From positions 1,834,191 to 1,898,190 of the forward strand of contig NZ_CP014226.1 in the NCBI RefSeq assembly GCF_001545155.1: a DNA stretch of 64,000 bases, given 5' to 3'. Shown here piece by piece: positions 1-64,000 of this stretch; the first letter of the stretch is position 1; each line of letters starts with the position of its first letter. Under the pieces are notes generated by a model. It was not told where the DNA came from. It did not search any database and saw only the letters and a list, made by a program, of their open reading frames with translations. Source of the DNA: Halomonas chromatireducens. GTDB taxonomy: Bacteria; Pseudomonadota; Gammaproteobacteria; Pseudomonadales; Halomonadaceae. A program made the position numbers and the translations under genes.

Positions 1-2
1 AG

Positions 3-857
3 AAGTGCATCTTCTGCTACCCGCGCATCGAGGCGGGCATGCCGACCATCTGCTCCGAGACCTGCGTCGGCCGCATCCGCTATCTCGGCGTGCTGCTCTA
101 TGATGCCGACCGCATCGAGGAAGTGGCGAGCTCGCCGGACGAGCGCGACCTCTACCACCGCCAGCGCGAGATCTTCCTGGACCCCAACGACCCGGAAGTG
201 ATTGCCCAGGCCAAAAAGGACGGCATCACCGACAACGTGATCAAGGCCGCCCAGGCCTCGCCGGTCTACAAGATGGCCATGGACTGGGGGCTGGCGCTGC
301 CGCTGCACCCGGAATACCGCACCCTGCCAATGGTCTGGTACGTGCCGCCCCTGTCGCCGATCCAGTCCGCCGCCGAGGCCGGCAAGATCGAGTACGACGG
401 CGTGCTGCCCAAGATCGAGTCGCTGCGCATCCCGGTGCGCTACCTGGCCAACATGCTCACCGCCGGTGAGGAAGAGCCCGTGGTGCTGGCGCTCAAGCGG
501 CTGATGGCGATGCGTGTCTTCATGCGCAACCGGCACGTGGAAGGCAAGCATGACACCGAGGTGCTCGACGCCGTGGGCCTCTCCGAGGCGCAGGTGGAGG
601 AGATGTATCGCTACCTCGCCATCGCCAACTACGAGGATCGCTTCGTGATCCCCACCAGCCATCGCGAGATGGCCACCGAAGCCTTCCCCGAGCGCGGCGG
701 CTGCGGCTTCAGCTTCGGCGACGGCTGCCACGGCGAGAGCAAGCCGAGCCTGTTCAACGGTCGTTCCCAGACCACCTCACTGGTCAAGCCGGTGGACGTC
801 TTCGATCCCAAGGCTGCGGCCGGGAAGACGGCTACCAAGGAGAAGCACCATGGCTGA
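3..857 (+). CDS. narH: Respiratory nitrate reductase beta subunit, 3' part
   Basis: Iron-sulfur electron-transfer subunit of the membrane-bound respiratory nitrate reductase, passing electrons from NarI haem to the NarG molybdenum site on the cytoplasmic face. Only the last 284 residues are in the window; the gene enters from the left edge, already open at base 3. The visible part starts in the ferredoxin-like cysteine region (KCIFCYPRIEAG, then CSETCVGRIRYLG), which is highly characteristic of NarH. The C-terminal tail ends 8 bases inside narJ, showing translational coupling. The narG gene is expected just upstream, outside the window. The identification is firm from motif and from the narJ and narI genes that follow. 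Confidence 0.96.
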   Translation, partial: KCIFCYPRIEAGMPTICSETCVGRIRYLGVLLYDADRIEEVASSPDERDLYHRQREIFLDPNDPEVIAQAKKDGITDNVIKAAQASPVYKMAMDWGLALPLHPEYRTLPMVWYVPPLSPIQSAAEAGKIEYDGVLPKIESLRIPVRYLANMLTAGEEEPVVLALKRLMAMRVFMRNRHVEGKHDTEVLDAVGLSEAQVEEMYRYLAIANYEDRFVIPTSHREMATEAFPERGGCGFSFGDGCHGESKPSLFNGRSQTTSLVKPVDVFDPKAAAGKTATKEKHHG

Positions 858-1632
858 TGCCGCACTCCAGTTACCCCAGGCCGAACCTGGCATGCGCAGC
901 CTGCGCGTGCTGGCCCGCCTGCTGGACTACCCCACCGAGGCGCTCCAGGGCGCGGTGGATGAACTGATCGAAGCGCTCTACGTCGAGCGCCGCCTGTCGG
1001 CGGCGCTCAAGGCGGACTTGATGAGCTGGTGCCAGCGCATCAGTGAGGCCGACCTGCTGGAGCTCCAGTCCGAGTACGTGGCGCTGTTCGACAAGGGCCG
1101 CGCCCACTCGCTGCTGCTGTTCGAGCATGTCCACGGCGAGTCCCGCGACCGCGGCCAGGCCATGGTCGACCTGATGAACGAGTACCAGGAAGCCGGCTTC
1201 GAGCTGGATGCCCGGGAATTGCCGGACTACCTGCCGCTGTTCCTGGAGTATCTCTCCACCCGCAGCGAGGAGGAGATTGGTCGCTGGTTGGGCGAGATCC
1301 GCCACATCCTGGCGCTGCTGGCGGCGCGCTTGGAAGAGCGTGGCACCGACCATGCCCTGGTGATGCGCGCCCTGCTGGCGATGATCGGCGCCGAGGCAGA
1401 AGTGGAAGCCCAGCGTGAAACCGTCGTGGGTGAGAGTCGCGATGACACCCCCGAGGCGCTGGATGCGGTCTGGGAGGAGGAGGCGGTGCGTTTCTCCGCC
1501 AAGTCGGACGAGGACTGCGCGCTGCAGTCCGCCGAAGGGCGCCGTCTGGCCGAGCGCAAGCGCGAGACGCAGAGCCAGCCGGTACGGATCATGTCCCCCG
1601 GGGCGGAAGCGCCTCGCGTGAGCGGTCGTTAA
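850..1632 (+). CDS. narJ: Nitrate reductase assembly chaperone NarJ
   Basis: System-specific chaperone that binds NarG and holds the NarGH complex until the molybdenum cofactor is inserted and NarI is attached; it is not part of the final enzyme. The protein has 260 residues, slightly longer than the Escherichia coli protein, with an acidic, low-complexity C-terminal tail after about residue 190. The core LLDYPTEALQGAVDEL and the YVALFDKGRAHSLLLFEHVHG segment match the NarJ/DmsD chaperone fold. The ATG lies inside the last codons of narH (8-base overlap), and narI follows after 13 bases, so it sits in the usual narGHJI order. Confidence 0.95.
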   Translation: MADAALQLPQAEPGMRSLRVLARLLDYPTEALQGAVDELIEALYVERRLSAALKADLMSWCQRISEADLLELQSEYVALFDKGRAHSLLLFEHVHGESRDRGQAMVDLMNEYQEAGFELDARELPDYLPLFLEYLSTRSEEEIGRWLGEIRHILALLAARLEERGTDHALVMRALLAMIGAEAEVEAQRETVVGESRDDTPEALDAVWEEEAVRFSAKSDEDCALQSAEGRRLAERKRETQSQPVRIMSPGAEAPRVSGR

Positions 1633-1645
1633 CAGGAGAACTGTC

Positions 1646-2338
1646 ATGTTTGACGCTATTTCCATTTATTTCAATCACCTGATCTACGGCTACTATCCGT
1701 ACCTCGTCGGCACCGTCTTCCTGATCGGCAGCCTGATGCGCTACGACCATGGCCAGTTCACCTGGAAGACCGGTTCAAGCCAGATGCTGTCGTCGAAGAA
1801 CATGCGCCTGGCCAGCAACCTGTTCCATGTCGGCATCATCGTGATCTTCTTCGGCCACCTGTTCGGCATGCTGACGCCGCACTGGATGTACGACCGCTTC
1901 CTGGACCCCGGCACCAAGCAGCTTCTCGCCATCGTGGTGGGCGGCATCGCCGGTGCCATGTGCGTGGTGGGCGGCGCCATGCTGCTGCATCGCCGCCTGA
2001 CCAACGTCCGGGTTCGGGCCTCATCGAGCACCATGGACACCGCCATCCTCGGCCTGATCGTGTTCCAGGCGGCGCTGGGAATGGTCACCATCCTCTTCTC
2101 CCTGGGCCACATGGACGGCGAGATGATGGTGACCCTGGCCAGCTGGGCCCAGGCGATCGTCTTCTTTGGCGGTGGCGCTGCCTACTACCTGGAAGAGGTC
2201 TCCTGGATCTACAAGCTGCATATCTTCATCGGCCTGACCATCATCCTGCTGTTCCCGTTCTCGCGACTGGTGCATGTCTGGAGCGTGCCGTTCGGCTATA
2301 TCACCAGGCGCTATCAGCTGGTCCGCCGCCGGGGTTAA
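1646..2338 (+). CDS. narI: Respiratory nitrate reductase gamma subunit (cytochrome b)
   Basis: Membrane anchor and quinol oxidase of respiratory nitrate reductase. It carries two b haems and sends electrons to NarH. The 230-residue protein is the normal length and shows five hydrophobic helices, with histidines at helix ends such as NLFHVGIIVIFFGHLFG and KLHIFIGLTIILLFPFSRLVH that are the expected haem ligands. A clear GGAG-type ribosome site (acaggagaactgtc) precedes the ATG. It ends the structural nar genes; the next gene starts 179 bases downstream across a palindromic element. Confidence 0.96.
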   Translation: MFDAISIYFNHLIYGYYPYLVGTVFLIGSLMRYDHGQFTWKTGSSQMLSSKNMRLASNLFHVGIIVIFFGHLFGMLTPHWMYDRFLDPGTKQLLAIVVGGIAGAMCVVGGAMLLHRRLTNVRVRASSSTMDTAILGLIVFQAALGMVTILFSLGHMDGEMMVTLASWAQAIVFFGGGAAYYLEEVSWIYKLHIFIGLTIILLFPFSRLVHVWSVPFGYITRRYQLVRRRG

Positions 2339-2384
2339 GCACAAGCTGGCTGCGCTCGGCTTCGCGAGTAATGGCAACACCGAG

Positions 2385-2491
2385 AGGGCCGGGGACAGGT
2401 GGACGAGGAGGTCTTTTTCCAGGGATGGAAAAAGTAGCGTCCAGGGAAGGATTCACAGCGCCTCCTCGGAAACCTGGTCCCCGGGCCTGCT
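2385..2491. repeat. Nested palindromic (REP/MITE-like) element
   Basis: The gap between narI and the isomerase gene is one long imperfect palindrome. Outer arms are ccggggacaggt and acctggtccccgg (one inserted base); middle arms cgaggagg (2404-2411) and cctcctcg (2461-2468) match perfectly; an inner hairpin has 9-base arms ctttttcca and tggaaaaag around a 4-base loop (2413-2434). This nested pattern is typical of dispersed extragenic palindromes. It could also fold in the transcript and lower expression of the downstream genes relative to narGHJI. No second copy is obvious in this window. Confidence 0.6.
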
Positions 2492-2517
2492 CCGGCAAGA
2501 TTATTGAGGTGAATGAC

Positions 2518-3339
2518 ATGCAAATGATCGAGATCGAACAGCTGCCGGGCCGCGTCACCCCGCCGCCCATCAGGGTCGGCGGCAAGGCCATCGACGAGGA
2601 GAGCATTGCCCGGGAGATGCAGTACCACCCCGCGGCAACCGCCGGCGAGGCGCAGCTCCAGGCCGCCCGTGCCCTGGTGGTACGCGAGCTGCTGCTCCAG
2701 CGAGCCATCGAGTTGGGCCTGGTGGCGGCCGATGAAGCCGAGGAAGGCGATAACGACGCCGCCATCGCCAGCCTGCTGGAGCAGGAGCTGGAGGTGCCGG
2801 AGCCCTCGGAGGCCGACTGTCGGCGCTTCTTCGATGCCGCGCCGGAGCGTTTCAGCGAACCGACCCGGCTGGCCGTTCGCCACATCCTGCTGGCGGCGGC
2901 GCCGGACGATGCGCCGGCCCGCGATGCCCAGTACCGTCTCGGCGAGTCGCTGATCGCGGAGCTGGAGACCATTCCCGAGCGTTTCACCGAGTTCGCCATG
3001 CGCCACTCGGCGTGTCCATCGAAGGAGGAAGGCGGCGAGCTGGGCTGGCTGGCACCGGGCCAGACCGTCGGTGAACTGGACCGTGCCCTGCAGCACCTCC
3101 CCGAGGGGCTCCACGAGCGGCCGCTGGCCTCGCGCTATGGGTGGCACGTGATCCTGATCGACGAGCGCGCCGAGGGCCAGCCGCAGGCCTTCGAGCAGGT
3201 CATCGACCGTGTGCGTCACAACCTGCGTGAGCAGGCGACTCGACGCGCCCTGCGCCACTACCTGCTGTCACTGGAAACCGAGATCGGTGTCGAAGGAGTT
3301 GCGCTCGATGACGATGCTGCCGGAAGCCTGATGCAATAG
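2518..3339 (+). CDS. PpiC/NifM-type peptidylprolyl isomerase
   Basis: Parvulin-family cis-trans prolyl isomerase, 273 residues. The rotamase domain occupies roughly residues 125-235 (RLAVRHILLAA, then SKEEGGELGWLAPGQTV and SRYGWHVILID), with an N-terminal helical part as in SurA/NifM relatives. No signal peptide is seen, so it is probably cytoplasmic. A parvulin gene directly after narGHJI is a recurrent arrangement in pseudomonads and relatives, and a role in folding or maturing nitrate reductase is the natural inference. The ATG at 2518 was chosen because gaggtg lies 8 bases upstream; the frame stays open further left across the palindromic element, but that part reads as non-coding. moaB follows after 11 bases. 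Confidence 0.85.
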   Translation: MQMIEIEQLPGRVTPPPIRVGGKAIDEESIAREMQYHPAATAGEAQLQAARALVVRELLLQRAIELGLVAADEAEEGDNDAAIASLLEQELEVPEPSEADCRRFFDAAPERFSEPTRLAVRHILLAAAPDDAPARDAQYRLGESLIAELETIPERFTEFAMRHSACPSKEEGGELGWLAPGQTVGELDRALQHLPEGLHERPLASRYGWHVILIDERAEGQPQAFEQVIDRVRHNLREQATRRALRHYLLSLETEIGVEGVALDDDAAGSLMQ

Positions 3340-3350
3340 GAGAGATTTTC

Positions 3351-3935
3351 ATGGCCCATGTTCACGCCAACGCCCGTTTCGTGCCGCTCGGCATCGCCAT
3401 CCTGACAGTCTCCGATACTCGCGGCTTCGACCAGGACGGCAGCGGAGACCTGCTCAGCGAGCGTCTGTCCGAGGCCGGCCATGCGCTGGTGGAGCGTCGC
3501 ATCGTGCCCGACGACATCTATCGCATCCGCGCGGTGGTTTCCAAGTGGGTGGTACGCGATGACGTGCAGGTCATCCTGGTCAATGGTGGCACCGGCTTCA
3601 CCGTGCGCGATACCACGCCCGAAGCGCTCACGCCGTTGTTCGACCGCTCGGTGGATGGCTACGGTGAATTGTTCCGCCAGCTCTCTTTCGAAACGATTGG
3701 TACCTCCACGATTCAGTCCCGTGCCGTGGCGGGGGTCGCCAATGCGACACTGATCTTCGCCATGCCCGGCTCGCCCAAGGCCTGTGCCACCGCCTGGGAT
3801 GGCATTCTCGAAAGCCAGCTCGATGCGCGTACCCGGCCGTGCAATTTCGTCGCCATGGTCATGCCCGAGCAGCAGGCGTGTGGCTCTCGGGAGTTACCGA
3901 AAGTGCCTGACCATGGTCAAGGAGCGCGCGCATGA
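3351..3935 (+). CDS. moaB: Molybdenum cofactor biosynthesis protein MoaB
   Basis: Molybdopterin adenylyltransferase-type protein of the MoaB/Mog family, which adenylates molybdopterin before molybdate insertion by MoeA. The 194-residue protein shows the family signatures LTVSDTRGFDQDGSG near residue 20, the MPT-binding VILVNGGTGFTVRDTTPEAL near 75-95, and AVAGVANATLIFAMPGSPKA in the C-terminal half. RBS aggagag precedes the ATG. It overlaps moeA by the tetranucleotide ATGA, so the two are translationally coupled. Together with moeA and moaA it supplies cofactor for NarG encoded upstream. Confidence 0.93.
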   Translation: MAHVHANARFVPLGIAILTVSDTRGFDQDGSGDLLSERLSEAGHALVERRIVPDDIYRIRAVVSKWVVRDDVQVILVNGGTGFTVRDTTPEALTPLFDRSVDGYGELFRQLSFETIGTSTIQSRAVAGVANATLIFAMPGSPKACATAWDGILESQLDARTRPCNFVAMVMPEQQACGSRELPKVPDHGQGARA

Positions 3936-5173
3936 GCTGTGCCAATCTTGCCAAAGGTCTGCTCGACCTGGACGTTGCCAGGGCGCGAATGATCGCCGCC
4001 GCCGAGCCAGTCCAGGGCGAAGCGCTGGTAGCGCTGGAGCAGGCTTTTGGCAGGGTGCTGGCGTGCGACCTGGCTGCTCGGCTGGACATGCCTGGCATCG
4101 ACAATAGCGCGATGGATGGCTATGCCCTGCGGCTATCGGAACTGGGAGAGCAGGGCCTGCCCGTCGTCCTGCGGGTGCCGGCAGGAGCCGCGGTCTCGGC
4201 ACTGCCCGAAGGGGGCTGCGCGCGTATCTTTACCGGTGCGCCGGTGCCGGAAGGTGCAGACTGCGTGATTCCCCAGGAGCGGGTCACGCTGGACGGCGAA
4301 GGGCGCATGCATATCAGCGGCGAGGCGAAACCGGGGGCCAATATCCGCCGGCGGGGCGAGGAGTACCGTGCCGGCGATGCGCTGCTGCCGGCGGGCGCTA
4401 CCCTCAACGCCGCGGCGCTGGCGATGCTGGCGAGCCAGGGTTTTGCTGAGGTACCGGTATTGCCACAGCTGAAGGTGGCCTTGATTTCCACCGGTGACGA
4501 ACTGATCGAACCCGGTGAGCCTGCCTCGCCGGGGCAGGTTTACAACAGCAATCGGGTGATGCTCCAGGCGTTGCTCGAGCAGCAGGGCTGCAATGTGATC
4601 GACCTGGGCATCATCGCCGATACGGCGGAGGCACTGCACGAAGCCTTCGTGGTCAGTCGCGACAGTGCCGACCTGGTGATCTGTACCGGCGGCGTATCGG
4701 TGGGGGAGGAGGACCATGTCCGACCTGTGCTCGATGCGCTGGGCGGGCTGGTATTCCACGGCGTGGCGATGAAACCGGGCAAGCCCTTCGCCTTCGGCTA
4801 CCTGGACGATGGATCGCCGGAAGGGGTGCCCCTCATCGGCCTGCCGGGAAATCCGGTGGCGTCGCTGGTGGGATGGCAGCTCCTGGCCAGGCCCTTCGTC
4901 CAGGGGTGTCAGGGGCGTACCGTCGGACCATTACAACAATTCAATGTCCGTGCCGGCTTTTCGCGGCGCGGCAACCTGGGCCGGCGTGAGCTGTTGCGCG
5001 TAGTGCTCGACTGGCAAGGTGGCCTTCCGGTAGCCTTTCTTGCTGGTGGGCAGGGGTCGCACATGCTGCGGGCAGCCAGCCAGGCACACGGCTATCTGAT
5101 GATGGCTGCCGATACCGACGTGGAGGAAGGTCATGAATACCCCTATCTGCCCGCCGGACAGTTCGTCGACTGA
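3932..5173 (+). CDS. moeA: Molybdopterin molybdenumtransferase MoeA
   Basis: Inserts molybdate into adenylated molybdopterin to give the active cofactor. The protein has 413 residues, the expected length. It starts with the family signature around PGIDNSAMDGYALR, has the molybdopterin-binding middle domain (LISTGDEL, VICTGGVSVGEEDHVRP) and KPGKPFAFG near residue 280, then the C-terminal beta domain. The start overlaps moaB by four bases, and the 3' end overlaps the following Crp/Fnr gene by 41 bases. It probably serves all molybdoenzymes of the cell, including the NasA encoded at 40.8 kb. Confidence 0.95.
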   Translation: MSCANLAKGLLDLDVARARMIAAAEPVQGEALVALEQAFGRVLACDLAARLDMPGIDNSAMDGYALRLSELGEQGLPVVLRVPAGAAVSALPEGGCARIFTGAPVPEGADCVIPQERVTLDGEGRMHISGEAKPGANIRRRGEEYRAGDALLPAGATLNAAALAMLASQGFAEVPVLPQLKVALISTGDELIEPGEPASPGQVYNSNRVMLQALLEQQGCNVIDLGIIADTAEALHEAFVVSRDSADLVICTGGVSVGEEDHVRPVLDALGGLVFHGVAMKPGKPFAFGYLDDGSPEGVPLIGLPGNPVASLVGWQLLARPFVQGCQGRTVGPLQQFNVRAGFSRRGNLGRRELLRVVLDWQGGLPVAFLAGGQGSHMLRAASQAHGYLMMAADTDVEEGHEYPYLPAGQFVD

Positions 5174-5876
5174 CCTGCTGTTCAAGCCCAAGCAGCTACG
5201 CGAGCTGGTGCATGGTGTGCCCTGGCTGGGCGAGCTCAACGATGACGAGGTCAACTCACTGCTGGAAGACTCCGAGCTGCGCGCGCTGAAGAATCGCGAG
5301 TGGCTGTTCCGGCAGGATGCCCCGGCCCATTGGCTCTACATCGTCATCAACGGTGCCGTGCGTCTGGCGCGCTCTGCCGGGGATGGCCGGCTGGCTACCA
5401 TCCGCTGCGTGGAGCGCGGCGGCACCCTGGGCGAGCTGAGCATGGTTTCCAGCGCCGGCGTCTACCTCTATTCGGCAGAAGCGCTGCGCCGTACCCATGT
5501 GCTGGCCATTCCTGCCCAGCGCTGTCGCGACATCATGGATCGCCAGCCCGCCTGCCGCGCCGAATTCATGAGCCGTCTGGCGCTGGAGCTGACCGAACGC
5601 CTCGAGGACCTGGCCCTGTTGACCCAGGCCGATGCCATGTCGCGGCTGGTCAGCTACATCCTGCGCCAGTTGCCCTCCGGTCGCTCGAAGTCGCCTCGGG
5701 TGGTGCGGCTTTCCATACCCAAGCGATGGTTGGCCGCCCAGCTTGCCATGACACCGGAGACTCTGTCGCGGCTGCTGGCCAAGCTGCGCGACAGCGGTGT
5801 CATCAGCATCGACCGTCAGCGCCTTGTGGTGCTCGATGAACAGAAGCTGCGCGACGCCATGCTGGCGAATGACTAG
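5133..5876 (+). CDS. Crp/Fnr family transcriptional regulator
   Basis: A 247-residue DNA-binding regulator with an N-terminal cyclic-nucleotide-type beta barrel (about residues 30-140) and a C-terminal winged helix (WLAAQLAMTPETLSRLLAKL, about 198-217). It lacks the N-terminal cysteine cluster of oxygen-sensing FNR, with only scattered cysteines, so it is more like the DNR/NarR branch that responds to NO, nitrate or nitrite. Placement inside the nar/moa operon supports a role in switching on nitrate respiration, but the ligand cannot be read from the sequence. The ATG is preceded by ggaagg and lies within the 3' end of moeA. Confidence 0.85.
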   Translation: MNTPICPPDSSSTDLLFKPKQLRELVHGVPWLGELNDDEVNSLLEDSELRALKNREWLFRQDAPAHWLYIVINGAVRLARSAGDGRLATIRCVERGGTLGELSMVSSAGVYLYSAEALRRTHVLAIPAQRCRDIMDRQPACRAEFMSRLALELTERLEDLALLTQADAMSRLVSYILRQLPSGRSKSPRVVRLSIPKRWLAAQLAMTPETLSRLLAKLRDSGVISIDRQRLVVLDEQKLRDAMLAND

Positions 5877-5961
5877 CTGGTCGTCTGGCAGGGTGGCGTC
5901 GGCGCTATAACACCGGTTGTGTTCGGAAGTTTGAATGACGTACACAGCCTAGGGAGGCCTT

Positions 5962-6393
5962 ATGTCCCGAACCGCCAATAAACCCCGCACCCTGGTCTAC
6001 TCCTGCTCCGGCTGCTCCGACGTGGCCCAGTTGGCCAACGACGTGGCCCTGGCACTCGACCATACCGGGGTGGCGGAGATGTCCTGCATCGCCGGCGTGG
6101 GCGGTGGGGTGCCCGGACTGGTAAAGACCGCCCGTTCCGGTCGCCCCATCATCGCCATCGATGGCTGCCAGATGCACTGTGTGACCCACTGCCTGGCCAA
6201 TGCCGGGGTCAGCGCCACCGAGCACGTCAAGCTCTACGAGCAGGGCTTTCGCAAGCGGCGCGGCCAGACATACAGCGAGGAAGAAGTCACAGCGGTGGCT
6301 GAGCGGGTCGGCAGCCTGATTGCCCGGCTGCCGGTGGATGCGGTAGCCCATATCGAAACAAGCGCCGAGAAAAAAACCGAGGAATCCCCATGA
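5962..6393 (+). CDS. DGC-domain putative zinc-binding protein
   Basis: A 143-residue protein of the DGC family (named for a conserved Asp-Gly-Cys). Visible cysteines are [14 protein letters not shown] near residue 14-20, MSCIAG near 42, and the signature [13 protein letters not shown] near residues 70-82, giving a dense metal-binding cysteine set. The biochemical role of the family is not established. It lies between the Crp/Fnr regulator and moaA and shares an ATGA overlap with moaA, so it is made with the cofactor enzymes. A strong gggagg ribosome site precedes the ATG. A role in metal or sulfur supply during nitrate-reductase maturation is only a guess. Confidence 0.75.
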
Positions 6394-7379
6394 ACGCTCT
6401 GGTCGACGGCTTCGGCCGCACCGTCCGCTACGTTCGCCTGTCGGTCACCGACCGCTGCGACTTTCGCTGCGTCTACTGCATGGCCGAGGAGATGACCTTC
6501 CTTCCGCGCGCCCAGGTGCTGACCCTGGAGGAGATGGCTACCCTGTCCAGGGCCTTCGTCGAACTCGGCGTGGAGAAGATCCGCCTGACTGGCGGCGAAC
6601 CGCTGGTGCGTCGTGGCATAGAGGGACTGGTGGCCGAGATCGGTGCCCTCGACGGACTGCGGGACTTCGCCATGACCACCAACGGTGCCGGCCTGGTCAA
6701 GTACGCTCCGGCGCTGCGCGCTGGCGGCCTTAAGCGTCTCAATATCAGCCTCGACACCCTGGATTCCGGCCGCTTCCGCGAGCTGACCCGCACCGGCAGC
6801 CTGGACAAGGTCATCGATGGCATTCGTGCCGCCCGCGATGTCGGTTTCGAACGCATCAAGCTCAATGCCGTGATCCTCAAGGGGCGCAACGACGACGAAG
6901 TGCTCGATCTGGTCGCGTTTGCCCGTGCCGAAGGCGTGGATATCAGCTTCATCGAGGAGATGCCTCTTGGCCAGAGCATCGGCCACGACCGTGCCGAGAC
7001 CTTCTGCTCAAGCGACGAGGTGCGCGCACGTATCGAGTCGCGCCATGCGTTGGTGCCCACCACCGAGAACACCCTGGGGCCTTCGCGCTACTTCCGCATG
7101 GCCGACAGCGACTCGCGCATCGGCTTCATCTCGCCCCACAGCCATAACTTCTGTGATGCCTGCAACCGCGTGCGAGTCACCGCCGAAGGCCGACTGCTGT
7201 TGTGTCTGGGCAACGAGCACTCCGTCGATCTGCGCGCGGTAATGCGCCGTCACCCCGGCGACCTCGAACGCCTCAAGGCCGCCATCGTCGTGGCCATGCA
7301 GAAGAAACCCGAGCGCCACCATTTCACCACCGACGGTGACGTGCAGGTGGTTCGCTTCATGAACATGACCGGGGGCTGA
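6390..7379 (+). CDS. moaA: GTP 3',8-cyclase MoaA
   Basis: Radical SAM enzyme for the first step of molybdopterin synthesis, turning GTP into 3',8-cyclo-GTP. The 329-residue protein has the N-terminal [4Fe-4S] motif CDFRCVYC (C23, C27, C30) and the second C-terminal cluster cysteines in [19 protein letters not shown]. It ends in the Gly-Gly tail required for activity. It overlaps the DGC gene by four bases and closes the nar/moa unit. A paralogue elsewhere in the genome is likely since this copy is tied to the nar operon; no moaC, moaD or moaE is present here. Confidence 0.96.
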
Positions 7380-7419
7380 GCGTCTCCGCCATTGAGCCCT
7401 CGGCCTGGGCAGGCTAGCT

Positions 7420-7442
7420 TGGTGGGCAAACCACGCCCACCA
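7420..7442. terminator. Hairpin between moaA and the oligopeptidase gene
   Basis: Perfect 8-base arms tggtgggc and gcccacca enclose a 7-base loop, 40 bases after the moaA stop. No T-run follows on the + strand, so it is a weak candidate for an intrinsic terminator. Its right arm touches the ribosome site (aggag) of the next gene, so it might also damp translation of that gene. Confidence 0.35.
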
Positions 7443-7452
7443 GGAGACTCCC

Positions 7453-9516
7453 ATGGCTGACCCGCACGACGAGCACGATCCCCACCTGTGGCTCGAGGAA
7501 GTCGAGGGCGAGCGCGCCTTGGCCTGGGTGGAGGCACGCAACACCGAGAGCCAGGCAAGGCTTGCCGATTCGCCCGGCTTCGACGCCCTGCGCGCCGACC
7601 TCCAGGCGATCCTCGAGGCCGACGACCGCATCCCCTTCGTGGTCAAACGCGGCGAGCACTTCTACAACTTCTGGCAGGACCGCGACCACCCCCGCGGGCT
7701 GTGGCGTCGCACCACTCCCGAGGAGTACCGCAAGGCGCGGCCCGAGTGGGAGGTGCTGATCGACCTCGACGCGCTCAACGCCGAGGAGGGCGAGAACTGG
7801 GTGTGGCACGGTGCCCACTGTCTGCGCCCTGCTTCGCCCGGCGAACCCTGGCGGCATTGCCTGGTGTCGCTCTCCCGCGGCGGCGCCGACGCCGATGTCA
7901 CCCGCGAGTTCGACCTGGTGGGGAAGCGCTGGGTCCAGAATGGCTTTTATCGCCCCGAGGCCAAGGGCAGCCTGGGCTGGATCGACCGCGATACGGTCTA
8001 TGCCCAGACCGACTTCGGCGAAGGCTCGATGACCCGCTCCGGCTACCCGCGCATCGTCAAGCAGTGGCGTCGCGGCACGCCGCTGGCCGAGGCCGAGACG
8101 GTCTTCGAGGCCGAGCTCGACGACATGGCGGTGGGGGCCGCCCACGATTCCACGCCGGGCTTCGAGCGCGACTTCGTCAGCCGCGCCCGGGCCTTCTACG
8201 ACAGCGAGCTCTTCCTGCGCGAGGCCGACGGCACCCTGCGCCGTATCGAGGTGCCCAACTCGGCCCACAAGCAGGTGCACCGGGAGTGGCTGCTGGTGGA
8301 GCTCCGCGAGCCCTGGGCGCTCGGCGACATCACCCATCCCGCCGGTGCCCTGCTGATCACGAACTTCGATGCCTTCATGGCAGGCGCGCGCGACTTCCGC
8401 GTGCTGTTCACCCCCACCGAGCGCACCTCGCTGTCCGACGCCACCTGGACCCGCCATCACCTGATCCTCAACGTGCTCGACGACGTCAAGCACCGGCTCT
8501 ACGTCATGACACCGGAAGCGGGGCAGTGGCAGCCCGAGCCGCTGACGGGCGCGCCGGCGCTGGGTAGCGTCAGCGTGAGCGCGGTGGACGACGAGGAGAG
8601 CGACGATGTCTTTCTCATCGTCAGCGACTACCTGACCCCGACCACGCTGCTGCACGGCCGGGTCGGCGAGGAGCTCGAGACGCTCAAGCAGGCCCCGGCG
8701 CTGTTCGATGCCGAGGGCCTCGAGGTGACCCAGCACTTCGCCACCAGCCAGGACGGCACGCCGGTGCCCTATTTCCAGGTGGCGCGGCGTGATCTCGAGC
8801 CGAGTGGCGATCATCCGACCCTGCTCTACGGCTACGGCGGTTTCGAGGTGCCGCTGCTGCCCGGCTACAGCCCCGGCGTGGGGCGCGCCTGGCTCAGCCG
8901 GGGCGGCGTCTATGTGGTGGCCAACATCCGCGGCGGCGGCGAGTACGGCCCGCGCTGGCACCAGGCGGCGCTGCGCGAGAAGCGCCACAAGGCCTTCGAG
9001 GACTTCGCTGCCGTGGCAGAAGATCTGATCGAGCGCGGCGTCACCTCGCCGCAGCGGCTGGGCATCCAGGGCGGCTCCAATGGCGGCCTGCTGGTGGGTA
9101 ACATGCTGACGCGCTACCCGCAGCTGCTGGGCGCCGTGGTGTGCCAGGTGCCGCTGCTCGACATGCGCCGCTATCACCTGTTGCTGGCCGGTGCCTCGTG
9201 GATGGCGGAGTACGGCGACCCCGACGGCGACGACTGGGACGCCTTCCTGCGCGATGTCTCGCCCTACCACAACCTCGACTCGGGCGCCGATTACCCGCCG
9301 CTGCTGCTGCTGACCAGCACCCGCGACGACCGCGTCCACCCGGGCCATGCACGCAAGATGATGGCGCGCATGCACGAGCAGGGGCACCAAGTGCTCTATT
9401 ACGAGAATATCGAGGGCGGCCACGGCGGTGCGGCGGACAACCGTCAGCGCGCCCACATGCAGGCGCTGGCGTTCAGCTTTCTTGGGCAGCAATTGATGGG
9501 CGGGGGGTGTAACTAG
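7453..9516 (+). CDS. Prolyl oligopeptidase family serine peptidase (S9)
   Basis: Cytoplasmic S9 peptidase of 687 residues with an N-terminal seven-bladed propeller (about 70-420) and a C-terminal alpha/beta hydrolase. The catalytic serine lies in IQGGSNGGLL (Ser542), the aspartate in STRDDRVHPGHA (Asp625) and the histidine in EGGHGGAA (His657). The YGYGGFEVP and NIRGGGEYGPRWH segments are typical of the family. No signal peptide is visible, unlike several periplasmic homologues. It probably trims short peptides after proline. It starts after an aggag site and its stop overlaps the end of the convergent TetR gene by four bases. Confidence 0.9.
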   Translation: MADPHDEHDPHLWLEEVEGERALAWVEARNTESQARLADSPGFDALRADLQAILEADDRIPFVVKRGEHFYNFWQDRDHPRGLWRRTTPEEYRKARPEWEVLIDLDALNAEEGENWVWHGAHCLRPASPGEPWRHCLVSLSRGGADADVTREFDLVGKRWVQNGFYRPEAKGSLGWIDRDTVYAQTDFGEGSMTRSGYPRIVKQWRRGTPLAEAETVFEAELDDMAVGAAHDSTPGFERDFVSRARAFYDSELFLREADGTLRRIEVPNSAHKQVHREWLLVELREPWALGDITHPAGALLITNFDAFMAGARDFRVLFTPTERTSLSDATWTRHHLILNVLDDVKHRLYVMTPEAGQWQPEPLTGAPALGSVSVSAVDDEESDDVFLIVSDYLTPTTLLHGRVGEELETLKQAPALFDAEGLEVTQHFATSQDGTPVPYFQVARRDLEPSGDHPTLLYGYGGFEVPLLPGYSPGVGRAWLSRGGVYVVANIRGGGEYGPRWHQAALREKRHKAFEDFAAVAEDLIERGVTSPQRLGIQGGSNGGLLVGNMLTRYPQLLGAVVCQVPLLDMRRYHLLLAGASWMAEYGDPDGDDWDAFLRDVSPYHNLDSGADYPPLLLLTSTRDDRVHPGHARKMMARMHEQGHQVLYYENIEGGHGGAADNRQRAHMQALAFSFLGQQLMGGGCN

Positions 9517-10154
9517 GAGATGGCTTCCGACGCATGAACATGCCTAGCCTGGAAGCGCTGCAGCTCGCGGGTCTGCGGCACCTGCCCGGTGAAGATCTCG
9601 ACGTAGGCGGGGATGCGCTGCATGCGCACCTCGAGCGCTTCCTGTGTATTCATCGAGATATAGCCAATCTGGGTCAGGTAGATGGTGCGGCCGCGCACGT
9701 TGGCGGCCAGCGGCGCGTAGCCGAAGCGCTCGAACATATGTGTCAGCGCGTTGATGCGCGCCTCGTCCGCGGCATCGACTGCCCTCGCCACCTGGTCCGA
9801 CTGCAGCGCCCAGCTGCGCATCGCGAACTCCAGCTGGGAGTCGAAGAGGGCGTGGTCCAGCCAGCAGTCGAAGACGTTGAGGATCGCTTCGGTGATGCTC
9901 TCGGCGTAGGCCTCGGTCTGCTGCACCAGGCCCTGGGTGTTTTTCTCCCGCCAGCGCTCGATCAGGGCGTCCAGCAGCGCCTCGCGATCCTTGAAGAACC
10001 AGTAGAAGCTGGTTCGCGAGACGTCGAGCCGCTTGGCCAGCGGCAGGATGCGTACGCTATCCACGCCGGAGTCGAGCAGCAGCTCGAAGGCGGCGTCGAG
10101 CCAGGCATCGCGGGAGCCTTTCCATTTGGTGTCGCGGTCGGTGCCACTCGGCAT
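9513..10154 (-). CDS. TetR family transcriptional regulator
   Basis: A 213-residue regulator with an N-terminal three-helix DNA-binding domain (about 15-60; LAKRLDVSRTSFYWFFKDRE is the helix-turn-helix) and a helical ligand-binding C-terminal part containing tyrosine- and acid-rich stretches. It is the last gene of the leftward set thioesterase, flavoprotein, TetR, with a 71-base gap behind the flavoprotein. The likely target is the palindrome in the promoter of the flavoprotein gene (12319-12340). The natural ligand is unknown; an intermediate of the catabolic pathway encoded next door is the obvious guess. Confidence 0.88.
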   Translation of the reverse strand: MPSGTDRDTKWKGSRDAWLDAAFELLLDSGVDSVRILPLAKRLDVSRTSFYWFFKDREALLDALIERWREKNTQGLVQQTEAYAESITEAILNVFDCWLDHALFDSQLEFAMRSWALQSDQVARAVDAADEARINALTHMFERFGYAPLAANVRGRTIYLTQIGYISMNTQEALEVRMQRIPAYVEIFTGQVPQTRELQRFQARHVHASEAIS

Positions 10155-10225
10155 CAGCTGATGTCTCCGTTCACTAGGCCTTGTACGAAAAGTCTTCGAG
10201 CGCAGGCACTTTTCGTCAAGCGCCT

Positions 10226-12277
10226 CTAGATATCCTTCACCAGCCGCAGGGCATCATAGATCGCCGCATGGGTATTGCGTGACTCGACGGCATCGCCGAT
10301 GCGAAACAGCTGGAAGCTGCCGTCCGGGTTACGCACAACCGCCTGGGGCTGGCCGGCGATCAAATCGTCGTAGTTCACTTCGCCGCCGTTGCTGGAGTGT
10401 GGCTTGAGCTCGAAGTAGATGTCGGCCATCGGCGTGATGCCATAGTTGACCACCACCTGGTCGACGCGCCGCTCCTGGTCCAGGTCCAGCTGATCCTGCA
10501 CCGCATAGTCGCTGGTGATCCTGGCCAGCAGCTCGCCGCCTTCCCGCTGCACGGACTTCAGCCGGTAGGTGGGCGTGAAGGTGACGTTGGAGCGCTGCAG
10601 GGCGCGCATGTAGGGCACCAGGTTCATGGCCATGATCTCCGCCGAGAAGGTGCGGTCCGGCGTCATGATCTCGAGTTCGGCCCCGCTGGCGGCGATGATC
10701 TCCGCCGCCTGCATGGCGGCATGATCGCCGGCATCGTCGAACAGCAATACCCGGCTTCCCGGCGCCACGTGCCCGGAAAGGATATCCCAGGTGTTGATCA
10801 CCAGCTCGCGGCCGACCTCAGGCTGGTCCTCCATGGGATAGCCGCCGGTGGCCACGATCGCCACGTCCGGCTTCTCGGCGAGCACGTCCTCCACCTCGGC
10901 CCAGACGTTGTAGCGGATCTCGACACCGAGCGCCTCGCAGCGGGCCAGGCGCCAGTCGATGATGCCCATCATCTCGCGGCGACGCTCGCTCTGTGCCGTG
11001 AGACGCACCTGTCCGCCGGCATCGCTGGCGGCTTCCAGCACCACCACTGAATGGCCCCGTTCGCCGGCGACCCGGGCGGCCTCCAGCCCCGCGGGGCCGG
11101 CGCCGACGATCACCACCCGGCGCTGCTGCGCGGCCTTGGGGATGGTGTGGGGCATGGTGGTCTCGCGCCCGGTGGCGGCGTTGTGAATGCAGTAGGCGGC
11201 GCCGCCCTGGTAGATGCGGTCGAGACAGTAGTTGGCGCCGACGCAGGGGCGGATCTCTTCCTCGCGGCCTTCCATGATCTTGCGCACGATGTGCGGGTCG
11301 GCCATGTGGGCGCGGGTCATGCCGATCATGTCGACCTTGCCCGAGGCGATGGCATGGCGGGCGGTGGCGACGTCCTGGATCTTGGCGCCATGAAAGGTGG
11401 GGAAGTCTACCTGGCGTTTGATTTCCCCGGCGAAGTCGAGGTGCGGGGCGCTCGGCATGCCCTGGATGGGGATCACGTCGGTGAGCCCGGCGTCGGTGTC
11501 GATATGCCCGCGCACCACGTTGAGGAAGTCGACCAGGCCGCTCTCCTTCAGGCGCCGCGAGATCGCCATCCCGTCGCTTGCCGTGAGCCCACCCGGCAGC
11601 ATCTCGTCGCCGGTATAGCGCACCCCGACGATGAACGCTTCGCCGACCCGCTGACGAATGGCACGCAGCACGTCGAAGGTGAAGCGCAGCCGGTTGTCGA
11701 GGTCGCCCCCGTAAGGCCCCTCGAGGGTATTGGTCAGCGGCGACCAGAACTGATCCATCAGGTGGCCGTAGGCTTGCAGCTCGATGCCGTCGAGGCCGGC
11801 GGCGTACATGCGCTCGGCGGCATCGGCGTAGTCGCGGATCAGACGCTCGATGTCCCACTCCTCCACCTGCTTGGGAAAGGCGCGGTGGGAGGCTTCACGG
11901 CGATGCGAGGCCGATACCGCCGGCAGCCAGTCGCCCTTGTCCCAGCGGGTGCGCCGGCCCAGGTGGGTCAACTGGATCATTACCGCGGTGCCGTGTTCGT
12001 GGCAGGCGTCGGTAAGCTCACGCATCCAGGGCACAACTTCGTCCTTGTAGGCCAGGATGTTGTTGAACACCGGGGGGCTGTCCTTGGCTACCGCTGCTGA
12101 TCCTGCAGTCATGGTCAGGCCCAGCCCGGCCCGGGCTCGCTCGACATGATATTCACGATAAAGCGCCTTGGGCATCCCATCCTCGGGATAGGCAGGCTCG
12201 TGGGACGTCATCATCAGCCGATTCTTAAGCGTGAGGTGCTTGAGCTGGAAGGGCTGCAGCAGCGGATCGTTGGCCAT
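10226..12277 (-). CDS. DgcA-like FMN/FAD oxidoreductase (TMADH/old yellow enzyme family)
   Basis: A 683-residue flavoprotein with an N-terminal FMN TIM barrel of the old-yellow-enzyme type (about 1-360), a short iron-sulfur region, and a C-terminal FAD/NAD-binding half (VVIVGAGPAGLEAARVAGER near 400). The barrel shows QLTHLGRRTRWD and DGIELQAYGHLMDQFW. The cluster region reads CVGANYCLDR with a third Cys 12 positions later, so one of the four cysteines of trimethylamine dehydrogenase is absent; the dimethylglycine-demethylase (DgcA) branch as I recall it shows the same. It probably demethylates or oxidises a methylated amine; the exact substrate is not decidable. The ATG at 12277 was chosen for its ggagg site seven bases upstream. 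Confidence 0.85.
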   Translation of the reverse strand: MANDPLLQPFQLKHLTLKNRLMMTSHEPAYPEDGMPKALYREYHVERARAGLGLTMTAGSAAVAKDSPPVFNNILAYKDEVVPWMRELTDACHEHGTAVMIQLTHLGRRTRWDKGDWLPAVSASHRREASHRAFPKQVEEWDIERLIRDYADAAERMYAAGLDGIELQAYGHLMDQFWSPLTNTLEGPYGGDLDNRLRFTFDVLRAIRQRVGEAFIVGVRYTGDEMLPGGLTASDGMAISRRLKESGLVDFLNVVRGHIDTDAGLTDVIPIQGMPSAPHLDFAGEIKRQVDFPTFHGAKIQDVATARHAIASGKVDMIGMTRAHMADPHIVRKIMEGREEEIRPCVGANYCLDRIYQGGAAYCIHNAATGRETTMPHTIPKAAQQRRVVIVGAGPAGLEAARVAGERGHSVVVLEAASDAGGQVRLTAQSERRREMMGIIDWRLARCEALGVEIRYNVWAEVEDVLAEKPDVAIVATGGYPMEDQPEVGRELVINTWDILSGHVAPGSRVLLFDDAGDHAAMQAAEIIAASGAELEIMTPDRTFSAEIMAMNLVPYMRALQRSNVTFTPTYRLKSVQREGGELLARITSDYAVQDQLDLDQERRVDQVVVNYGITPMADIYFELKPHSSNGGEVNYDDLIAGQPQAVVRNPDGSFQLFRIGDAVESRNTHAAIYDALRLVKDI

Positions 12278-12312
12278 GCCCCGGCCTCCATCTTCTTGTT
12301 GTCTATTCAACA

Positions 12313-12342
12313 ACAATAGATACCAATGTACATTGGTGTCAA
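12313..12342 (-). promoter_or_regulatory. Predicted sigma-70 promoter of the flavoprotein gene
   Basis: Reading leftwards, a perfect -35 hexamer TTGACA (12342-12337) is followed after 18 bases by TATTGT (12318-12313), a fair -10. The start of translation is at 12277, leaving a leader of about 30 bases. The 18-base spacer is almost entirely filled by the palindrome described separately, so repressor binding would block RNA polymerase directly. Confidence 0.6.
12319..12340. promoter_or_regulatory. Palindromic operator candidate
   Basis: The core accaatgtacattggt (12322-12337) is a perfect 16-base palindrome, extended by ga and tc on the outside with a single G-T mismatch pair to 22 bases. Size and position between -35 and -10 are typical of a TetR-family operator, and the TetR gene ends the same leftward gene set. 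Binding by that regulator is inferred, not shown. Confidence 0.6.
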
Positions 12343-12410
12343 TTTAATGTTCATGAGTGTTTATCTTGGGGATGCAACTGCTTATGCGGTGAGTTTCGAC
12401 GCGGTTTCCC

Positions 12411-12869
12411 TTACTTTTGCGGTATGCCGATGCGTCGTCCGGCCGCCGACGGCCAGGCGTCGGCTTCGGCCTGCGGCAGGGCGGCGATCGCTTCGGCTAC
12501 CTCGGGCGGAAAGGGTGCGGGGCGGCGGCTCCGGGTATCGATGCCCATCAGCATCTGCTCGCTGGTGGCCAGCAGCTCGCCCTGGTCATCGCGCATGGAG
12601 AAGAACGCATGCAGCCGCTTGGCATCGTGGTCGAGACGCAGGGCTTCTACGCTCAAGGCTTGATTTTGAAGGACCTCTCGGTGGTAGCAGAGATGCGTCT
12701 CCAGGGTGTAGAGGGTGTACGCCAGTCGCTCACGTCCCTCGGCATCGAGGCCGAGCTGCTCCATTAGCGTATCCACTGCCAGAGAGAAGGCCCTGGCATA
12801 TTCGGCATCGTTCATATGGCCGTTGTAGTCGACCCATTCGGGGGGTACGCGAACCTCCAGTAGTTTCAT
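12411..12869 (-). CDS. Hotdog-fold acyl-CoA thioesterase (CdhB-like)
   Basis: A 152-residue single-domain thioesterase of the 4-hydroxybenzoyl-CoA type. The signature WVDYNGHMNDAEYARAF near residues 12-28 holds the catalytic acid and the long helix of the hotdog fold. In carnitine-degrading pseudomonads a thioesterase of this kind (CdhB) releases glycine betaine from betainyl-CoA; the neighbouring DgcA-like demethylase makes that comparison attractive but does not prove it. The start at 12869 has a strong ggagg site seven bases upstream; the frame continues further but without a plausible start. It is divergent from the ABC importer genes, with 227 bases between starts. Confidence 0.8.
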   Translation of the reverse strand: MKLLEVRVPPEWVDYNGHMNDAEYARAFSLAVDTLMEQLGLDAEGRERLAYTLYTLETHLCYHREVLQNQALSVEALRLDHDAKRLHAFFSMRDDQGELLATSEQMLMGIDTRSRRPAPFPPEVAEAIAALPQAEADAWPSAAGRRIGIPQK

Positions 12870-13096
12870 TGTTTTTCCTCCGGCATTTCCCTGTTCGGTA
12901 TCGACGATGGTCGGTTTTTTCTGTGCCCATCGAGGCATTCCACCCAGGTAAAGGGCGCTTTGGAAAAAAAGCAACTATTGATAGTCGAAATAACGCTGAA
13001 AGCCTCTCACCGTGCGAGACTGGCATTATTGGCTAAGGTATGGGAGAACACTACCAGGGCTTTCGCCCATCAAACGCTCGATTGAGGAATAACAAG

Positions 13097-14680
13097 ATGC
13101 TGCTCAAGAAGACCTTACTGGCTAGCGCCGTGATCGGTGCAATGCTGGCGACTGCCGCCCATGCAGAGACCCTGCGTTGGACCCGCTCCGCGGACAGTCT
13201 GACCATGGATCCCCACTCCCAGAACGAGGGGCCGACCCACTCGGTCAATCATCAGATTTTCGACACCCTGCTCTATCAGGACATGGACGTGGAGTACCAG
13301 CCTGGCCTGGCCACCGAATGGCACGTCAAGGAAGATGAGCCCACCGTCTGGGTGTTCAAGATCCGTGAAGGCGTGACTTTCCACGAGGGGCAGTCGCTGA
13401 CCGCCGATGACGTGGTGTTCTCGCTCAACCGCGCCCGCCATGAGCACGCCGACATGCGTGGCCTGCTGACCTCCATTTCCGAGGTCCGTGCAACCGACGA
13501 TTTCACCGTCGAGGTGGTTACCCACGAGCCGAATCCGCTGCTACCCAACAACCTGACCAACCTGTTCATCATGAGCCGTGAATGGGCCGAGGAGCACGGC
13601 GTCGAGGAACCGCAGAACTATGCGGCAGGGGAAGAGACCCATGCCGTGCGCAACGCCAACGGCACCGGACCCTTCCGTGTCGAGAGCCGTGAACCCGATG
13701 TGCGTACCGTATTCGTGCGCAACGACGACTACTGGGGCATCGACCACTACCCGCTGGAAATTTCCCGCCTGGTATTCACGCCCATCGAGTCGGCCTCAAC
13801 CCGTGTGGCGGCGCTGCTCTCCGGCGAAGTCGACTTCCTGCAGGAGACGCCGGTTCAGGACATCGAACGCCTGGGCAGTGCCGACGGTCTCAAGAACGAG
13901 CAGGGCGCGGAAAACCGCACGATCTTCCTCGGCATGCAGATGGGGGCGGCAACCCTGGAAACCGCCGATACCGACGACAACCCCTTTGCCGACCGTCGTG
14001 TGCGCGAGGCCATCAACCTGGCGGTGGACGCCACCACCATCCAGACGGCGGTGATGCGCGGTAACTCCGAGCCCGCCGGCATGATCGCCCCGCCCTTCGT
14101 CAACGGCTACACCGAAGAGATGGACGAAGTGCTGCCCGCCGACCTCGACCGTGCCAACGAGCTGATGGCGGAAGCAGGCTATGGTGACGGCTTCCGCGTC
14201 ACCCTGCAGTGCCCCAACGACCGCTACGTCAATGACGAGCAGATCTGCCAAGCAGTGGTCAGCATGCTGGCGCGCATCGGGATTACCGTGGATCTGGCGG
14301 CCCAGACCCGCTCGCTGCACTTCGCGGAGCTGGCCCGTGGCGAGTATGACTTCTACATGCTGGGCTGGGGTGTGCCCACCATGGATTCGGAATACGTCTT
14401 CAACTATCTCTACCACACCAAGCAGGACGACCTCGGCACCTGGAACTTCACCGGTTACTCCGATGAGCGTGTCGATGAGCTGACCGTGGCCATGGGCCAG
14501 GAGACCGACGAGGAAGCGCGCAACGAGATGATCGCGGAAGCGTGGCAGATCGTGCATGACGAGATCGTCTATATCCCGATCCACCACCAGATGCTGACCT
14601 GGTCGATGCGTGACGATATCGACTTCCAGGTGCAGAGCGAGAATACGCCGCACTTCAAGTACCTGCGTTTCAACAACTAA
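13097..14680 (+). CDS. ABC transporter substrate-binding protein, peptide/opine family
   Basis: Periplasmic binding protein of the SBP_bac_5 (DppA/OppA/NikA) family, 527 residues. The first 23 residues form a signal peptide (KKTLLASAVIGAMLATAAHA, cleavage after AHA). Family hallmarks are DPHSQNEGPTHSVNHQIFDT near residue 40 and WVFKIREGVTFHEGQSLTADDVVFSL written across residues 90-115. The gaggaa ribosome site fixes the start at 13097. It heads a complete importer operon and is followed by a hairpin that may give the binding protein excess expression. Given the demethylase and thioesterase opposite, the cargo may be a quaternary amine or acylated derivative rather than a peptide. Confidence 0.9.
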   Translation: MLLKKTLLASAVIGAMLATAAHAETLRWTRSADSLTMDPHSQNEGPTHSVNHQIFDTLLYQDMDVEYQPGLATEWHVKEDEPTVWVFKIREGVTFHEGQSLTADDVVFSLNRARHEHADMRGLLTSISEVRATDDFTVEVVTHEPNPLLPNNLTNLFIMSREWAEEHGVEEPQNYAAGEETHAVRNANGTGPFRVESREPDVRTVFVRNDDYWGIDHYPLEISRLVFTPIESASTRVAALLSGEVDFLQETPVQDIERLGSADGLKNEQGAENRTIFLGMQMGAATLETADTDDNPFADRRVREAINLAVDATTIQTAVMRGNSEPAGMIAPPFVNGYTEEMDEVLPADLDRANELMAEAGYGDGFRVTLQCPNDRYVNDEQICQAVVSMLARIGITVDLAAQTRSLHFAELARGEYDFYMLGWGVPTMDSEYVFNYLYHTKQDDLGTWNFTGYSDERVDELTVAMGQETDEEARNEMIAEAWQIVHDEIVYIPIHHQMLTWSMRDDIDFQVQSENTPHFKYLRFNN

Positions 14681-14696
14681 GTCAACGATGCAAACC

Positions 14697-14729
14697 AGCC
14701 CCCCGGCCGCCACAAGCGCCCGGGGGGCT
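14697..14729. terminator. Attenuating hairpin after the binding-protein gene
   Basis: Ten-base arms agccccccgg and ccggggggct pair perfectly around a 13-base loop in the gap between the binding-protein and first permease genes. There is no long T-run, so it is more likely an mRNA-stabilising or partial termination structure, a common way to make binding protein exceed membrane components. Confidence 0.6.
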
Positions 14730-14747
14730 AACTAATGTGGTAATCCC

Positions 14748-15728
14748 ATGCTTGCATTTCTAATACAGCGTGTACTGCAGGCCATCTTCGTGATGTTTGT
14801 GGTCGCGCTCATCTCGTTCTCGTTGTTCCACTACGTGGGCGACCCGGTGCTCAACATGCTGGGGCAGGAGGCCACCGAGGCCGATCGTGCCGCGTTGCGG
14901 GCACGCCTGGGTCTCGATCAGCCGGTAGTGGTGCAGTTCTATCATTTCATCGTCAATGCCGCCCAGTTCGAGTTCGGCATTTCCTACCGCTCGGCGCGAC
15001 CGGTCACCGATCTGATCATTGAGCGCCTGCCGGCGACCCTGGAGCTGGCCATCATCTCGGCGATCTTCGCCGTGGTTATGGGCATCGGCCTGGGTATCTA
15101 CACGGCCCTGCGCCGTCGCAGCTGGCTGTCGCGCTTCATCATGACCGCCTCGCTGATCGGCGTATCGCTGCCCACCTTCCTCATCGGGGTGCTGCTGATC
15201 TATCTGTTCGCCGTGGAGCTGGGCTGGCTGCCTGCCTTCGGCCGTGGGCAAACGGTGCGTATCGGCGACTGGTGGACCACCGGGTTATTGACTTCGAGCG
15301 GGCTGCGTTCGCTGATCCTGCCGGCGATCACCCTGGGGCTGTTCCAGCTGACCCTGATCATGCGTCTGGTGCGTGCCGAAATGCTCGAGGTGCTCAGCAC
15401 CGACTACATCAAGTTCGCCCGGGCCCGGGGGCTGTCGGATCGGGTGGTCAACCTGCGCCACGCGCTGAAGAACACGCTGATCCCGGTGATTACCATCATC
15501 GGCCTGCAGCTCGGCACCATTATCGCCTTCGCCATCATCACCGAGACGGTGTTCCAGTGGCCCGGTGTCGGTGCGCTGTTCATCACCGCCGTGCGCTTCG
15601 TCGACGTGCCGGTCATGGCCGCCTACCTGATGATGATCGCGCTGGTGTTCGTGGTCATCAACCTGGTGGTGGACCTGCTCTACTACGCCGTCGATCCGCG
15701 CCTGCGCGCGCAGGGAGGTGGCAAATGA
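14748..15728 (+). CDS. ABC transporter permease, DppB type
   Basis: Inner-membrane permease of 326 residues with six predicted helices, beginning with the typical FLIQRVLQAIFVMFVVALISF. The DppB-type signature GEDPVLNML-like loop (HYVGDPVLNMLGQEATEADR) and the EAA-like coupling motif near residues 215-235 (ARARGLSDRVVNLRHALKNT) are present. It pairs with the DppC-type permease, whose start overlaps its stop by four bases. Confidence 0.93.
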   Translation: MLAFLIQRVLQAIFVMFVVALISFSLFHYVGDPVLNMLGQEATEADRAALRARLGLDQPVVVQFYHFIVNAAQFEFGISYRSARPVTDLIIERLPATLELAIISAIFAVVMGIGLGIYTALRRRSWLSRFIMTASLIGVSLPTFLIGVLLIYLFAVELGWLPAFGRGQTVRIGDWWTTGLLTSSGLRSLILPAITLGLFQLTLIMRLVRAEMLEVLSTDYIKFARARGLSDRVVNLRHALKNTLIPVITIIGLQLGTIIAFAIITETVFQWPGVGALFITAVRFVDVPVMAAYLMMIALVFVVINLVVDLLYYAVDPRLRAQGGGK

Positions 15729-16690
15729 GCCAGGAACTTCAACGCGCCGAGTCGACCCCGGTGGCGCCCAAGCCGCCGGGCAAGCTGCGCACTTTCCTCG
15801 ACAGCGACATCGTCCATTCCTGGAAGAACCAGCCGGTTGTCATTGTGGCTACCCTGGTGACGCTGATCATGTTCGCCGCGGCCCTGTTTGCGCCCTGGAT
15901 CGCGCCGCAGAACCCCTTCGATCCGCGCCAGCTGGAGCTGATCGATGCCTTCACGCCGCCGCTGACGACGTCGGACTTCACAGGCAACTTCTACCTGCTG
16001 GGCAGCGACAGCCAGGGGCGGGACGTCTTCTCGGCGATTCTCTACGGCTCGCGCATCTCATTGCTGGTGGGCTTTGCGGCGGTGATCTTCGCCCTGGCGC
16101 TGGGTACCGCCCTGGGGCTGATGGCGGGTTTCCGCGGCGGCTGGCGCGATGCCCTGATCATGCGCATCGCCGATGTGCAGCTGACTTTCCCTTCGATCCT
16201 CATGGCATTGCTGATCTTCGGCGTGATCCGCGGTTTCCTGCCGCGTTCGATGCACGCCGAGGTGGCGATCATCGTGCTGATCATCGCCATCGGGCTCTCC
16301 GACTGGGTGCAGTACGCCAGGGCGGTGCGCGGGGCGACCATGGTGGAGAAGAACAAGGAATACGTTCAGGCGGCCCGGGTGATCGGCCTGCCGGCGCGCA
16401 AGCTGCTGTTCCAGCACATCCTGCCCAACGTGATGCGACCGGTGCTGGTCATCGGCACCATCGGCCTGGCGCTGGCGATCATCGCCGAGGCCACGCTGTC
16501 CTTCCTGGGGGTCGGCATGCCGGCCACTCAGCCGAGCCTGGGGACCCTGATCCGGGTTGGCCAGGATTACATGTTCTCGGGAGAGTGGTGGATCCTGCTC
16601 TTCCCCGGGGTGGCGCTGCTGATGCTGGCGCTCTCCGTCAACCTGCTGGGAGATTGGTTGCGTGACATCCTCAACCCCAAGCTCCGATAA
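15725..16690 (+). CDS. ABC transporter permease, DppC type
   Basis: Second permease of the importer, 321 residues. After a charged N-terminus it has a first helix (VVIVATLVTLIMFAAALF), the conserved LLGSDSQGRDVFSAILYGSR loop typical of DppC/OppC, and five further helices with the coupling motif YVQAARVIGLPARKLLFQHI. The ATG at 15725 follows ggaggtg and overlaps the dppB-type stop by four bases; longer readings of the frame run back into the preceding gene and are not real. Confidence 0.93.
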   Translation: MSQELQRAESTPVAPKPPGKLRTFLDSDIVHSWKNQPVVIVATLVTLIMFAAALFAPWIAPQNPFDPRQLELIDAFTPPLTTSDFTGNFYLLGSDSQGRDVFSAILYGSRISLLVGFAAVIFALALGTALGLMAGFRGGWRDALIMRIADVQLTFPSILMALLIFGVIRGFLPRSMHAEVAIIVLIIAIGLSDWVQYARAVRGATMVEKNKEYVQAARVIGLPARKLLFQHILPNVMRPVLVIGTIGLALAIIAEATLSFLGVGMPATQPSLGTLIRVGQDYMFSGEWWILLFPGVALLMLALSVNLLGDWLRDILNPKLR

Positions 16691-17792
16691 GAAAGGCGCC
16701 GTTACCCATGCCGGCCCAGGTGAACAGAGCGGCCAGTCGCCGAGCCACAAGTTCGACGATGCGACGCTTCAGCAAGAACCGGTACTCAGCGTGCGCCATA
16801 TGCGGGTGGAGTTTCCCACCCGCCACGGCACCCTGGTGGCGTTGGACGACGTCTCCTTCGATATCGCCCCCGGCGAGGTGCTGGGCGTGGTGGGTGAATC
16901 CGGTGCCGGCAAGTCGATGACCGGCAACGCCGTGATCCAGCTGCTGGAACCCCCGGGCCGTATTGCCGAGGGCGAGGTCTACCTCTCCGGCAAGCGTATC
17001 GACACCCGGGCGGAGGAGGACTTCGTGCCGTTGCGCGGCCGCCATATCGGCATGATCTTCCAGGACCCGCTGACCAGCCTCAATCCGCTGTTCTCCATTG
17101 GCGACCAGTTGATCGAGACCATCCGCACCCACCTGCCGATGAACGAGAAGCAGGCCCGCGAGGAGGCCTTGAAGCTGCTGCGGGAGGTGGGAATCCCGGC
17201 GGCGGAAGAGCGGCTGAACAGCTACCCGCACCAGTTCTCCGGTGGCATGCGTCAGCGGGTGGTGATCGCCCTGGCGCTGGCGGCGCGGCCCGAGTTCATC
17301 ATTGCCGACGAACCCACCACGGCGCTGGACGTTTCGGTGCAGGCGCAGATACTCGCCCTGCTCAAGCGGCTCTGCGCCGACCACGGCACCGCAGTGATGC
17401 TGGTCACCCATGATATGGGGGTCATCGCCGAGACCGCCGATCGCGTGGCGGTGATGTATGCCGGCCGGCTGATCGAGATCGGCCCCGTGGAGGAGGTGAT
17501 CCGCAGCCCCCAGCACCCCTACACCAGGGGCTTGATGGCCTCGATCCCGGGTATCGAGAAGAGCCTCCATCGGCTCTATCAGATCGAGGGTTCCATGCCA
17601 CGGCTGGCGGCCATTCCCCCCGGCTGCGCCTTCAACCCACGCTGTCCCCACGCCCAGGAGCGCTGCCGCAGCGAACGGCCCGACCTGATGCCGGCAGGCG
17701 CCGGCCGGGCCGCCTGCTGGCTGCACGACCCCGTCGATCCGCTTCCCCGTCTCGACGAGAACGATACACAGGAGCATGCCCATGTGCGCTGA
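16662..17792 (+). CDS. ABC transporter ATP-binding protein, DppD type
   Basis: First ATPase of the importer, 376 residues if the GTG at 16662 is used. Walker A is GESGAGKS, the signature FSGGMRQRVVIALALAARP, Walker B FIIADEPTTALD, and the C-terminal oligopeptide-transporter domain holds the GCAFNPRCPHAQERC cysteines expected to bind a [4Fe-4S] cluster. The start lies 29 bases inside the preceding permease with a modest ggga site; about 45 residues before the ABC core are unusual for the family, so a later start is possible. Confidence 0.9.
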   Translation: MTSSTPSSDKKGAVTHAGPGEQSGQSPSHKFDDATLQQEPVLSVRHMRVEFPTRHGTLVALDDVSFDIAPGEVLGVVGESGAGKSMTGNAVIQLLEPPGRIAEGEVYLSGKRIDTRAEEDFVPLRGRHIGMIFQDPLTSLNPLFSIGDQLIETIRTHLPMNEKQAREEALKLLREVGIPAAEERLNSYPHQFSGGMRQRVVIALALAARPEFIIADEPTTALDVSVQAQILALLKRLCADHGTAVMLVTHDMGVIAETADRVAVMYAGRLIEIGPVEEVIRSPQHPYTRGLMASIPGIEKSLHRLYQIEGSMPRLAAIPPGCAFNPRCPHAQERCRSERPDLMPAGAGRAACWLHDPVDPLPRLDENDTQEHAHVR

Positions 17793-18831
17793 CACGGCGA
17801 TCAAGCAGCCGCCGTCACCGGCGAGCGGCGACGTTCTTCTGGAGGCTCGGGACCTGGCGCGCCACTTCGACGTTTCCAAGCCCTGGCTCAACCGGGTGCT
17901 GGAGCGCAGCGAGAAGCTGTCGCTCAAGGCGGTGGATGGCGTGAGCTTCTCCATCCGGCGCGGCGAGACCGTGGCCCTGGTCGGCGAGTCCGGCTGCGGC
18001 AAGTCAACGGTGGCCCGGCTGGTGGTGGGGCTGTACGGCCTGACCCGGGGCAGCCTCGTCTTCGACGGCGAGGACATTAGCGACCTGGCGAACCGTACCG
18101 GCCGCCAGGCGGCCAGCCTGCGCAAGCGTTTCCAGATGATCTTCCAGGACCCCTACGCCAGCCTCAACCCGCTCTGGCGCGTTGGCACTATCATCGGCGA
18201 GCCGCTGCGCTTCTTTCGCCCCGAGATGAGCAGTGCCGACCGCCGCCGCCGCGTGGGCGAGCTGCTCGAACAGGTGGGCATGTCCCCCATGGATGCGCTG
18301 CGTTACCCCCACGAGTTCTCCGGCGGCCAGCGCCAGCGCATCTCCATCGCCCGGGCGCTCTCCAACGAGCCGGAGTTCATGATCTGCGACGAACCCACCT
18401 CGGCACTGGATGTCTCGGTGCAGGCGCAGATCCTCAACCTGATGCGCGACCTGCAGGACGAGTACGGCCTGACCTACCTGTTCATCAGCCACGACATGGC
18501 GGTGGTCAAGCACATGTCGGACCGTATCGCGGTGATGTACCTGGGACGCATCGCCGAGATCGCTCCCTCCGACCAGCTCTTCGCCAACCCGCATCACCCC
18601 TACTCGAAGATGCTGCTGGCCGCGGTGCCGTCGCTGGAAGGAGGCGGCAAGGAGCGCACCACGATCCAGGGCGAGGTGCCCAACCCGGTGCATCCGCCCT
18701 CGGGCTGCGCCTTCCATCCGCGCTGCCCCCATGCCAACGCGCGCTGCAAGGCGGAGGTGCCGCTGCTGATCGCCCGCGACGACGGCAGCGAAGTGGCCTG
18801 CCACGGCGTCGAGGAGGGGCGTATCGAGTGA
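17782..18831 (+). CDS. ABC transporter ATP-binding protein, DppF type
   Basis: Second ATPase of the importer, 349 residues. Walker A GESGCGKSTVARL, signature FSGGQRQRISIARAL, Walker B FMICDEPTSALD, switch HDMAVV and the C-terminal GCAFHPRCPHANARC cysteines are all visible. The ATG at 17782 is preferred over one six bases upstream because the aggag site is then seven bases away. It overlaps the DppD-type gene by 11 bases. The TauE/SafE gene follows after 13 bases and may be co-transcribed. Confidence 0.92.
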   Translation: MCADTAIKQPPSPASGDVLLEARDLARHFDVSKPWLNRVLERSEKLSLKAVDGVSFSIRRGETVALVGESGCGKSTVARLVVGLYGLTRGSLVFDGEDISDLANRTGRQAASLRKRFQMIFQDPYASLNPLWRVGTIIGEPLRFFRPEMSSADRRRRVGELLEQVGMSPMDALRYPHEFSGGQRQRISIARALSNEPEFMICDEPTSALDVSVQAQILNLMRDLQDEYGLTYLFISHDMAVVKHMSDRIAVMYLGRIAEIAPSDQLFANPHHPYSKMLLAAVPSLEGGGKERTTIQGEVPNPVHPPSGCAFHPRCPHANARCKAEVPLLIARDDGSEVACHGVEEGRIE

Positions 18832-18844
18832 GACGCCGCGACTG

Positions 18845-19603
18845 ATGCTGGAGCTGCTCTCGCCGCTGTCGGGCGGGCTCAACCTGGGGCTGGTGGCGTT
18901 GTCGGCACTGACCTCGGCGCTCTCCGCCGCGGCCGGCATCGGTGGCGGTACGCTGTTGATCATCGTCATGGCCCAGGTGATGCCGGCCACGGCGCTGATT
19001 CCGGTACACGGCATGGTTCAGCTCGGCTCCAACGGTGGCAGGGCGGTGATGACCCGGCGTCATATCCGGATGCCCGTGATCGCCGCCTTCCTGCCCGGCG
19101 TGGTCGTGGGTGCGCTGGTAGCGGCCTGGCTCCTGGTTCGCCTGCCGCCAGGCGTGCTGGAACTCTGTATCGCCGCCTTCGTGCTCTACTCCTGCTGGGG
19201 GCCGGGCCTGCCCCAGCGGGCGGTGGGGCGCACGGGTACCGTGATCGCCGGTGCGGTGACGACGCTGCTCTCCAGCCTGGTGGGGGCCAGCGGCCCACTG
19301 GTGGCCTCCTTCATCAAGCAGGGCATCGCCGAGCGGCTGCCGCGGGTGGCCACCTTCGCCACCTGCATGACGCTGCAGCACCTCACCAAGGCCTTCGTTT
19401 TCGGCTTCGCCGGCTTCGTCTTCCGCGACTGGCTCTGGCTGATCCTGGCCATGGTGGCGGCCGGTGTGGTGGGCACCTGGGCGGGACTGCGGCTACTGCA
19501 TCGCGTGACCGATCATCGCTTCGATGTCCTCTTCAAGTGGACCCTGACCCTGCTCGCCCTGCGGCTGATCTGGCTGGGGGGCGAACGCCTGCTGGGGACT
19601 TGA
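18845..19603 (+). CDS. TSUP (TauE/SafE) family membrane exporter
   Basis: Inner-membrane protein of 252 residues with about eight hydrophobic helices in two repeated halves, each beginning with a glycine-rich turn (LSAAAGIGGGTLLIIVMAQV and LLSSLVGASGPLVASFIKQG). The family moves small sulfur-containing or organic anions such as sulfite, sulfoacetate or taurine breakdown products. Being just 13 bases behind the ABC importer suggests export of a by-product of the same pathway, but nothing specific to substrate can be seen. A strong terminator follows. Confidence 0.85.
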   Translation: MLELLSPLSGGLNLGLVALSALTSALSAAAGIGGGTLLIIVMAQVMPATALIPVHGMVQLGSNGGRAVMTRRHIRMPVIAAFLPGVVVGALVAAWLLVRLPPGVLELCIAAFVLYSCWGPGLPQRAVGRTGTVIAGAVTTLLSSLVGASGPLVASFIKQGIAERLPRVATFATCMTLQHLTKAFVFGFAGFVFRDWLWLILAMVAAGVVGTWAGLRLLHRVTDHRFDVLFKWTLTLLALRLIWLGGERLLGT

Positions 19604-19651
19604 ACGCGTCAGCGCAATGCAGTGCCCGCAAGGAAGGTGTTGGCAACAAAA

Positions 19652-19670
19652 GCCCCGGCCGGGCCGGGGC
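19652..19670. terminator. Bidirectional terminator
   Basis: Eight-base GC arms gccccggc and gccggggc around a three-base loop, flanked on the left by an A-run (caacaaaa), lie between the convergent TauE/SafE gene and the TonB-receptor remnant. The A-run gives a U-tract for leftward transcripts. Confidence 0.7.
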
Positions 19671-19704
19671 AAGCGGTTGAGGTAAGCAGCACTAGTCGTT
19701 GCTG

Positions 19705-20768
19705 TCAGAACTCGTAGGTGGCGGATAGCCAGAAGCTGCGGCCGTCCAGGGCGACGCCATCGGTGGCGCGGCCGGTCTGGGTAAAGCGATAGGCCTGGTA
19801 GGTATCGCCCTGCCACTCGTAGCTGTCGGCCGCGCCGAAGTCCTTGTCGAGCAGGTTGTAGATCGTGCCGGTCAGGCGGACCTGATCGGTGAACCGATAG
19901 GTGGTGCGCAGGTGAAACAGCTCGTAGCCATCCAGCGTGTTGCCCACCTGCTCGTACATCGCCAGGTTCTGTCCGCTCTCCGGTATGCCGTCGGTGAAGC
20001 GGTCCCGTGAGGAGTAGTACTCGCCTTCGAGGGTGGCGTTGAGCCTGTTGGTCACGTCCCAGCCCAGGCTGGCGGTGAGCTTGTGCCTGGGCGTGTTGGT
20101 GAGCAGCAGGCCCTCCTCCTCGCCGGAGGTGATCTCGGTATCGGTGTAGGTATAGCCGCCGCGCACTTCCCAGGCGGGAGCGATGCGATAGCGCGCCTCC
20201 AGCTCGATGCCCCGGGTTTCCGCTTCGTCGATATTGATCAACTGAGAAAAGCCGGTCTGCTGGGAGAAGTTGCCCACGCTGATACAGCCGGGGACGTTGC
20301 CGTCCGGATGCAGGCAGTTGGCAATTTCCGCCCCATCGGCGATGCGATCGGTAAAGCGGTTGTAGAAGGCGGTGCCGCTGACCCTCAAGCCATCCAGGTT
20401 GTCGTAGATGGCGCCGAGTTCGTAGTTGGTGCTCTTCTCGGGTTCGAGCTCGGGCGAGCCGATGGTGATTGTCTCCCCCTGGTTGGTGAAGCCGGTGATG
20501 CCGTCATGCAGCTGGTTGAGCGTTGGCGTCTTGTAGCCGCGGCTCACGCCACCCTTGAGCGTCCAGCGGTCGTTGGTGTTCCACACCAGGTAGCCGCGGG
20601 GGCTGAAGTGGCCGCCGAAGGCGTCGTGGTGCTCATAGCGGCCGCCCAGGGTCAGCGCCAGGTCATCGCGCAGCCACCACTCGTCCTCGGCGAACAGCGC
20701 CCAGCTCTGCTGTTCGAAGGCCTGATTGCCGGCTGCGCCATCCTCCAGCCGCGCATCGATGTACTGGC
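19705..20768 (-). pseudogene. TonB-dependent siderophore receptor, N-terminal half deleted
   Basis: C-terminal beta-barrel part of an outer-membrane iron-siderophore receptor, roughly 355 residues, ending in the classic LSATYEF with terminal Phe. Visible strands include SWALFAEDEWWLRDDLALTLGG, the GRYEHHDAFGGHFSPRGYLV loop, LKGGVSRGYKTPTLNQL and YNLLDKDFGA, as in FepA-type receptors. The signal peptide, TonB box, plug and first barrel strands are absent. Homology stops near 20768, where the sequence switches to an oppositely oriented ABC ATPase. The open frame continues to 20961 but that part is antisense to the ATPase. The fragment should be non-functional. Confidence 0.85.
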
Positions 20769-20773
20769 CGCCC

Positions 20774-21435
20774 TGGCCATGCTGCATGCCCCCAGCCAGG
20801 GCGCGGTGCTGCTCGATGGCAAGGACATCCAGCAGCTCCCGGTACGCGAACTGGCGCGCCTCCTGGCCCTGCTGCCACAGGAGGCGGTCGCCCCCGAAGG
20901 GCTGATCGTTGCCGAACTGGTGCGCTTCGGTCGCCAGCCTCACCAGGGCTGGCTGCGCCAATGGTCGGCTGAGGATCAGGAGGTAGTACGCGAGGCCCTT
21001 GTGGCGGCGGACGTGATGGAATTATCAGAACGTACCCTGGACACGCTCTCCGGCGGCCAGCGCCAACGCGCCTGGATCGCCATGACCATCGCCCAGCAAA
21101 CGCCGTTGCTGCTGCTCGACGAACCGACCTCGGCGCTGGACCTGGGCCACCAGATCGAAGTCTTCGAACTGGTGCGAAGGCTCGCCGCCGGCGGGCGTAC
21201 CGTGGTGATGGTACTCCACGACCTGGCCAGCGCCTGCCGCTACGCCGACCACCTGCTGGCGCTGCACAACGGCCAACTGGTGGCCGCCGGCCCACCGGGC
21301 GAGGTCGTCACTACCGGCCTGGTACGCCGGCTCTACGATATCGACTGCACGCTGATTCCCGACCCCGACCCCGCCACCGGCAGCCTGCTGCTGGGCAATG
21401 TAAGGAGGGCGGGGCGGTTTGAGGAAGCCTGCTAG
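20774..21435 (+). pseudogene. FecE/FepC-type siderophore ABC ATPase, N-terminus deleted
   Basis: About 220 C-terminal residues of a ferric-siderophore importer ATPase. It retains GAVLLDGKDIQQLPVREL, the signature DTLSGGQRQRAWIAMTIAQQ, Walker B LLLLDEPTSALDL and the switch VLHDLASACRYAD. The first 45 or so residues, including Walker A, are missing, so it cannot hydrolyse ATP. The break coincides with the truncated TonB receptor on the other strand. Its stop codon lies within the terminal inverted repeat of the MITE-like element that follows. Confidence 0.85.
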
Positions 21436-21595
21436 GCTCTGTCCGAAAACTGGCTGCGCTCGGCCATACGGCGTTAAAAATTGGCTCAAAGTACTCATTT
21501 ACACCCCGTAAACTCGCACGCGAGCCCGGTCCGTCTTCACGCCGATTTTTGCCTTGTCTGGCCTTCGCTCGCCGACTTTTCAGACAAAGCCTAGC
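21431..21595. mobile_element. MITE-like element with 19-bp inverted ends
   Basis: A 165-base non-coding element bounded by imperfect inverted repeats: gctaggctctgtccgaaaa at the left and ttttcagacaaagcctagc at the right (17 of 19 pair). The interior has further imperfect symmetry (ggcgttaaaaatt near the left, gccgatttttgcc near the right). No coding frame is supported. It separates the siderophore remnant from the DUF2235 gene. Confidence 0.6.
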
Positions 21596-21610
21596 GCGGC
21601 CCTGGGCCAT

Positions 21611-23470
21611 TCACCGCATGGTCCAGGCGGGCATCTGCTCGCAGGGGTGTGGCTCCGTTACCTGAGTGATGGATTCCTCCCCCGGCTGGTCAATACCACG
21701 ATACGTCATGAACCGGTATCCACCACTAATCTGGCTGGGTTGACGATTACGGTAGTTCATTTCCTCTGGCTGTTTGTCGTGCAGTCCATACGCGAATAGC
21801 AACTCGATAGGCTCGGGAAGTGCGGGTGGAGATTCTTCTCGAGTCCATCGGTGCCAGTTTTCAGCCAAAATGAGGTTTTCACGCAGCACGGCTCGGGCAT
21901 GACGCCGCGTGTCATTGTGAGGCGACGTGAAGCGATTGCGTATGTGCTGGGCTTCGCGATCTACCTGCTCGAGCCATCCCCATGCCGCATTCAAATCGGC
22001 GAGCCCAGCCTTGATGTCGTCACGCTCCGATTCTTCCAGCTCCCATTGCTCGCGACTCTCGGTGAGAGAGGCCGTTACTGCCCCCAAAGTGCGATTGTAG
22101 TAGCGGTTGGGCAGCGCATCCTCCCGATTTTCTAGTATTGCCAACGCCTCTCGGTAATCACGATATCGCTGAGCCAACCAGGCCAGGTAGATCAGCGTAT
22201 GGAAGCGAAAACTCTCCGCTGTCGGGTTTCGGTGGCTCGAAGTCTGCCGTTGGTAATGTCTGGCCATTGTAATTAGCGAGTAGCCTTCGATCTGATCATT
22301 CAGCTCAAAAAGCTGCGCGGTAATGACATCTCTTTCGCGCAGGCTCTCTAACGAGGGAAATGGAACGCCCGCAGTCGTTGCTCGACGATACATACGGTGC
22401 AGTGCAGCGCGCGATAGCTCGGCGCTGGCTTTCTGCTCATCGGATACCAGGCCGCCGCCGATGTCTTCACTGATGCCAGGGCAAAGCTCCTCTCTCCATC
22501 GAGAGTTCTGTCCACCCAAGGGACGGCAGCGGCGATAGTAGCGACGTTCATGGGCAGCTATTAGATGCAGAGCATGCTGACACCCTGAATGCAGAGGGCC
22601 GCCATCGTCGAGTACCGGCGTGAGCGGATGGAACCAGTCGAGTGGACCCATATCGGGGTGACTACGATCCACACAGTCGAACAATCCGGCGAACACTACC
22701 TTGACCTCGGCGCCCTCATAGCGATGGCTGCTTCCTTCTTTCTCGCATAGCTCGTCCAGCAGTTCGCGTACGAAGGCTTTGGCCATGGCTGCGCCGAAAT
22801 CGAAGCCAAAGATGGAAACGCGGATTTGAGTCAGGGGCAATTGGCTTCCCTGCTTCACGTCGTTCACACTTTGTTGAAAGTCCCGAATGGCGGTCGACTG
22901 TCGTGTATGGGAGCCGCTCATCAGCACGCTAGCCATGAGTGAGTTATCCCGGATGGGTGCGAAGGCCTCAGCCCCCGTGCGTATTGCAGAGTCTCGTGCC
23001 TGCTTGAACCAGTTCCAAGGGCGAGTGATTGAGCCCTTGAACGAGCGGCCGAATACTTCCCACCAGCGGCCGCTTTGGTTGCCGGATGCGACGTCTTTGG
23101 CGGCTTCGATGCCGCTGCCCCGTAACTGACCATCACGGGTAGTTCCTGCTTCACTTGGCGCACGGTGGGCGGCGCCCATCAGGTTTTCGGAAAGGCTCGC
23201 TTCGAAGGGGGTTCCCAAACCAGAGTAATAGTATCTATCGAAACTTCTCGAAAGGGTGCTTTCCTCTTGTACAGGGTATGCAGAAAATAAGCGGCTAATA
23301 TTACTCACGCGACCAGTTCGCAGATCGCTTTCCAAGTTCCTTCCCATGCCATCAAAGAAAAAGCCAACTTCCAGCATCCGTGTGCAGTTGGCTCCCAACC
23401 TAGTGGACGCTTCGTTATCTGTTCGTGCATTCAATGCCTTTAGGCACTCTAGTGTCTGCTGGTCAGTCAT
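21611..23470 (-). CDS. DUF2235 (Tle1-like) domain protein, possible T6SS effector
   Basis: A 619-residue protein matching the DUF2235 alpha/beta-hydrolase family, many members of which are type VI secretion phospholipases. Conserved landmarks are the opening strand LEVGFFFDGMGRN (about 33-45), the nucleophile region RVSIFGFDFGAAMAKAF (about 217-233), FAGLFDCVDRSHPDMGPLDW and HLIAAHERRYYRR. The usual nucleophile elbow GFSRG reads GFDFG here (Asp224 in place of Ser), so lipase activity is doubtful or altered. It is the last gene of a tightly overlapping leftward set with two DUF3304 genes; the gaggag site seven bases upstream supports the start at 23470. No VgrG, Hcp or PAAR gene is in view. 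Confidence 0.72.
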   Translation of the reverse strand: MTDQQTLECLKALNARTDNEASTRLGANCTRMLEVGFFFDGMGRNLESDLRTGRVSNISRLFSAYPVQEESTLSRSFDRYYYSGLGTPFEASLSENLMGAAHRAPSEAGTTRDGQLRGSGIEAAKDVASGNQSGRWWEVFGRSFKGSITRPWNWFKQARDSAIRTGAEAFAPIRDNSLMASVLMSGSHTRQSTAIRDFQQSVNDVKQGSQLPLTQIRVSIFGFDFGAAMAKAFVRELLDELCEKEGSSHRYEGAEVKVVFAGLFDCVDRSHPDMGPLDWFHPLTPVLDDGGPLHSGCQHALHLIAAHERRYYRRCRPLGGQNSRWREELCPGISEDIGGGLVSDEQKASAELSRAALHRMYRRATTAGVPFPSLESLRERDVITAQLFELNDQIEGYSLITMARHYQRQTSSHRNPTAESFRFHTLIYLAWLAQRYRDYREALAILENREDALPNRYYNRTLGAVTASLTESREQWELEESERDDIKAGLADLNAAWGWLEQVDREAQHIRNRFTSPHNDTRRHARAVLRENLILAENWHRWTREESPPALPEPIELLFAYGLHDKQPEEMNYRNRQPSQISGGYRFMTYRGIDQPGEESITQVTEPHPCEQMPAWTMR

Positions 23471-23960
23471 GAGTATGCTCCTCACGAAGTCGCTGCGAGA
23501 GCGGCGACTGCAGGTCAGGGCTCCAGGCCATTTCCACACGGTTGCCAGGCAAAAAATGTACATGAAGATACTGATCTTCGCGGGTGCGCTCCGGCATGGG
23601 CAAGGTGACGCTATGGCGTTCAGACTCCACGCCTGCTCGCTCTTGCTCCCCGGTCATGCTAAGTATCCAAACCACTTCTGCAGTATTGCCTTTAAATGCC
23701 CAGCAGCAGGTTACCCCTCCTCTTGTATATGGTCCGCCAGAATAGAAAGGTAAATTCCCTCCCCAGTTGTCATTGACCCAAAAGCTGTATATGGGGCGGT
23801 CAATATGGGTATGCCCGGTTAAGGAACCACCAGTGGGTTCACGTAAAAAAAACTGCCAGACTACTGCAGTCACTATTGCCCCAACCAAAATGACCTGCAG
23901 CCAAGTCGGGATCAGGCGAAAGAAGCGACTAATCGCCCAGCGTGATAGCATCATTATCAT
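23463..23960 (-). CDS. DUF3304 domain protein, putative immunity protein (copy 2)
   Basis: A 165-residue protein with one N-terminal membrane helix (LQVILVGAIVTAVVWQFFL, about 21-39) followed by an exported-side domain of the DUF3304 type: HIDRPIYSFWVNDNWGGN, the TCCWAFKG cysteine pair, and LHVHFLPGNRVEMAWSPDL. DUF3304 proteins are regular neighbours of DUF2235 effectors, which suggests they neutralise them at the membrane. It overlaps the DUF2235 start by eight bases and its paralogue by four. It has an extra 10-residue insertion (LPFYSGGPYTRG) compared with the first copy. Confidence 0.65.
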   Translation of the reverse strand: MIMMLSRWAISRFFRLIPTWLQVILVGAIVTAVVWQFFLREPTGGSLTGHTHIDRPIYSFWVNDNWGGNLPFYSGGPYTRGGVTCCWAFKGNTAEVVWILSMTGEQERAGVESERHSVTLPMPERTREDQYLHVHFLPGNRVEMAWSPDLQSPLSQRLREEHTHD

Positions 23961-24424
23961 CCTTGTTGGTGTCGATCTGTACTGCTTTTCATGAGTTGCT
24001 GAGCGAGCGGCGATTGCAGGTCAGGGCTCCAGGCCATCTCCACTCGGTTGCCAGGCAAAAAATGTACATGAAGATACTGGTCCCCACGAGAATGGGCCGG
24101 CATTGTTAGAGTCACACTATGACGTTCAGACTCCACACCTGCGCGCTCTTGCTCACCGGTCATGCTAAGGATCCAAATAACTTCCATCGTATCGCCTTTG
24201 AAGGACCAGCAGCAGGTAGTTCCACCATTTCCTCCCCAGTTGGCATTAACCCAGTAGCTAAAAATGGGACGATCAGTATGGTTATATCCGGCGAGGCTCC
24301 CGCTGACTGAGCTGGGAAAAAGCGCTTGCCAAGCCAAGGTAATAACGATAGCTCCTATCATGACGACCTGCAGCCATGCAGGAATCAGGCGAAAGAAGCG
24401 TCTTATAGCCCAATTAGCGAGCAT
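23957..24424 (-). CDS. DUF3304 domain protein, putative immunity protein (copy 1)
   Basis: A 155-residue paralogue of the next gene, with the same N-terminal helix (LQVVMIGAIVITLAWQALF), HTDRPIFSYWVNANWGGN, TCCWSFKG and a nearly identical second half (GEQERAGVESERHSVTL). The high identity over the C-terminal two thirds points to a recent tandem duplication. Start and stop overlap the neighbours on both sides (TGATG upstream, ATGA downstream), so the set is a single translationally coupled transcript. Confidence 0.65.
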   Translation of the reverse strand: MLANWAIRRFFRLIPAWLQVVMIGAIVITLAWQALFPSSVSGSLAGYNHTDRPIFSYWVNANWGGNGGTTCCWSFKGDTMEVIWILSMTGEQERAGVESERHSVTLTMPAHSRGDQYLHVHFLPGNRVEMAWSPDLQSPLAQQLMKSSTDRHQQG

Positions 24425-24682
24425 CAGGTTGGCTCCCCATACGTTTTTTCAAGCAGTTCGAGCAATGAAGTTTCGCCTCTAGCGGCTTGTGCCAGTAGGG
24501 GGCGCATCTCCTCCGATTCCCAAAAGATGTCCCCTTGGCTGAGCTTTAAGTATGCAAAGGTTCGGCGATCTGATGTGCGTTTCAAACCGTACGAGTCGGC
24601 TTTTTCCAGCACCTGTCCAATCAGGCGAGGGCGCTCGCAAGGGCAAATGTTGTTGAACAAGTCTGGCGTATTTTCAATTAGG
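24424..24682 (-). pseudogene. C-terminal fragment of a T6SS-associated gene cut by an IS
   Basis: The frame reads about 86 residues from the IS edge to its stop, ending LAQAARGETSLLELLEKTYG. The helical pattern with YGL and the closing FWESEEMRPLL segment resembles C-terminal tails of proteins encoded beside T6SS effectors (DUF4123-like), but the match is by eye only. The 5' part is missing: the frame runs straight into the left end of the IS481-family element. The TTG at 24660 is not a convincing natural start. It overlaps the start of the first DUF3304 gene. Confidence 0.5.
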
Positions 24683-25667
24683 TGTCGGGTCCCGTGTGAT
24701 TGACCACCCGCTTAGTAAATAACTCAGGGCGTTTGGTCTGCCATTCCTTCATCGCTGCAATCGGTGATTGATGGTGCAGCGCCTTCTGTGGGATATGGTG
24801 GTTGTACAGCCAGCAGTAGCGTTTCAACGTCTGCTCCAGGTCCTCGCCTGACGTATAGCGGCGAGTCGCCAGTACATCGCTGATGCGGCCGTTGAAGCGT
24901 TCCACCATGCCGTTTGTCTGCGGCCTTCCCGGCTTGATCAGACGATGTGCGATGCCATGGGCCTGGCACTCCTGATCGAAGGGGTGGTGGCCGCTGGGCT
25001 TGCGCTCACCCGCCCGCGTGAAGCGATCGGTGAACGACTTGCCGTTGTCGGTCAGCACCGTCTGGATCTTGAAGGGAGCCTTTTCCTCCACCCGCTTCAT
25101 GAACCCCCGCGCATCCTTCGCGGACTGGCTGCACCTGACCTCCAGATAGACCCAGCGCGTGGCACGGTCGATGGCGACGTACAGGTAGCGCTTTTGCTGC
25201 TCGTCGGGCATCTGAGGCAGGTGCTTGATGTCGACGTGTACGAAGCCCGGCTCGTAGTCCTTGAAGGGCTTGTACCGGGGCTTCTCATCATCGCCGGCGT
25301 CCTGCCGGGCCAATGCCGCCAGTGTTGGGACCTCGCGCCGCTTTAGCATGCGATGCAGGCCAGAGCGTGACAAGCGGGGATTCAGGAACTCACGGGCCAC
25401 GACGAGGAGATCATCCAAGCCGAGGCGAAGAAATTCGCGAGCCGTGATCAGCAGCTCCTCCTGCTCGGGAGTGAGCGTGGCGAGCAGGTTGTGACGCGTG
25501 TGTGGACGGTCATAGACATCGTCACGGTATCGCCAGCGCCGGATGGTCGCGGTGGAGACGCGATACTGGCGGGCTAGCTCACTATCCGTGATGCTGAAGG
25601 GTGCTGCCTGGATCTCGGCACGGATCTTCGGTGTCGTCGTCGCTTGTTTATGCAGCTTGATGTCCAT
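24678..25667 (-). CDS. IS481-family transposase
   Basis: A 329-residue DDE recombinase. The N-terminus has a helix-turn-helix of the homeodomain-like type (SELARQYRVSTATIRRWRYR, about 28-47); the catalytic core shows the first Asp in GFVHVDIKHLP, the second in VLTDNGKSF and the Glu in NGMVERFNGRISD, then LKRYCWLYNHHIPQKAL as in integrase-type transposases. It appears intact. The stop codon lies three to five bases outside the IS left end, so the last residue depends on flanking DNA. Confidence 0.92.
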   Translation of the reverse strand: MDIKLHKQATTTPKIRAEIQAAPFSITDSELARQYRVSTATIRRWRYRDDVYDRPHTRHNLLATLTPEQEELLITAREFLRLGLDDLLVVAREFLNPRLSRSGLHRMLKRREVPTLAALARQDAGDDEKPRYKPFKDYEPGFVHVDIKHLPQMPDEQQKRYLYVAIDRATRWVYLEVRCSQSAKDARGFMKRVEEKAPFKIQTVLTDNGKSFTDRFTRAGERKPSGHHPFDQECQAHGIAHRLIKPGRPQTNGMVERFNGRISDVLATRRYTSGEDLEQTLKRYCWLYNHHIPQKALHHQSPIAAMKEWQTKRPELFTKRVVNHTGPDT

Positions 25668-25758
25668 GAACCTGCTCCCGGATGAATTGCTGAAGAAGCT
25701 CCCTCGCTGCTAGCAGAGGATAACTTCTATAGGCGATCCGATCATCCGGGACCCTACA
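24683..25758. mobile_element. IS481-family insertion sequence
   Basis: An element of about 1076 bases bounded by inverted ends: tgtcgggtcccg at the left and, reading leftwards from the right end, tgtagggtcccgg. It carries one DDE transposase gene. The bases flanking it (ttagg on the left, gctat on the right) do not form an obvious target duplication, so the flanks may have been joined by later recombination. It separates the T6SS-like set from the attC array. Confidence 0.85.
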
Positions 25759-25761
25759 GCT

Positions 25762-26121
25762 ATGCAAGAATTGAAGTCTCGCATTGACAAGATGGTCGGA
25801 AAGCACCGAGATGACTGCCTAGAAGCTATTCTCACACATTTTAGTAGATTGGCTGTTGTGATTGGGGTGATGGCGGGCTCTGGTGCTCTAGTCAGGTATA
25901 GAGAAGTGGTGCTTCCTGAAGCTCCCAGTTTCGCTGGCTTCATGGGTTTAAGCTTACTTCTCGTCTCTTTTGGACTGTTGGCTTGGGTTGCATTTAGCGG
26001 GTGGTACAAATTGGTGGAGATGAGTAGTTACTCATGGAGTAAGCACAGCGCTGGCGCGCTGATTATGGTTCTATCTATGCTCTTTGTCGTTGCAGGTGTG
26101 CATGCAGCATTCTCCAATTAA
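25762..26121 (+). CDS. Cassette 1: small membrane protein of unknown function
   Basis: A 119-residue protein with three likely membrane helices (LAVVIGVMAGSGALV, about 30-44; FMGLSLLLVSFGLLAWVAF, about 60-78; GALIMVLSMLFVVAGVHAAF, about 98-117). No family is recognised. Its ATG is only four bases from the right end of the IS, so its own ribosome site and promoter have been replaced by IS sequence; the original start could have been further upstream. It ends at an attC-like site, which marks it as the first visible cassette of the array. Confidence 0.55.
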   Translation: MQELKSRIDKMVGKHRDDCLEAILTHFSRLAVVIGVMAGSGALVRYREVVLPEAPSFAGFMGLSLLLVSFGLLAWVAFSGWYKLVEMSSYSWSKHSAGALIMVLSMLFVVAGVHAAFSN

Positions 26122-26199
26122 CAAGGCCAATCACGGCGACAGCTTTTCCGTTGCGGCTGCGCCTTCACTACAAAGCTGCGCGTGTTGGCGGCGTTATGT
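26118..26199 (+). other. attC-like recombination site 1
   Basis: Starts with ttaacaa at the stop of cassette 1 and ends at GTTATGT. The arms gccaatcacggcgacagcttt and aaagctgcgcgtgttggcg are largely complementary, giving the long imperfect hairpin expected of an integron attC. Confidence 0.75.
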
Positions 26200-26216
26200 T
26201 GTAAACGAGGTATTCA

Positions 26217-26699
26217 ATGAATTTGGAAGTAAATAGTCTCGAGTACAAATGTTGGCACGAGATAGGGCATGCTGTAGTTTGCTTGCATTTAGGCGGGACG
26301 GTCGAGTTTGTAGAAATAATGGGTGAGGAAAGTGAAGGAAGAGGCTTTGCTCGGGCAAGATGCAACACCACACCTGATATACGTCCGTCCGTACTGTGCG
26401 CAGGTTTCGCGACTGAATACGTCCTTTCAAGAAAAGGGTTTCTAGCTGCAATCGACGAGAAAGAATTTACGCAGTTAGTTTTCAAGAACGCCAGCATAGA
26501 TAGAGAAATGTACCATCGCGTCTCTGATCAGCATGACTTTAGCGAGAATGAGGATCGGGAGTTCATGAATTTGGCTGTCACGATTGTTGCTCCAATAATC
26601 GCCTCTCATTTTAGTAAGATGCGTGAAATTGTAGGAATACTTTGTAGCGAAGGAAGAATAGAAGGTTCGAAAATTGAAGCTGTACTCAAAGCAACATAA
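26217..26699 (+). CDS. Cassette 2: HEXXH metalloprotease-like protein
   Basis: A 160-residue protein whose N-terminal motif CWHEIGHAVVCLHLGG (His14, Glu15, His18) is an HEXXH zinc-peptidase signature in the style of FtsH/M41 peptidases, followed by VLCAGFATEYVLSRKG and IDEKEFTQ that resemble the helix carrying the third M41 ligand. No ATPase domain or membrane helix is present, so it would be a free-standing protease domain. RBS cgagg precedes the ATG. Base composition is AT-rich compared with the chromosome outside the array. Confidence 0.6.
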   Translation: MNLEVNSLEYKCWHEIGHAVVCLHLGGTVEFVEIMGEESEGRGFARARCNTTPDIRPSVLCAGFATEYVLSRKGFLAAIDEKEFTQLVFKNASIDREMYHRVSDQHDFSENEDREFMNLAVTIVAPIIASHFSKMREIVGILCSEGRIEGSKIEAVLKAT

Positions 26700-26771
26700 C
26701 CAAGCCATTAAATTCGCTCCCTGCGGTCGCCGGACCTCGTTACATTCGGCCGCTTATGGCTGGCGTTATGT
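26694..26771 (+). other. attC-like recombination site 2
   Basis: Runs from ACATAAC at the stop of cassette 2 to GTTATGT. Outer arms pair (aagccat and atggctgg) with a GC-rich centre of ggtcgccggacc type. It places the AAA ATPase gene in its own cassette. Confidence 0.7.
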
Positions 26772-26800
26772 GCTTTGGAGTAGTAGGAGGTATCGATAGG

Positions 26801-28969
26801 GTGATTGCCGAAATTTACATGGATGCAGTAGCGAGCTTTAAGCAAGCTACGTCGCTCGTTACGGATAAGAAAATAAATCTTATCTACGGCCTAAACGGCA
26901 CCGGTAAATCAACAATCTCCAACTTCCTTTATGAGCCCGACAATCCTGCGTTCATTTTCTGCAAAAAGGTGCCCGCAGCATCGGTTCCAATTCTCGTTTA
27001 CAACCAAAATTTCATACGAGACAACTTCTATGTTGCGGATAGTCTGCAAGGAATCTTCAGCCTTTCAAAAGAGAACAAAGAAGCTGAACAAAAGATAGCC
27101 GACGCGATAAAGAAGCAAGGGGAGCTTGAGCAGGATATACAAGAGAAGTGCAGTGAAAAGGAGTTGGCAACACAGGCACTTTCCAAACAAAGAAACCAGG
27201 CCATAGAAAAAGTTTGGAGCATCAAACAGACCTATGCTGGCGGTGATCGCGTTCTTGAATACTGTCTCGAAGGGCTAAAGGGACAAAAAGACAAGCTTTT
27301 TGCCCACCTCCAGGGCATCCAGAAGCCCGCCAGTGAGCCAAAAAAAGACGTTCAAACAATCCGGCAGGAAGTAGAAGCGCTCAAAGGTGATGATGCTCAG
27401 TTCCAACCGCGACTAGCTACGCTGTCTTTTGCTGCTTACAGTGTCGAGTCTGACCCGGTGTTCGGAAAATCCATCCTTGGGAATACCGATAGTGAGGTTG
27501 CAGCTCTAATCGAGAAGTTGGGGAATTCGGACTGGGTAAAGCAAGGCCTTTCTTACTTGCCGGAGAGTGTAGGTAATTCAAACACGCAATGCCCATTTTG
27601 CCAGGAAGCAACAATTTCGGAGAAATTTATCGACAGCGTAAGGTCGTACTTTGATGTGACCTACGAGAAGCAGTTAGACGAGCTTGCGCAACTTCTAAAG
27701 GCGTACCGAGCCGCTTTTGATTCGTTGCCGGGACTGAGTTCCTTTATCGATCATCCATTCGCAGAAAAGCGCAAGGACTCCATAACCAATAAATATCAGT
27801 TGCTTGTAGACGCTCTCCAGAGTAATGCTCGCAAGATTGAAGCAAAGTTAAAGAGTCCAAAGGTTCCGACTACGTTGTCCGACACGACTGGCTTGGTCGC
27901 CAATTTCAACTCAGCAGTCGGCCAGATTAACTCAGAAGTCGATGAGTACAACGACAAGCTCAAAAACCGTGAATCTGCTCTCGAAAACTTACGCAACGAG
28001 TTTTGGCAACTGATGCGGTGGCAGTATGACCAAACAATGGCGAGGCTTGATGCCGACCGACAGGCGGCTAACCAGCAACTGCAAGGCTTAGATGTAGAGA
28101 TCGGAAATATTGATGCTGAGCTGGCAAAGGTCAAAGGGGAAATTGCGGAGGCACAAAAACAGACCGTGAATATTGACCACGCGGTCAGTGCTATCAATGC
28201 AGGACTTATTGACCTCGGCATAGATGACTTCAGAGTACAGAAGCACTCTGACAACCTCTATCGTGTGGTGCGCGCAGGTGATTCCAAAGACGCATTTCAC
28301 TCGCTAAGCGAGGGAGAGAAGATGATGATCAGCTTCTTGTACTTCTGCGAGCTGTGTAAGGGTAAGGCTAGCGCAGAGGACACTCAAGCTCAGCGCATCG
28401 CAGTGATAGATGATCCAATTTCGAGCCTTTCTCATGTATTCATCTTCAGCGTCGGGCAACTCATTCGTTCGGTGTTCTTCAAGGGGGATCGGTTCAGTCA
28501 GGTCATTGTCCTGACCCATAGTCTGTACTTCTTCTACGAGATGACAGATCCGAATCACGAGCGCCGTGAGAAAACACAGAAATTGTTTAGGCTTTCAAAG
28601 CCCTCTTCTGGCAGCGTCATCCAGGAGATGAAGTACGAGGAAATTCAAAATGACTATCAAGCATACTGGTCTGTTGTTAATGACCAGTCTCAACCGCCGG
28701 CACTTATCGCAAACTGTATGCGCAACATAGTCGAGTACTTTTTCAACTTTGTTCGCAAGAAAGACCTGAATAATGTTTTCCAGATGCCGGAGCTCCAAGA
28801 TGCGAAGTACCAAGCGTTTTGCCGATATATCAATCGGGAGTCACATTCACTTGGCCAGAACATCATAGATATGAAGGAGTTCAACTATGACGTCTTCAAG
28901 GAGGGATTGAGGCTGGTTTTTGAGAAAACGGGCTACTCGGACCACTACAAAGCCATGTCTAAATGCTAG
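26801..28969 (+). CDS. Cassette 3: AAA_13 ATPase, PrrC/RloC-like putative anticodon nuclease
   Basis: A 722-residue protein with an ABC-type ATPase head: Walker A GLNGTGKST (30-38), a long coiled coil broken by a CPFC pair (264-267) that resembles a small zinc hook, a second coiled coil, SLSEGEKMMISFLYFCEL as signature and RIAVIDDPISSLS as Walker B. The C-terminal region has Arg641, Glu645 (MRNIVEY) and His682 (RESHSLG), in the order and rough spacing of the Arg-Glu-His nuclease triad of PrrC and RloC anticodon nucleases. Such enzymes cut tRNA on phage infection. The GTG start at 26801 follows aggagg by ten bases; an in-frame ATG at 26756 lies within attC. Function is inferred from these motifs only. 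Confidence 0.68.
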   Translation: MIAEIYMDAVASFKQATSLVTDKKINLIYGLNGTGKSTISNFLYEPDNPAFIFCKKVPAASVPILVYNQNFIRDNFYVADSLQGIFSLSKENKEAEQKIADAIKKQGELEQDIQEKCSEKELATQALSKQRNQAIEKVWSIKQTYAGGDRVLEYCLEGLKGQKDKLFAHLQGIQKPASEPKKDVQTIRQEVEALKGDDAQFQPRLATLSFAAYSVESDPVFGKSILGNTDSEVAALIEKLGNSDWVKQGLSYLPESVGNSNTQCPFCQEATISEKFIDSVRSYFDVTYEKQLDELAQLLKAYRAAFDSLPGLSSFIDHPFAEKRKDSITNKYQLLVDALQSNARKIEAKLKSPKVPTTLSDTTGLVANFNSAVGQINSEVDEYNDKLKNRESALENLRNEFWQLMRWQYDQTMARLDADRQAANQQLQGLDVEIGNIDAELAKVKGEIAEAQKQTVNIDHAVSAINAGLIDLGIDDFRVQKHSDNLYRVVRAGDSKDAFHSLSEGEKMMISFLYFCELCKGKASAEDTQAQRIAVIDDPISSLSHVFIFSVGQLIRSVFFKGDRFSQVIVLTHSLYFFYEMTDPNHERREKTQKLFRLSKPSSGSVIQEMKYEEIQNDYQAYWSVVNDQSQPPALIANCMRNIVEYFFNFVRKKDLNNVFQMPELQDAKYQAFCRYINRESHSLGQNIIDMKEFNYDVFKEGLRLVFEKTGYSDHYKAMSKC

Positions 28970-28989
28970 TAGTGCCAAGGGAGAAGCGC

Positions 28990-29067
28990 ACATAACAATC
29001 GGCTGCACGGCGACCGATTTTCCGCCGCTTCGCTGCTTCAAACCGGCGCGTGAGCCGGGCGTTATGC
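28990..29067 (+). other. attC-like recombination site 3
   Basis: From ACATAAC to GTTATGC, with arms caatcggctgcacggcg and accggcgcgtgagccgggcg folding on each other. It begins 20 bases after the ATPase stop. Confidence 0.75.
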
Positions 29068-29077
29068 AGGAGAAGCA

Positions 29078-29536
29078 ATGAGCTCGATTGACGCTTTGAT
29101 TGACTCCACAGACGAATTTTTCCGTCGGCACTGGACATCTTGCATCGCGCATCCTACGCCAGAATGGAAAGCCGACTGGGACTGGAAAGGCTCCGTGCCG
29201 CACCATGATAAGCGCGGTGTTTACGCACTATTTGACGAAGCAGGTAAAGTTATATACGTAGGTCTTGGCGCCTCGGTAGGCGGAGGAGATCGTACAGGCT
29301 ATGGAATATCGCGACGGTTGCTTGCACATGTAATAACCACCGACAAGACGAGAGGTCGAGGGCATTATGTGCCTCAAGGGAAGTGGTCGGAAGTTAGCTC
29401 GTTAGCAGCTATCGGCTTTCCTAATGAGTATTCCTATCTAGCTCCAGCGCTTGAGGATTATCTAATTGAAAGGTTAGCGCCGCCAAGAAATAGTAGCAAG
29501 AGAAGAAAGGCAAATGTTGAAGCTATCAATGCATAA
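29078..29536 (+). CDS. Cassette 4: GIY-YIG fold protein
   Basis: A 152-residue protein with the elements of a GIY-YIG nuclease domain: GVY (47-49), YVG (60-62) twelve residues later, ISRRLLAHV with the conserved Arg, and ALEDYLIERLAPPRN with Glu126 and Asn138 in the positions of the metal-binding Glu and C-terminal Asn. It has no added DNA-binding domain. The role is unknown; homing, repair or restriction-like activity are all possible. RBS ggagaag precedes the ATG in the right flank of attC 3. Confidence 0.65.
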   Translation: MSSIDALIDSTDEFFRRHWTSCIAHPTPEWKADWDWKGSVPHHDKRGVYALFDEAGKVIYVGLGASVGGGDRTGYGISRRLLAHVITTDKTRGRGHYVPQGKWSEVSSLAAIGFPNEYSYLAPALEDYLIERLAPPRNSSKRRKANVEAINA

Positions 29537-29608
29537 CAAAGCGCATCAATTCGCGCCGGTCGGCGCCGGACACTTGCTTCGCTCGCGCCGTTGTGCGCGG
29601 CGTTATGA
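29531..29608 (+). other. attC-like recombination site 4
   Basis: From GCATAAC, overlapping the stop of cassette 4, to GTTATGA. Arms aagcgcatcaattcgcgcc and gcgcgttgtgcgcgg style sequences pair imperfectly around a GC centre. Confidence 0.75.
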
Positions 29609-29632
29609 TTAAAAACCTACAAAGGAAACAAC

Positions 29633-30337
29633 ATGCTTTTCAGCGATGATTTTATAAAAAAAGTTGAAGATGAGCCCATACTGGGAGTTGTTAAAGCCTG
29701 TGAAATGGCGTTTTCAGCCATAAGCGAAGTAATGACAGACGAGCAAAGTTGGAATCAGGATGAACATGAAATTCTTTGGGAGGCTGCGTCTTTTATAAAT
29801 GCTGTCTTAGAACAAGAAGGCTTTACGGTACCAGTCGAATTTCCTGAACCAACTGGTGATATTATAACAAATTGCAAAAATACGCATGAGTATATTTCTA
29901 GCGTACAAAGTCATTTCAAAGAGCAGTCCATTCTTCTAAAAGTTCAGTCTTATACTAGTCGATATAAAGCATCATTAAAGTCGTCTTTTGCTTATGAGTT
30001 CTCGCAAGGTGATTTGGAGCGTATACAAGTTCTTATAAATGAACTGAGGTCTAAGATATCAGAGCAGGAATCTTTAGAGCAGGAACACAAGCAACGGTTG
30101 CTAAAACGTCTTGAAAAGTTACAGTCAGAGCTCCATAAACGCGTATCAGATTTGGATAGATTTTGGGGGCTTGTCGGGGATGCCGGCGTAGTATTGGGGA
30201 AATTAGGCAAGGATGCTAAGCCCATTGTAGACAGAACTCGTGAAATTGCAGAGATAATTTGGAAGACTCAGGCACGGTCCGAGGAGTTACCAAGTGGCAC
30301 TCAGAATCCAATGCTTGAACATGACGATAAATCATAA
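29633..30337 (+). CDS. Cassette 5: hypothetical protein with coiled coil
   Basis: A 234-residue soluble protein with no recognised family. The N-terminal 100 residues are acidic and mixed alpha/beta; residues about 125-180 form a strong charged coiled coil (ERIQVLINELRSKISEQESL, then KRLEKLQSELHKRVSDLDRF). A short glycine-rich stretch (GLVGDAGVVLGKLG) follows. It has good aaaggaaa-type ribosome spacing, is AT-rich, and is bounded by attC-like sites on both sides, so it is a genuine cassette gene of unknown role. Confidence 0.6.
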   Translation: MLFSDDFIKKVEDEPILGVVKACEMAFSAISEVMTDEQSWNQDEHEILWEAASFINAVLEQEGFTVPVEFPEPTGDIITNCKNTHEYISSVQSHFKEQSILLKVQSYTSRYKASLKSSFAYEFSQGDLERIQVLINELRSKISEQESLEQEHKQRLLKRLEKLQSELHKRVSDLDRFWGLVGDAGVVLGKLGKDAKPIVDRTREIAEIIWKTQARSEELPSGTQNPMLEHDDKS

Positions 30338-30415
30338 CAAGTGCAGTCACGGCGACGCCCTCTCTATTGCGCCTTCGGCTCCATTCCAAGGTCGCGCGTG
30401 CTGCAAGCGTTATGC
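30332..30415 (+). other. attC-like recombination site 5
   Basis: From TCATAAC at the stop of cassette 5 to GTTATGC. Left arm gtgcagtcacggcgacgcc and right arm ggtcgcgcgtgctgcaagc are complementary with bulges. Confidence 0.75.
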
Positions 30416-30426
30416 ACAGGGAGGCT

Positions 30427-30981
30427 ATGGTGCAGGTCTGTGAAACGGAGAGGTTGATTTTACGTCAGTTATCCCTCAGCGATGTTCCCGCATTGACTGA
30501 AATTCTCAGCGATCCTGAGGTGATGAAGCACTCGGTTAATGGCGTTTGTGATGAGGCCGCTACCCGAAAATTCGTTGAGTGGTGTTTATCCTGTTACGAG
30601 TCACATGGTGTGGGGCCGTGGGCACTAATCGATAAAGAATCTTCTGATCTCATAGGCTTTTGCAGTGCTGGACCAGAAATGGTTGGTGATGTCGAGGAAA
30701 TCAACCTCGGCTACCGGCTTGCCAGGCGCTATTGGAACAAAGGGCTGGCATCTGAGGCGGCTAGAGCAGTTCTGAATTATGTTTTTGGAGAGAAACTGCT
30801 CAAATCAGTGGTAGTAATCATAGAGCCCGAGCATCTGGCATCGCTAAAGGTCGCTGAGAAGGCAGGATTTTCCAGCTTTGATGTACTGGAATTTCATGGT
30901 CGGCCGGTGAGACTATACCGGCTAACGTCTGAGCAATGGGAAACATTGCATAATAATGCCATGCGCGCGACAAGCGCGTAA
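30427..30981 (+). CDS. Cassette 6: GNAT family N-acetyltransferase
   Basis: A 184-residue RimJ/RimL-type acetyltransferase. It begins ETERLILRQLSLSDVPAL as most members do, and has the acetyl-CoA-binding stretch LARRYWNKGLASEAARAVLN (motif A) and EPEHLASLKVAEKAGF (motif B). The substrate could be a ribosomal protein, an amino acid or an antibiotic. The ATG at 30427 is only two bases from aggg agg; the GTG three bases on has better spacing. The last codons lie within a short attC. Confidence 0.8.
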   Translation: MVQVCETERLILRQLSLSDVPALTEILSDPEVMKHSVNGVCDEAATRKFVEWCLSCYESHGVGPWALIDKESSDLIGFCSAGPEMVGDVEEINLGYRLARRYWNKGLASEAARAVLNYVFGEKLLKSVVVIIEPEHLASLKVAEKAGFSSFDVLEFHGRPVRLYRLTSEQWETLHNNAMRATSA

Positions 30982-30996
30982 TGGCGGCCGTTAGGC
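30948..30996 (+). other. Short attC-like site 6 overlapping the GNAT gene
   Basis: A 49-base candidate from GCATAAT to GTTAGGC. It folds well: gccat pairs with atggc and gcgcg with cgcg around the loop acaa. The GNAT stop codon at 30979-30981 lies inside it. It is shorter than most attC sites and its first box is imperfect. Confidence 0.5.
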
Positions 30997-31019
30997 TCCA
31001 TCAGTCACGGAGGGAGTGA

Positions 31020-31430
31020 ATGGAAATCAAGTGTATTGCGGGTTTTGCGTCAATTACGAAAGATCCCGCGGCAAGTGCGTCCCTGTATCAGGATGCACTA
31101 GGTCTGCCGCTGGAGAAGATGGACGATTATCGTTTTATGGATAAATTCCCCGGAGCGAATCATTTCGGGGTATGGCCCCTCTCTATGGCAGCCCAGTCTT
31201 GTTTTGGCCAAGAGGAATGGCCAGGCCATGTTCCTGAGCCGACAGCTACAATTGAATTTGAGTTGGCGGACGCGGCTGCTGTGGAGGCGGCAGTACAAGA
31301 AATGAAGGAAAGGGGTCAGGAGTTCGTTCATGAAACCCGGACTGAACCCTGGGGGCAGACAGTCGCAAGGTTTATTAGCCCCGAAGGAGTGTTGGTTGGT
31401 CTGAGTTATGCGCCATGGCTTCATGAATAA
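31020..31430 (+). CDS. Cassette 7: VOC (glyoxalase/bleomycin-resistance fold) protein
   Basis: A 136-residue protein of the vicinal oxygen chelate superfamily, with the paired beta-alpha-beta-beta-beta layout: GFASITKDPAASASLYQDAL at the start, ATIEFELADAAAVEAAVQEM in the middle, and ISPEGVLVGLSYAPW at the end. It may be a dioxygenase, glyoxalase or drug-binding protein. It follows a ggaggg site and ends three bases before the next attC-like site. Confidence 0.78.
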   Translation: MEIKCIAGFASITKDPAASASLYQDALGLPLEKMDDYRFMDKFPGANHFGVWPLSMAAQSCFGQEEWPGHVPEPTATIEFELADAAAVEAAVQEMKERGQEFVHETRTEPWGQTVARFISPEGVLVGLSYAPWLHE

Positions 31431-31432
31431 GA

Positions 31433-31508
31433 GCCTAACCATAGCGTCAACGCGGACTGGCTTTTCCGCTGACGCTCCAAAACCAGCCGGTTACGCTGGG
31501 CGTTCAGG
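31433..31508 (+). other. attC-like recombination site 7
   Basis: Begins with a consensus box GCCTAAC and ends at GTTCAGG. The arms agcgtcaacgcggactggctttt and aaaaccagccggttacgctgg pair nearly throughout, the clearest hairpin of the array. Confidence 0.8.
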
Positions 31509-31576
31509 CTGTAGAAAAAGCCCATAGCCTCCGTCGGTTTGGTAGGATCGGAAAAAACAGCCTAGGAGTGGTCATC

Positions 31577-31770
31577 ATGCCCCGCTTCAAGCTCTACAAC
31601 CATGATCAAAACGCCATGGTGGTGAATCCACTACCAAAATCAGCTCCAACCCGGTACCCTTGAGCACGCAGTGCATTACCTGATCGAGCATAAACTCGAC
31701 TTGTCGGTTTTCCATCCCAGGTATCGCAACGACACGACAGGTCGGCTGGTCTATGATGCAGTTATTCTAT
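31577..31770 (+). pseudogene. N-terminal transposase remnant (IS1182-like)
   Basis: Reads MPRFKLYNHDQNAMVV in one frame, then after a frame change LEHAVHYLIEHKLDLSVFHP and YRNDTTGRLVYDAVIL, the conserved opening of a transposase family that usually starts in this way. A stop (tga near 31660) and the frame break make it dead, and the rest of the gene is missing. It lies in a 295-base stretch between attC 7 and the Rho-like gene that otherwise holds no gene, and suggests the Rho-like gene came with an IS event. Confidence 0.65.
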
Positions 31771-31804
31771 AAATTCAGGTTATTCAAGGTGATTCATCGA
31801 CATT

Positions 31805-32764
31805 ATGGCGAGAAAAATACTAGCTTTGAAAGTGAAAAAGCAGATAGATGCCAAGCCCGCCGACGAAGTTGCAGATCAATTCCCTGAAGATTCCGAAAAA
31901 CGTTTTTTAAATGGAGTCGCTATTCATCCTTCCCCACGCATTTATTTAGAGCTAGGTTCTAATCAGCGTAGTGTGCGAGCGATGGATTTAATTACACCAA
32001 TTGGGATGGGGCAACGAGGGTTGATTGTTGCGCCGCCAGGCTCTGGCAAAACGACGATGTTAAAACATATCTGTCAGGCCGTGGCAGAAGCTTATCCTGA
32101 CATAAAGCTGTATGCCTTGCTTATTGATGAGCGCCCTGAAGAAGTGACAGATTTTAAGCGCAGTGTTGCGGCAGAAGTACATGCATCGTCTTCAGATGAA
32201 AGCTACACACAACATGTAAGTGTGGCGGATAAGCTTCTTGAGACAGCTCGTAAGCAAGCAGGCGACGGTCATAATGTGATGATTGTGATTGATTCTCTTA
32301 CGAGACTCTCGCGGGTTCATAATGCCGAGCAGCGAAGCAATGGTCGCACTATGTCGGGTGGGCTGGATACCCGAGCGTTGGAAATACCACGCAAACTGTT
32401 TGGCGCCGCGAGAAAGATTGAAAATGGCGGATCGCTCACCATTCTGGCCACCGTGCTGGTGGATACGGGAAGCCGTATGGATCAGGTGATTTTCGAGGAG
32501 TTCAAAGGCACGGGCAATATGGAAATCGTGTTATCACGGGAAGTGGCAAATCAACGGATTTTTCCTGCGATAGATATTGCCAAAAGCAGCACCCGTCGAG
32601 AAGAGATTTTGATTGATGCAAGAGATATTGAAAAAGTAAGGGCGTTGCGTAGAGCTTTGACAAGTCTTAAGCCAGCAGAAGGTGCGCAGAAGTTACTTGA
32701 ATTATTGGAAAAATATCCAACGAATGCCGAGCTATTAGATATTTTTCACCAGCCTAATGGTTAG
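31805..32764 (+). CDS. Rho-like ATPase lacking the RNA-binding N-terminal domains
   Basis: A 319-residue homologue of transcription terminator Rho (about 419 residues normally). It covers only the hexameric ATPase domain: PRIYLELG, DLITPIGMGQRGLIVAPPGSG (P-loop 76-84), LLIDERPEEVTD with the catalytic Glu, the Q-loop region GRTMSGGLDTRALEIPRKLF and the R-loop region EEFKGTGNMEIVLSREVANQ, and FPAIDIAKSSTRREE. The N-terminal helical domain and cold-shock RNA-binding domain are replaced by about 30 lysine- and acid-rich residues, and a stop codon stands in frame 13 bases before the ATG. The secondary RNA site is kept, the primary one is not. Base composition is clearly more AT-rich than the chromosome. 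Confidence 0.88.
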   Translation: MARKILALKVKKQIDAKPADEVADQFPEDSEKRFLNGVAIHPSPRIYLELGSNQRSVRAMDLITPIGMGQRGLIVAPPGSGKTTMLKHICQAVAEAYPDIKLYALLIDERPEEVTDFKRSVAAEVHASSSDESYTQHVSVADKLLETARKQAGDGHNVMIVIDSLTRLSRVHNAEQRSNGRTMSGGLDTRALEIPRKLFGAARKIENGGSLTILATVLVDTGSRMDQVIFEEFKGTGNMEIVLSREVANQRIFPAIDIAKSSTRREEILIDARDIEKVRALRRALTSLKPAEGAQKLLELLEKYPTNAELLDIFHQPNG

Positions 32765-32843
32765 AGAGAAATGTAGGTAGCCGCTGCAAGGAACTCGTCG
32801 ATAAGCGACAATTTAGCGGGACACCAAACTCGGAGTAAATGGC

Positions 32844-33404
32844 ATGGGACTTCTAACCTTCAGTCTCAACGTCACCCTGGACGGCTGCGTCGACCACGAG
32901 GAAGGCATCGCCGACGACGAGACACACGCCTTCTTCACCCGCCTCATGGACGAGAGTGGGGCGATGCTGTGGGGCCGCGTCACCTACGAGATGATGGAGG
33001 GCTACTGGCCGGCGGTCGCTCGCGGCGATGAGGAGGCGCCGCCAGCGATGCGCGAGTGGGCGGTCAAGCTGGAGGCCAAGCCGAAGTACGTGGTGTCGTC
33101 GACGCGAACGGACTTCCCGTGGACCAACAGCCACCACATCGCCGGTGACCTGTGCACGAACGTGCAGAAGCTCAAGGACGCAACCCCTGCCGGCGTGCTC
33201 CTCGGTAGCGGCAAGCTCGCGACCGAGCTGGACCGGCTGGATCTGATCGACGCGTACAAGTTCCTCGTCCACCCCAGGATCGCCGGCCACGGCCCGACCC
33301 TGTACGAGAGCGGGCTGCCCGGCACGCGACGGCTCGAGTTGATCTCGGCGAAGCCGCTCCGGAGCGGCGCGGTCGCCATGCACTACCGGCGCGAGAGCGG
33401 CTAA
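32844..33404 (+). CDS. RibD C-terminal/dihydrofolate-reductase-like protein
   Basis: A 186-residue member of the RibD_C family. It shows LTFSLNVTLDGCVDHEEG at the start, AMLWGRVTYEMMEGYWP around residues 35-50, and a C-terminal KFLVHPRIAGHGPTLYESG. Free-standing members such as these are common in soil bacteria and their substrates are mostly unknown; they use NADPH in related enzymes. GC content rises to chromosomal level here, unlike the Rho-like gene to the left. A half attC-like site follows directly. Confidence 0.8.
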   Translation: MGLLTFSLNVTLDGCVDHEEGIADDETHAFFTRLMDESGAMLWGRVTYEMMEGYWPAVARGDEEAPPAMREWAVKLEAKPKYVVSSTRTDFPWTNSHHIAGDLCTNVQKLKDATPAGVLLGSGKLATELDRLDLIDAYKFLVHPRIAGHGPTLYESGLPGTRRLELISAKPLRSGAVAMHYRRESG

Positions 33405-33436
33405 CTCCAAACCGGCCCGTGAGCCGGGCGTTAACC
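33399..33436 (+). other. Truncated attC-like site 8
   Basis: Runs from GGCTAAC, at the end of the RibD_C-like gene, to GTTAACC in only 38 bases. Its right half, ccaaaccggcccgtgagcc, is nearly the same as the right half of attC 3, so this looks like the remnant of a full site whose left arm is lost. It is the last attC trace on the right. Confidence 0.5.
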
Positions 33437-33513
33437 ACCACCCCTGTCGATTTCGATCAGCTCCGTTCGACATTAGCTTGCCACCCACAGCAATCACCCA
33501 CTGAAGGGAGCTA

Positions 33514-34002
33514 ATGATGAAGCACATGACAAAGAACACGATCTGCCTTTGGTACGATGACGCCGCTGAGGAAGCCGCGCAATTTTATGCCGAGACATTC
33601 CCTGATTCCTCGATCGACGCGGTGCACCGAGCGCCTGGGGATTACCCAGCGGGGAAGGAAGGGAGCGTCTTGACGGTGGAGTTCACCGTGCTGGGCGTTG
33701 CGTGCCTGGGGCTGAACGGTGGGCCTATGTTCAAGCACAGCGAGGCGTTCTCGTTTCAGGTGGCGACCGAAGACCAGGAGGAGACGGATCGCTACTGGAA
33801 CGCCATCGTCGGCAATGGCGGGGAGGAGAGCCAATGCGGGTGGTGCAAGGACAAGTGGGGCATCTCCTGGCAGATTACGCCGATCGCGCTGACGAAAGCC
33901 TTCACCAGCCCCGACCGCGCCGCCGCCAAGCGAGCGTTCGATGCCATGATGACGATGAGGAAAATCGACATCGCCAAGATCGAGGCCGCCTTTCGCGGCT
34001 GA
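33514..34002 (+). CDS. PhnB-like VOC family protein
   Basis: A 162-residue protein of the PhnB/3-demethylubiquinone-methyltransferase-like branch of the VOC fold. It starts TICLWYDDAAEEAAQFYAET, has VLGVACLGLNGGPMFKHSEA and ends with DKWGISWQITPIALTKAF and an AFDAMMTMRKIDIAKIEAAF tail, all typical. Function of the branch is unknown. The ATG at 33514 and the next codon are both ATG; the ggga site fits the second slightly better. It precedes a strong terminator and marks the return to chromosomal composition. Confidence 0.82.
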   Translation: MMKHMTKNTICLWYDDAAEEAAQFYAETFPDSSIDAVHRAPGDYPAGKEGSVLTVEFTVLGVACLGLNGGPMFKHSEAFSFQVATEDQEETDRYWNAIVGNGGEESQCGWCKDKWGISWQITPIALTKAFTSPDRAAAKRAFDAMMTMRKIDIAKIEAAFRG

Positions 34003-34049
34003 GATGAAGGTAGGCTACCGACAATTAGCCGACATTCGCGACTTACCCA

Positions 34050-34090
34050 AAGCCGCCGACGCTATCCCAGCGTAGGCGGCTTTTTCTTTT
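34050..34090 (+). terminator. Intrinsic terminator after the PhnB-like gene
   Basis: Arms aagccgcc-g-acgct and agcgt-a-ggcggctt form a 13-pair stem with one bulge pair around the loop atccc, followed by tttttctttt. It ends rightward transcription and also lies just past the stop of the convergent nirD. Confidence 0.88.
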
Positions 34091-34105
34091 CCAATGGCTG
34101 AAACC

Positions 34106-34477
34106 TCAGGCCTCGATCCACACCTCATCGCCCTTGAAGCTTACCTTCCAGGTGCGCAGCGCTACGCTGTCGTCTTCCAGGCACTGGCCGTCTTCCAGGC
34201 GGAAGTGCTGCTTGTAGATCGGCGAGGCGACGACGAGCTGGCCCTTGATATCGCCGACGATGCCGCGGGCGATGACGTTGGCGTGGGAGAAGGGGTCGTG
34301 GTGGTCGATGGCGTATAGCTCCTGCTCGTACCCCGGCAAATAGAATATGGCGGCTTGTGCCGGGCCTTCCGGGGTTTCCACCCAGGCGGCAATACCGGAG
34401 TAGGGCACCAGGTCGGCGCGGGTGCAGAGGGTTTGCCAGGTCTGGGTCATGGTCTTGGCCGCAATTGCTGAACTCAT
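34106..34477 (-). CDS. nirD: Nitrite reductase small subunit NirD
   Basis: A 123-residue Rieske-fold subunit of assimilatory NADH nitrite reductase. It keeps the NirD pattern (WQTLCTRADLVPYSGIAAWV, AIFYLPGYEQELYAIDHHDP, KGQLVVASPIYKQHFRLEDG) but, as in other NirD proteins, lacks the full Cys-His pairs of true Rieske proteins. The start at 34477 follows ggag by nine bases; a longer reading has no support. It lies 148 bases behind nirB in the same direction, across a palindromic stretch. Confidence 0.93.
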   Translation of the reverse strand: MSSAIAAKTMTQTWQTLCTRADLVPYSGIAAWVETPEGPAQAAIFYLPGYEQELYAIDHHDPFSHANVIARGIVGDIKGQLVVASPIYKQHFRLEDGQCLEDDSVALRTWKVSFKGDEVWIEA

Positions 34478-34543
34478 TTTTTTAATCTCCAGATTCGTTT
34501 CGGGAAATCGGCGAGCGGGATGAAGCGCTAGGCGCGCGGCGGA

Positions 34544-34583
34544 CCGAAGGCGAGACATAACGTGGGGTTAGGCGAGCCTTCGG
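34544..34583. repeat. Palindromic stretch between nirB and nirD
   Basis: Perfect 8-base arms ccgaaggc and gccttcgg, 24 bases apart, in the 148-base nirB-nirD gap, next to further GC-rich symmetric bits (gcgattcgctcgcgcagcgat). It resembles an extragenic palindrome and may stabilise the nirB message or lower nirD output. Confidence 0.4.
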
Positions 34584-34625
34584 GGTGCCGCGCAACAACG
34601 CGATTCGCTCGCGCAGCGATTTCCA

Positions 34626-37157
34626 TTAGGCCGGGCGAAGCTGGCCGCGCTCAGTGGTGTAAATAATGTCCGGGTCCGGGCGCGCGTCGTTAACGAAGCT
34701 GCGGAAGCGCTTGAGCTTCTCCGGGTCGCTGATGGCGTTGGCCCATTCGCATTCGTAGGCGTCGATGACGGTCTGCATCTGCCGGTCGAGCTCTTCGCCG
34801 ATGCCGAGGCTGTCCTCGAGGATCACCTCCTTGAGGTAGTCCAGCCCGCCGTCCAGGTTCTCGCGCCATACCGAGGTGCGCTGCAGGCGGTCGGCGGTGC
34901 GGATGTAGAACATCAGGAAGCGGTCGATGATGCGGTAGAGCTGTTCGTCGGCGAGGTCGGTGGCGAACAGTTCGGCGTGGCGCGGGCGCATGCCGCCGTT
35001 GCCGCACACGTACAGGTTCCAGCCGTTCTCGGTGGCGATCACGCCGATGTCCTTGCTCTGGGCCTCGGCGCATTCGCGGGTGCAGCCGGAAACGCCGAAC
35101 TTGATCTTGTGCGGGGCGCGCAGGCCCTTGTAGCGGTGCTCCAGCTGGATCGCCATGCCCACGCTGTCCTGCACGCCGTAGCGGCACCAGGTGCTGCCGA
35201 CGCAGGACTTCACGGTACGCAGCGACTTGCCGTAGGCGTGGCCGGTCTCGAAGCCGGCTTCGATCAGCTCGCCCCAAATCGCCGGCAGGTCTTCCAGGCG
35301 GGCGCCGAACAGGTCGATGCGCTGGCCGCCGGTCACCTTGGTGTAGAGCGCGTACTTCTGCGCCACCTGGCCCAGCACCACCAGCTTGTCAGGGGTAATC
35401 TCGCCGCCCGGCACGCGGGGAACGACGGAGTAGGTGCCGTTCTTCTGCATGTTGGCCATGAAGGTGTCGTTGGTGTCCTGCAGCGGGATGTGGGCCGCGT
35501 CGGTGATCGGCTCGTTGAAGCAGGAGGCGAGGATCGAGGCTACCGCCGGTTTGCAGATATCGCAGCCGAGCCTATGAGACTCCGCAGAGCCATGCTTTTC
35601 CATTAGCTCGCTGAAGGTCTTGATGCCCTCGACGCGGACGATGTCGTAGAGCTCCTGGCGGGTGTGGGCGAAGTGTTCGCAGATCGACTTGTCGACCTCC
35701 ACGCCGCGGGCCTCCAGCTCGTGGTCGACCACGCTCTTGAGCAGTGCGGCGCAGCCGCCGCAGCCGGTGCTGGCCTTGGTTTCACCCTTCACCGCGCCGA
35801 GATCGACGGCGCCGGCATCCAGCGTCGCGCAGATGTCGCCCTTGGTCACGTTGTGACAGGAGCAGATCATCGCGGTTTCCGGCAGGGCGTCGGGGCCCAG
35901 GGTGGGCGCGCCTTCGCTCGAGGGCAGGATCAGCGCGGCGGGGTCCTCGGGCAGGTCCATGCGGTTGGCGTAGTACTGCAGCAGGGTGTCGTAGTAGCTG
36001 TTGTCGCCGACCAGCATGGCGCCGACCAGGCGCTTGCCGTCGCTGGAGACCACCAGCTTGCGATACTGCTGCTTGATCGGATCAAGGAAGCGGAACATGC
36101 GTGCGCCGGGGGTGCGGTCGCCGTGGGCGTCTCCGATGGAGCCCACGTCCACGCCCATCAGCTTGAGCTTGGTACTCATGTCGGCGCCCTTGAAGCTGCC
36201 GTCCTGGCTGCCGCTGGCCGTGGCGAGCAGGGTGGCGGCGGCGGCCTTGGCCATTTGGTAGCCGGGGGCCACCAGGCCGAAGATGCTGTTGTTCCACAGC
36301 GCCACTTCACCCACGGCGAGAATCGCCGGGTCGTTGGTCAGGCAGCGGTCGTCGATCACCACGCCGCCGCGCTCGCCGATCTCCAGGCCGCAGTCCCGGG
36401 CCAGGTCGTCGCGGGGGCGAATGCCGGCGGAGAACACGATCAGGTCGGTCTCCAGCACCTTGTCGTCCTGGAACACCATGCGGTGGCGGCTGGCTTCGCC
36501 GTCGACGATCTCCTGGGTGGCACGGCCGGTCAGCACCTGCACGCCCAGCGACTCGATCTTCTCGCGCAGCAGCTCGCCGCCTTCGCTGTCGACCTGCATC
36601 GGCATCAGCCGGGGGGCGAACTCGACCACGGCGGTGTCCAGGTTGAGGCCGCGCAGGGCGTTGGCGGCTTCCAGGCCGAGCAGGCCGCCGCCCACCACCA
36701 CGCCGGTATTGGCGGTTTCGGCCATGGCGCGAATGGCGTCGAGATCCTCCAGGGTACGGTAGACCAGGCAGCCTTCCCGGTCGTTGCCGGGGATCGGCGG
36801 CACGAAGGGATAGGAGCCGGTGGCCAGCACCAGGCGGTCGTAGGCGTAGCGGCCCTGGGGTGTCGTCACCTCGCTCTTGTCGCGGTCGATGGCGGTGACC
36901 GCCTCGGAAAGGCGCAGGGCAATGCCGTGCTCGGCGTAGTACTCGGCGGTGGAGAGGGCCAGCGAGTCGGCGTCGCGGCCGCTGAAGTACTCGGAGAGGT
37001 GAACCCGGTCGTAGGCCAGGTGGCGCTCCTCGCCGAACACGGTGATCTCATAGTGCTCGGTGGCGCCCTGTTCGACCAGTTGCTCGACCAGGTGGTGGCC
37101 GACCATGCCGTTACCGATGACGATCAACTGGGATTTGGTGGCGTTAGGCGTGTTCAT
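34626..37157 (-). CDS. nirB: Nitrite reductase [NAD(P)H] large subunit NirB
   Basis: Cytoplasmic assimilatory nitrite reductase, 843 residues, reducing nitrite to ammonium with NAD(P)H. Domains in order: FAD/NAD-binding (IVIGNGMVGHHLVEQL at 11 and GVVVGGGLLGLEAANAL near 150), a BFD [2Fe-2S] domain (MICSCHNVTKGDICATL, then STGCGGCAALLKSVV), nitrite/sulfite reductase ferredoxin half-domain, and the sirohaem/[4Fe-4S] domain with CVGSTWC and CTREC. It overlaps the preceding flavoprotein gene by four bases (ATGA), so both are made together. Confidence 0.96.
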   Translation of the reverse strand: MNTPNATKSQLIVIGNGMVGHHLVEQLVEQGATEHYEITVFGEERHLAYDRVHLSEYFSGRDADSLALSTAEYYAEHGIALRLSEAVTAIDRDKSEVTTPQGRYAYDRLVLATGSYPFVPPIPGNDREGCLVYRTLEDLDAIRAMAETANTGVVVGGGLLGLEAANALRGLNLDTAVVEFAPRLMPMQVDSEGGELLREKIESLGVQVLTGRATQEIVDGEASRHRMVFQDDKVLETDLIVFSAGIRPRDDLARDCGLEIGERGGVVIDDRCLTNDPAILAVGEVALWNNSIFGLVAPGYQMAKAAAATLLATASGSQDGSFKGADMSTKLKLMGVDVGSIGDAHGDRTPGARMFRFLDPIKQQYRKLVVSSDGKRLVGAMLVGDNSYYDTLLQYYANRMDLPEDPAALILPSSEGAPTLGPDALPETAMICSCHNVTKGDICATLDAGAVDLGAVKGETKASTGCGGCAALLKSVVDHELEARGVEVDKSICEHFAHTRQELYDIVRVEGIKTFSELMEKHGSAESHRLGCDICKPAVASILASCFNEPITDAAHIPLQDTNDTFMANMQKNGTYSVVPRVPGGEITPDKLVVLGQVAQKYALYTKVTGGQRIDLFGARLEDLPAIWGELIEAGFETGHAYGKSLRTVKSCVGSTWCRYGVQDSVGMAIQLEHRYKGLRAPHKIKFGVSGCTRECAEAQSKDIGVIATENGWNLYVCGNGGMRPRHAELFATDLADEQLYRIIDRFLMFYIRTADRLQRTSVWRENLDGGLDYLKEVILEDSLGIGEELDRQMQTVIDAYECEWANAISDPEKLKRFRSFVNDARPDPDIIYTTERGQLRPA

Positions 37158-38470
37158 GCGGCCTCCTTGACGGGGCGTTCCGGAGAGTCTGGATTGGCGT
37201 GTTCGTGAAGCAGGGCGTCGGCATCGGCGGCGCCCAGCAGCAGGGCCTGACGGCAGGGGCCGAGGTCGGTGCCGGCCAGCGAGTGTTCGAAGTACCAGGG
37301 GCCCATGGCGGTATCACCGTAGAGAACGGCACCGACGATGTGCCCGTCGCACAGCAGCAGGCGGCGATAGTCGCCCTGCAGCGGGTCGCGGTAGGTGAGC
37401 ACGTCGTGGTCGGGTTCCGCCTCGGTGGGGCCGAAGGCGTAGAGCGATACGCCGCTCACCTTGAGCTTGGTGGCACAGGGCGTCTCCACGTAGCCTGCCG
37501 TCGGCTCGCCGGCCAGATGCGCGGCCAGGACCTCGACCTGCTTCCAGATGGGTTCCACCAGGCCGAAGGTATTGCCCTGGAATTCGCAGCATTCGCCCAG
37601 GGCGTGGATGGCCGGCTCAGAGGTGGTAAGGGTCTCGTCGACGACGATGGCGCGGTTGACCTCGAGCCCGGCCACCTGGCCCAGTTCCTTGTTGGGCGTG
37701 ATGCCAATGGCCACCACCACGCACTCGGCCGGGAGCCAGTGTCCGTCGCTCAGCATGGCGCCGGTGACATGGCCCTGGTCGTCTCCGGTCAGGTGGTCCA
37801 GGCCGGCATCGGTATGGATGTCGAGGCCGCGGCTGCAGAGCTCGGCTTCGAGCAACCGGGCGGCGGTGATGTCCAACTGACGGTTCATCAGCCGGTCGTC
37901 ACGCTGGATCAGGCTCACGTTCATGCCACGCTTGGCTTGGCCCTGTTTCCGCAGGCCTTCGGCGGCTTCCAGGCCCAGCAGGCCGCCGCCGATCACTACG
38001 GCACTGCCGCCGGCTTGCGCGGCACGTGTCAGGGCCTCGGCATCGTTCAGGTCGCGAAAGACGTGGACGCCGGCAAGCGTGAGCCCGGGAATGGGCGGCA
38101 TCGCCGGGCGTGAGCCGGTGGCCAGCACCAGGCGGTCATAGTCGAGGGTGCGGCCGGCGTCAGTGGTCAGGCGGCGCGATTGGCGGTCGATGTTGGTGAC
38201 CCGCTCACCGAGAACCAGGTCGATCCGCTGTTCGGCATACCAGCCGGCATCGCGCAGCGTCAGCGCGTCGCGCTCCATCTCGCCGGCCAGTAGCGGCGAG
38301 AGCAGTATACGGTTGTAGGCTGGCTGCGGCTCCTCGCCGATCACGGTGATACGCAGCGACAGGGCCGGCCGCTTGGCCAGGGCTTCAACCAGCCGGTGGC
38401 CAGCCATCCCGTTGCCGATGATCACGAGATGCTCGAGCGTGGCCGACTGGGGTGCGGACTGTGGGTGCAT
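37154..38470 (-). CDS. NAD(P)/FAD oxidoreductase, probable nitrate-reductase electron donor (NasC-like)
   Basis: A 438-residue flavoprotein homologous to the N-terminal half of NirB: HLVIIGNGMAGHRLVEAL for FAD and SAVVIGGGLLGLEAAEGL for NAD(P)H, with a C-terminal dimer-type domain. It has no BFD cysteine cluster of its own; instead NasA encoded nearby carries one at its C-terminus. That division of parts fits an electron-transfer subunit that feeds NasA from NAD(P)H, like NasC of Klebsiella. The start at 38470 follows a strong ggaggtg site. It is the first gene of the leftward operon with nirB and nirD, after a leader with a terminator hairpin. Confidence 0.8.
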   Translation of the reverse strand: MHPQSAPQSATLEHLVIIGNGMAGHRLVEALAKRPALSLRITVIGEEPQPAYNRILLSPLLAGEMERDALTLRDAGWYAEQRIDLVLGERVTNIDRQSRRLTTDAGRTLDYDRLVLATGSRPAMPPIPGLTLAGVHVFRDLNDAEALTRAAQAGGSAVVIGGGLLGLEAAEGLRKQGQAKRGMNVSLIQRDDRLMNRQLDITAARLLEAELCSRGLDIHTDAGLDHLTGDDQGHVTGAMLSDGHWLPAECVVVAIGITPNKELGQVAGLEVNRAIVVDETLTTSEPAIHALGECCEFQGNTFGLVEPIWKQVEVLAAHLAGEPTAGYVETPCATKLKVSGVSLYAFGPTEAEPDHDVLTYRDPLQGDYRRLLLCDGHIVGAVLYGDTAMGPWYFEHSLAGTDLGPCRQALLLGAADADALLHEHANPDSPERPVKEAA

Positions 38471-38515
38471 GTAGTGACACCTCCGAAGCAGGTAAGAAAG
38501 CAGCGGCACAAAAAG

Positions 38516-38560
38516 AAGACGCTCCATCACGACCCCGCCTGGGGTGTGCTGGAGCGTCTT
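38516..38560 (-). terminator. Leader terminator (attenuator) of the nasC-like/nirBD operon
   Basis: Read leftwards, arms aagacgctcca and tggagcgtctt pair perfectly over 11 bases with an inner acccc/ggggt stem, followed by a ctttttg U-tract. It sits 45 bases before the start codon of the first structural gene, so transcription should stop here unless antitermination occurs. NasT (an ANTAR RNA-binding protein encoded just upstream) is the expected antiterminator. Confidence 0.8.
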
Positions 38561-38582
38561 CGCCCGTTGCTACTGTTCGAGA

Positions 38583-38600
38583 GCGACCGCCATTGATCGC
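38583..38600 (-). promoter_or_regulatory. Hexaloop hairpin, candidate NasT (ANTAR) target
   Basis: Read leftwards gcgatc-AATGGC-ggtcgc: a six-pair stem (one G-U pair) with a six-base loop having A at position 1 and G at position 4, the pattern recognised by ANTAR proteins. It starts about seven bases after the predicted transcription start. Confidence 0.55.
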
Positions 38601-38617
38601 GTAGTTGATGAGTACCA

Positions 38618-38633
38618 ATCAAGAAGCTGGCCA
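38618..38633 (-). promoter_or_regulatory. Candidate sigma-54 promoter of the nasC-like/nirBD operon
   Basis: Read leftwards TGGCCAGCTTCTTGAT, close to TGGCAC-N5-TTGC but with GA instead of GC at -12. On sequence alone it is weak. Support comes from geometry: the -24 G lies exactly 108 bases from the centre of an NtrC-type box, the same distance as at nasA. Confidence 0.5.
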
Positions 38634-38731
38634 AGATTCTCTTGATGTCAGTTTTATTGTTTTATTTCAGATTCTTGGGAATGCCTTTCCAGAGGGGGTG
38701 TCCGGCGCTCAGCCGTTTCCGGTCGGCCGCC

Positions 38732-38748
38732 TGCACGTCACTGGTGCA
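38732..38748. promoter_or_regulatory. NtrC-binding-type enhancer site (left operon)
   Basis: TGCACGTCACTGGTGCA keeps the GCAC-N7-GTGC core of NtrC sites and overlaps the stop codon of nasS. It would activate the sigma-54 promoter downstream on the - strand under nitrogen limitation. Confidence 0.6.
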
Positions 38749-39775
38749 TGGCAGCATCGAAATGCACAGGGGCGTAGCACTCGTGGAGCGTCGGGATGTC
38801 CAGGGCACGATCCAGGTGACGCAGGGAGCGGTCCAGCTGTTCGGCAATCCGACCCATGGCGTCCACGTCGGGGCGCAGGATCCCGGGGCCGAACAGCCGC
38901 TGGTGAATCGGAGTGACGTCCAGGGGCAGGGTGTCGAGATGGCTCACCGAGCGGTCCAGGTAGGGCGGCAGGGCGAGCCACTCCAGCGCCTGGTGGCGGT
39001 TTTCGGGAGAGTCGGCGAGCCAGTCGCTGGCCGCCACCAGCGCCCGGATCAGGGCGGCAAGCGTGGCGGGGTAGTGGTGAGCCCAGGAGCGGGTCACGCC
39101 CAATACCTTCTCGGGGTGATCGGGCCACAGCTGGGCACCGCTGGCCACGAGCTGGCCGACACCCTGGTGCGCGGCCAGGCTGCCCCAGGGTTCGCCGGCG
39201 CAGAAGCCGTCGATCTGGCCTTCGCTGAGGGCCGCCACCATGCGCGGGGGCGGCAGGACGATCAGTTCCACGTCGCGGTCCGGATCGATGCCGCCCAGGC
39301 TGAGCCACTCCCGCAGCAGGTAGTGCTGGCACGAGAAGGGGTAGACCATGGCCAGCCGCGGGCGATGAGGGCCGCTGTGCTTACCGAGCCAGGCGCCGAC
39401 GGCGCGTGCGCTGTCGGCCGGGTCGCTGCCCATGGCGGCACCGCTCTGCTGGCAGAGGGGTTCCGACAGCACGATGGCATTGCCGTTGCGGCTCAGGGTG
39501 ATCGGCGCCAGGGCGTCGCAGGGCGCCCGCTCCAGCCCGAGACTCATGGCCAGCGGCATGGGCGAGAGCATCTGGGCGCCATCGAGCAGCCCGGCGGCCA
39601 CCTTGTCGCGCAGGGTCGACCAGGCGTTCTCCCGTGACAGCGATACCTCGACCCCCTGTTCGGAAAAGAAGCCCTGTTCACGGGCGATGACCAGCAGGGC
39701 GGCATCCAGCAGCGGCACGAAGCCCAGGGTCAGGTGATTCAGCTCGGGTGTGGTGTGCATGTCCTGCGGATTCAT
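38738..39775 (-). CDS. nasS: Nitrate sensor protein NasS (NrtA/CmpA family)
   Basis: A 345-residue protein of the nitrate-binding NrtA/CmpA family, without a signal peptide (it begins MNPQDMHTTPELNHLTLGFV), so it is the cytoplasmic sensor type rather than a transporter part. Family stretches are LDAALLVIAREQGFFSEQGV, ARPHIA-equivalent DGAQMLSPMPLAMSLGLERA and IDGFCAGEPWGSLAAHQGVG. In the known NasS-NasT pair, NasS holds the antiterminator NasT inactive until nitrate or nitrite binds. The gene lies directly behind nasT, 14 bases apart. Confidence 0.87.
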   Translation of the reverse strand: MNPQDMHTTPELNHLTLGFVPLLDAALLVIAREQGFFSEQGVEVSLSRENAWSTLRDKVAAGLLDGAQMLSPMPLAMSLGLERAPCDALAPITLSRNGNAIVLSEPLCQQSGAAMGSDPADSARAVGAWLGKHSGPHRPRLAMVYPFSCQHYLLREWLSLGGIDPDRDVELIVLPPPRMVAALSEGQIDGFCAGEPWGSLAAHQGVGQLVASGAQLWPDHPEKVLGVTRSWAHHYPATLAALIRALVAASDWLADSPENRHQALEWLALPPYLDRSVSHLDTLPLDVTPIHQRLFGPGILRPDVDAMGRIAEQLDRSLRHLDRALDIPTLHECYAPVHFDAAMHQ

Positions 39776-39789
39776 GAATAGACCTCAGT

Positions 39790-40413
39790 TCAGTCAGGCG
39801 AGCGCGTGTTCAGGCGTTCCAGGATATCGATGACGCTGTCGGCCACCTCGGCAATACGCTGGCTGCGATCCATGGCGAGCTTGCGCAGCATGCGATAGGC
39901 CTGCTCCTCGTCGCAGTCCTGATGCTTCATCAACAGCCCCTTGGCGCGTTCGATGCGCTTGCGCTCGGTGAGCTGGTTGCGGGTCTTCTCCAGTTCGCGG
40001 CGCATGGACTGGAAGGCATCGAAGCGGGCAATCGCCACCTCGATGATCGCCTTGACCCGGCCGGGAATCAGGCCGTCGACCACGTAGGCGCTGACGCCGA
40101 CCTTGAGGGCGGCCTGGAGGATGTCCGGGTCGTGCTGGTCGGCGAAGAAGACCACCGGGCGCGGGTTCTCGCGGTTGAGCAGCGCCATGCTGTCCAGGGT
40201 GTCGCGGTCGGGGGATTCCATGTCGATGATCACCACGTCGGGCTGGTGCCGGGCGACCATCTCGTTGAGGCTCGCCGGGCTCGTCAGGCGGCAGACCACA
40301 CGGTGTCCATCGGCGACCAGGGCCTCCTCGACCATGGCCGCGCGCACGACTTCATCATCAACCAGCAGCACATTCAGCGGTGGGGGCATGGCAGTCTCGC
40401 TAGTCACTTGCAT
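39790..40413 (-). CDS. nasT: ANTAR-domain transcription antiterminator NasT
   Basis: A 207-residue response-regulator-like protein: an N-terminal receiver (NVLLVDDEVVRAAMVEEAL; VVIIDMESPDRDTL with the Asp) and a C-terminal ANTAR RNA-binding domain (RIERAKGLLMKHQDCDEEQA, then AYRMLRKLAMDRSQRIAEVA). It binds hairpins in nas leader RNA and prevents termination when nitrate or nitrite is present. The ATG at 40413 is used here; an ATG eight codons later (40389) is an alternative, since neither has a strong ribosome site. It is divergent from nasA. Confidence 0.9.
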   Translation of the reverse strand: MQVTSETAMPPPLNVLLVDDEVVRAAMVEEALVADGHRVVCRLTSPASLNEMVARHQPDVVIIDMESPDRDTLDSMALLNRENPRPVVFFADQHDPDILQAALKVGVSAYVVDGLIPGRVKAIIEVAIARFDAFQSMRRELEKTRNQLTERKRIERAKGLLMKHQDCDEEQAYRMLRKLAMDRSQRIAEVADSVIDILERLNTRSPD

Positions 40414-40538
40414 CTCTACGCTGCGATGCAAAATACATTCCAGATATTGCAACTCCGCGGCACGCCAAGTCCTGCGGGCCGGGTCTTGACGGCCTGGCGC
40501 TGTGTCTGGCGATTATTCGGTCCGATGCGCGGCGTTTC

Positions 40539-40555
40539 GGCACTACCGTGGTGCA
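40539..40555. promoter_or_regulatory. NtrC-binding-type enhancer site (nasA)
   Basis: GGCACTACCGTGGTGCA matches the NtrC consensus TGCACYANNNTGGTGCA at all but the first base. Its centre is 108 bases upstream of the -24 element of the nasA promoter, a normal enhancer distance. Confidence 0.75.
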
Positions 40556-40653
40556 GCATGGCAGTTGGGGTGAGAGATCCTGGGGCAGTGGCTCGATGTC
40601 AGGAACGATAGAAGGCCATCAGGGAGCCGGAATACTGGCAGATGCCGTTCGCC

Positions 40654-40670
40654 TGGCACAAAGATTGCTT
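40654..40670 (+). promoter_or_regulatory. nasA: Sigma-54 promoter of nasA
   Basis: TGGCAC at 40654-40659 and TTGCTT at 40665-40670, five bases apart, match the sigma-54 consensus fully, including GG at -24 and GC at -12. Transcription is expected to start near 40680, leaving a leader of about 139 bases before the nasA ATG. Confidence 0.85.
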
Positions 40671-40686
40671 CATCCTGTATAGAAAA

Positions 40687-40702
40687 TGCTCAACGCTGGG
40701 CA
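40687..40702 (+). promoter_or_regulatory. Hexaloop hairpin in nasA leader, candidate NasT target
   Basis: TGCTC-AACGCT-GGGCA: a five-pair stem (one G-U) with a six-base loop with A at position 1 and G at position 4, as in ANTAR targets. It begins about seven bases after the predicted start of transcription. The second hairpin usual in such leaders was not resolved with confidence. Confidence 0.55.
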
Positions 40703-40740
40703 AAGCAGCAAGAGGCGCCCACCGCGCTTCATCGGCAACG

Positions 40741-40783
40741 ACGCCCACCCGCCGTCTCTGCTACAGAGTCGGCGGGTGGGCGT
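40741..40783 (+). terminator. Leader terminator (attenuator) of nasA
   Basis: Arms acgcccacccgccg and cggcgggtgggcgt are perfectly complementary over 14 bases, with a further ctctg/cagag stem inside, followed by ttgcatttt. It is placed 36 bases before the nasA start codon and should stop transcription unless NasT acts. Confidence 0.9.
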
Positions 40784-40818
40784 TTGCATTTTGCGAACAT
40801 GCGTTACAGGAGATCGTC

Positions 40819-43602
40819 ATGCACCAGGCTCTAACCACTTGCCCCTACTGCGGTGTTGGCTGCGGCGTGCAGGCGGAAGTCGACGGCGAGCGCATCATCG
40901 GCGTCAGCGGTGACAGCACGCATCCGGCGAATTTCGGGCGGCTCTGCGTCAAGGGTTCGGCGCTGCACGAGACCCTGGGTGAGCATGGCCGGCTGACGCG
41001 TCCCCGGGTCGACGGCGTGGAGGTGGACTGGGACACGGCACTGGATGCCGTGGCCGACAGGCTTCAGGCCACACGCCGCGACCATGGCAACCATGCCGTG
41101 GCGGCCTACCTCTCGGGTCAGCTGCTCACCGAGGACTATTACGTTGCCAACAAGCTGTTCAAGGGCTTCCTGGGGACGCCGCACCTGGACACCAACTCGC
41201 GGCTCTGCATGGCCTCGGCGGTGGCGGCCTACAAGCGCGCCTTCGGCGCCGACGCCGTGCCCTGCAACTACGAGGACCTGGAGGAGGCGGAGCTGGTGGT
41301 GCTGGTGGGGTCGAACCTGGCCTGGAACCATCCGGTGCTGTATCAGCGCATCAAGGCGGCCAAGCAGATCAATCCGCTGATGCGGGTGGTGGTGATCGAC
41401 CCCAGGGTCACCGATAGCTGCGAGATCGCCGACCTCTATCTCGGCCTCGCGCCCGGCAGCGATGCGCGGCTGTTCAATGGCCTGCTGGCCTGGATGGACG
41501 ACCGTTCCAAGCTGGACCGGGTCTACCTGGAGAAGCACACCCTGGGCATGGAAGAGGCCCTGGCGGCGGCCCGCGAGGACGACACCTCGCTGGAGGCCAT
41601 TGCCGCCGACTGCGATGTGGACCCGGAGCGGCTGGAAACCTTCTTCTACTGGTTCTCAAGCCACCTCCACGTGGTGACGCTCTACTCCCAGGGCGTCAAC
41701 CAGTCCTCCAGCGGCACCGACAAGTGCAACGCCATCATCAATTGCCATCTGGCCGGCGGCAAGATCGGCCTGCCGGGGGCGGGGCCCTTCTCGATCACCG
41801 GCCAGCCCAACGCCATGGGCGGCCGCGAAGTGGGCGGGTTGGCCAACCAGCTGGCCGCGCACATGGACTACCATACGCCGGACGCCCTCGAACGGGTCAC
41901 GCGCTTCTGGACGACAGAATCGCTCGAGCCCACCCTGCCCGACGCGCCAGGCCACAAGGCGGTGGAGCTGTTCGAGGCCATCGAGCGGGGCGAGGTTCAG
42001 GCGGTGTGGATCATGGCCACCAACCCGGTGGTGAGCCTGCCGGATGCCAACCGCGTGCGGGCGGCCCTGGCCAAGTGTCCGCTGGTGATCGTCTCCGAAT
42101 GCATGGCCGACACCGATTTGCTCCCCTTTGCCGATATCGTGCTGCCGGCCTCGAGCTGGTCCGAGAAGGATGGCACCGTGACCAACTCCGAGCGGCGTAT
42201 CTCCCGCCAGCGCGGGCTGCTGCCGCCCCCGGGGGAGGCCCGTCACGACTGGTGGATCATCGGCGAGGTGGCCAGGCGGCTCGGTTTCGGCGAAGCCTTT
42301 GCCTATGAACACCCCAGCGAGATCTTCGACGAGCATGCCCGGCTCTCCGGCTTCGAGAATGGTGAAGGCCCCGGCGAGGGCCGCCGGCTGTTCGATATCT
42401 CCGGCCTGACCGGGCTCGACCGCGACGCCTATGATGCCCTGGCGCCGATCCAGTGGCCGGTGACGCGGGGTGCGCCGAGCGGCACGGCGAGGCTGTTCGA
42501 GGATGGGCGCTTTGCCACCCCGGATGGCAAGGCGCGACTGATTGCGGTACACCCACGGGGGCCAGAGCAGGCCCTGAGCGAGGTTCGTCCGCTAAGGCTC
42601 AATACCGGCAGGGTGCGTGATCAGTGGCACACCATGACCCGCACCGGCCGTGCGCCACGGCTGATGAATCACCGCAGCGAACCCTTCATCGAGCTCCATC
42701 CCGACGATGCGCACCACTACGGTATCGATGACAAGGCGCTGGCGCGGCTGGAGGGAGCGGGTGGGGACTATGTGGGGCGCGTGCGGGTATCCAAGGCGCA
42801 GCGGCGTGGCGAAGTGTTCGTGCCCATGCACTGGACCGGCCGGTTCAGCGGTGCTGCCCGCATGGGCAGCCTGCTGGCGCCCCATTGCGATCCTGTTTCC
42901 GGTCAGCCGGAATCGAAGCACGGGGCCGTGTCGATAGCGCCGCTGGCGCCGAGCTGGCAAGCTACGCTGATAGTAGCCGACGACCTGGCGCTGGATGCGG
43001 CATGGTGCGACAGTTCGCGCTACTGGGCTCGTATACCGCTATCCGACTGTCAGCGCTGGCAGTTGGCAGGCGGCAAGAGAGGTAATGACATGCCCGACTG
43101 GCAGGCCTGGCTGGCCGAGCATCTGCCGGTGGCGCCGACGCTTTGGTGCGAGGACCCGGGCGATGGTCGCCTGCGTGCTGCGGGCATCGCCGATGGCAAG
43201 CTGCGCTGGTGGTTGATGGTAGGCCCCCCCGGCGAGCTGCCCGGCATTGCCTGGCTCGATGAGCGCTTCCAGGAGGCCGCGCGGGGTGAACGCCTGGATG
43301 CGGCGCGGCAGCGGCGGCTGCTGGCCGGCTGTGACGATGGTGCCGCCGACAGCGGACCTGTCGTGTGCAGTTGCCATCAGGTGGGCCAGAGTACCATTCG
43401 CCATGCCATTCGCAGTGGTGACGACAGCGTCGAGGCGCTGGGTGCCCGATTGGCCTGCGGCACCCAGTGTGGCAGCTGCATTCCCGAGTTGAAGTCCCTG
43501 ATTGAAGAAGCAAGAGCGGAAGGAAATGCCCAAGAAGGTGCCGACGAGGAGAGGGCCCATGCGAGCGCTGAGCCGAAGTCTGAAAACGTTACTATCGCGT
43601 GA
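40819..43602 (+). CDS. nasA: Assimilatory nitrate reductase catalytic subunit with C-terminal BFD domain
   Basis: Cytoplasmic molybdenum bis-MGD nitrate reductase, 927 residues. The N-terminal [4Fe-4S] cysteines are C8, C11, C15 and C43 (CPYCGVGC, RLCVKG). The molybdopterin oxidoreductase core follows (ASAVAAYKRAFGADAVPCNY, QGVNQSSSGTDKCNAIINCH) and a dinucleotide-binding domain near 640-750. The tail carries a BFD-type [2Fe-2S] domain (C850, C852, C880/C884/C887), which lets it take electrons from a separate flavoprotein. The ATG at 40819 has aggagatcg upstream; the open frame to the left is the leader region and is not translated. The methyltransferase gene overlaps its end. Confidence 0.95.
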   Translation: MHQALTTCPYCGVGCGVQAEVDGERIIGVSGDSTHPANFGRLCVKGSALHETLGEHGRLTRPRVDGVEVDWDTALDAVADRLQATRRDHGNHAVAAYLSGQLLTEDYYVANKLFKGFLGTPHLDTNSRLCMASAVAAYKRAFGADAVPCNYEDLEEAELVVLVGSNLAWNHPVLYQRIKAAKQINPLMRVVVIDPRVTDSCEIADLYLGLAPGSDARLFNGLLAWMDDRSKLDRVYLEKHTLGMEEALAAAREDDTSLEAIAADCDVDPERLETFFYWFSSHLHVVTLYSQGVNQSSSGTDKCNAIINCHLAGGKIGLPGAGPFSITGQPNAMGGREVGGLANQLAAHMDYHTPDALERVTRFWTTESLEPTLPDAPGHKAVELFEAIERGEVQAVWIMATNPVVSLPDANRVRAALAKCPLVIVSECMADTDLLPFADIVLPASSWSEKDGTVTNSERRISRQRGLLPPPGEARHDWWIIGEVARRLGFGEAFAYEHPSEIFDEHARLSGFENGEGPGEGRRLFDISGLTGLDRDAYDALAPIQWPVTRGAPSGTARLFEDGRFATPDGKARLIAVHPRGPEQALSEVRPLRLNTGRVRDQWHTMTRTGRAPRLMNHRSEPFIELHPDDAHHYGIDDKALARLEGAGGDYVGRVRVSKAQRRGEVFVPMHWTGRFSGAARMGSLLAPHCDPVSGQPESKHGAVSIAPLAPSWQATLIVADDLALDAAWCDSSRYWARIPLSDCQRWQLAGGKRGNDMPDWQAWLAEHLPVAPTLWCEDPGDGRLRAAGIADGKLRWWLMVGPPGELPGIAWLDERFQEAARGERLDAARQRRLLAGCDDGAADSGPVVCSCHQVGQSTIRHAIRSGDDSVEALGARLACGTQCGSCIPELKSLIEEARAEGNAQEGADEERAHASAEPKSENVTIA

Positions 43603-44473
43603 TGCCTTGAACGCGGGTTTGGCACGCTTTGGCCTCGGTCGCTCTTTCCGCTGCCTGGGAGACGCCAGGGAGTGTGGCAGCATGCCCTCCCTGGCGCTGC
43701 GCGGCGGTTGCCAGCCGGGGCGTGTCTACCTGGTGGGTGCCGGGAGCGGCGACGTGGAGCTATTGACGCTGAAGGCCGCCCGTCTGCTGCAGCAGGCCGA
43801 CGCCATCGTCTACGACCGCCTGATCGGCGATGAGGTACTGTCGCTGATTCCCCCCGGACGGGAACGCTACTATGTGGGCAAGGCGCGGGGTCATCACAGC
43901 GTACCTCAGGCCGAGATCGGTGAGCTGATGGTCAAGCTGGCGGGGCAGGGCAAGTCGGTGGTGCGCCTGAAAGGCGGTGATCCCGGCATCTTCGGGCGCA
44001 TGGGTGAAGAGCTTGCCGCCCTGGCCGAGGCCAATGTGCCCGCCGAGATCGTACCCGGTATCACGGCGGCGTCGGCGGCCGCCGCCGGCATGGGTATCCC
44101 GCTGACCGATCGCGGCCACGCCCAGCAGGTGCGCTTCATCACCGCCCAACTGTGCCGCGAGGGTGGCGAGCCCGACTGGGGCGATCTGGCCCGGCGGGAC
44201 GAGACCCTTATCTTCTATATGGGCCTCTCCAAGGTGGAAACCATCTGTTCCGGTTTGCGCCTGGCAGGGCTGCCCGATGACTGGCCGATCATGCTGGTCG
44301 CCAACGCCAGCCATGCCGACCAGCAGGCGCTCACCGGCACCTTGGCGGATATGCCGGCGAAACTGGCGGCGCAGCCCTTGCCTTCGCCCTGCCTGATCGT
44401 GGTGGGCAGCGTGGTGAGCCTGGTCGCCAGCAGCCTCGCGGCGGCAAAGTCGCTGAACGAAACATCCTCCTGA
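43559..44473 (+). CDS. cobA: Uroporphyrinogen-III C-methyltransferase (sirohaem synthesis)
   Basis: SAM-dependent methyltransferase making precorrin-2, the precursor of the sirohaem used by NirB. The enzyme core starts near residue 55 (GRVYLVGAGSGDVELLTLKA), then LKGGDPGIFGRMGEE, EIVPGITAASAAAAGMGIPL and TLIFYMGLSKVETI, all typical of CobA/CysG-C. The ATG at 43559 follows gaggagagg and overlaps nasA by 44 bases; it gives 304 residues with about 50 extra N-terminal ones rich in Arg and Leu. A start near 43682 would give the bare domain. Linked to nasA, so it is co-induced with nitrate assimilation. Confidence 0.88.
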   Translation: MRALSRSLKTLLSRDALNAGLARFGLGRSFRCLGDARECGSMPSLALRGGCQPGRVYLVGAGSGDVELLTLKAARLLQQADAIVYDRLIGDEVLSLIPPGRERYYVGKARGHHSVPQAEIGELMVKLAGQGKSVVRLKGGDPGIFGRMGEELAALAEANVPAEIVPGITAASAAAAGMGIPLTDRGHAQQVRFITAQLCREGGEPDWGDLARRDETLIFYMGLSKVETICSGLRLAGLPDDWPIMLVANASHADQQALTGTLADMPAKLAAQPLPSPCLIVVGSVVSLVASSLAAAKSLNETSS

Positions 44474-44557
44474 TCTGCTAGTCTCAGGGGTGTGCCATGC
44501 TTGATCGGGCCACGCTTGGTCTGGTCAGGCGGGCGCGCCACTCAACCGGAGATGATG

Positions 44558-44695
44558 ATGAAGAAAGTCAGGATTCGTGACAACGCGCTGAAGGCACAGA
44601 TGCGTACGCCGATGTTCCGCACGCAACAGCAGAAGCCCAAGAAGGGCAAGGGGAGCTACTCCCGCAAGAGGCGGGAGTATCGCCAAGCGGCCTGA
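44558..44695 (+). CDS. arfA: Alternative ribosome-rescue factor ArfA
   Basis: A 45-residue basic protein that frees ribosomes stalled on messages without a stop codon by recruiting release factor 2. IRDNALKAQMRTPMFR near the start corresponds to the conserved DNAL...DPLFR of ArfA, and KPKKGKGSYSRKRR to the KGKGSY element that enters the mRNA channel. It lacks the hydrophobic tail that destabilises full-length Escherichia coli ArfA. Three ATG codons stand in a row (44552, 44555, 44558); the last is six bases from ggag. A perfect hairpin lies in the coding sequence just after the KGKGSY codons. Confidence 0.85.
   Translation: MKKVRIRDNALKAQMRTPMFRTQQQKPKKGKGSYSRKRREYRQAA
44657..44679 (+). promoter_or_regulatory. 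Hairpin inside arfA coding sequence
   Basis: Arms tactcccgc and gcgggagta, nine perfect pairs around aagag, lie inside arfA at the same place where the Escherichia coli gene has an RNase III/terminator hairpin that produces stop-less mRNA and so ties ArfA to failure of tmRNA. Confidence 0.7.
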
Positions 44696-44757
44696 GTGGC
44701 TGTTTCGCAATACTTCCATCAGGGCAGGATGCCTGACACCTACAGCAGGGAGCTGAC

Positions 44758-45807
44758 ATGGATGATGGGCTGGGTAATCTCTCACTGTTTACGCGCAGGG
44801 TACTGATCGCGGTGGGGCTGGTCGCTCTGGTGGCGATCCTGCTTTACTTTGCTGGTCAACTGATCGATGTTTTGCTGCTGGTGTTCGCCGGCATACTCGT
44901 GGCGGTTTCCATCGATGGTGTCTCCCAGCTTGTGGCTCGCTACCTGCCGCTGTCGCGCTTCTGGACGCTTTCCCTCGCCTTTGTCCTGATCCTGCTTCTG
45001 TCCGTGGTGCTAGGTTTTGTGATTGGGCCCCCCATGAAGGAGCAGCTGCCGCAGCTGATTCAGCAGCTACCGGAGGCGCTGCAGGAGCTGGCGGTCACGC
45101 TATTGGAGCTGCCGGGTATCGAAGCGGCGCTCAAGGAAGTGGAGGAGCCGGGACAGCTCATCAATCCGCTGCTGGAGCAGTTCACCGCGCTCTTCACTTC
45201 CACTTTCGGTGCCATCGCCAGCTTCTTCCTGATCCTGTTGATCGGTTTCTACCTGGTGCTGAGCCCTTCCATGTACCTGGGCAACATGCTGCTGCTGTTT
45301 CCACCGGCCCGTCGCGGGCGCTGGCGGGAAGTCCTTGCCATCCAGGGCAGGGCCCTGCGCCTGTGGCTGCTGAGCCGTCTTATCTCCATGCTCTTCGTCG
45401 GCATCTCTATCAGTATTGGCTTGTATTTCATGGACGTGCCCATGGCCGGCGCCTTGGGCTTGATTGCCGGCCTGCTCACCTTCATTCCCTATCTGGGGCC
45501 GATACTGGGCATGATCCCCACCGTGCTGATCGCTTTTCTGACGTCACCCGAGCTGGCGCTCTATGCCATCATTCTCTATTTCATCGTGGAAACTCTGGAG
45601 TCGAACGTGGTCATGCCCATTGCCGCCAAGGGAGTGGTACGGCTGCCGCCGGCCTATACCGTCATCGTGCAGCTCGCCGGCGCGGCGGTTGCCGGCCTGG
45701 CCGGCGTTATACTGGCAACGCCACTCGCCGTGGTAGCGGTGGTTGCCATCCAGATGCTCTATATCGAGGATGTGCTGGGCGATAAAGTCGACGTGCTAGG
45801 AAAATGA
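44758..45807 (+). CDS. AI-2E family (PerM-like) membrane transporter
   Basis: A 349-residue inner-membrane protein with seven to eight predicted helices, beginning RRVLIAVGLVALVAILLYFA. It has the typical loop of amphipathic helices (MKEQLPQLIQQLPEALQELA) and conserved GLLTFIPYLGPILGMIPTVL with PPAYTVIVQLAGAAVAGLAG at the end. The family contains the E. coli autoinducer-2 exporter TqsA and Na+/H+ antiporters; substrate here is unknown. It has an independent start with a weak ribosome site (aggga) and no clear operon partner. Confidence 0.85.
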   Translation: MDDGLGNLSLFTRRVLIAVGLVALVAILLYFAGQLIDVLLLVFAGILVAVSIDGVSQLVARYLPLSRFWTLSLAFVLILLLSVVLGFVIGPPMKEQLPQLIQQLPEALQELAVTLLELPGIEAALKEVEEPGQLINPLLEQFTALFTSTFGAIASFFLILLIGFYLVLSPSMYLGNMLLLFPPARRGRWREVLAIQGRALRLWLLSRLISMLFVGISISIGLYFMDVPMAGALGLIAGLLTFIPYLGPILGMIPTVLIAFLTSPELALYAIILYFIVETLESNVVMPIAAKGVVRLPPAYTVIVQLAGAAVAGLAGVILATPLAVVAVVAIQMLYIEDVLGDKVDVLGK

Positions 45808-45944
45808 TCGAACGTGTTGATGGCTTTGATGCGGTATCCCCCCAGGTAAAGCCTTATGCTTGACGGCGGTCGGCGTGAAGGGCCGGTTTGTAAGTAGTGT
45901 GGAATGGTCACGACCTTGCAAATCACCGGGGGGCAACCGCTGCA

Positions 45945-46532
45945 ATGACAACGCGTATCCTGATTCTCCAGGGGCATCCCGATGCCGGTGGAGCTCATCT
46001 TTGCCACTCTCTGGCCGAGCACTACCGTGCAGGTGCGGAATCCCATGGACATGAGGTACGGGTGGTCGATATCGGCGAACTCGACTTTCCCTTGCTGCGT
46101 AGCCAGAAGGCATGGAAGGAGGAGCCACTCCCGGCTGCCTTGCAGGAGGCACAGGATGCCATTGCCTGGTGTCGGCATCTGGTGCTGTTTTTCCCGCTTT
46201 GGCTCGCTGACATGCCTGCGCTTGTGAAAGCCTTCCTTGAACAGGTTATGCGCCCTGGCTTCGCCTTCGAGTACGTGGAGGGCAATCCGCTGGGAAAGAA
46301 ACGGTTGTCTGGCCGATCGGTGCGGCTGGTTGTCACCATGGGCATGCCTGCACTGGTCTATCGACATATCTACCGTGCGCATAGCATCAAGTCATTGGAA
46401 CGCAATGTGCTCGGTTTCGTTGGCTTCTCCCCGGTTCACGAAACCCTGATCGGCAGAGTTGAGTCGATGAGTGAACAGGGGCGTGCGAAATGGTTTCGCA
46501 AGATGCATGAGTATGGCGCCGACGCGGAGTAG
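45945..46532 (+). CDS. Flavodoxin-fold NAD(P)H dehydrogenase (quinone)
   Basis: A 195-residue protein of the flavodoxin_2 family (MdaB/KefF/NQO1-like). It opens RILILQGHPDAGGAHLCHSL, has the flavin-binding HLVLFFPLWLADMPALVKAF and VVTMGMPALVYR, and the usual FLEQVMRPGFAFEY loop. Such enzymes reduce quinones by two electrons and lower oxidative stress. The ATG at 45945 is used since the upstream part does not fit the family. It stands alone, 104 bases before kynA, which may be read from the same transcript. Confidence 0.85.
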   Translation: MTTRILILQGHPDAGGAHLCHSLAEHYRAGAESHGHEVRVVDIGELDFPLLRSQKAWKEEPLPAALQEAQDAIAWCRHLVLFFPLWLADMPALVKAFLEQVMRPGFAFEYVEGNPLGKKRLSGRSVRLVVTMGMPALVYRHIYRAHSIKSLERNVLGFVGFSPVHETLIGRVESMSEQGRAKWFRKMHEYGADAE

Positions 46533-46636
46533 GGTGATAGGCGGCATCGAATTTTTGGGCACTGGCGGTCTGCGTGGACTGGCAATACCATGGGGGGACA
46601 GCCAATACCGCAGCGTGAGCAGGGAGTGCCCGAAGT

Positions 46637-47494
46637 ATGGCCAATCGAGATGCCCGTTCGCCGGAAGGCCGGACGGTGGAGTTGGACGGTGAAGGGGTCC
46701 ACTGGGACCAGGACATCAGTTATGGGCAGTACCTGCAGTTGGAGCCGCTGCTCGCCTGTCAGCAGCGGCGTTCCGATCAGCACGATGAGATGTTGTTCAT
46801 CGTCATCCATCAGGTTTCCGAATTGTGGCTCAAGCAGTGTCTGCATGAAGCCCATGCCGCAGCGGCGCACATTGCTGAAGAGAAGCTCGCGCCCGCTTTC
46901 AAGATGCTATCGCGGGTCGCTCGCATCCAGGAACAGATGATTCATGCCTGGGAGGTGCTGGTCACCATGACGCCGGCGGACTATGCCAGCTTTCGCGACA
47001 GCCTGGGCCAGAGTTCGGGGTTTCAGTCCTATCAGTACCGGGAACTGGAGTTCCTGCTCGGCAACAAGAATCCCAGGCTGGTCGAAGTCCACCGCGGTCA
47101 TCCTCAGCATTACCGGCGGCTGAACGAGGTTCTCACTGCGCCCAGCCTCTACGACATCAGCCTGCAGCTGTTGGAGCGTCGCGGTTTCTCACTTCCCCGC
47201 GGCTGCATCGACCGCGACTGGTCGCAGCCCTACCAGCCCTGTGATGCGGTGGAGCAGGCCTGGGCCAGGATCTATCGCGAGCCGGAAGCACATTGGGATC
47301 TCTATGAGCTGGCCGAGAAGCTCGTCGATACCGAGTACAATTTTCACAAGTGGCGCTTCAGCCATATGAAGACGGTGGAGCGCATCATCGGCTACAAGCC
47401 TGGCACCGGCGGCACGGGCGGTGTCTCTTTCCTGGTCAAGGCCCTGGACCTGCAGTTCTTCCCCGAACTGTGGTCGGTGAGGACCAGCATGTGA
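46637..47494 (+). CDS. kynA: Tryptophan 2,3-dioxygenase KynA
   Basis: Haem enzyme opening the indole ring of L-tryptophan to N-formylkynurenine. The 285-residue protein matches bacterial TDO: YLQLEPLLACQQ, EMLFIVIHQVSELWLKQC with the active-site His, FQSYQYRELEFLLGNKN, and EYNFHKWRFSHMKTVERIIG with the proximal haem His, followed by GTGGTGGVSFL. It is followed closely by kynU (14 bases) as a degradation unit. kynB (formamidase) is not in the window. Confidence 0.96.
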   Translation: MANRDARSPEGRTVELDGEGVHWDQDISYGQYLQLEPLLACQQRRSDQHDEMLFIVIHQVSELWLKQCLHEAHAAAAHIAEEKLAPAFKMLSRVARIQEQMIHAWEVLVTMTPADYASFRDSLGQSSGFQSYQYRELEFLLGNKNPRLVEVHRGHPQHYRRLNEVLTAPSLYDISLQLLERRGFSLPRGCIDRDWSQPYQPCDAVEQAWARIYREPEAHWDLYELAEKLVDTEYNFHKWRFSHMKTVERIIGYKPGTGGTGGVSFLVKALDLQFFPELWSVRTSM

Positions 47495-47508
47495 GGAGCC
47501 TCGAGCCC

Positions 47509-48759
47509 ATGGAACCGGCAACACCAACAAGTCGAGCTGACATGATACAGCTCGATCGCGACGACCCCCTGGCCGACTATCGTGACCGCTTCGTACTGGA
47601 AGAGGGTCTGATCTATCTCAACGGCAACTCCCTTGGTGCCCTGCCCCGGGAGGCCCGGAACAGGGCGGCCGAGGTGGTGGAGCAGGAGTGGGGCCAGGGC
47701 TTGATTCGCAGCTGGAATCGCCACGACTGGGTGTCGTTGCCCACGCGAGTTGGCGACAAGGTGGCTGGGCTGATCGGTGCCGCGCCCGGTGAGGTCGTGG
47801 TGGCCGACTCCACCTCGGTCAATCTCTTCAAGTTGGCGGCGGCGGCGATCCGCATGCGCCCGGGACGATGCAAGATTGTATCCGAGCCGGGGAATTTTCC
47901 AACGGACCTGTACATGCTTCAGGGACTTGAAGGGTTCCTGCAGGGCGAGGTGCGGCTGGAAACGGCGCCCAGGGAGGTGCTGTCATCCCACATCGACGAG
48001 GACACCGCCCTGGTGGTGCTCACCCATGTGCACTACAAGTCCGGCGAGCTGTTCGACATGGCCGCCATCACCGCCCGGGCCCATGAGGTCGGCGCCCTGA
48101 TGCTATGGGATCTCAGCCACAGCGCCGGGGCGGTGCCTGTGGATCTGAATGGCGTGGGAGCGGATTTTGCCGTGGGCTGTGGCTACAAGTACCTCAACGG
48201 TGGCCCGGGAGCGCCCGGCTACCTGTTCGTGGCGCGTCGTCACCTGAATGATATCCACCAGCCGCTCAGCGGATGGTTTGGACATGCAGAGCCCTTCGCC
48301 ATGCGTGACGACTACCAGCCAGCCGATTCGATCAAGCGGGGCCTGTGCGGCACGCCTGGCGTTCTCGGCACGGCGGTGATGGAGGTGGGTGTCGAACTGC
48401 AGGCATCTGCCGACATGTCGAAGGTACGGGCCAAGTCCCGGCGCCTCGGTGAGCTGTTCATCCAGCTGGTCGAGGCCCACTGCGAGGGCATGGGCTTTGC
48501 ACTGGCCTCTCCTCGCGACGCCGAGCGACGGGGCAGCCAGGTATCGTTCACCCATCAGCACGCCTACCCGATCATGCAGGCGTTGATCGCCCGCAATATC
48601 ATCGGCGACTTCCGGGCTCCGGATATCCTGCGCTTCGGCTTCGCGCCGCTCTATGTCCGCCATGTGGATATCTGGGACACCGTTCAGGCCTTGGCGGACA
48701 TCATGGCCACGGGCGAGTGGGATGCGCCACAGTACAAGCAGCGCAGCGCGGTGACCTGA
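47509..48759 (+). CDS. kynU: Kynureninase KynU
   Basis: PLP-dependent enzyme turning kynurenine into anthranilate and alanine, 416 residues. It begins near LDRDDPLADYRDRFVL and has LIYLNGNSLGALPREARNRA, VADSTSVNLFKLAAAA, LTHVHYKSGELFDMAAITA, LWDLSHSAGAVPVDL, and the cofactor lysine in VGCGYKYLNGGPGAPGYL. The start at 47509 is preceded by gaggag ten bases upstream. The gene converges with the signalling genes at 48.8 kb. Together with KynA it sends tryptophan to anthranilate, which may feed quinolone signals or the benzoate route. Confidence 0.95.
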   Translation: MEPATPTSRADMIQLDRDDPLADYRDRFVLEEGLIYLNGNSLGALPREARNRAAEVVEQEWGQGLIRSWNRHDWVSLPTRVGDKVAGLIGAAPGEVVVADSTSVNLFKLAAAAIRMRPGRCKIVSEPGNFPTDLYMLQGLEGFLQGEVRLETAPREVLSSHIDEDTALVVLTHVHYKSGELFDMAAITARAHEVGALMLWDLSHSAGAVPVDLNGVGADFAVGCGYKYLNGGPGAPGYLFVARRHLNDIHQPLSGWFGHAEPFAMRDDYQPADSIKRGLCGTPGVLGTAVMEVGVELQASADMSKVRAKSRRLGELFIQLVEAHCEGMGFALASPRDAERRGSQVSFTHQHAYPIMQALIARNIIGDFRAPDILRFGFAPLYVRHVDIWDTVQALADIMATGEWDAPQYKQRSAVT

Positions 48760-48793
48760 GCCTTATTGGCCGCTGTGGGCCGCCGTGCGGTGC

Positions 48794-51178
48794 TCATGAC
48801 GTTTCGGCTAGCAGCGCCTTGAAACGGCAGGGCCGATGCACGCCATAGCCCTGTGCATAATGCACTCCCATCTCGCGCAATAGCTCCAGGGCCTCGTCGG
48901 TCTCGACGAATTCAGCGACGATGATCTTGTTCAGGGTCTGGCCGATTTGATTGATGGCCCGCACCATGGCCAGGTCGGTTTCGTCGTTGGCGATGTCGCG
49001 CACGAAGAGCCCATCGATCTTGAGACAGTCCACCGGCAGGCATCTCAGGTAGCCGAAGGAAGAGAGGCCGGCTCCGAAATCATCCAGTGCAAAGGTGCAT
49101 CCGCGCTTGCTCAGCTTTTCCATGAAAGTCGTGACATCGTGCAGATTCCTCACCGCGGCTGTCTCGGTGATCTCGAAGCAGAGCTTGCTTGGCGGCAGTG
49201 CATAGTGATCCAGGGTCTCCACCACGAAGTCGTGGAAATCGGCGTGATCGAAAGAGCGCCCGGAAAGGTTGATATGGCAGACCTCGAGGCGGGCCAGGTG
49301 TTGTGGGTGGGCCGCCAGCTGTTGGCAGACATGCTCGATGACCCAGCGGTCGATCTGGTGCGCCGCTCCGAAGCGTTCTGCTGCCGGCAGGAAATCCCCG
49401 GGCGGTATGACCGCGCCGTTTTCGTCGATCAGCCTGACCAGGACTTCATAGCGCAGGCTGTCGGGGCGAGCCAGACACACCAGGCGCTGTGCGTCGAGGA
49501 AGATGCGCTGCTCGGCCAGGGCGCTGCGGATACGACCAAGCCACTCCATCTCTCCACGCTGCTCTGCCAGTTGACGATCGTTCTCCTGCAGCAAATGCAC
49601 GCGGTTGCGTCCCTGCTCCTTGGCCAGATAGCAGGCGATGTCAGCCGTACGTAGCAGGCTGCCGGTATCGCTGCTGGAGGCGGTGATCGGGACCACACCG
49701 ATACTACAGCCGGGCGTGTAGAGAGTCCCTTCCCAGGAGAAGGGGGTATCGCTCACGATGGCGCGAAGTTTCTCGGTGACCTGACAGGCTTTCTCGACAT
49801 CGCAGTTCTCGAGAATGACGGCAAATTCATCCCCACCGAGCCGGGCGAGCAGGTCTCCTTCTCGCAGGTGGCTATGGAGCAGGTCGGCGGTCTGGCGCAG
49901 CAGCTGGTCTCCGGCCACGTGCCCCGAAGTGTCGTTGACGATCTTGAATTGATCGAGGTCGACTAAACAAAGCGCGTGAGTCGAGTCCTCGGTGCGTGCT
50001 TGCCTCAGCGCTTCGGCAAGGCTGCGTTCGAAACTGCGCCGGTTTGGCAGGCCGGTGAGAACGTCGTGGGTCGCTTGATAGTCGAGCTCGACAGAGAGGC
50101 GACGGGACTCTGAGACGTCCTCGATGATCACCACGTAAAGAGGAGCGCGGCGAGTATCGTCGAGCATTCGGGAGGCGGTCAGCTTGACCCACACTGTGTC
50201 TCCCGCGCGACAGAGGAAACGCTGCTCGAGGGTGTAGCTGTTGATGGTTCCTGCGAGCATATCGGCTCTTTGCTGACGACCGATATCCCAATCCTCGGGA
50301 TAGACGAGATCCCGGTAGCGCATGCCCAGGAGTGCCTCTTTGGGATAGTGCAGAATTCCGCACAGGGCCTGGTTGACATCGATCAGGTAGCCTTTGTCAT
50401 CTACCTGGGCCATGCCCACCGCAGCCTGCTCGAAGGTGACCCGGAACTTGTGTTCAGCGGCCGTGATGACACGGCTCAGGTGCCATCCCAACAGGCCGGC
50501 GATCAAGCACATCACCAGCAGAAATGCGACGCTCAAGAGGGATAGTATCCGCCTCATTTCGCGGGACGCATCGGTCATTGCGCGGCGGAAGTCCTCAGTG
50601 AGGGGAGTCAGGCCGCGATTGACTTCCTGCAGGCGTGTCCGCAGTCGCGAAATTTCCGCCATCGAGGGGGCGCCAGACTGCCATTCATCCGCCAGTTGGT
50701 CTGTGAGGGAGACAAGCTCGAGAAGGTACGTGTCGCTTTCCCGCCAGATATGCACCGCCTCATGGAAAAGGGGGTACTCGGCGAAGAGTCGGTACAGCGA
50801 GATCATGCGGCCGATATCATCGGGGTGATTCAGCCCCCGCAGCATACCATCCCTTGCGGCAGGGAGATCCACCGGCGTGGCATCCAGGGCGCGACGTGCG
50901 TCGAGCCCCCCCAGAGGAACGGCAAGCCAGTCCCGGGAGCGCTGCAGCGCATCGGGATGCCCAGTTTCCGCGTAGGTGTCGAGGTTATAGACGGCAGCCA
51001 GTTGCGCTCTGGACCAGGCGCTTTGACCACCAATGTATGCGGCTATGGCCGACTGGATTTGGACCACGGCGACACTGAAGCCGGCAGCCAGCGCTGCCAC
51101 AAGCAACAGTGCGAGGGTCAAGCCAACCGCTTTTCCTCGGTATGTCTTGCTACGGGGGGCTTTCGTCCATGCTTGCAT
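48794..51178 (-). CDS. Membrane PAS-GGDEF-EAL signalling protein
   Basis: A 794-residue c-di-GMP enzyme. N-terminal membrane helix (LTLALLLVAALAAGFSVAVV, about 19-38), a periplasmic helical domain of about 170 residues, a second helix (ILSLLSVAFLLVMCLIAGLL), a PAS domain (KFRVTFEQAAVGMAQVDDKG), a GGDEF domain with the intact motif RLGGDEFAV, and an EAL domain. The EAL signature reads YEVLVRL, so Ala is replaced by Val; IDGLFVRDI and EFVETDE are kept. Cyclase activity is likely and phosphodiesterase activity possible. The start at 51178 has a modest agag site and gives a clean membrane topology. First helix suggests sensing in the periplasm. Confidence 0.87.
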   Translation of the reverse strand: MQAWTKAPRSKTYRGKAVGLTLALLLVAALAAGFSVAVVQIQSAIAAYIGGQSAWSRAQLAAVYNLDTYAETGHPDALQRSRDWLAVPLGGLDARRALDATPVDLPAARDGMLRGLNHPDDIGRMISLYRLFAEYPLFHEAVHIWRESDTYLLELVSLTDQLADEWQSGAPSMAEISRLRTRLQEVNRGLTPLTEDFRRAMTDASREMRRILSLLSVAFLLVMCLIAGLLGWHLSRVITAAEHKFRVTFEQAAVGMAQVDDKGYLIDVNQALCGILHYPKEALLGMRYRDLVYPEDWDIGRQQRADMLAGTINSYTLEQRFLCRAGDTVWVKLTASRMLDDTRRAPLYVVIIEDVSESRRLSVELDYQATHDVLTGLPNRRSFERSLAEALRQARTEDSTHALCLVDLDQFKIVNDTSGHVAGDQLLRQTADLLHSHLREGDLLARLGGDEFAVILENCDVEKACQVTEKLRAIVSDTPFSWEGTLYTPGCSIGVVPITASSSDTGSLLRTADIACYLAKEQGRNRVHLLQENDRQLAEQRGEMEWLGRIRSALAEQRIFLDAQRLVCLARPDSLRYEVLVRLIDENGAVIPPGDFLPAAERFGAAHQIDRWVIEHVCQQLAAHPQHLARLEVCHINLSGRSFDHADFHDFVVETLDHYALPPSKLCFEITETAAVRNLHDVTTFMEKLSKRGCTFALDDFGAGLSSFGYLRCLPVDCLKIDGLFVRDIANDETDLAMVRAINQIGQTLNKIIVAEFVETDEALELLREMGVHYAQGYGVHRPCRFKALLAETS

Positions 51179-51325
51179 TGCCGGCTCTCTGTTCAGATGT
51201 CTCTTACAGTAGCAATCTTGTTCTTGAGCGGGATGCCGCCTCTCAACGGTTTCGTCTCCATGCCGAGTGAAGTGAGCCTCAGATGGGGTCTTCTCGCACA
51301 ATCGGCTCTTGGGTGCTTTGATGCT

Positions 51326-53803
51326 TTACATACGAACCTTCAGCAGGGCTGCCTCGCGAAAGGCCTGCTTAACCACCAGCCGCAGCTCCTCGTCGTCCCA
51401 TGGCTTGGTGAGAAACTTGTAGATGGCACCTTCATTGATGGCAGCGGTCACGGTCTTGAGGTCGGTGTAGCCCGACAGCACGATCTGGATGGCCTGGGGA
51501 TGGAGCTGCTTGACGCGTTTGAGGAATTCCGTGCCGCTCATCTCTGGCATGCGCTGATCGCTGATGATGACATGCACCTCCTGGGTGGCCAGCAGTTGGA
51601 AGGCCTCGTGCGGACTCGTGGTGGCGAGGATGCGGTAGCCCTCACGCCGAAGCGTGCGGTTCAGCGAGCGCAGGATATTGGGCTCATCGTCGAGCAGCAG
51701 CAGGGTCTGGCTACTGGCACTGTCATTCTGGTCTTGCTGCTGCAGCTGGTTTGCGGCCTCGTTTTCGTGCAGAAAGGTGATCAGTTCATCGATGGGCATG
51801 GGGCGGGCAAAGTAGTAGCCCTGATAGATATCGCACATTTTCTTGCTGAGGTAGGCATAGTGGGCCTGGGTTTCCACCCCTTCGGCAAGAACCTTCAACT
51901 GCAGCTGGTTGGCCATGGAAATAATGCCCTGGACAATGGCGGCGTCGCGGTGATCGCTTATGACTTCCCGTATGAAAGAGCGATCGATTTTGATCTTGTC
52001 GATGGGCAGGTATTTCAGATAGCTGAGACTGGAGAAACCGGTGCCAAAGTCGTCGAGGGCGATACTGATGCCCAGGCGGCGCAGCATCTGTAGAATCTCG
52101 ATGGCTTTCGTGGTGCTTTCCATCAGAATGTTTTCGGTGAGTTCGAGCTCGAGCAGAGGGGCCGCGAGTCCTGTTTGTTTCAGCGTATCCACTATGCCCG
52201 TTACGAAATTGGCCCTTTGGAACTGCATGGGCGACACATTGACCGCCATGACGTACTCTTCGAACCCCAAGGCATTGAGCCGAACGTTGTCCCGGCAGGC
52301 GGTACGTAACACCCACTCACTCATGGGAATGATCTGCCCGGTATCTTCTGCCAGTCCAATGAACTCAGCCGGCAGGATGTAGCCGCGCTCGGGATGATGC
52401 CATCGGATTAGTGCCTCGAAGCCGAGGATTCTGCCGCTGGTATCCTGGATTTGCGGCTGGTAGTGCAACTCGAACTGCTGCTGGTCGATGGCATGCTGCA
52501 GGGCGTTGCGCAGCCTGACTCGCCCGCTCACCCTCTTGTTAAGTCCCTCGGTGTACCACTGAAACGTATTGCGACCCTGACGCTTGGCCTGTGACTTGGC
52601 CTGATCCGCCTGTTGAATCAGGTGCGAGGGTTTCGTTACGCCATTCGAATCCAGGGCGATGCCGATGCTGGCGGTCAGGTGCATCTCACTCTGTTCGACC
52701 CAGTAGGGCCTAGCGACATTGGCCAGCAACCGCTCGACGATGAGGGGGACATCACCCGGGTCGACCAGCAGGATGGCGAACTCATCGCCGCCGCAGCGGG
52801 CTACGGTATCGTTGCTGCGTACCTGCTTGACCAGGCGAGAGGCCACTTCGACCAGTATCTGATCGCCCAGCTCGTGGCCGAGGCTGTCGTTGATCGACTT
52901 GAAGTCGTCCAGGTCGATATAGAGGAGGGCGACACTTCCCACATGGTGTCGCGCATGGTGATAGCACTGCTGCAGTCGCTCCTCCAGTAGCGCACGGTTG
53001 GGAAGCCCAGTGAGGGAATCGTGGGTGGCATTGTGTTCCAGGCGCGATTCGTAGGCACGCTGGGTAGAGATATCGTTCTGTACACCGATGAAGTGACTGA
53101 CCTCGCCGCTCTCGTCGAGCACCGGGGAGATATGAAGATCGTTCCAGAAGAGCGTGCCGTCCTTGCGATAGTTGCAAAGCGCAGTGTGGGTATAGCGCTT
53201 TTCGGCAATACCCCGCCTGATGATTGTCCGTGCCACGGCGTCGGTGTCGGGTCCTTGCAGGAAGCGACAGTTTCGGCCCAGCACTTCCTGTCGAGAGTAG
53301 CCGGTGATGCTCTCGAAGGCGGAGTTGACATAGATGATAGGCAGGTCAGGATGATCGGCTTCGGAGATGATGACCCCATTGACGCTTGATTCGATGCTGC
53401 GCTCCAGAATGTGAAGCCGCTGCATGTCACGCTTGCGCTGCGTGATGTCTCTTGCCACCACATAGATGACCGCTTCCGTTCCCAGGCCGGCGTTGATCTC
53501 TACCCAGTGGATGCCTCCCTGGGCATCGCGAGCCCGTGCTTCCAGTGCGTGGATGCGCTGACCGCCCTTGATCTGCTCAATGGCGGCATCTATCAAGGGT
53601 TGGTCATCCTCCAATACCAATTTGCTGTAATGGTGACCGACAAGCTGTTTCTCCGAATAGCTGAACAGCTGTTCAAAGGCGGCATTGACCTGCAGTAACC
53701 GCCCATCGAGATCGACCCGGCAGAACAGTTCCAGTGAGAGGGTGAAGAACTGGTCGCGCTGCCGCAGGGCTTCGCGCAGCTCCTGCTTGCTGCGATCAGG
53801 CAT
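51326..53803 (-). CDS. PAS-LOV-GGDEF-EAL-receiver protein
   Basis: A soluble 825-residue protein. Domains: PAS (about 15-130); LOV-type PAS (about 135-250) with the flavin-adduct motif GRNCRFLQ (Cys179) and the matching NYRKDGTLFWNDLHISPV and HFIGVQNDIS; GGDEF (GGDEF at 338-342); EAL (EAL at 463-465, with later ELTENIL, DDFGTGFSSLSYL and EGVET); and a C-terminal receiver (TLLLLDDEPN from 700, phospho-acceptor Asp749, then KPWDD). Blue light and phosphorylation both seem able to control c-di-GMP. It overlaps the next gene upstream by eight bases (start at 53803), so it shares the leftward operon with the HD-GYP protein and kinase. Confidence 0.9.
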   Translation of the reverse strand: MPDRSKQELREALRQRDQFFTLSLELFCRVDLDGRLLQVNAAFEQLFSYSEKQLVGHHYSKLVLEDDQPLIDAAIEQIKGGQRIHALEARARDAQGGIHWVEINAGLGTEAVIYVVARDITQRKRDMQRLHILERSIESSVNGVIISEADHPDLPIIYVNSAFESITGYSRQEVLGRNCRFLQGPDTDAVARTIIRRGIAEKRYTHTALCNYRKDGTLFWNDLHISPVLDESGEVSHFIGVQNDISTQRAYESRLEHNATHDSLTGLPNRALLEERLQQCYHHARHHVGSVALLYIDLDDFKSINDSLGHELGDQILVEVASRLVKQVRSNDTVARCGGDEFAILLVDPGDVPLIVERLLANVARPYWVEQSEMHLTASIGIALDSNGVTKPSHLIQQADQAKSQAKRQGRNTFQWYTEGLNKRVSGRVRLRNALQHAIDQQQFELHYQPQIQDTSGRILGFEALIRWHHPERGYILPAEFIGLAEDTGQIIPMSEWVLRTACRDNVRLNALGFEEYVMAVNVSPMQFQRANFVTGIVDTLKQTGLAAPLLELELTENILMESTTKAIEILQMLRRLGISIALDDFGTGFSSLSYLKYLPIDKIKIDRSFIREVISDHRDAAIVQGIISMANQLQLKVLAEGVETQAHYAYLSKKMCDIYQGYYFARPMPIDELITFLHENEAANQLQQQDQNDSASSQTLLLLDDEPNILRSLNRTLRREGYRILATTSPHEAFQLLATQEVHVIISDQRMPEMSGTEFLKRVKQLHPQAIQIVLSGYTDLKTVTAAINEGAIYKFLTKPWDDEELRLVVKQAFREAALLKVRM

Positions 53804-55181
53804 CGTTCCCATCACTCTCACTGGGGTCACTGTCCCCAGGCTTGCAGACCATCAGCGTGTAGCTGCCACCTTCGACTTCTTCGAGCTTGCATAGCTTGTC
53901 GATCAGGTGCTGGGTCAACTCCTTACCTTCATTGAGCAGCAGGATGCCGGTTGCCGAGTGGATATCCTGCCCAAGGATCATTCCGGGCTTGAGCTGGCGT
54001 GTCTCTAGCGACAGCATGGTCTTTCCAGCCTGGCCCAGATCCGGTGCCTGTTCGACGCATAGTGCGATGAAGGCCTGGCACAGGCTGGGTTCATAGACAC
54101 GTCCTGACAGCTTGCGCAGCAGGTCGAGGGCCTGCTGTCGTGGCACTTTCCGAGGCAGGATCATTCCCCGCTGAAGCTCGATGAAGTCGACGGCCAGTGC
54201 CAGAAGTCGCGCTCCGTAGGGGATCGCCTCGCCTTTCAGACGGTTGGGGTAGCCGTCGCCGTTCCAGTGCTCACGGTGATGCCGGATGAATCGGGCCGTG
54301 CCCTGCAAGTGCTCCAACGACATCAGCAGGCTTTCGCCGGTTTCCGGATAGCGACGATAGGCCTTGCGGTCTTCGGCGAAGAGGCGCTCCGAAGGGGTGG
54401 TCAGCATGCGATCGTCCCACCCCAACTTGCCAAGGTTGTACAAGGCGGCCGCCATGAGCAGGTCGCGGCGGAGTGAGTCTTCCAGCTCATGGGTATCGGC
54501 GAATGCCTGGATCAGATCACCGACCTGGGCGTTGGCATGCAGGTGGCGTGGCATGCGCTGCGTGATAAGCGACGAAAAGACGCGAGTGGCCATGACATAG
54601 CTGTGCTTCAGTTCGTCGTAGGCCGCATCGAGCATATCGGTAATCTGCTTGAGCTCCTGGGTGCGTGCCTCGACACGCTGCTCCAGCGTGGCGTTGAGTT
54701 CAACGAGTTCCTGGTTCTGTTGCAGGGTCAAGGCTTCAAGGCGTTTCTGTTCGCGCTCGGCCAGTTGATGGGCTACGGCTTGGCGAAGCGTAAGGCGCAG
54801 CTTGTGATCGTCCCAGGGTTTGGCGATATAGCTATAGATATGCCCTTCGTTGATGGCTCGGACCGTGGCATTCATATCGCTTTGTCCGGTCAGCAGTATA
54901 CGGACGCACTCCGGCCTCATTCGCTGTACCTGGCTCAACAGCTCCGCACCATCCATGCCCGGCATCAGGCAATCGGAAATCACCACGTCGACCGCTTCCT
55001 GCTCCAGAATCGCCAGTGCCGCCTCGCCATCGTTGGCAGTCAGGACAAGGTAGTTTTCAGAACGCAGCACGCGTTTCAGGGCGGAGAGAACGTTGGGCTC
55101 ATCGTCCACCAGCAGAAGCGTTGCCACAGGCTGCAGAGGCGGCTCAGGAGTGGGAAGGGGCTGGTCGGCTTCGACAGTCAT
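53796..55181 (-). CDS. Response regulator with HD-GYP-like output domain
   Basis: A 461-residue protein with an N-terminal receiver (TLLLVDDEPNVLSALKRVL; Asp70 in VVISDCLMPGMDG; KPWDD near 120), a coiled coil (about 135-185; QNQELVELNATLEQRVEART) and an HD-GYP-like C-terminal domain that keeps HHREHWNGDGYP and YGARLLALAVDFI. The usual HD pair seems altered (AAALYNLGKLG where HDIGK is expected), so hydrolysis of c-di-GMP is uncertain. It overlaps the histidine kinase gene by four bases at its start; the kinase probably phosphorylates it. A degenerate paralogue lies at 56.2-57.6 kb. Confidence 0.83.
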   Translation of the reverse strand: MTVEADQPLPTPEPPLQPVATLLLVDDEPNVLSALKRVLRSENYLVLTANDGEAALAILEQEAVDVVISDCLMPGMDGAELLSQVQRMRPECVRILLTGQSDMNATVRAINEGHIYSYIAKPWDDHKLRLTLRQAVAHQLAEREQKRLEALTLQQNQELVELNATLEQRVEARTQELKQITDMLDAAYDELKHSYVMATRVFSSLITQRMPRHLHANAQVGDLIQAFADTHELEDSLRRDLLMAAALYNLGKLGWDDRMLTTPSERLFAEDRKAYRRYPETGESLLMSLEHLQGTARFIRHHREHWNGDGYPNRLKGEAIPYGARLLALAVDFIELQRGMILPRKVPRQQALDLLRKLSGRVYEPSLCQAFIALCVEQAPDLGQAGKTMLSLETRQLKPGMILGQDIHSATGILLLNEGKELTQHLIDKLCKLEEVEGGSYTLMVCKPGDSDPSESDGNDA

Positions 55182-56035
55182 CGTTGACCCTGCTCCTGTT
55201 CAACTCTGCGGGGCTGCTTGATTGGAAGCCATACACGGAACGTGCTCCCCTGGCCGACTTCACTGTCTATCTCTATCTGGCCGCCGTGCTTTTGCACGAT
55301 GCTGAAGGAGAGGGCCAATCCCAGGCCGGTGCCCTCGCCAATCGGCTTGGTGGTGAAGAAGGGCTCGAAGAGTCTGTCACGATGCTCTGGAGGGATACCG
55401 CAACCGGTGTCTGACACCTCGAACCAGATGCGCTCTCCTTCGTGCCCGGTACGCAAGGTGATAACGCCGTGGTTTTTGATGGCCTGTGAGGCATTGGTCA
55501 GTAGGTTGAGCGCTACCTGCTTGACCTGGGACGGCAAACATTCGACGTGGGGCAGGGTGGCATACTCCTTGATGACCTCGGCTTTGTATTTGAGCTCGTT
55601 GTTCGCCAGGTGCAGTGTGGTGTCGAGGCCGTGATGCAGGTCGACAAAGACGAAATCGTCCTCCTCGATATGAGAGAAGTCCTTCAAGGCGGTAATCAGG
55701 GACTTGACGCGCTCGATACCCTCCTCGGATTCGGCGATCAGTGCTTTTGCATCGTCGCGGATATAGTCGTAGTCCAGGCTCTGCTTGAGGGCCTGGAGCT
55801 CTTCCAGGGAGCCGACCTGGTCAGTTGCATCGATGATACACAGCAGATCACGCACGTATTCGGCCAGAGTCTTGAGGTTGGAGAACACGTAGCCGACGGG
55901 GTTATTGATCTCATGTGCCACTCCTGCAGCCAACTGGCCGATGGCGGCCAGTTTTTCGGACTGCAGCAACTGCGGGTTGGCCTGCTTCAGGTCGCAGAGC
56001 AACTGGCTCATGCGGTCTGCATCATTGGACTGCAT
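55178..56035 (-). CDS. Soluble sensor histidine kinase
   Basis: A 285-residue kinase with little sensor sequence: a short N-terminal helix, then the dimerisation domain with LAAGVAHEINNPVGYVFSNL (His41), a long helical insert (about 60-115) typical of HAMP-less HPK4-type kinases, and the ATPase domain with N-box LNLLTNASQAIKN, G1 VSDTGCGIPPE, F-box FEPFFTTKP and G2 GEGTGLGLALS. No membrane helix. It starts the operon kinase, receiver-HD-GYP, LOV-GGDEF-EAL-receiver; the two receivers are its likely partners. Confidence 0.88.
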   Translation of the reverse strand: MQSNDADRMSQLLCDLKQANPQLLQSEKLAAIGQLAAGVAHEINNPVGYVFSNLKTLAEYVRDLLCIIDATDQVGSLEELQALKQSLDYDYIRDDAKALIAESEEGIERVKSLITALKDFSHIEEDDFVFVDLHHGLDTTLHLANNELKYKAEVIKEYATLPHVECLPSQVKQVALNLLTNASQAIKNHGVITLRTGHEGERIWFEVSDTGCGIPPEHRDRLFEPFFTTKPIGEGTGLGLALSFSIVQKHGGQIEIDSEVGQGSTFRVWLPIKQPRRVEQEQGQR

Positions 56036-56232
56036 AGCGACTCCCTGTCGTGGTAGATCAATCCCGAATGGTAATGATCTTCCTTACTATCAATCGGCAG
56101 GTGGACGCAGGGCTTGAGGGATATTTCGAGATGGCTTCTCGGCAGGTCCATCGGCGTGTGGCTGTTGCCGCTTGAAAATCGTCTCAGGGCGGGGGGATTG
56201 CGTTGCCGTCGCCAGCGCGCACAGGGCAGGCG

Positions 56233-57627
56233 TCAGCCGTCGCTTCCCGGCTTTTTTATCAGCAGGGAATAGCGGATTTCCTCAACCTCCTCGAAGTGAA
56301 GCAGCTTATCGATCAGGGCTCGCGTCAACTGCTTTCCTTCATGCAGCAAGAGCATCCCGGCCTCGGAGTACAGGTCCTTGGCTAGCACCATCCCGGGCTG
56401 GAGCTTGCTGCTGTCCAGGGATAGCACTGACTCCCCTATCACCCCCAAGTCGGGAGCCTGTTCAAGGCATAGTTTGAGGAAGGAGGCACACAGCTCTGGA
56501 TCGTAGACGCGTCCCGAGAACTTGCGCAGCAGCTCCAGGGCTTGCTGGCGTGGCAGCTTGTTCGGCAGGATCATCCCGCGCTGCAGTTCAATGTAGTCGA
56601 CTGCAAGGCCCAGTAGGCGAGCCCCGAAGGGGATGGCTTGCTGTTCCAGCTGGTCGGGATAGCCCCCACCATTCCACCGCTCGCGATGGTGACGCACGAT
56701 CCGGGCAGTGCCATCAAGGTGATCCAGCGCCATCAGTAGGCTTTCACCGACTTCCGGGTAGCGCTGATAGGCTTTCTGGTCCTCGGCAAAGAGGCGCTGT
56801 GAGGGAGTGGTGAGCATGTGGTCGTTCCAGCTCAATCTGCCCAGGTTATAGAGCGCTGCCGCCATCAGCAGGTCGTGCTTGAGCTCATCTTCCAGTTCAT
56901 GCACTTCGCAAAACGCCCGAACCAGGGCATCGACCTGGGCATTGGTCTGCAAACGGCTGGGGAGCCTCAGGTTGATCAGTGAGGAAAACACCCGTGTGGT
57001 AGTGACATGGCTGTGCTCCAGTTCTGTGTAGGCGGCTTCCAGCATGGCGGAAAGCTGCTCCAGCTCCTGGCTGCGTGTCTCTACGCGTTTTTCCAGACTG
57101 GCATTGAGTTCGATCAGTTCTTGGTTCTGCTCCTGGGTGAGCTGCTCTAGCCGATCCCTTTCACGCTCTGACTGCTGGTGGGCGAGGGCCTGGCGCAGCG
57201 TCTGGCATAGCTCATCGGCTTTCCAGGGAATGCCGACGAAGCTGTAGATATGCCCCTCGTTGATGGCACGCACGATGGCGTTCATATCGCTCTGGCTGTC
57301 GAGCAATATACGCAGGCAATGCGGCCAGCCCTGCTCAATGCGGTTCAAGAGGTCGATGCCACCCATGTCGGGCATGCGTGCGTTGGCCATGACCAGGTCG
57401 ATCTCTTCTTCATCCAACACCGTCAGAGCGGCTTCGCCGCCCTTGGCTGTCAGCAAGCGACAGCCCTCCTGTTCCAGCGTAGCGGCAAGAAGTGCGAGCG
57501 TATCGGCATCGCTATCGACCAGAAGCAGCGTGGCCGGTGGAGGCTGCGACGCCATTTCCCCTGTCTGTGACACCGTTGCTATTTCCACGGGGTCCAAGCC
57601 GTCGTTGTGACTATCGGTTTGCGGCAT
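56233..57627 (-). CDS. Degenerate receiver/HD-GYP-like paralogue
   Basis: A 464-residue twin of the protein encoded at 53.8-55.2 kb, with the same order of receiver, coiled coil and HD-GYP-like domain. Phosphorylation residues are lost: VDSDAD in place of the acidic pair VDDEPN, Asn82 (VMANARMPDM) for the acceptor Asp, LLDSQSD for LLTGQSD, and FVGIPW in place of the KPW lysine. The C-terminal signature reads WNGGGYP, not WNGDGYP. It is intact as a reading frame and conserved in length, so it may act as a scaffold or decoy. The start at 57627 follows gggaggg; it lies 31 bases after the peroxiredoxin gene and 197 bases before the kinase. Confidence 0.78.
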   Translation of the reverse strand: MPQTDSHNDGLDPVEIATVSQTGEMASQPPPATLLLVDSDADTLALLAATLEQEGCRLLTAKGGEAALTVLDEEEIDLVMANARMPDMGGIDLLNRIEQGWPHCLRILLDSQSDMNAIVRAINEGHIYSFVGIPWKADELCQTLRQALAHQQSERERDRLEQLTQEQNQELIELNASLEKRVETRSQELEQLSAMLEAAYTELEHSHVTTTRVFSSLINLRLPSRLQTNAQVDALVRAFCEVHELEDELKHDLLMAAALYNLGRLSWNDHMLTTPSQRLFAEDQKAYQRYPEVGESLLMALDHLDGTARIVRHHRERWNGGGYPDQLEQQAIPFGARLLGLAVDYIELQRGMILPNKLPRQQALELLRKFSGRVYDPELCASFLKLCLEQAPDLGVIGESVLSLDSSKLQPGMVLAKDLYSEAGMLLLHEGKQLTRALIDKLLHFEEVEEIRYSLLIKKPGSDG

Positions 57628-57658
57628 CCACCCTCCCGGCTCCAGGTTGCGCGCCAAG

Positions 57659-58141
57659 CTAGAGATTCGCCAGCACTGCGTCGACGCTGCTCTTGTCGAC
57701 CACGCCGCGTTCGGTATCGACACCGATATACTGCACCACGCCATCGTCGGCGATCAGGGCGTAGCGCAGACTGCGCAATCCCATGCCGGCGGAACTCCGG
57801 TCGTTCTCCAGGCCTGCCGCTCGTGTGAAGTCGGCATTGCCGTCGGCCAGCATCAGGATAGCCTGGGCATTCTGGTCCTTCTGCCAGGCGCCTATGACGA
57901 AGGCATCGTTGACCGAGAGGCAGGCCAGGGTATCGACGCCACGCGCCAGCACCTCGTCGGCTTTCACCACGAAGCCCGGCATGTGCGTGTTGGAGCAGCC
58001 CGGAGTAAAGGCGCCAGGTACGCCGAAGAGCACCACGCGCTTGCCCGCGAACAGCTCACCGGTGGCGATATCTTCAGGACCGTCTGGCCCGTTGGTCTTG
58101 AGGGTGACGTTCGGGATGGTGTCGCCTACGGAAAGAGGCAT
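57659..58141 (-). CDS. Peroxiredoxin (Prx5/AhpE-like)
   Basis: A 160-residue thiol peroxidase reducing hydrogen peroxide and organic peroxides. The peroxidatic Cys49 stands in GVPGAFTPGCSNTHMPGF, a typical Prx5 signature; a second Cys74 (LACLSVND) may resolve it. SLRYALIADDGVVQYIGVDT is the usual C-terminal strand. There is no glutaredoxin fusion. It is upstream in the same direction of the degenerate receiver gene (31 bases) and 62 bases behind the GFA-type gene. Confidence 0.92.
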   Translation of the reverse strand: MPLSVGDTIPNVTLKTNGPDGPEDIATGELFAGKRVVLFGVPGAFTPGCSNTHMPGFVVKADEVLARGVDTLACLSVNDAFVIGAWQKDQNAQAILMLADGNADFTRAAGLENDRSSAGMGLRSLRYALIADDGVVQYIGVDTERGVVDKSSVDAVLANL

Positions 58142-58203
58142 GTATTGACTCCAGGCTTGAGGGAGGGGTGAGGGCCGGACTGCGTTCGATCAATGTACTG
58201 TGT

Positions 58204-58623
58204 TCAACTTCCCTGATAGGCGTCGAAAACTTCCTGCCCGGTCATGTCGTGAGTCTCGTTGGCGAAGGTATAGTAGTTCGGCTTCTGGTCGATGAAGATC
58301 TGAGTATCGAAGGTCCAGGCCTCGCCGCCGTCGACCAGGCCCACTGGGATGGCATAGTGGTCGCCGGTCTTCAGGCGATAGAAGAGGTGAGTCCCGCAGC
58401 GCTGACAGAAGCCACGCTCGGCCCACTCCGAGGAGGAATACACCGTAATGTTCTCCTCGCCATCCATCTCGACTTCGCTGACCGATTCCAGGGCCAGCAT
58501 GGGGCCGCCGCTCCAGGTTCGGCACATGCTGCAGTGGCAGGCGCCCAGGTTTTGCTTGCGGGCAACTACGCCAAGCTGTACGGCACCGCAAAGGCAACTT
58601 CCGCGTGCGGTCATCCCTTCCAT
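58204..58623 (-). CDS. GFA (DUF636) family zinc protein
   Basis: A 139-residue protein of the glutathione-dependent formaldehyde-activating family. Zinc ligands are seen in SCLCGAV, CHCSMCR and FCQRCGTHLFYR, seven cysteines in all, with the typical VYSSSEWAERGF. Most members have no proven reaction; they are thought to bind glutathione adducts. Start at 58623 follows gggagga by eight bases. Likely transcribed with the peroxiredoxin as a stress pair. Confidence 0.85.
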   Translation of the reverse strand: MEGMTARGSCLCGAVQLGVVARKQNLGACHCSMCRTWSGGPMLALESVSEVEMDGEENITVYSSSEWAERGFCQRCGTHLFYRLKTGDHYAIPVGLVDGGEAWTFDTQIFIDQKPNYYTFANETHDMTGQEVFDAYQGS

Positions 58624-58750
58624 CGTTGCTTCCTCCCGGTTTGAGCAGGGCTTTGATCGCGAGCCATCACATGGCTCCGGTTGCTTCTAACATCGGCTGC
58701 TTCAATAGCGACATTGTAGCGGTTAGTCCATACGCGGGTCTGACCCCTCT

Positions 58751-59857
58751 TCAACCCTGTTCCTGCGCTGAGAAGGCGGGTCGATGAAAGGCGGCTGCTG
58801 CTTCCACCTCGGCGAGGCCGGTGAGGCCGGGCTCCGGGGCCTCGGCGCCGGCGAGCACCGACAGCACCGTTCTCACGCCGCGGGACAGGGAGAGCAGGTG
58901 ATACCCCCCTTCCAGCACGAAGACCAGCCGACTGTCACAGTGCTTTTTGGCAAGGTCCTGCAGCATGCGTGTCATTGACGCGAAGCCCTCGTAGGAGACA
59001 TTCAGCGCCAGGTCGAAAGGGTGAGGGTCGAACCCGACCGATACCAGAATCAGGTCTGGCTTAAAGGAGTCCGTGGCGGGGATCAGGATGTCCTCGAAGG
59101 CCTTCAGGTAGGCTCGGTCTCCGGATCCTGCCGGCATGGGCACATTGATGGTGGTGCCTTCACCGAGGCCCACGCCGACATCCTCGAGGTTGCCGGTGCC
59201 GGGATAGAAAGGGGAGGAGCGGTGGATATCGAAGAGCATCACGTCGGGATCGGCCCAGAAGATGTCCTGGGTACCGTTGGCGTGATGGGCGTCCCAATCG
59301 ACGATCAAGACGCGTTCGCAGCCAAGCTTCGCCCTGGCATGGGCCGCTGCCACGGCCACGTTGTTGAACAGGCAGAAGCCACGGGCGCGAACAGGTTCGG
59401 CGTGATGGCCGGGTGGCCGAACCAGGGCGAAGGCGCTCTGAGTTCGCCCCTCGATGACGGCTTCCACCGCGGCGATGGTGGTGCCGGCGGCCACTTCTGC
59501 CGCCTCAACGCTCCCAGGGGAGACGGCGGTGGTATCGACGTCGAGCCAGGCATTGTGGCCGCGCAGCTCAAAGACATGGTCCAGATAGGAGCTGGTATGG
59601 ACTCGCCCCAGCTGCTCGCGAGTGGCGGCTTTGCCACTCTCGAATAGCAGGCCGGGTACCGGTTCGAGTTCGAGCAGCTGTCGAATGGCAGTCAGCCGTC
59701 CGGCATGTTCCGGGTAGACCCAGGGAACCTTGAGTGCCGACAGGAGTTCGCGTACACGCCGGTCCATGCGCCCCGGCAGGAAGGGGGCATCGGAATCCGG
59801 TTTATGTGCCAGAACACGCTCATCGTAGAAGACGGTTACCTGGTTTGTATCGGCCAC
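58751..59857 (-). CDS. Histone-deacetylase superfamily amidohydrolase
   Basis: A 368-residue zinc hydrolase of the arginase/deacetylase fold. Active-site stretches are RPPGHHAEPVRARGFC, VLIVDWDAHHANGTQDIFW, FDIHRSSPFYPGTG, LILVSVGFDPHPFD and FVLEGGYH. The group includes acetylpolyamine amidohydrolases and bacterial class II deacetylases. The GTG at 59857 is chosen for a strong aggag site eight bases upstream; an ATG at 59914 has no ribosome site. It lies 108 bases behind the lysR gene in the same direction. Acetylated polyamine or amide as substrate fits, but is not proven. Confidence 0.83.
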   Translation of the reverse strand: MADTNQVTVFYDERVLAHKPDSDAPFLPGRMDRRVRELLSALKVPWVYPEHAGRLTAIRQLLELEPVPGLLFESGKAATREQLGRVHTSSYLDHVFELRGHNAWLDVDTTAVSPGSVEAAEVAAGTTIAAVEAVIEGRTQSAFALVRPPGHHAEPVRARGFCLFNNVAVAAAHARAKLGCERVLIVDWDAHHANGTQDIFWADPDVMLFDIHRSSPFYPGTGNLEDVGVGLGEGTTINVPMPAGSGDRAYLKAFEDILIPATDSFKPDLILVSVGFDPHPFDLALNVSYEGFASMTRMLQDLAKKHCDSRLVFVLEGGYHLLSLSRGVRTVLSVLAGAEAPEPGLTGLAEVEAAAAFHRPAFSAQEQG

Positions 59858-59965
59858 TGGCAGTACTCCTTGCACAGGCGCTGCGGGCATTGAGTGGTGC
59901 AGCGCTTCATCCATATGGGCAAGGATAGTCGAGGGAGTGGTGACATGTCGTTCTCTGGCGGGACG

Positions 59966-60877
59966 TTATGGCGAAGAGACGGCTTCCGCTGGCGTTGCGC
60001 TTGCCTGGATCATGGCGTGGAGCGCCGCGGCGGCCGCCGAGAGGGCATCGCGCCGGCGCATCACGATCCCCAGTTCGCGACGGATGGTCGGCGTCACCAG
60101 GGGGCGGTGGTCGATACCCTCCGAGGCGATCTGGCGAAAGCTGAGCGAAGGCAGCACGCTTATTCCCAGGCCGGCGGCCACCATGCGTCCTACCGTGGCG
60201 ATCTGGCTGGCATCGCAGATGATATCCAGTGGCTGGCCCACTTCCATCATGATGCGATCGATATCCTGGCGTGAGCTGGAAAGACGATTGATGCCGATGA
60301 ATGGCTGTCTTGCCAGCTGCGCCCACTCGACGCTTGCCTGCGCAAGCAGCGGGTGTCCCAGGGGGCAGACCGCCACATAACGGTCCACGAGCACCGGCTC
60401 GAAGACGAGATCCTCGGCATCCTGGGGCGACACCGACAGCCCCATGTCGGCGCGCCCCTCGCGCACCATCTGGTTTACCTGCTCGGCCAGCACGTCGTGA
60501 AGGCTCAGGTTGATGCGCGGGTAGCGGGCGTGAAAGTCTGCGATGATTCCCGGCAGCAGGCCGGCGGCCAGCGTAGGCAATGCCGCCACGGTGACCTTGC
60601 CGCGCTGCTTGGAGAAGCGTTCGCCGAGGTCGGCGAAGGCTTCGTTCCAGTCGTTGAGCAGGCGCACGGCTACCGGCAGGAAGGCGTCACCTTCCGGGGT
60701 AAGCGTCAACTGGCGAGTGCTGCGTGAGAACAGCGGGCCGCCCACCGTCTCTTCCAGCTTGCGAATGGCGATGGAGATGGCCGGCTGGGACAAGTGAATG
60801 CGCTCGCTGGCCTCGGCCAGGCTGCGGGAGTGGGCGACGGCAACGAAGGCCCTGAGCTGTTGAATGCTGGGGTTCAT
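59966..60877 (-). CDS. LysR family transcriptional regulator
   Basis: A 303-residue regulator with an N-terminal winged helix (QQLRAFVAVAHSRSLAEASE; LSQPAISIAIRKLEETVG) and a C-terminal co-inducer domain beginning near VTVAALPTLAAGLLPGIIAD. It stands between the deacetylase-like gene and the divergent TRAP operon, 202 bases from that start, and probably controls both. Two inverted repeats immediately upstream of its ATG are candidate binding sites. Confidence 0.9.
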   Translation of the reverse strand: MNPSIQQLRAFVAVAHSRSLAEASERIHLSQPAISIAIRKLEETVGGPLFSRSTRQLTLTPEGDAFLPVAVRLLNDWNEAFADLGERFSKQRGKVTVAALPTLAAGLLPGIIADFHARYPRINLSLHDVLAEQVNQMVREGRADMGLSVSPQDAEDLVFEPVLVDRYVAVCPLGHPLLAQASVEWAQLARQPFIGINRLSSSRQDIDRIMMEVGQPLDIICDASQIATVGRMVAAGLGISVLPSLSFRQIASEGIDHRPLVTPTIRRELGIVMRRRDALSAAAAALHAMIQASATPAEAVSSP

Positions 60878-60880
60878 TTA

Positions 60881-60899
60881 TAAAGTAAAACACACTTTA
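60881..60899. promoter_or_regulatory. Inverted repeat in the lysR-TRAP intergenic region (site 1)
   Basis: TAAAGT and ACTTTA, seven bases apart, four bases before the lysR ATG. Symmetric AT-rich repeats at the divergent promoter of a lysR gene are typical autoregulatory sites; assignment is by position only. Confidence 0.45.
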
Positions 60900-60902
60900 A
60901 AA

Positions 60903-60924
60903 ACTATTCAATATACAAAATAGT
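60903..60924. promoter_or_regulatory. Inverted repeat in the lysR-TRAP intergenic region (site 2)
   Basis: ACTATT and AATAGT separated by ten bases, next to site 1 in an AT-rich block. The two sites together cover 44 bases, the size of a typical LysR tetramer footprint. Confidence 0.45.
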
Positions 60925-61011
60925 CGACGCCCACCATTCTGCTACTGGGACTTCCATCCTCTCTATCCGGTTTGCCAAGCAACCATTCCGGTATCGAGTT
61001 CATCACAGCCA

Positions 61012-61050
61012 GTCACCACAACAAGTCATCACAACAAGTCACCACAACAA
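61012..61050 (+). repeat. Three 13-bp tandem repeats in the TRAP leader
   Basis: The unit gtcaccacaacaa occurs three times in direct succession (second copy gtcatcacaacaa), ending 29 bases before the ATG of the binding-protein gene. It is CA-rich and unlike the GC-rich surroundings. Confidence 0.85.
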
Positions 61051-61079
61051 TGAGCCCACCGCCGGGCCAAGGAGCCACC

Positions 61080-62060
61080 ATGAAAACGACACTCAAGACG
61101 ACGCTCACCGCCATGGCCGCCAGCGTCGGCCTGCTTGCCGCCGCGTCTGCCGTACAGGCCAACGAACGCCTGCTGATCGGCTCGACGTCGAGTTCCTCCA
61201 GCCACTATGGCTACTTCGTCGCCGTCAACCAGATCATCAACAGCCAGGTCGAGGGTGTCAGTGCCTCGGTTGCCGAGACCGGCGCCACCGTGGACAACCT
61301 GCGCCGCCTCGGTCGCAACCAGATCGACATGGGGCTGGTGACCACCAACACCGGCTACCATGCCTATGCCGGCCTCGAGGACTTCGACGGCCGCCCCGTG
61401 GATAGCCGGCTGCTGTGGGTCTATACCGTGGCGCCCCAGAACGTGGTGATGCGCCAGGATGCCGAGGTTGCCACCCTTGAAGAGCTCGAGGGGGTTCGCT
61501 TCAACCCGGGGATTACCGGTTCGGCCACCGAGAAGACCACTGAAGCCGTCATGCGCACTCTTGGCATTTCGCCCGACTACGTGCGTGGCTCCACCACCGA
61601 TATCGTCGATGCCATGAAGGACGGGCGCGTCATGGGCTCGGCCAAGTCCGGCGTCGGCAATCGCCTCGACGGCTCGAGCATGGATATCGCCACCTTCACG
61701 CCGATCAGCGTGCTGTCGCTTTCCGATGAACAGGCCGACACGCTGCGCGCCGAGATGCCGGATGTGGCCATCGTCGATATCCCGGAAGGCGCCGGCGAGG
61801 GCATTGCCGCCTATACCACCTGGGCCTTCGGCGTGGCTGTGCATGCCCACCCGGACCTCGACGAGGAGACCGCCTACCAGATCGTCAAGGCGGTGATGGA
61901 GAACCCCGAGCCCCAGGCCAACGCCTTCTCCGCGGTACGCGACGCCGACCTCGCTGGGATGACCCTCGAAGTGGGCACCGTGCCGCTGCATGCCGGTGCT
62001 GCCCGTTACTTCGAGGAGCAGGGCCACGAGATTCCCGATGCCCTGAAGCCTGCCCAGTAA
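61080..62060 (+). CDS. TAXI family TRAP transporter substrate-binding protein
   Basis: Periplasmic solute receptor of 326 residues. The first 26 residues are a signal peptide (TAMAASVGLLAAASAVQA), and the mature start ERLLIGSTSSSSSHYGYFVA is typical of TAXI proteins. Further family stretches are VSASVAETGATVDNLRRLGR, LLWVYTVAPQNVVMRQD, NPGITGSATEKTTEAVM and AYTTWAFGVAVHAH. TAXI-TRAP systems import small organic acids and amino acids with a sodium gradient; the cargo here is unknown. An aaggag site fixes the ATG at 61080. The permease gene follows after 22 bases. Confidence 0.92.
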   Translation: MKTTLKTTLTAMAASVGLLAAASAVQANERLLIGSTSSSSSHYGYFVAVNQIINSQVEGVSASVAETGATVDNLRRLGRNQIDMGLVTTNTGYHAYAGLEDFDGRPVDSRLLWVYTVAPQNVVMRQDAEVATLEELEGVRFNPGITGSATEKTTEAVMRTLGISPDYVRGSTTDIVDAMKDGRVMGSAKSGVGNRLDGSSMDIATFTPISVLSLSDEQADTLRAEMPDVAIVDIPEGAGEGIAAYTTWAFGVAVHAHPDLDEETAYQIVKAVMENPEPQANAFSAVRDADLAGMTLEVGTVPLHAGAARYFEEQGHEIPDALKPAQ

Positions 62061-62082
62061 CGGCGATCGATAGGTGCCTGCC

Positions 62083-64000
62083 ATGCGCGCGAACCTGACC
62101 AAAGTGCTGGCCCTGATGCTGGGCGGGCTGATTCTCTATACCTCGGCCACCGGCCCCTTCGAGAGCCTGGTCCAGCGCAGCGTCTTTCTCGCGCTGGTGA
62201 TCCTGCTGGGGTTGGTCATCTACCCACTGGGGGCCGGCAAGCGCTGGCGCCCGCTGGGGTTGGCCGTCGACCTGATCCTGGCGGTGGGCGTGGTGCTGGC
62301 CTGCGGCTACGTGGCCATGAACCATGACCGTATTCTGGTGGAGCTGCCCTGGGCATCGGCCCGGGACATGCTGTTCACCGGCGTATTGCTGGTGGCCATT
62401 CTCGAGCTGTCGCGCCGCGCCATCGGGGTCATCTTCCCGCTGCTGGTGATGGCGGGGCTGGCCTATGCCTGGCTGGGGGCCGCCATTCCCGGGCCGCTGG
62501 GGCACCGTGGTTTCGATGTCTACTACATCACCGAGACCATCTACCTGGGAGACCTGGGCGTCTGGGGCATGCTGGTGGGCGTGGCGGCCACGACCATCGC
62601 CGCCTTCGTGCTGTTCGGCTGCCTGCTGCTGCACACCGGTGGCGGCCAGACCTTCATGGACATGGCGCTGCGCATCAGTGGCCGCTCGCCGGGCGGGGCC
62701 GCCAAGGTGGCCACCGTGGCCTCGGGGCTGTTCGGCATGGTCAGCGGCAGTGCGGTGGCCAACGTGGCCACCACCGGCAACTTCACCATCCCGATGATGA
62801 AGCGGCTCAACTACCCGCGGCCCTTTGCCTCCGGCGTGGAGGCGGTGGCCTCCACCGGCGGCCAGATCGCTCCGCCTATCCTGGGGGCGGCGGCCTTCAT
62901 CATGGCCGAGATCCTCGGCGAGAGTTACCTGCGCATCGCGCTTGCAGCACTGCTGCCGGCGGTCCTCTTCTACCTCGGCGTGTTCCTGACCATCCACCTG
63001 GTAGCCAAGCGCCGCAACCTTCAGGTAGTGCCCGACGACGAGCTGCCCACCTGGCCGGAAGTGCTTCGTCCCGAACGAATCATTCCAATCCTGGCTGCGC
63101 TGGGCGGGCTCTTCTACGGGGTGCTCAGCGGACGCTCGATCCAGTTATCGGCCTTCTATGGCATCCTGATGACGTTCTTGACCTTTGTGCCCTTCGCCCT
63201 GCTGGCGAGAAGGCCGCTGCGTGAGATCGTCGGCAAGCTGCTCTCGGGGCTGATGGATGCCGGCAAGGGCATGGTGATCATCGGCGTGTTGCTCGCCGGT
63301 GCCCAGATCCTGGTGGCGATGATCGGCATGACCGGTATCGGCGTGACCCTGGCCAGCCTGATCGTCAATGTCGGTGGTGAATCCCTGTTCCTGGTGGCCT
63401 TTATCGTCGGCGGCGTGTGCCTGATCCTGGGTATGGGCATTCCCACCACCGCTGCCTACGTGCTGGTGGCGTCGGTGCTGGCGCCGGCACTGACCACCAT
63501 CGGCGTCGAGCCGCTGATTGCCCACCTCTTCGTGTTCTACTTCGCCACGCTGTCGGTAATCACCCCGCCGGTGTGTGTCGCGGTATTCGTCGCGGCGGGT
63601 ATCGCCGGTACCAACTGGCTGCCAGCGGCAGGGGAGGCCGTGCGCCTGGCGGCGGCGATCTACGTCATTCCCTTCCTGCTGCTGATCTACCCGGCCCTGG
63701 CCGGCTTCGGCAGCTGGGTCGATATCCTGCTGGCCAGCTCCCAGGGCGTGGTGTTCGTGCTTGCCTTCGCCACGCTGATGTCGCGGGTGGCGATCACCGG
63801 CAGTCGTATCCTGGACGTGGCCGGACTGCTGCTGGTGGTCGGGCTGGCGTTGACGCCCGGCTGGTTGACCACGATAGGCGCCCTGCTGGTGCTGGGGGGA
63901 CTCTATGCCCGTAACCGACAGCGAATTTCAGCGACGGCCCACGCTTTGGGTTCAGGCACGCCGAAGCCCCAGGGCGTCCATGCCAAGGAGACGCACCCAT
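62083..64000 (+). CDS. TRAP transporter fused permease (DctQM type), 3' end outside window
   Basis: Open from the ATG at 62083 to the right edge of the window with no stop, at least 639 residues. It is a fusion of the small DctQ-like and large DctM-like subunits, as usual for TAXI systems. Visible parts: about four N-terminal helices, then the DctM region with FGMVSGSAVANVATTGNFTI, STGGQIAPPILGAAAFIMAE, LILGMGIPTTAAYVLVASVL and SVITPPVCVAVFVAAGIAGT. The tail after about residue 610 is hydrophilic (TPKPQGVHAKETHP), so the end must be close. It works with the binding protein encoded upstream. Confidence 0.92.
   Translation, partial: MRANLTKVLALMLGGLILYTSATGPFESLVQRSVFLALVILLGLVIYPLGAGKRWRPLGLAVDLILAVGVVLACGYVAMNHDRILVELPWASARDMLFTGVLLVAILELSRRAIGVIFPLLVMAGLAYAWLGAAIPGPLGHRGFDVYYITETIYLGDLGVWGMLVGVAATTIAAFVLFGCLLLHTGGGQTFMDMALRISGRSPGGAAKVATVASGLFGMVSGSAVANVATTGNFTIPMMKRLNYPRPFASGVEAVASTGGQIAPPILGAAAFIMAEILGESYLRIALAALLPAVLFYLGVFLTIHLVAKRRNLQVVPDDELPTWPEVLRPERIIPILAALGGLFYGVLSGRSIQLSAFYGILMTFLTFVPFALLARRPLREIVGKLLSGLMDAGKGMVIIGVLLAGAQILVAMIGMTGIGVTLASLIVNVGGESLFLVAFIVGGVCLILGMGIPTTAAYVLVASVLAPALTTIGVEPLIAHLFVFYFATLSVITPPVCVAVFVAAGIAGTNWLPAAGEAVRLAAAIYVIPFLLLIYPALAGFGSWVDILLASSQGVVFVLAFATLMSRVAITGSRILDVAGLLLVVGLALTPGWLTTIGALLVLGGLYARNRQRISATAHALGSGTPKPQGVHAKETHP

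Follow-up and report, generated by a model that had tools for sequence, protein, structure and literature searches.

A Rho motor protein without the PBS, encoded beside integron-type cassettes in Halomonas chromatireducens, belongs to an old and conserved clade

Rho is commonly presented as a single protein with an RNA-recognition domain that defines its targets. A variation was described in Bacteroides, where passages of two papers report that a disordered, charged sequence of Rho drives RNA-dependent condensation (PMC13269538; PMC10284900). This disordered region belongs to the essential Rho of the species, according to the title of the first paper (PMC13269538). NCBIfam also holds a model of a short Rho, NF041509 (paralog_Rho2, "transcription termination factor Rho, short form"), with 360 positions. 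The protein investigated here was rejected as a member of that family, since it scored 323 bits against a cut-off of 628. Three short Rho proteins of Elusimicrobia and one more from Gammaproteobacteria also failed this model, with 295-330 bits. Among the open-access papers listed on Rho paralogues, short or duplicated Rho, the P-loop, integrons and the phyla, no title or opening part of an abstract described a Rho without the cold-shock domain that is its primary RNA-binding site (PBS); D'Heygere et al. 2013, on the phyletic distribution of Rho, could report it.

We analysed a stretch of 64,000 nucleotides of the Halomonas chromatireducens genome (NZ_CP014226.1, positions 1,834,191 to 1,898,190), which is called the window. 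The features of the locus were as follows, in window positions.

26116..26199, forward strand: attC of the array (covariance model, 86 bits; training site)
26694..26771, forward strand: attC of the array (covariance model, 46.9 bits; training site)
28990..29067, forward strand: attC of the array (covariance model, 74.7 bits; training site)
29531..29608, forward strand: attC of the array (covariance model, 51.8 bits; training site)
30332..30415, forward strand: attC of the array (covariance model, 80.9 bits; training site)
31433..31504, forward strand: attC bordering the rho unit on its 5' side (covariance model, 51.2 bits, E 4.7e-11; training site)
31505..31780, forward strand: transposase-like remnant that forms the 5' part of the conserved unit (weak protein support)
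31805..32764, forward strand: short rho, a PBS-less Rho motor protein (319 aa, ATG start)
31805..31897, forward strand: N-terminal tail of about 31 residues, replacing the helix bundle and cold-shock domain (family alignment and tail listing)
32009..32056, forward strand: P-loop region, residues 69-84, reading GQRGLIVAPPGSGKTT (Gly where E. coli has K181)
about 33408..33433, forward strand: partial attC, right half only (26 bp, 96% to the site at 28990-29067; missed by the model)

The short Rho was compared with the known Rho profiles. TIGR00767 covered residues 21-314 and began at profile position 118, and NF006886 covered residues 24-313 and began at position 121 (both NCBIfam). The alignments to the Rho chains of the PDB began at residue 24 or later. 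These results indicated that the N-terminal helix bundle and the cold-shock domain were absent, so the N-terminal domain with the cold-shock PBS, which marks canonical Rho, was lacking. It was consistent with the original prediction of a stand-alone Rho ATPase, with about 31 residues before the core. The protein reached 385 bits with NF006886, "transcription termination factor Rho", above the cut-off of 315, and stayed below that of TIGR00767 (358 against 509 bits). The P-loop, E211, D265 (the Walker B Asp), Q-loop, R-loop and R366 (the Arg finger) positions were present, and the alignment thus agreed with the predicted retention of the P-loop, catalytic Glu (E211), Q-loop and R-loop. The in-frame stop expected just upstream was a TGA at 31790-31792, four codons 5' of the ATG. 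The gene had been called AT-rich. This held against the window as a whole (GC 46.5% against 61.6%), but not against its surroundings, because the cassette region at 26.0-31.5 kb had a GC content of 47.7% and the short rho was no more AT-rich than its own array.

The genome consists of one contig of 3.97 Mb, and a separate Rho frame of 427 aa was located at 3153432-3154304, with 46% identity to the short Rho. This longer frame confirmed that the short gene was a second rho besides the chromosomal one and not the sole rho of the genome. A misassembled full-length rho was ruled out by the upstream stop together with the separate longer rho. The same co-residence was observed in all 44 genomes with a short rho, where a second Rho match lay in an open frame of 419-477 aa; these frames were judged by Rho match and length, not by the cold-shock domain. 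The set of 44 combined the samples of the order, class and genus of the window with one further genome, G005. The identity between the short Rho and the Rho of the window's order was 44-50%. In one genome (G201, C356:39423-39701), a fragment of an extra short rho was found besides the complete copy, with 86% identity over query residues 220-312.

The family was uniform in length. Among 8000 scored relatives, the best 120 were all 311-354 aa long and 77-98% identical, with source names that included Halomonas, Vreelandella and Marinomonas. As anticipated, other short Rho proteins with a similar N-terminal tail were found, and the lengths of these listed relatives leave no room for an in-frame cold-shock domain. 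An alignment of 23 relatives showed the conserved tail MTRKxLSLKxKR. A strict DNA pattern for this motif matched in 4 of 10 genomes with a short rho, and four of its five matches were the short rho itself; since it missed the gene in six genomes, it says little about the motif elsewhere. The gene was present at E<=1e-90 in 43 of 390 genomes of the window's order. In a class-wide sample it was present in 2 of 369 genomes, both from the window's own family, and in the genus in 2 of the 61 genomes listed; all three counts include the window's own genome. A stop lay inside the matched short-rho stretch of one of the 44 genomes (G133), and the stop listed for another (G312) was the end of its 315-aa ORF. 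The dN/dS values of 13 short-rho pairs were 0.03-0.23, with dS saturated (>1.4) in three. The short rho is thus an intact gene for a PBS-less Rho motor under purifying selection, and it belongs to an old clade found in mobile contexts.

Short Rho proteins were also found outside Gammaproteobacteria. A survey of genome contigs gave 80 loci among the matches listed, mostly full-length Rho, with a short copy in one gammaproteobacterial contig (L024) and one Elusimicrobia contig (L025). The latter was the nearest relative outside Gammaproteobacteria among the matches listed, with 58% identity. This L025 copy (9761-10861) was of Elusimicrobia type, with a G/Q/R-rich tail of about 80 residues containing RRRRRR in place of the N-terminal domain, and its genome had a second Rho. 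In L025 and its best 120 relatives (P0122-P0241), the tails consisted of 31% Gly, 19% Gln and 12% Arg; RRR occurred in 89 of the 121 and RGG in 90, and fewer than 12 residues preceded the core in 17, which were fragments or lacked a tail. Another set of 120 listed proteins, similar to the L193 copy, had tails in which R, P, N and Q are frequent and which mostly span about 30-45 residues, and its source names came from Elusimicrobia and Omnitrophica. Of the genomes sampled, 4 of 79 from Elusimicrobiota and 34 of 145 from Omnitrophota carried the short type, the latter at E<=1.5e-92 with the next match at 3.6e-88; each of these phylum names rests on one member. Among the 34 Omnitrophota copies, two were contig-edge pieces and one had a stop. 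A second Rho match was present in 31 of these 34 genomes and in all four Elusimicrobiota genomes, in one of them as a 180-aa piece.

Phylogenetic trees were used to place the short Rho. In a careful tree of 69 rows, built without Omnitrophota, the 27 short rows (16 gammaproteobacterial and 11 Elusimicrobiota) shared one side of a branch with 100/100 support. Forcing the gammaproteobacterial short and full Rho together was rejected (AU p 2.4e-5), as was the same constraint for Elusimicrobiota (p 2.5e-5). In a quick tree with Omnitrophota, all 35 short rows stayed together. It included eight Omnitrophota short rows of the nine asked, one having given no motif, and the Elusimicrobia row L192 was a long branch. 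The gammaproteobacterial group joined seven Omnitrophota rows in this tree with SH-aLRT 99, a value given without bootstrap. The window protein belonged with the Omnitrophota and Elusimicrobiota short Rho in this clade of PBS-less Rho, which we define here as Rho-S. Since the clade lies far from the host's Rho, the short Rho is, judging by these trees, an old, transferred paralogue. A recent truncation of the host's own rho was ruled out by the first AU value. The trees fit a transfer of the short Rho between phyla.

The surroundings of the gene were then compared with integron arrays. A looser attC pattern matched 12 times in the window, while five shuffles had 5-14 matches, and a stricter pattern gave none. 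Because the looser pattern was no better than the shuffles, a covariance model was built from 15 hand-chosen and hand-oriented attC-like sites, six of them from the window. It recovered the six window sites at E<1e-9, all on the forward strand from 26116 to 31504; as training sites they match by construction, and each follows an ORF end. Hits at E<=1e-3 were obtained in 8 of 44 other short-rho loci (L108, L138, L139, L140, L141, L168, L169 and L170), all on the strand of rho, and L139, L141 and L169 had supplied no training site. At E 0.003-1, additional short-rho loci gave weaker hits, which lay on both strands. In a control of 33 contigs with other Rho, which came from other bacteria and were unmatched in composition, the model gave no hit at E<=1. 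An attC directly upstream in the orientation of rho was found in the window, G005 (L108) and G214 (L138), all three being training sites. The DNA shared with G005 (97%) spanned 31499-32775 and began at the attC edge, and its start was also common to two loci of the window's family (L138 and L139). Downstream of rho, the model found no complete attC before the next gene of the window, so the term integron gene cassette applies only in part.

The genes adjoining rho in the window were cassette-like (GNAT, VOC, RibD_C and 3-dmu-9_3-mt). No integron integrase was found beside the array; the best IntI-like match of the genome was partial and lay about 137 kb beyond the window. This frame, at 2035095-2035613 of the genome, scored 211 bits against a cut-off of 265 and is perhaps the array's former integrase. 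At the left edge of the array, an rve-type integrase/transposase gene was observed on the reverse strand (window 24678-25667). The gene had been placed between a transposase remnant and an attC-like trace. The trace stood, as the partial attC at 33408-33433, but the remnant was weakly supported. Two fragments gave no Pfam hit, and the remnant had no blastn match in plasmids and one tblastn match to an annotated transposase (E 0.01, 39.5% identity). The corrected order was attC, transposase-like remnant, rho and a later partial attC, amid cassette-like genes. The relatives of the short Rho thus showed the mobile contexts that had been expected, in integron-type arrays and one phage-plasmid. In this phage-plasmid, pB of Spartinivicinus ruber, the short rho adjoined holin genes, and one viral contig with a short rho showed the same genes as pB. 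However, a phage or plasmid derivation was not general. Of 484 plasmid records with a match, one reached an identity of 60% or more, as did none of 22 such phage records, and a general origin of this kind was rejected. Other Rho genes of any length, with 44-46% identity, were observed in enterobacterial plasmids of 91-97 kb, a Salmonella record of 98 kb and Acinetobacter phage records of 92 kb.

The neighbours of the short rho differed between lineages. Neighbour families were checked on one representative each and the rest were assigned by clustering; the representatives missed the subfamily cut-offs, so RhlE, RsuA, RluE and EttA are the nearest model names. Among 45 gammaproteobacterial loci, the window included, an RhlE-like DEAD-box helicase stood right next to rho in 10 and a RIO1 kinase in one, and an RsuA-like pseudouridine synthase lay immediately upstream in six. 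The union was 15 loci, and in the other 30, the window and G005 among them, none of the three was immediately adjacent. The helicases near rho formed one tight group with 73-94% identity. In a search that covered 80 of 93 genomes and left out 13 without a short rho, 17 of the 44 that carry the gene had a close helicase (at least 73% identity), compared to 0 of the 36 that lack it; the 73% line was drawn after the table had been seen, and the controls were hand-chosen. The Fisher p for this co-occurrence was 1e-5, a value that ignores kinship. No more than 10 kb separated the close helicase from rho in 15 of these 17 genomes, and three of the 17 were listed with stops. The next best helicases, with 61-69% identity, occurred in genomes both with and without the short rho. 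Within the window's family, the close helicase was present in 5 of 7 genomes with the short rho against 0 of 17 without it, and it was absent from the window's own genome and G005.

In Omnitrophota, 16 of 20 fetched loci were resolved, and four were dropped because the rho ORF was lost to a larger overlapping ORF. An ABC-F ATPase overlapped rho or lay within 269 bp of it in 9 of the 16, and an RluE-like synthase was near rho in two. In Elusimicrobia, an RNase E/G gene lay 2-3 kb upstream of rho in two of four loci. An 81-aa ORF without a Pfam hit directly followed the short rho in L236 (7704-7946), and its cluster, c5, occurred in four fetched loci. The RhlE-like helicase and the rRNA- and translation-related neighbours suggested a role outside termination.

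Conservation of the motor was counted in 120 gammaproteobacterial, 121 Elusimicrobia-type and 120 L193-like short Rho and compared with 92 other Rho. Residue numbers were those of E. coli Rho, transferred by alignment with gaps set aside. K184, E211, R212, R272, R353 and R366 were 100% conserved in all three short groups, and D265, G324 and R347 at least 98%. The K181 position was Gly in all 120 gammaproteobacterial proteins and in the seven Omnitrophota rows adjoining them in the quick tree. It was K in the Elusimicrobia set, and K (47%), G (40%) or T (11%) in the L193-like set. K or R at this P-loop position, usual but not strictly defining for canonical Rho, was found in 95% of the 92 other Rho and was absent from the window protein. 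A passage of PMC11718236 describes a contact of E. coli Rho K181 with the ATP gamma-phosphate, and by analogy the Gly could alter the ATPase behaviour of Rho-S. In the RNA-facing Q-loop, P279 was replaced by K or R in 97% of the gammaproteobacterial and by R in 81% of the L193-like proteins, compared to P in 79% of the 92 other Rho. However, this position was T in 90% of the Elusimicrobia set, so a basic Q-loop is not general to short Rho. K326 was R or K in 89% and Q in 10% of the gammaproteobacterial short Rho. The net charge of the gammaproteobacterial tail was only -3 to +6 where it could be parsed, so RNA binding by this tail is a guess.

Based on these results, we tentatively favour the reading that the short Rho is an active, PBS-independent RNA translocase in RNA and ribosome metabolism, to which we give a little less than an even chance from the sequence comparisons. 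For Rho-S we infer ring formation, translocation without rut, a mode of loading and a cellular role as follows. Rho-S would spread as a single accessory gene beside the normal Rho, here as an integron-type cassette or within one. By homology, it would form a Rho-type ring, bind RNA in the central channel and pull it by means of ATP. Without the cold-shock domain, the usual recognition of rut sites would be lost. Loading might then occur through the short tail, which is MTRKxLSLKxKR in Gammaproteobacteria and, in the other phyla, abounds in R or in RGG, and also through the more basic Q-loop of the gammaproteobacterial and L193-like groups. The target would be an RNA or RNP rather than rut-marked transcripts, and the RNA remodelling may be tied to ribosome maturation or translation, with the RhlE-like helicase as a partner in some lineages. 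The RNA/ribosome role is the weakest step, as it draws on neighbours in two or three phyla. A fuller version of the proposal is possible but seems to us on the doubtful side: a Rho-type ring would have been repurposed from termination to ribosomal or translation-linked RNA, transfer from phylum to phylum would have made it common to Omnitrophota, Elusimicrobiota and marine Gammaproteobacteria, and among Gammaproteobacteria it would travel in integron cassettes, partly paired with its own RhlE-type helicase.

Other explanations were weighed against this translocase reading. Rho-S might be a rut-independent terminator that removes RNA polymerase after recruitment by NusG or the tail, for accessory or lineage-specific silencing. 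The conservation of the whole motor core and the NF006886 score agree with such a function, which we nevertheless consider unlikely, since the N-terminal domain carrying the PBS is absent and the recurrent neighbours point to ribosome and RNA metabolism, not transcription. R221, which we take to be tied to NusG-dependent termination, was kept as R in 100% of the gammaproteobacterial short Rho, but it does not discriminate because it was also R in 98% of the other Rho. A rho-R221C strain is listed in PMC1950744. The original prediction that the short protein might mix into Rho hexamers leads to a dominant modulator, whose subunits would join the host hexamer and change or block termination. A longer Rho was co-resident in every genome with a short rho, and the ring-forming motor domains are homologous. 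However, the identity to the host's own Rho is only about 46%, the clade is old and separate, and all catalytic residues are kept, which a poison subunit need not do. An anti-Rho action had been suggested as well, but a catalytic set that is intact and a divergence that is deep speak against a simple poison subunit, and we regard this modulator as improbable.

That the short Rho travels in cassettes and phage-plasmids as a factor of defence against phages, or of their counter-defence, seems slightly more improbable still. In its favour, another gene of the same array is a PADLOC candidate (PDC-S06, 867 bits), and pB carries the short rho beside holin genes. Against it, the short Rho itself matched only mad8 in PADLOC, weakly (26.5 bits) and over the ATPase region, and records of plasmids and phages with a close copy were as rare as given above, the single viral contig repeating the genes of pB. 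The PDC-S06 match is a 737-aa AAA_13 ATPase at window 26756-28966. The patchy distribution and the stop in G133 would suit a decaying, functionless fragment of an acquired rho, but the uniform length of the best 120 relatives, dN/dS far below 1 and a tail conserved across families leave this hardly credible.

If the translocase reading is correct, a conserved clade with the motor and without the RNA-recognition domain would suggest that the ring can work without rut recognition. Rho-S would supply a minimal Rho for studies of mechanism, in which the question of what the PBS adds is directly testable. It is also unusual for one component of a core transcription/RNA machine to move from phylum to phylum, and through integron-type arrays, as a lone accessory gene.

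Compared to known systems, Rho-S shares its motor domain with full-length Rho (TIGR00767, NF006886), including the P-loop, E211, R212, D265, Q-loop, R-loop and R366. It differs in the loss of the helix bundle and the cold-shock/PBS domain, in its own tail and in the change of K181 to Gly. In addition, the window protein has a basic Q-loop, belongs to a separate deep clade, and is accessory and mobile. The NF041509 family is likewise a Rho paralogue and aligns over the motor domain, but the model is longer by about 44 positions ahead of the shared part: residue 18 of the window protein, where the match starts, falls at model position 62. RhlE-type DEAD-box helicases are ATP-driven RNA remodelers like Rho but form an unrelated family, so the helicase is a neighbour and not a homologue. 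The disordered region of Bacteroides Rho can be compared with the tails of Elusimicrobia-type Rho-S, which are rich in R and G. It is reportedly an insertion beside the usual domains. It sits in the essential Rho, whereas the tail of Rho-S replaces the N-terminal domain of a second Rho.
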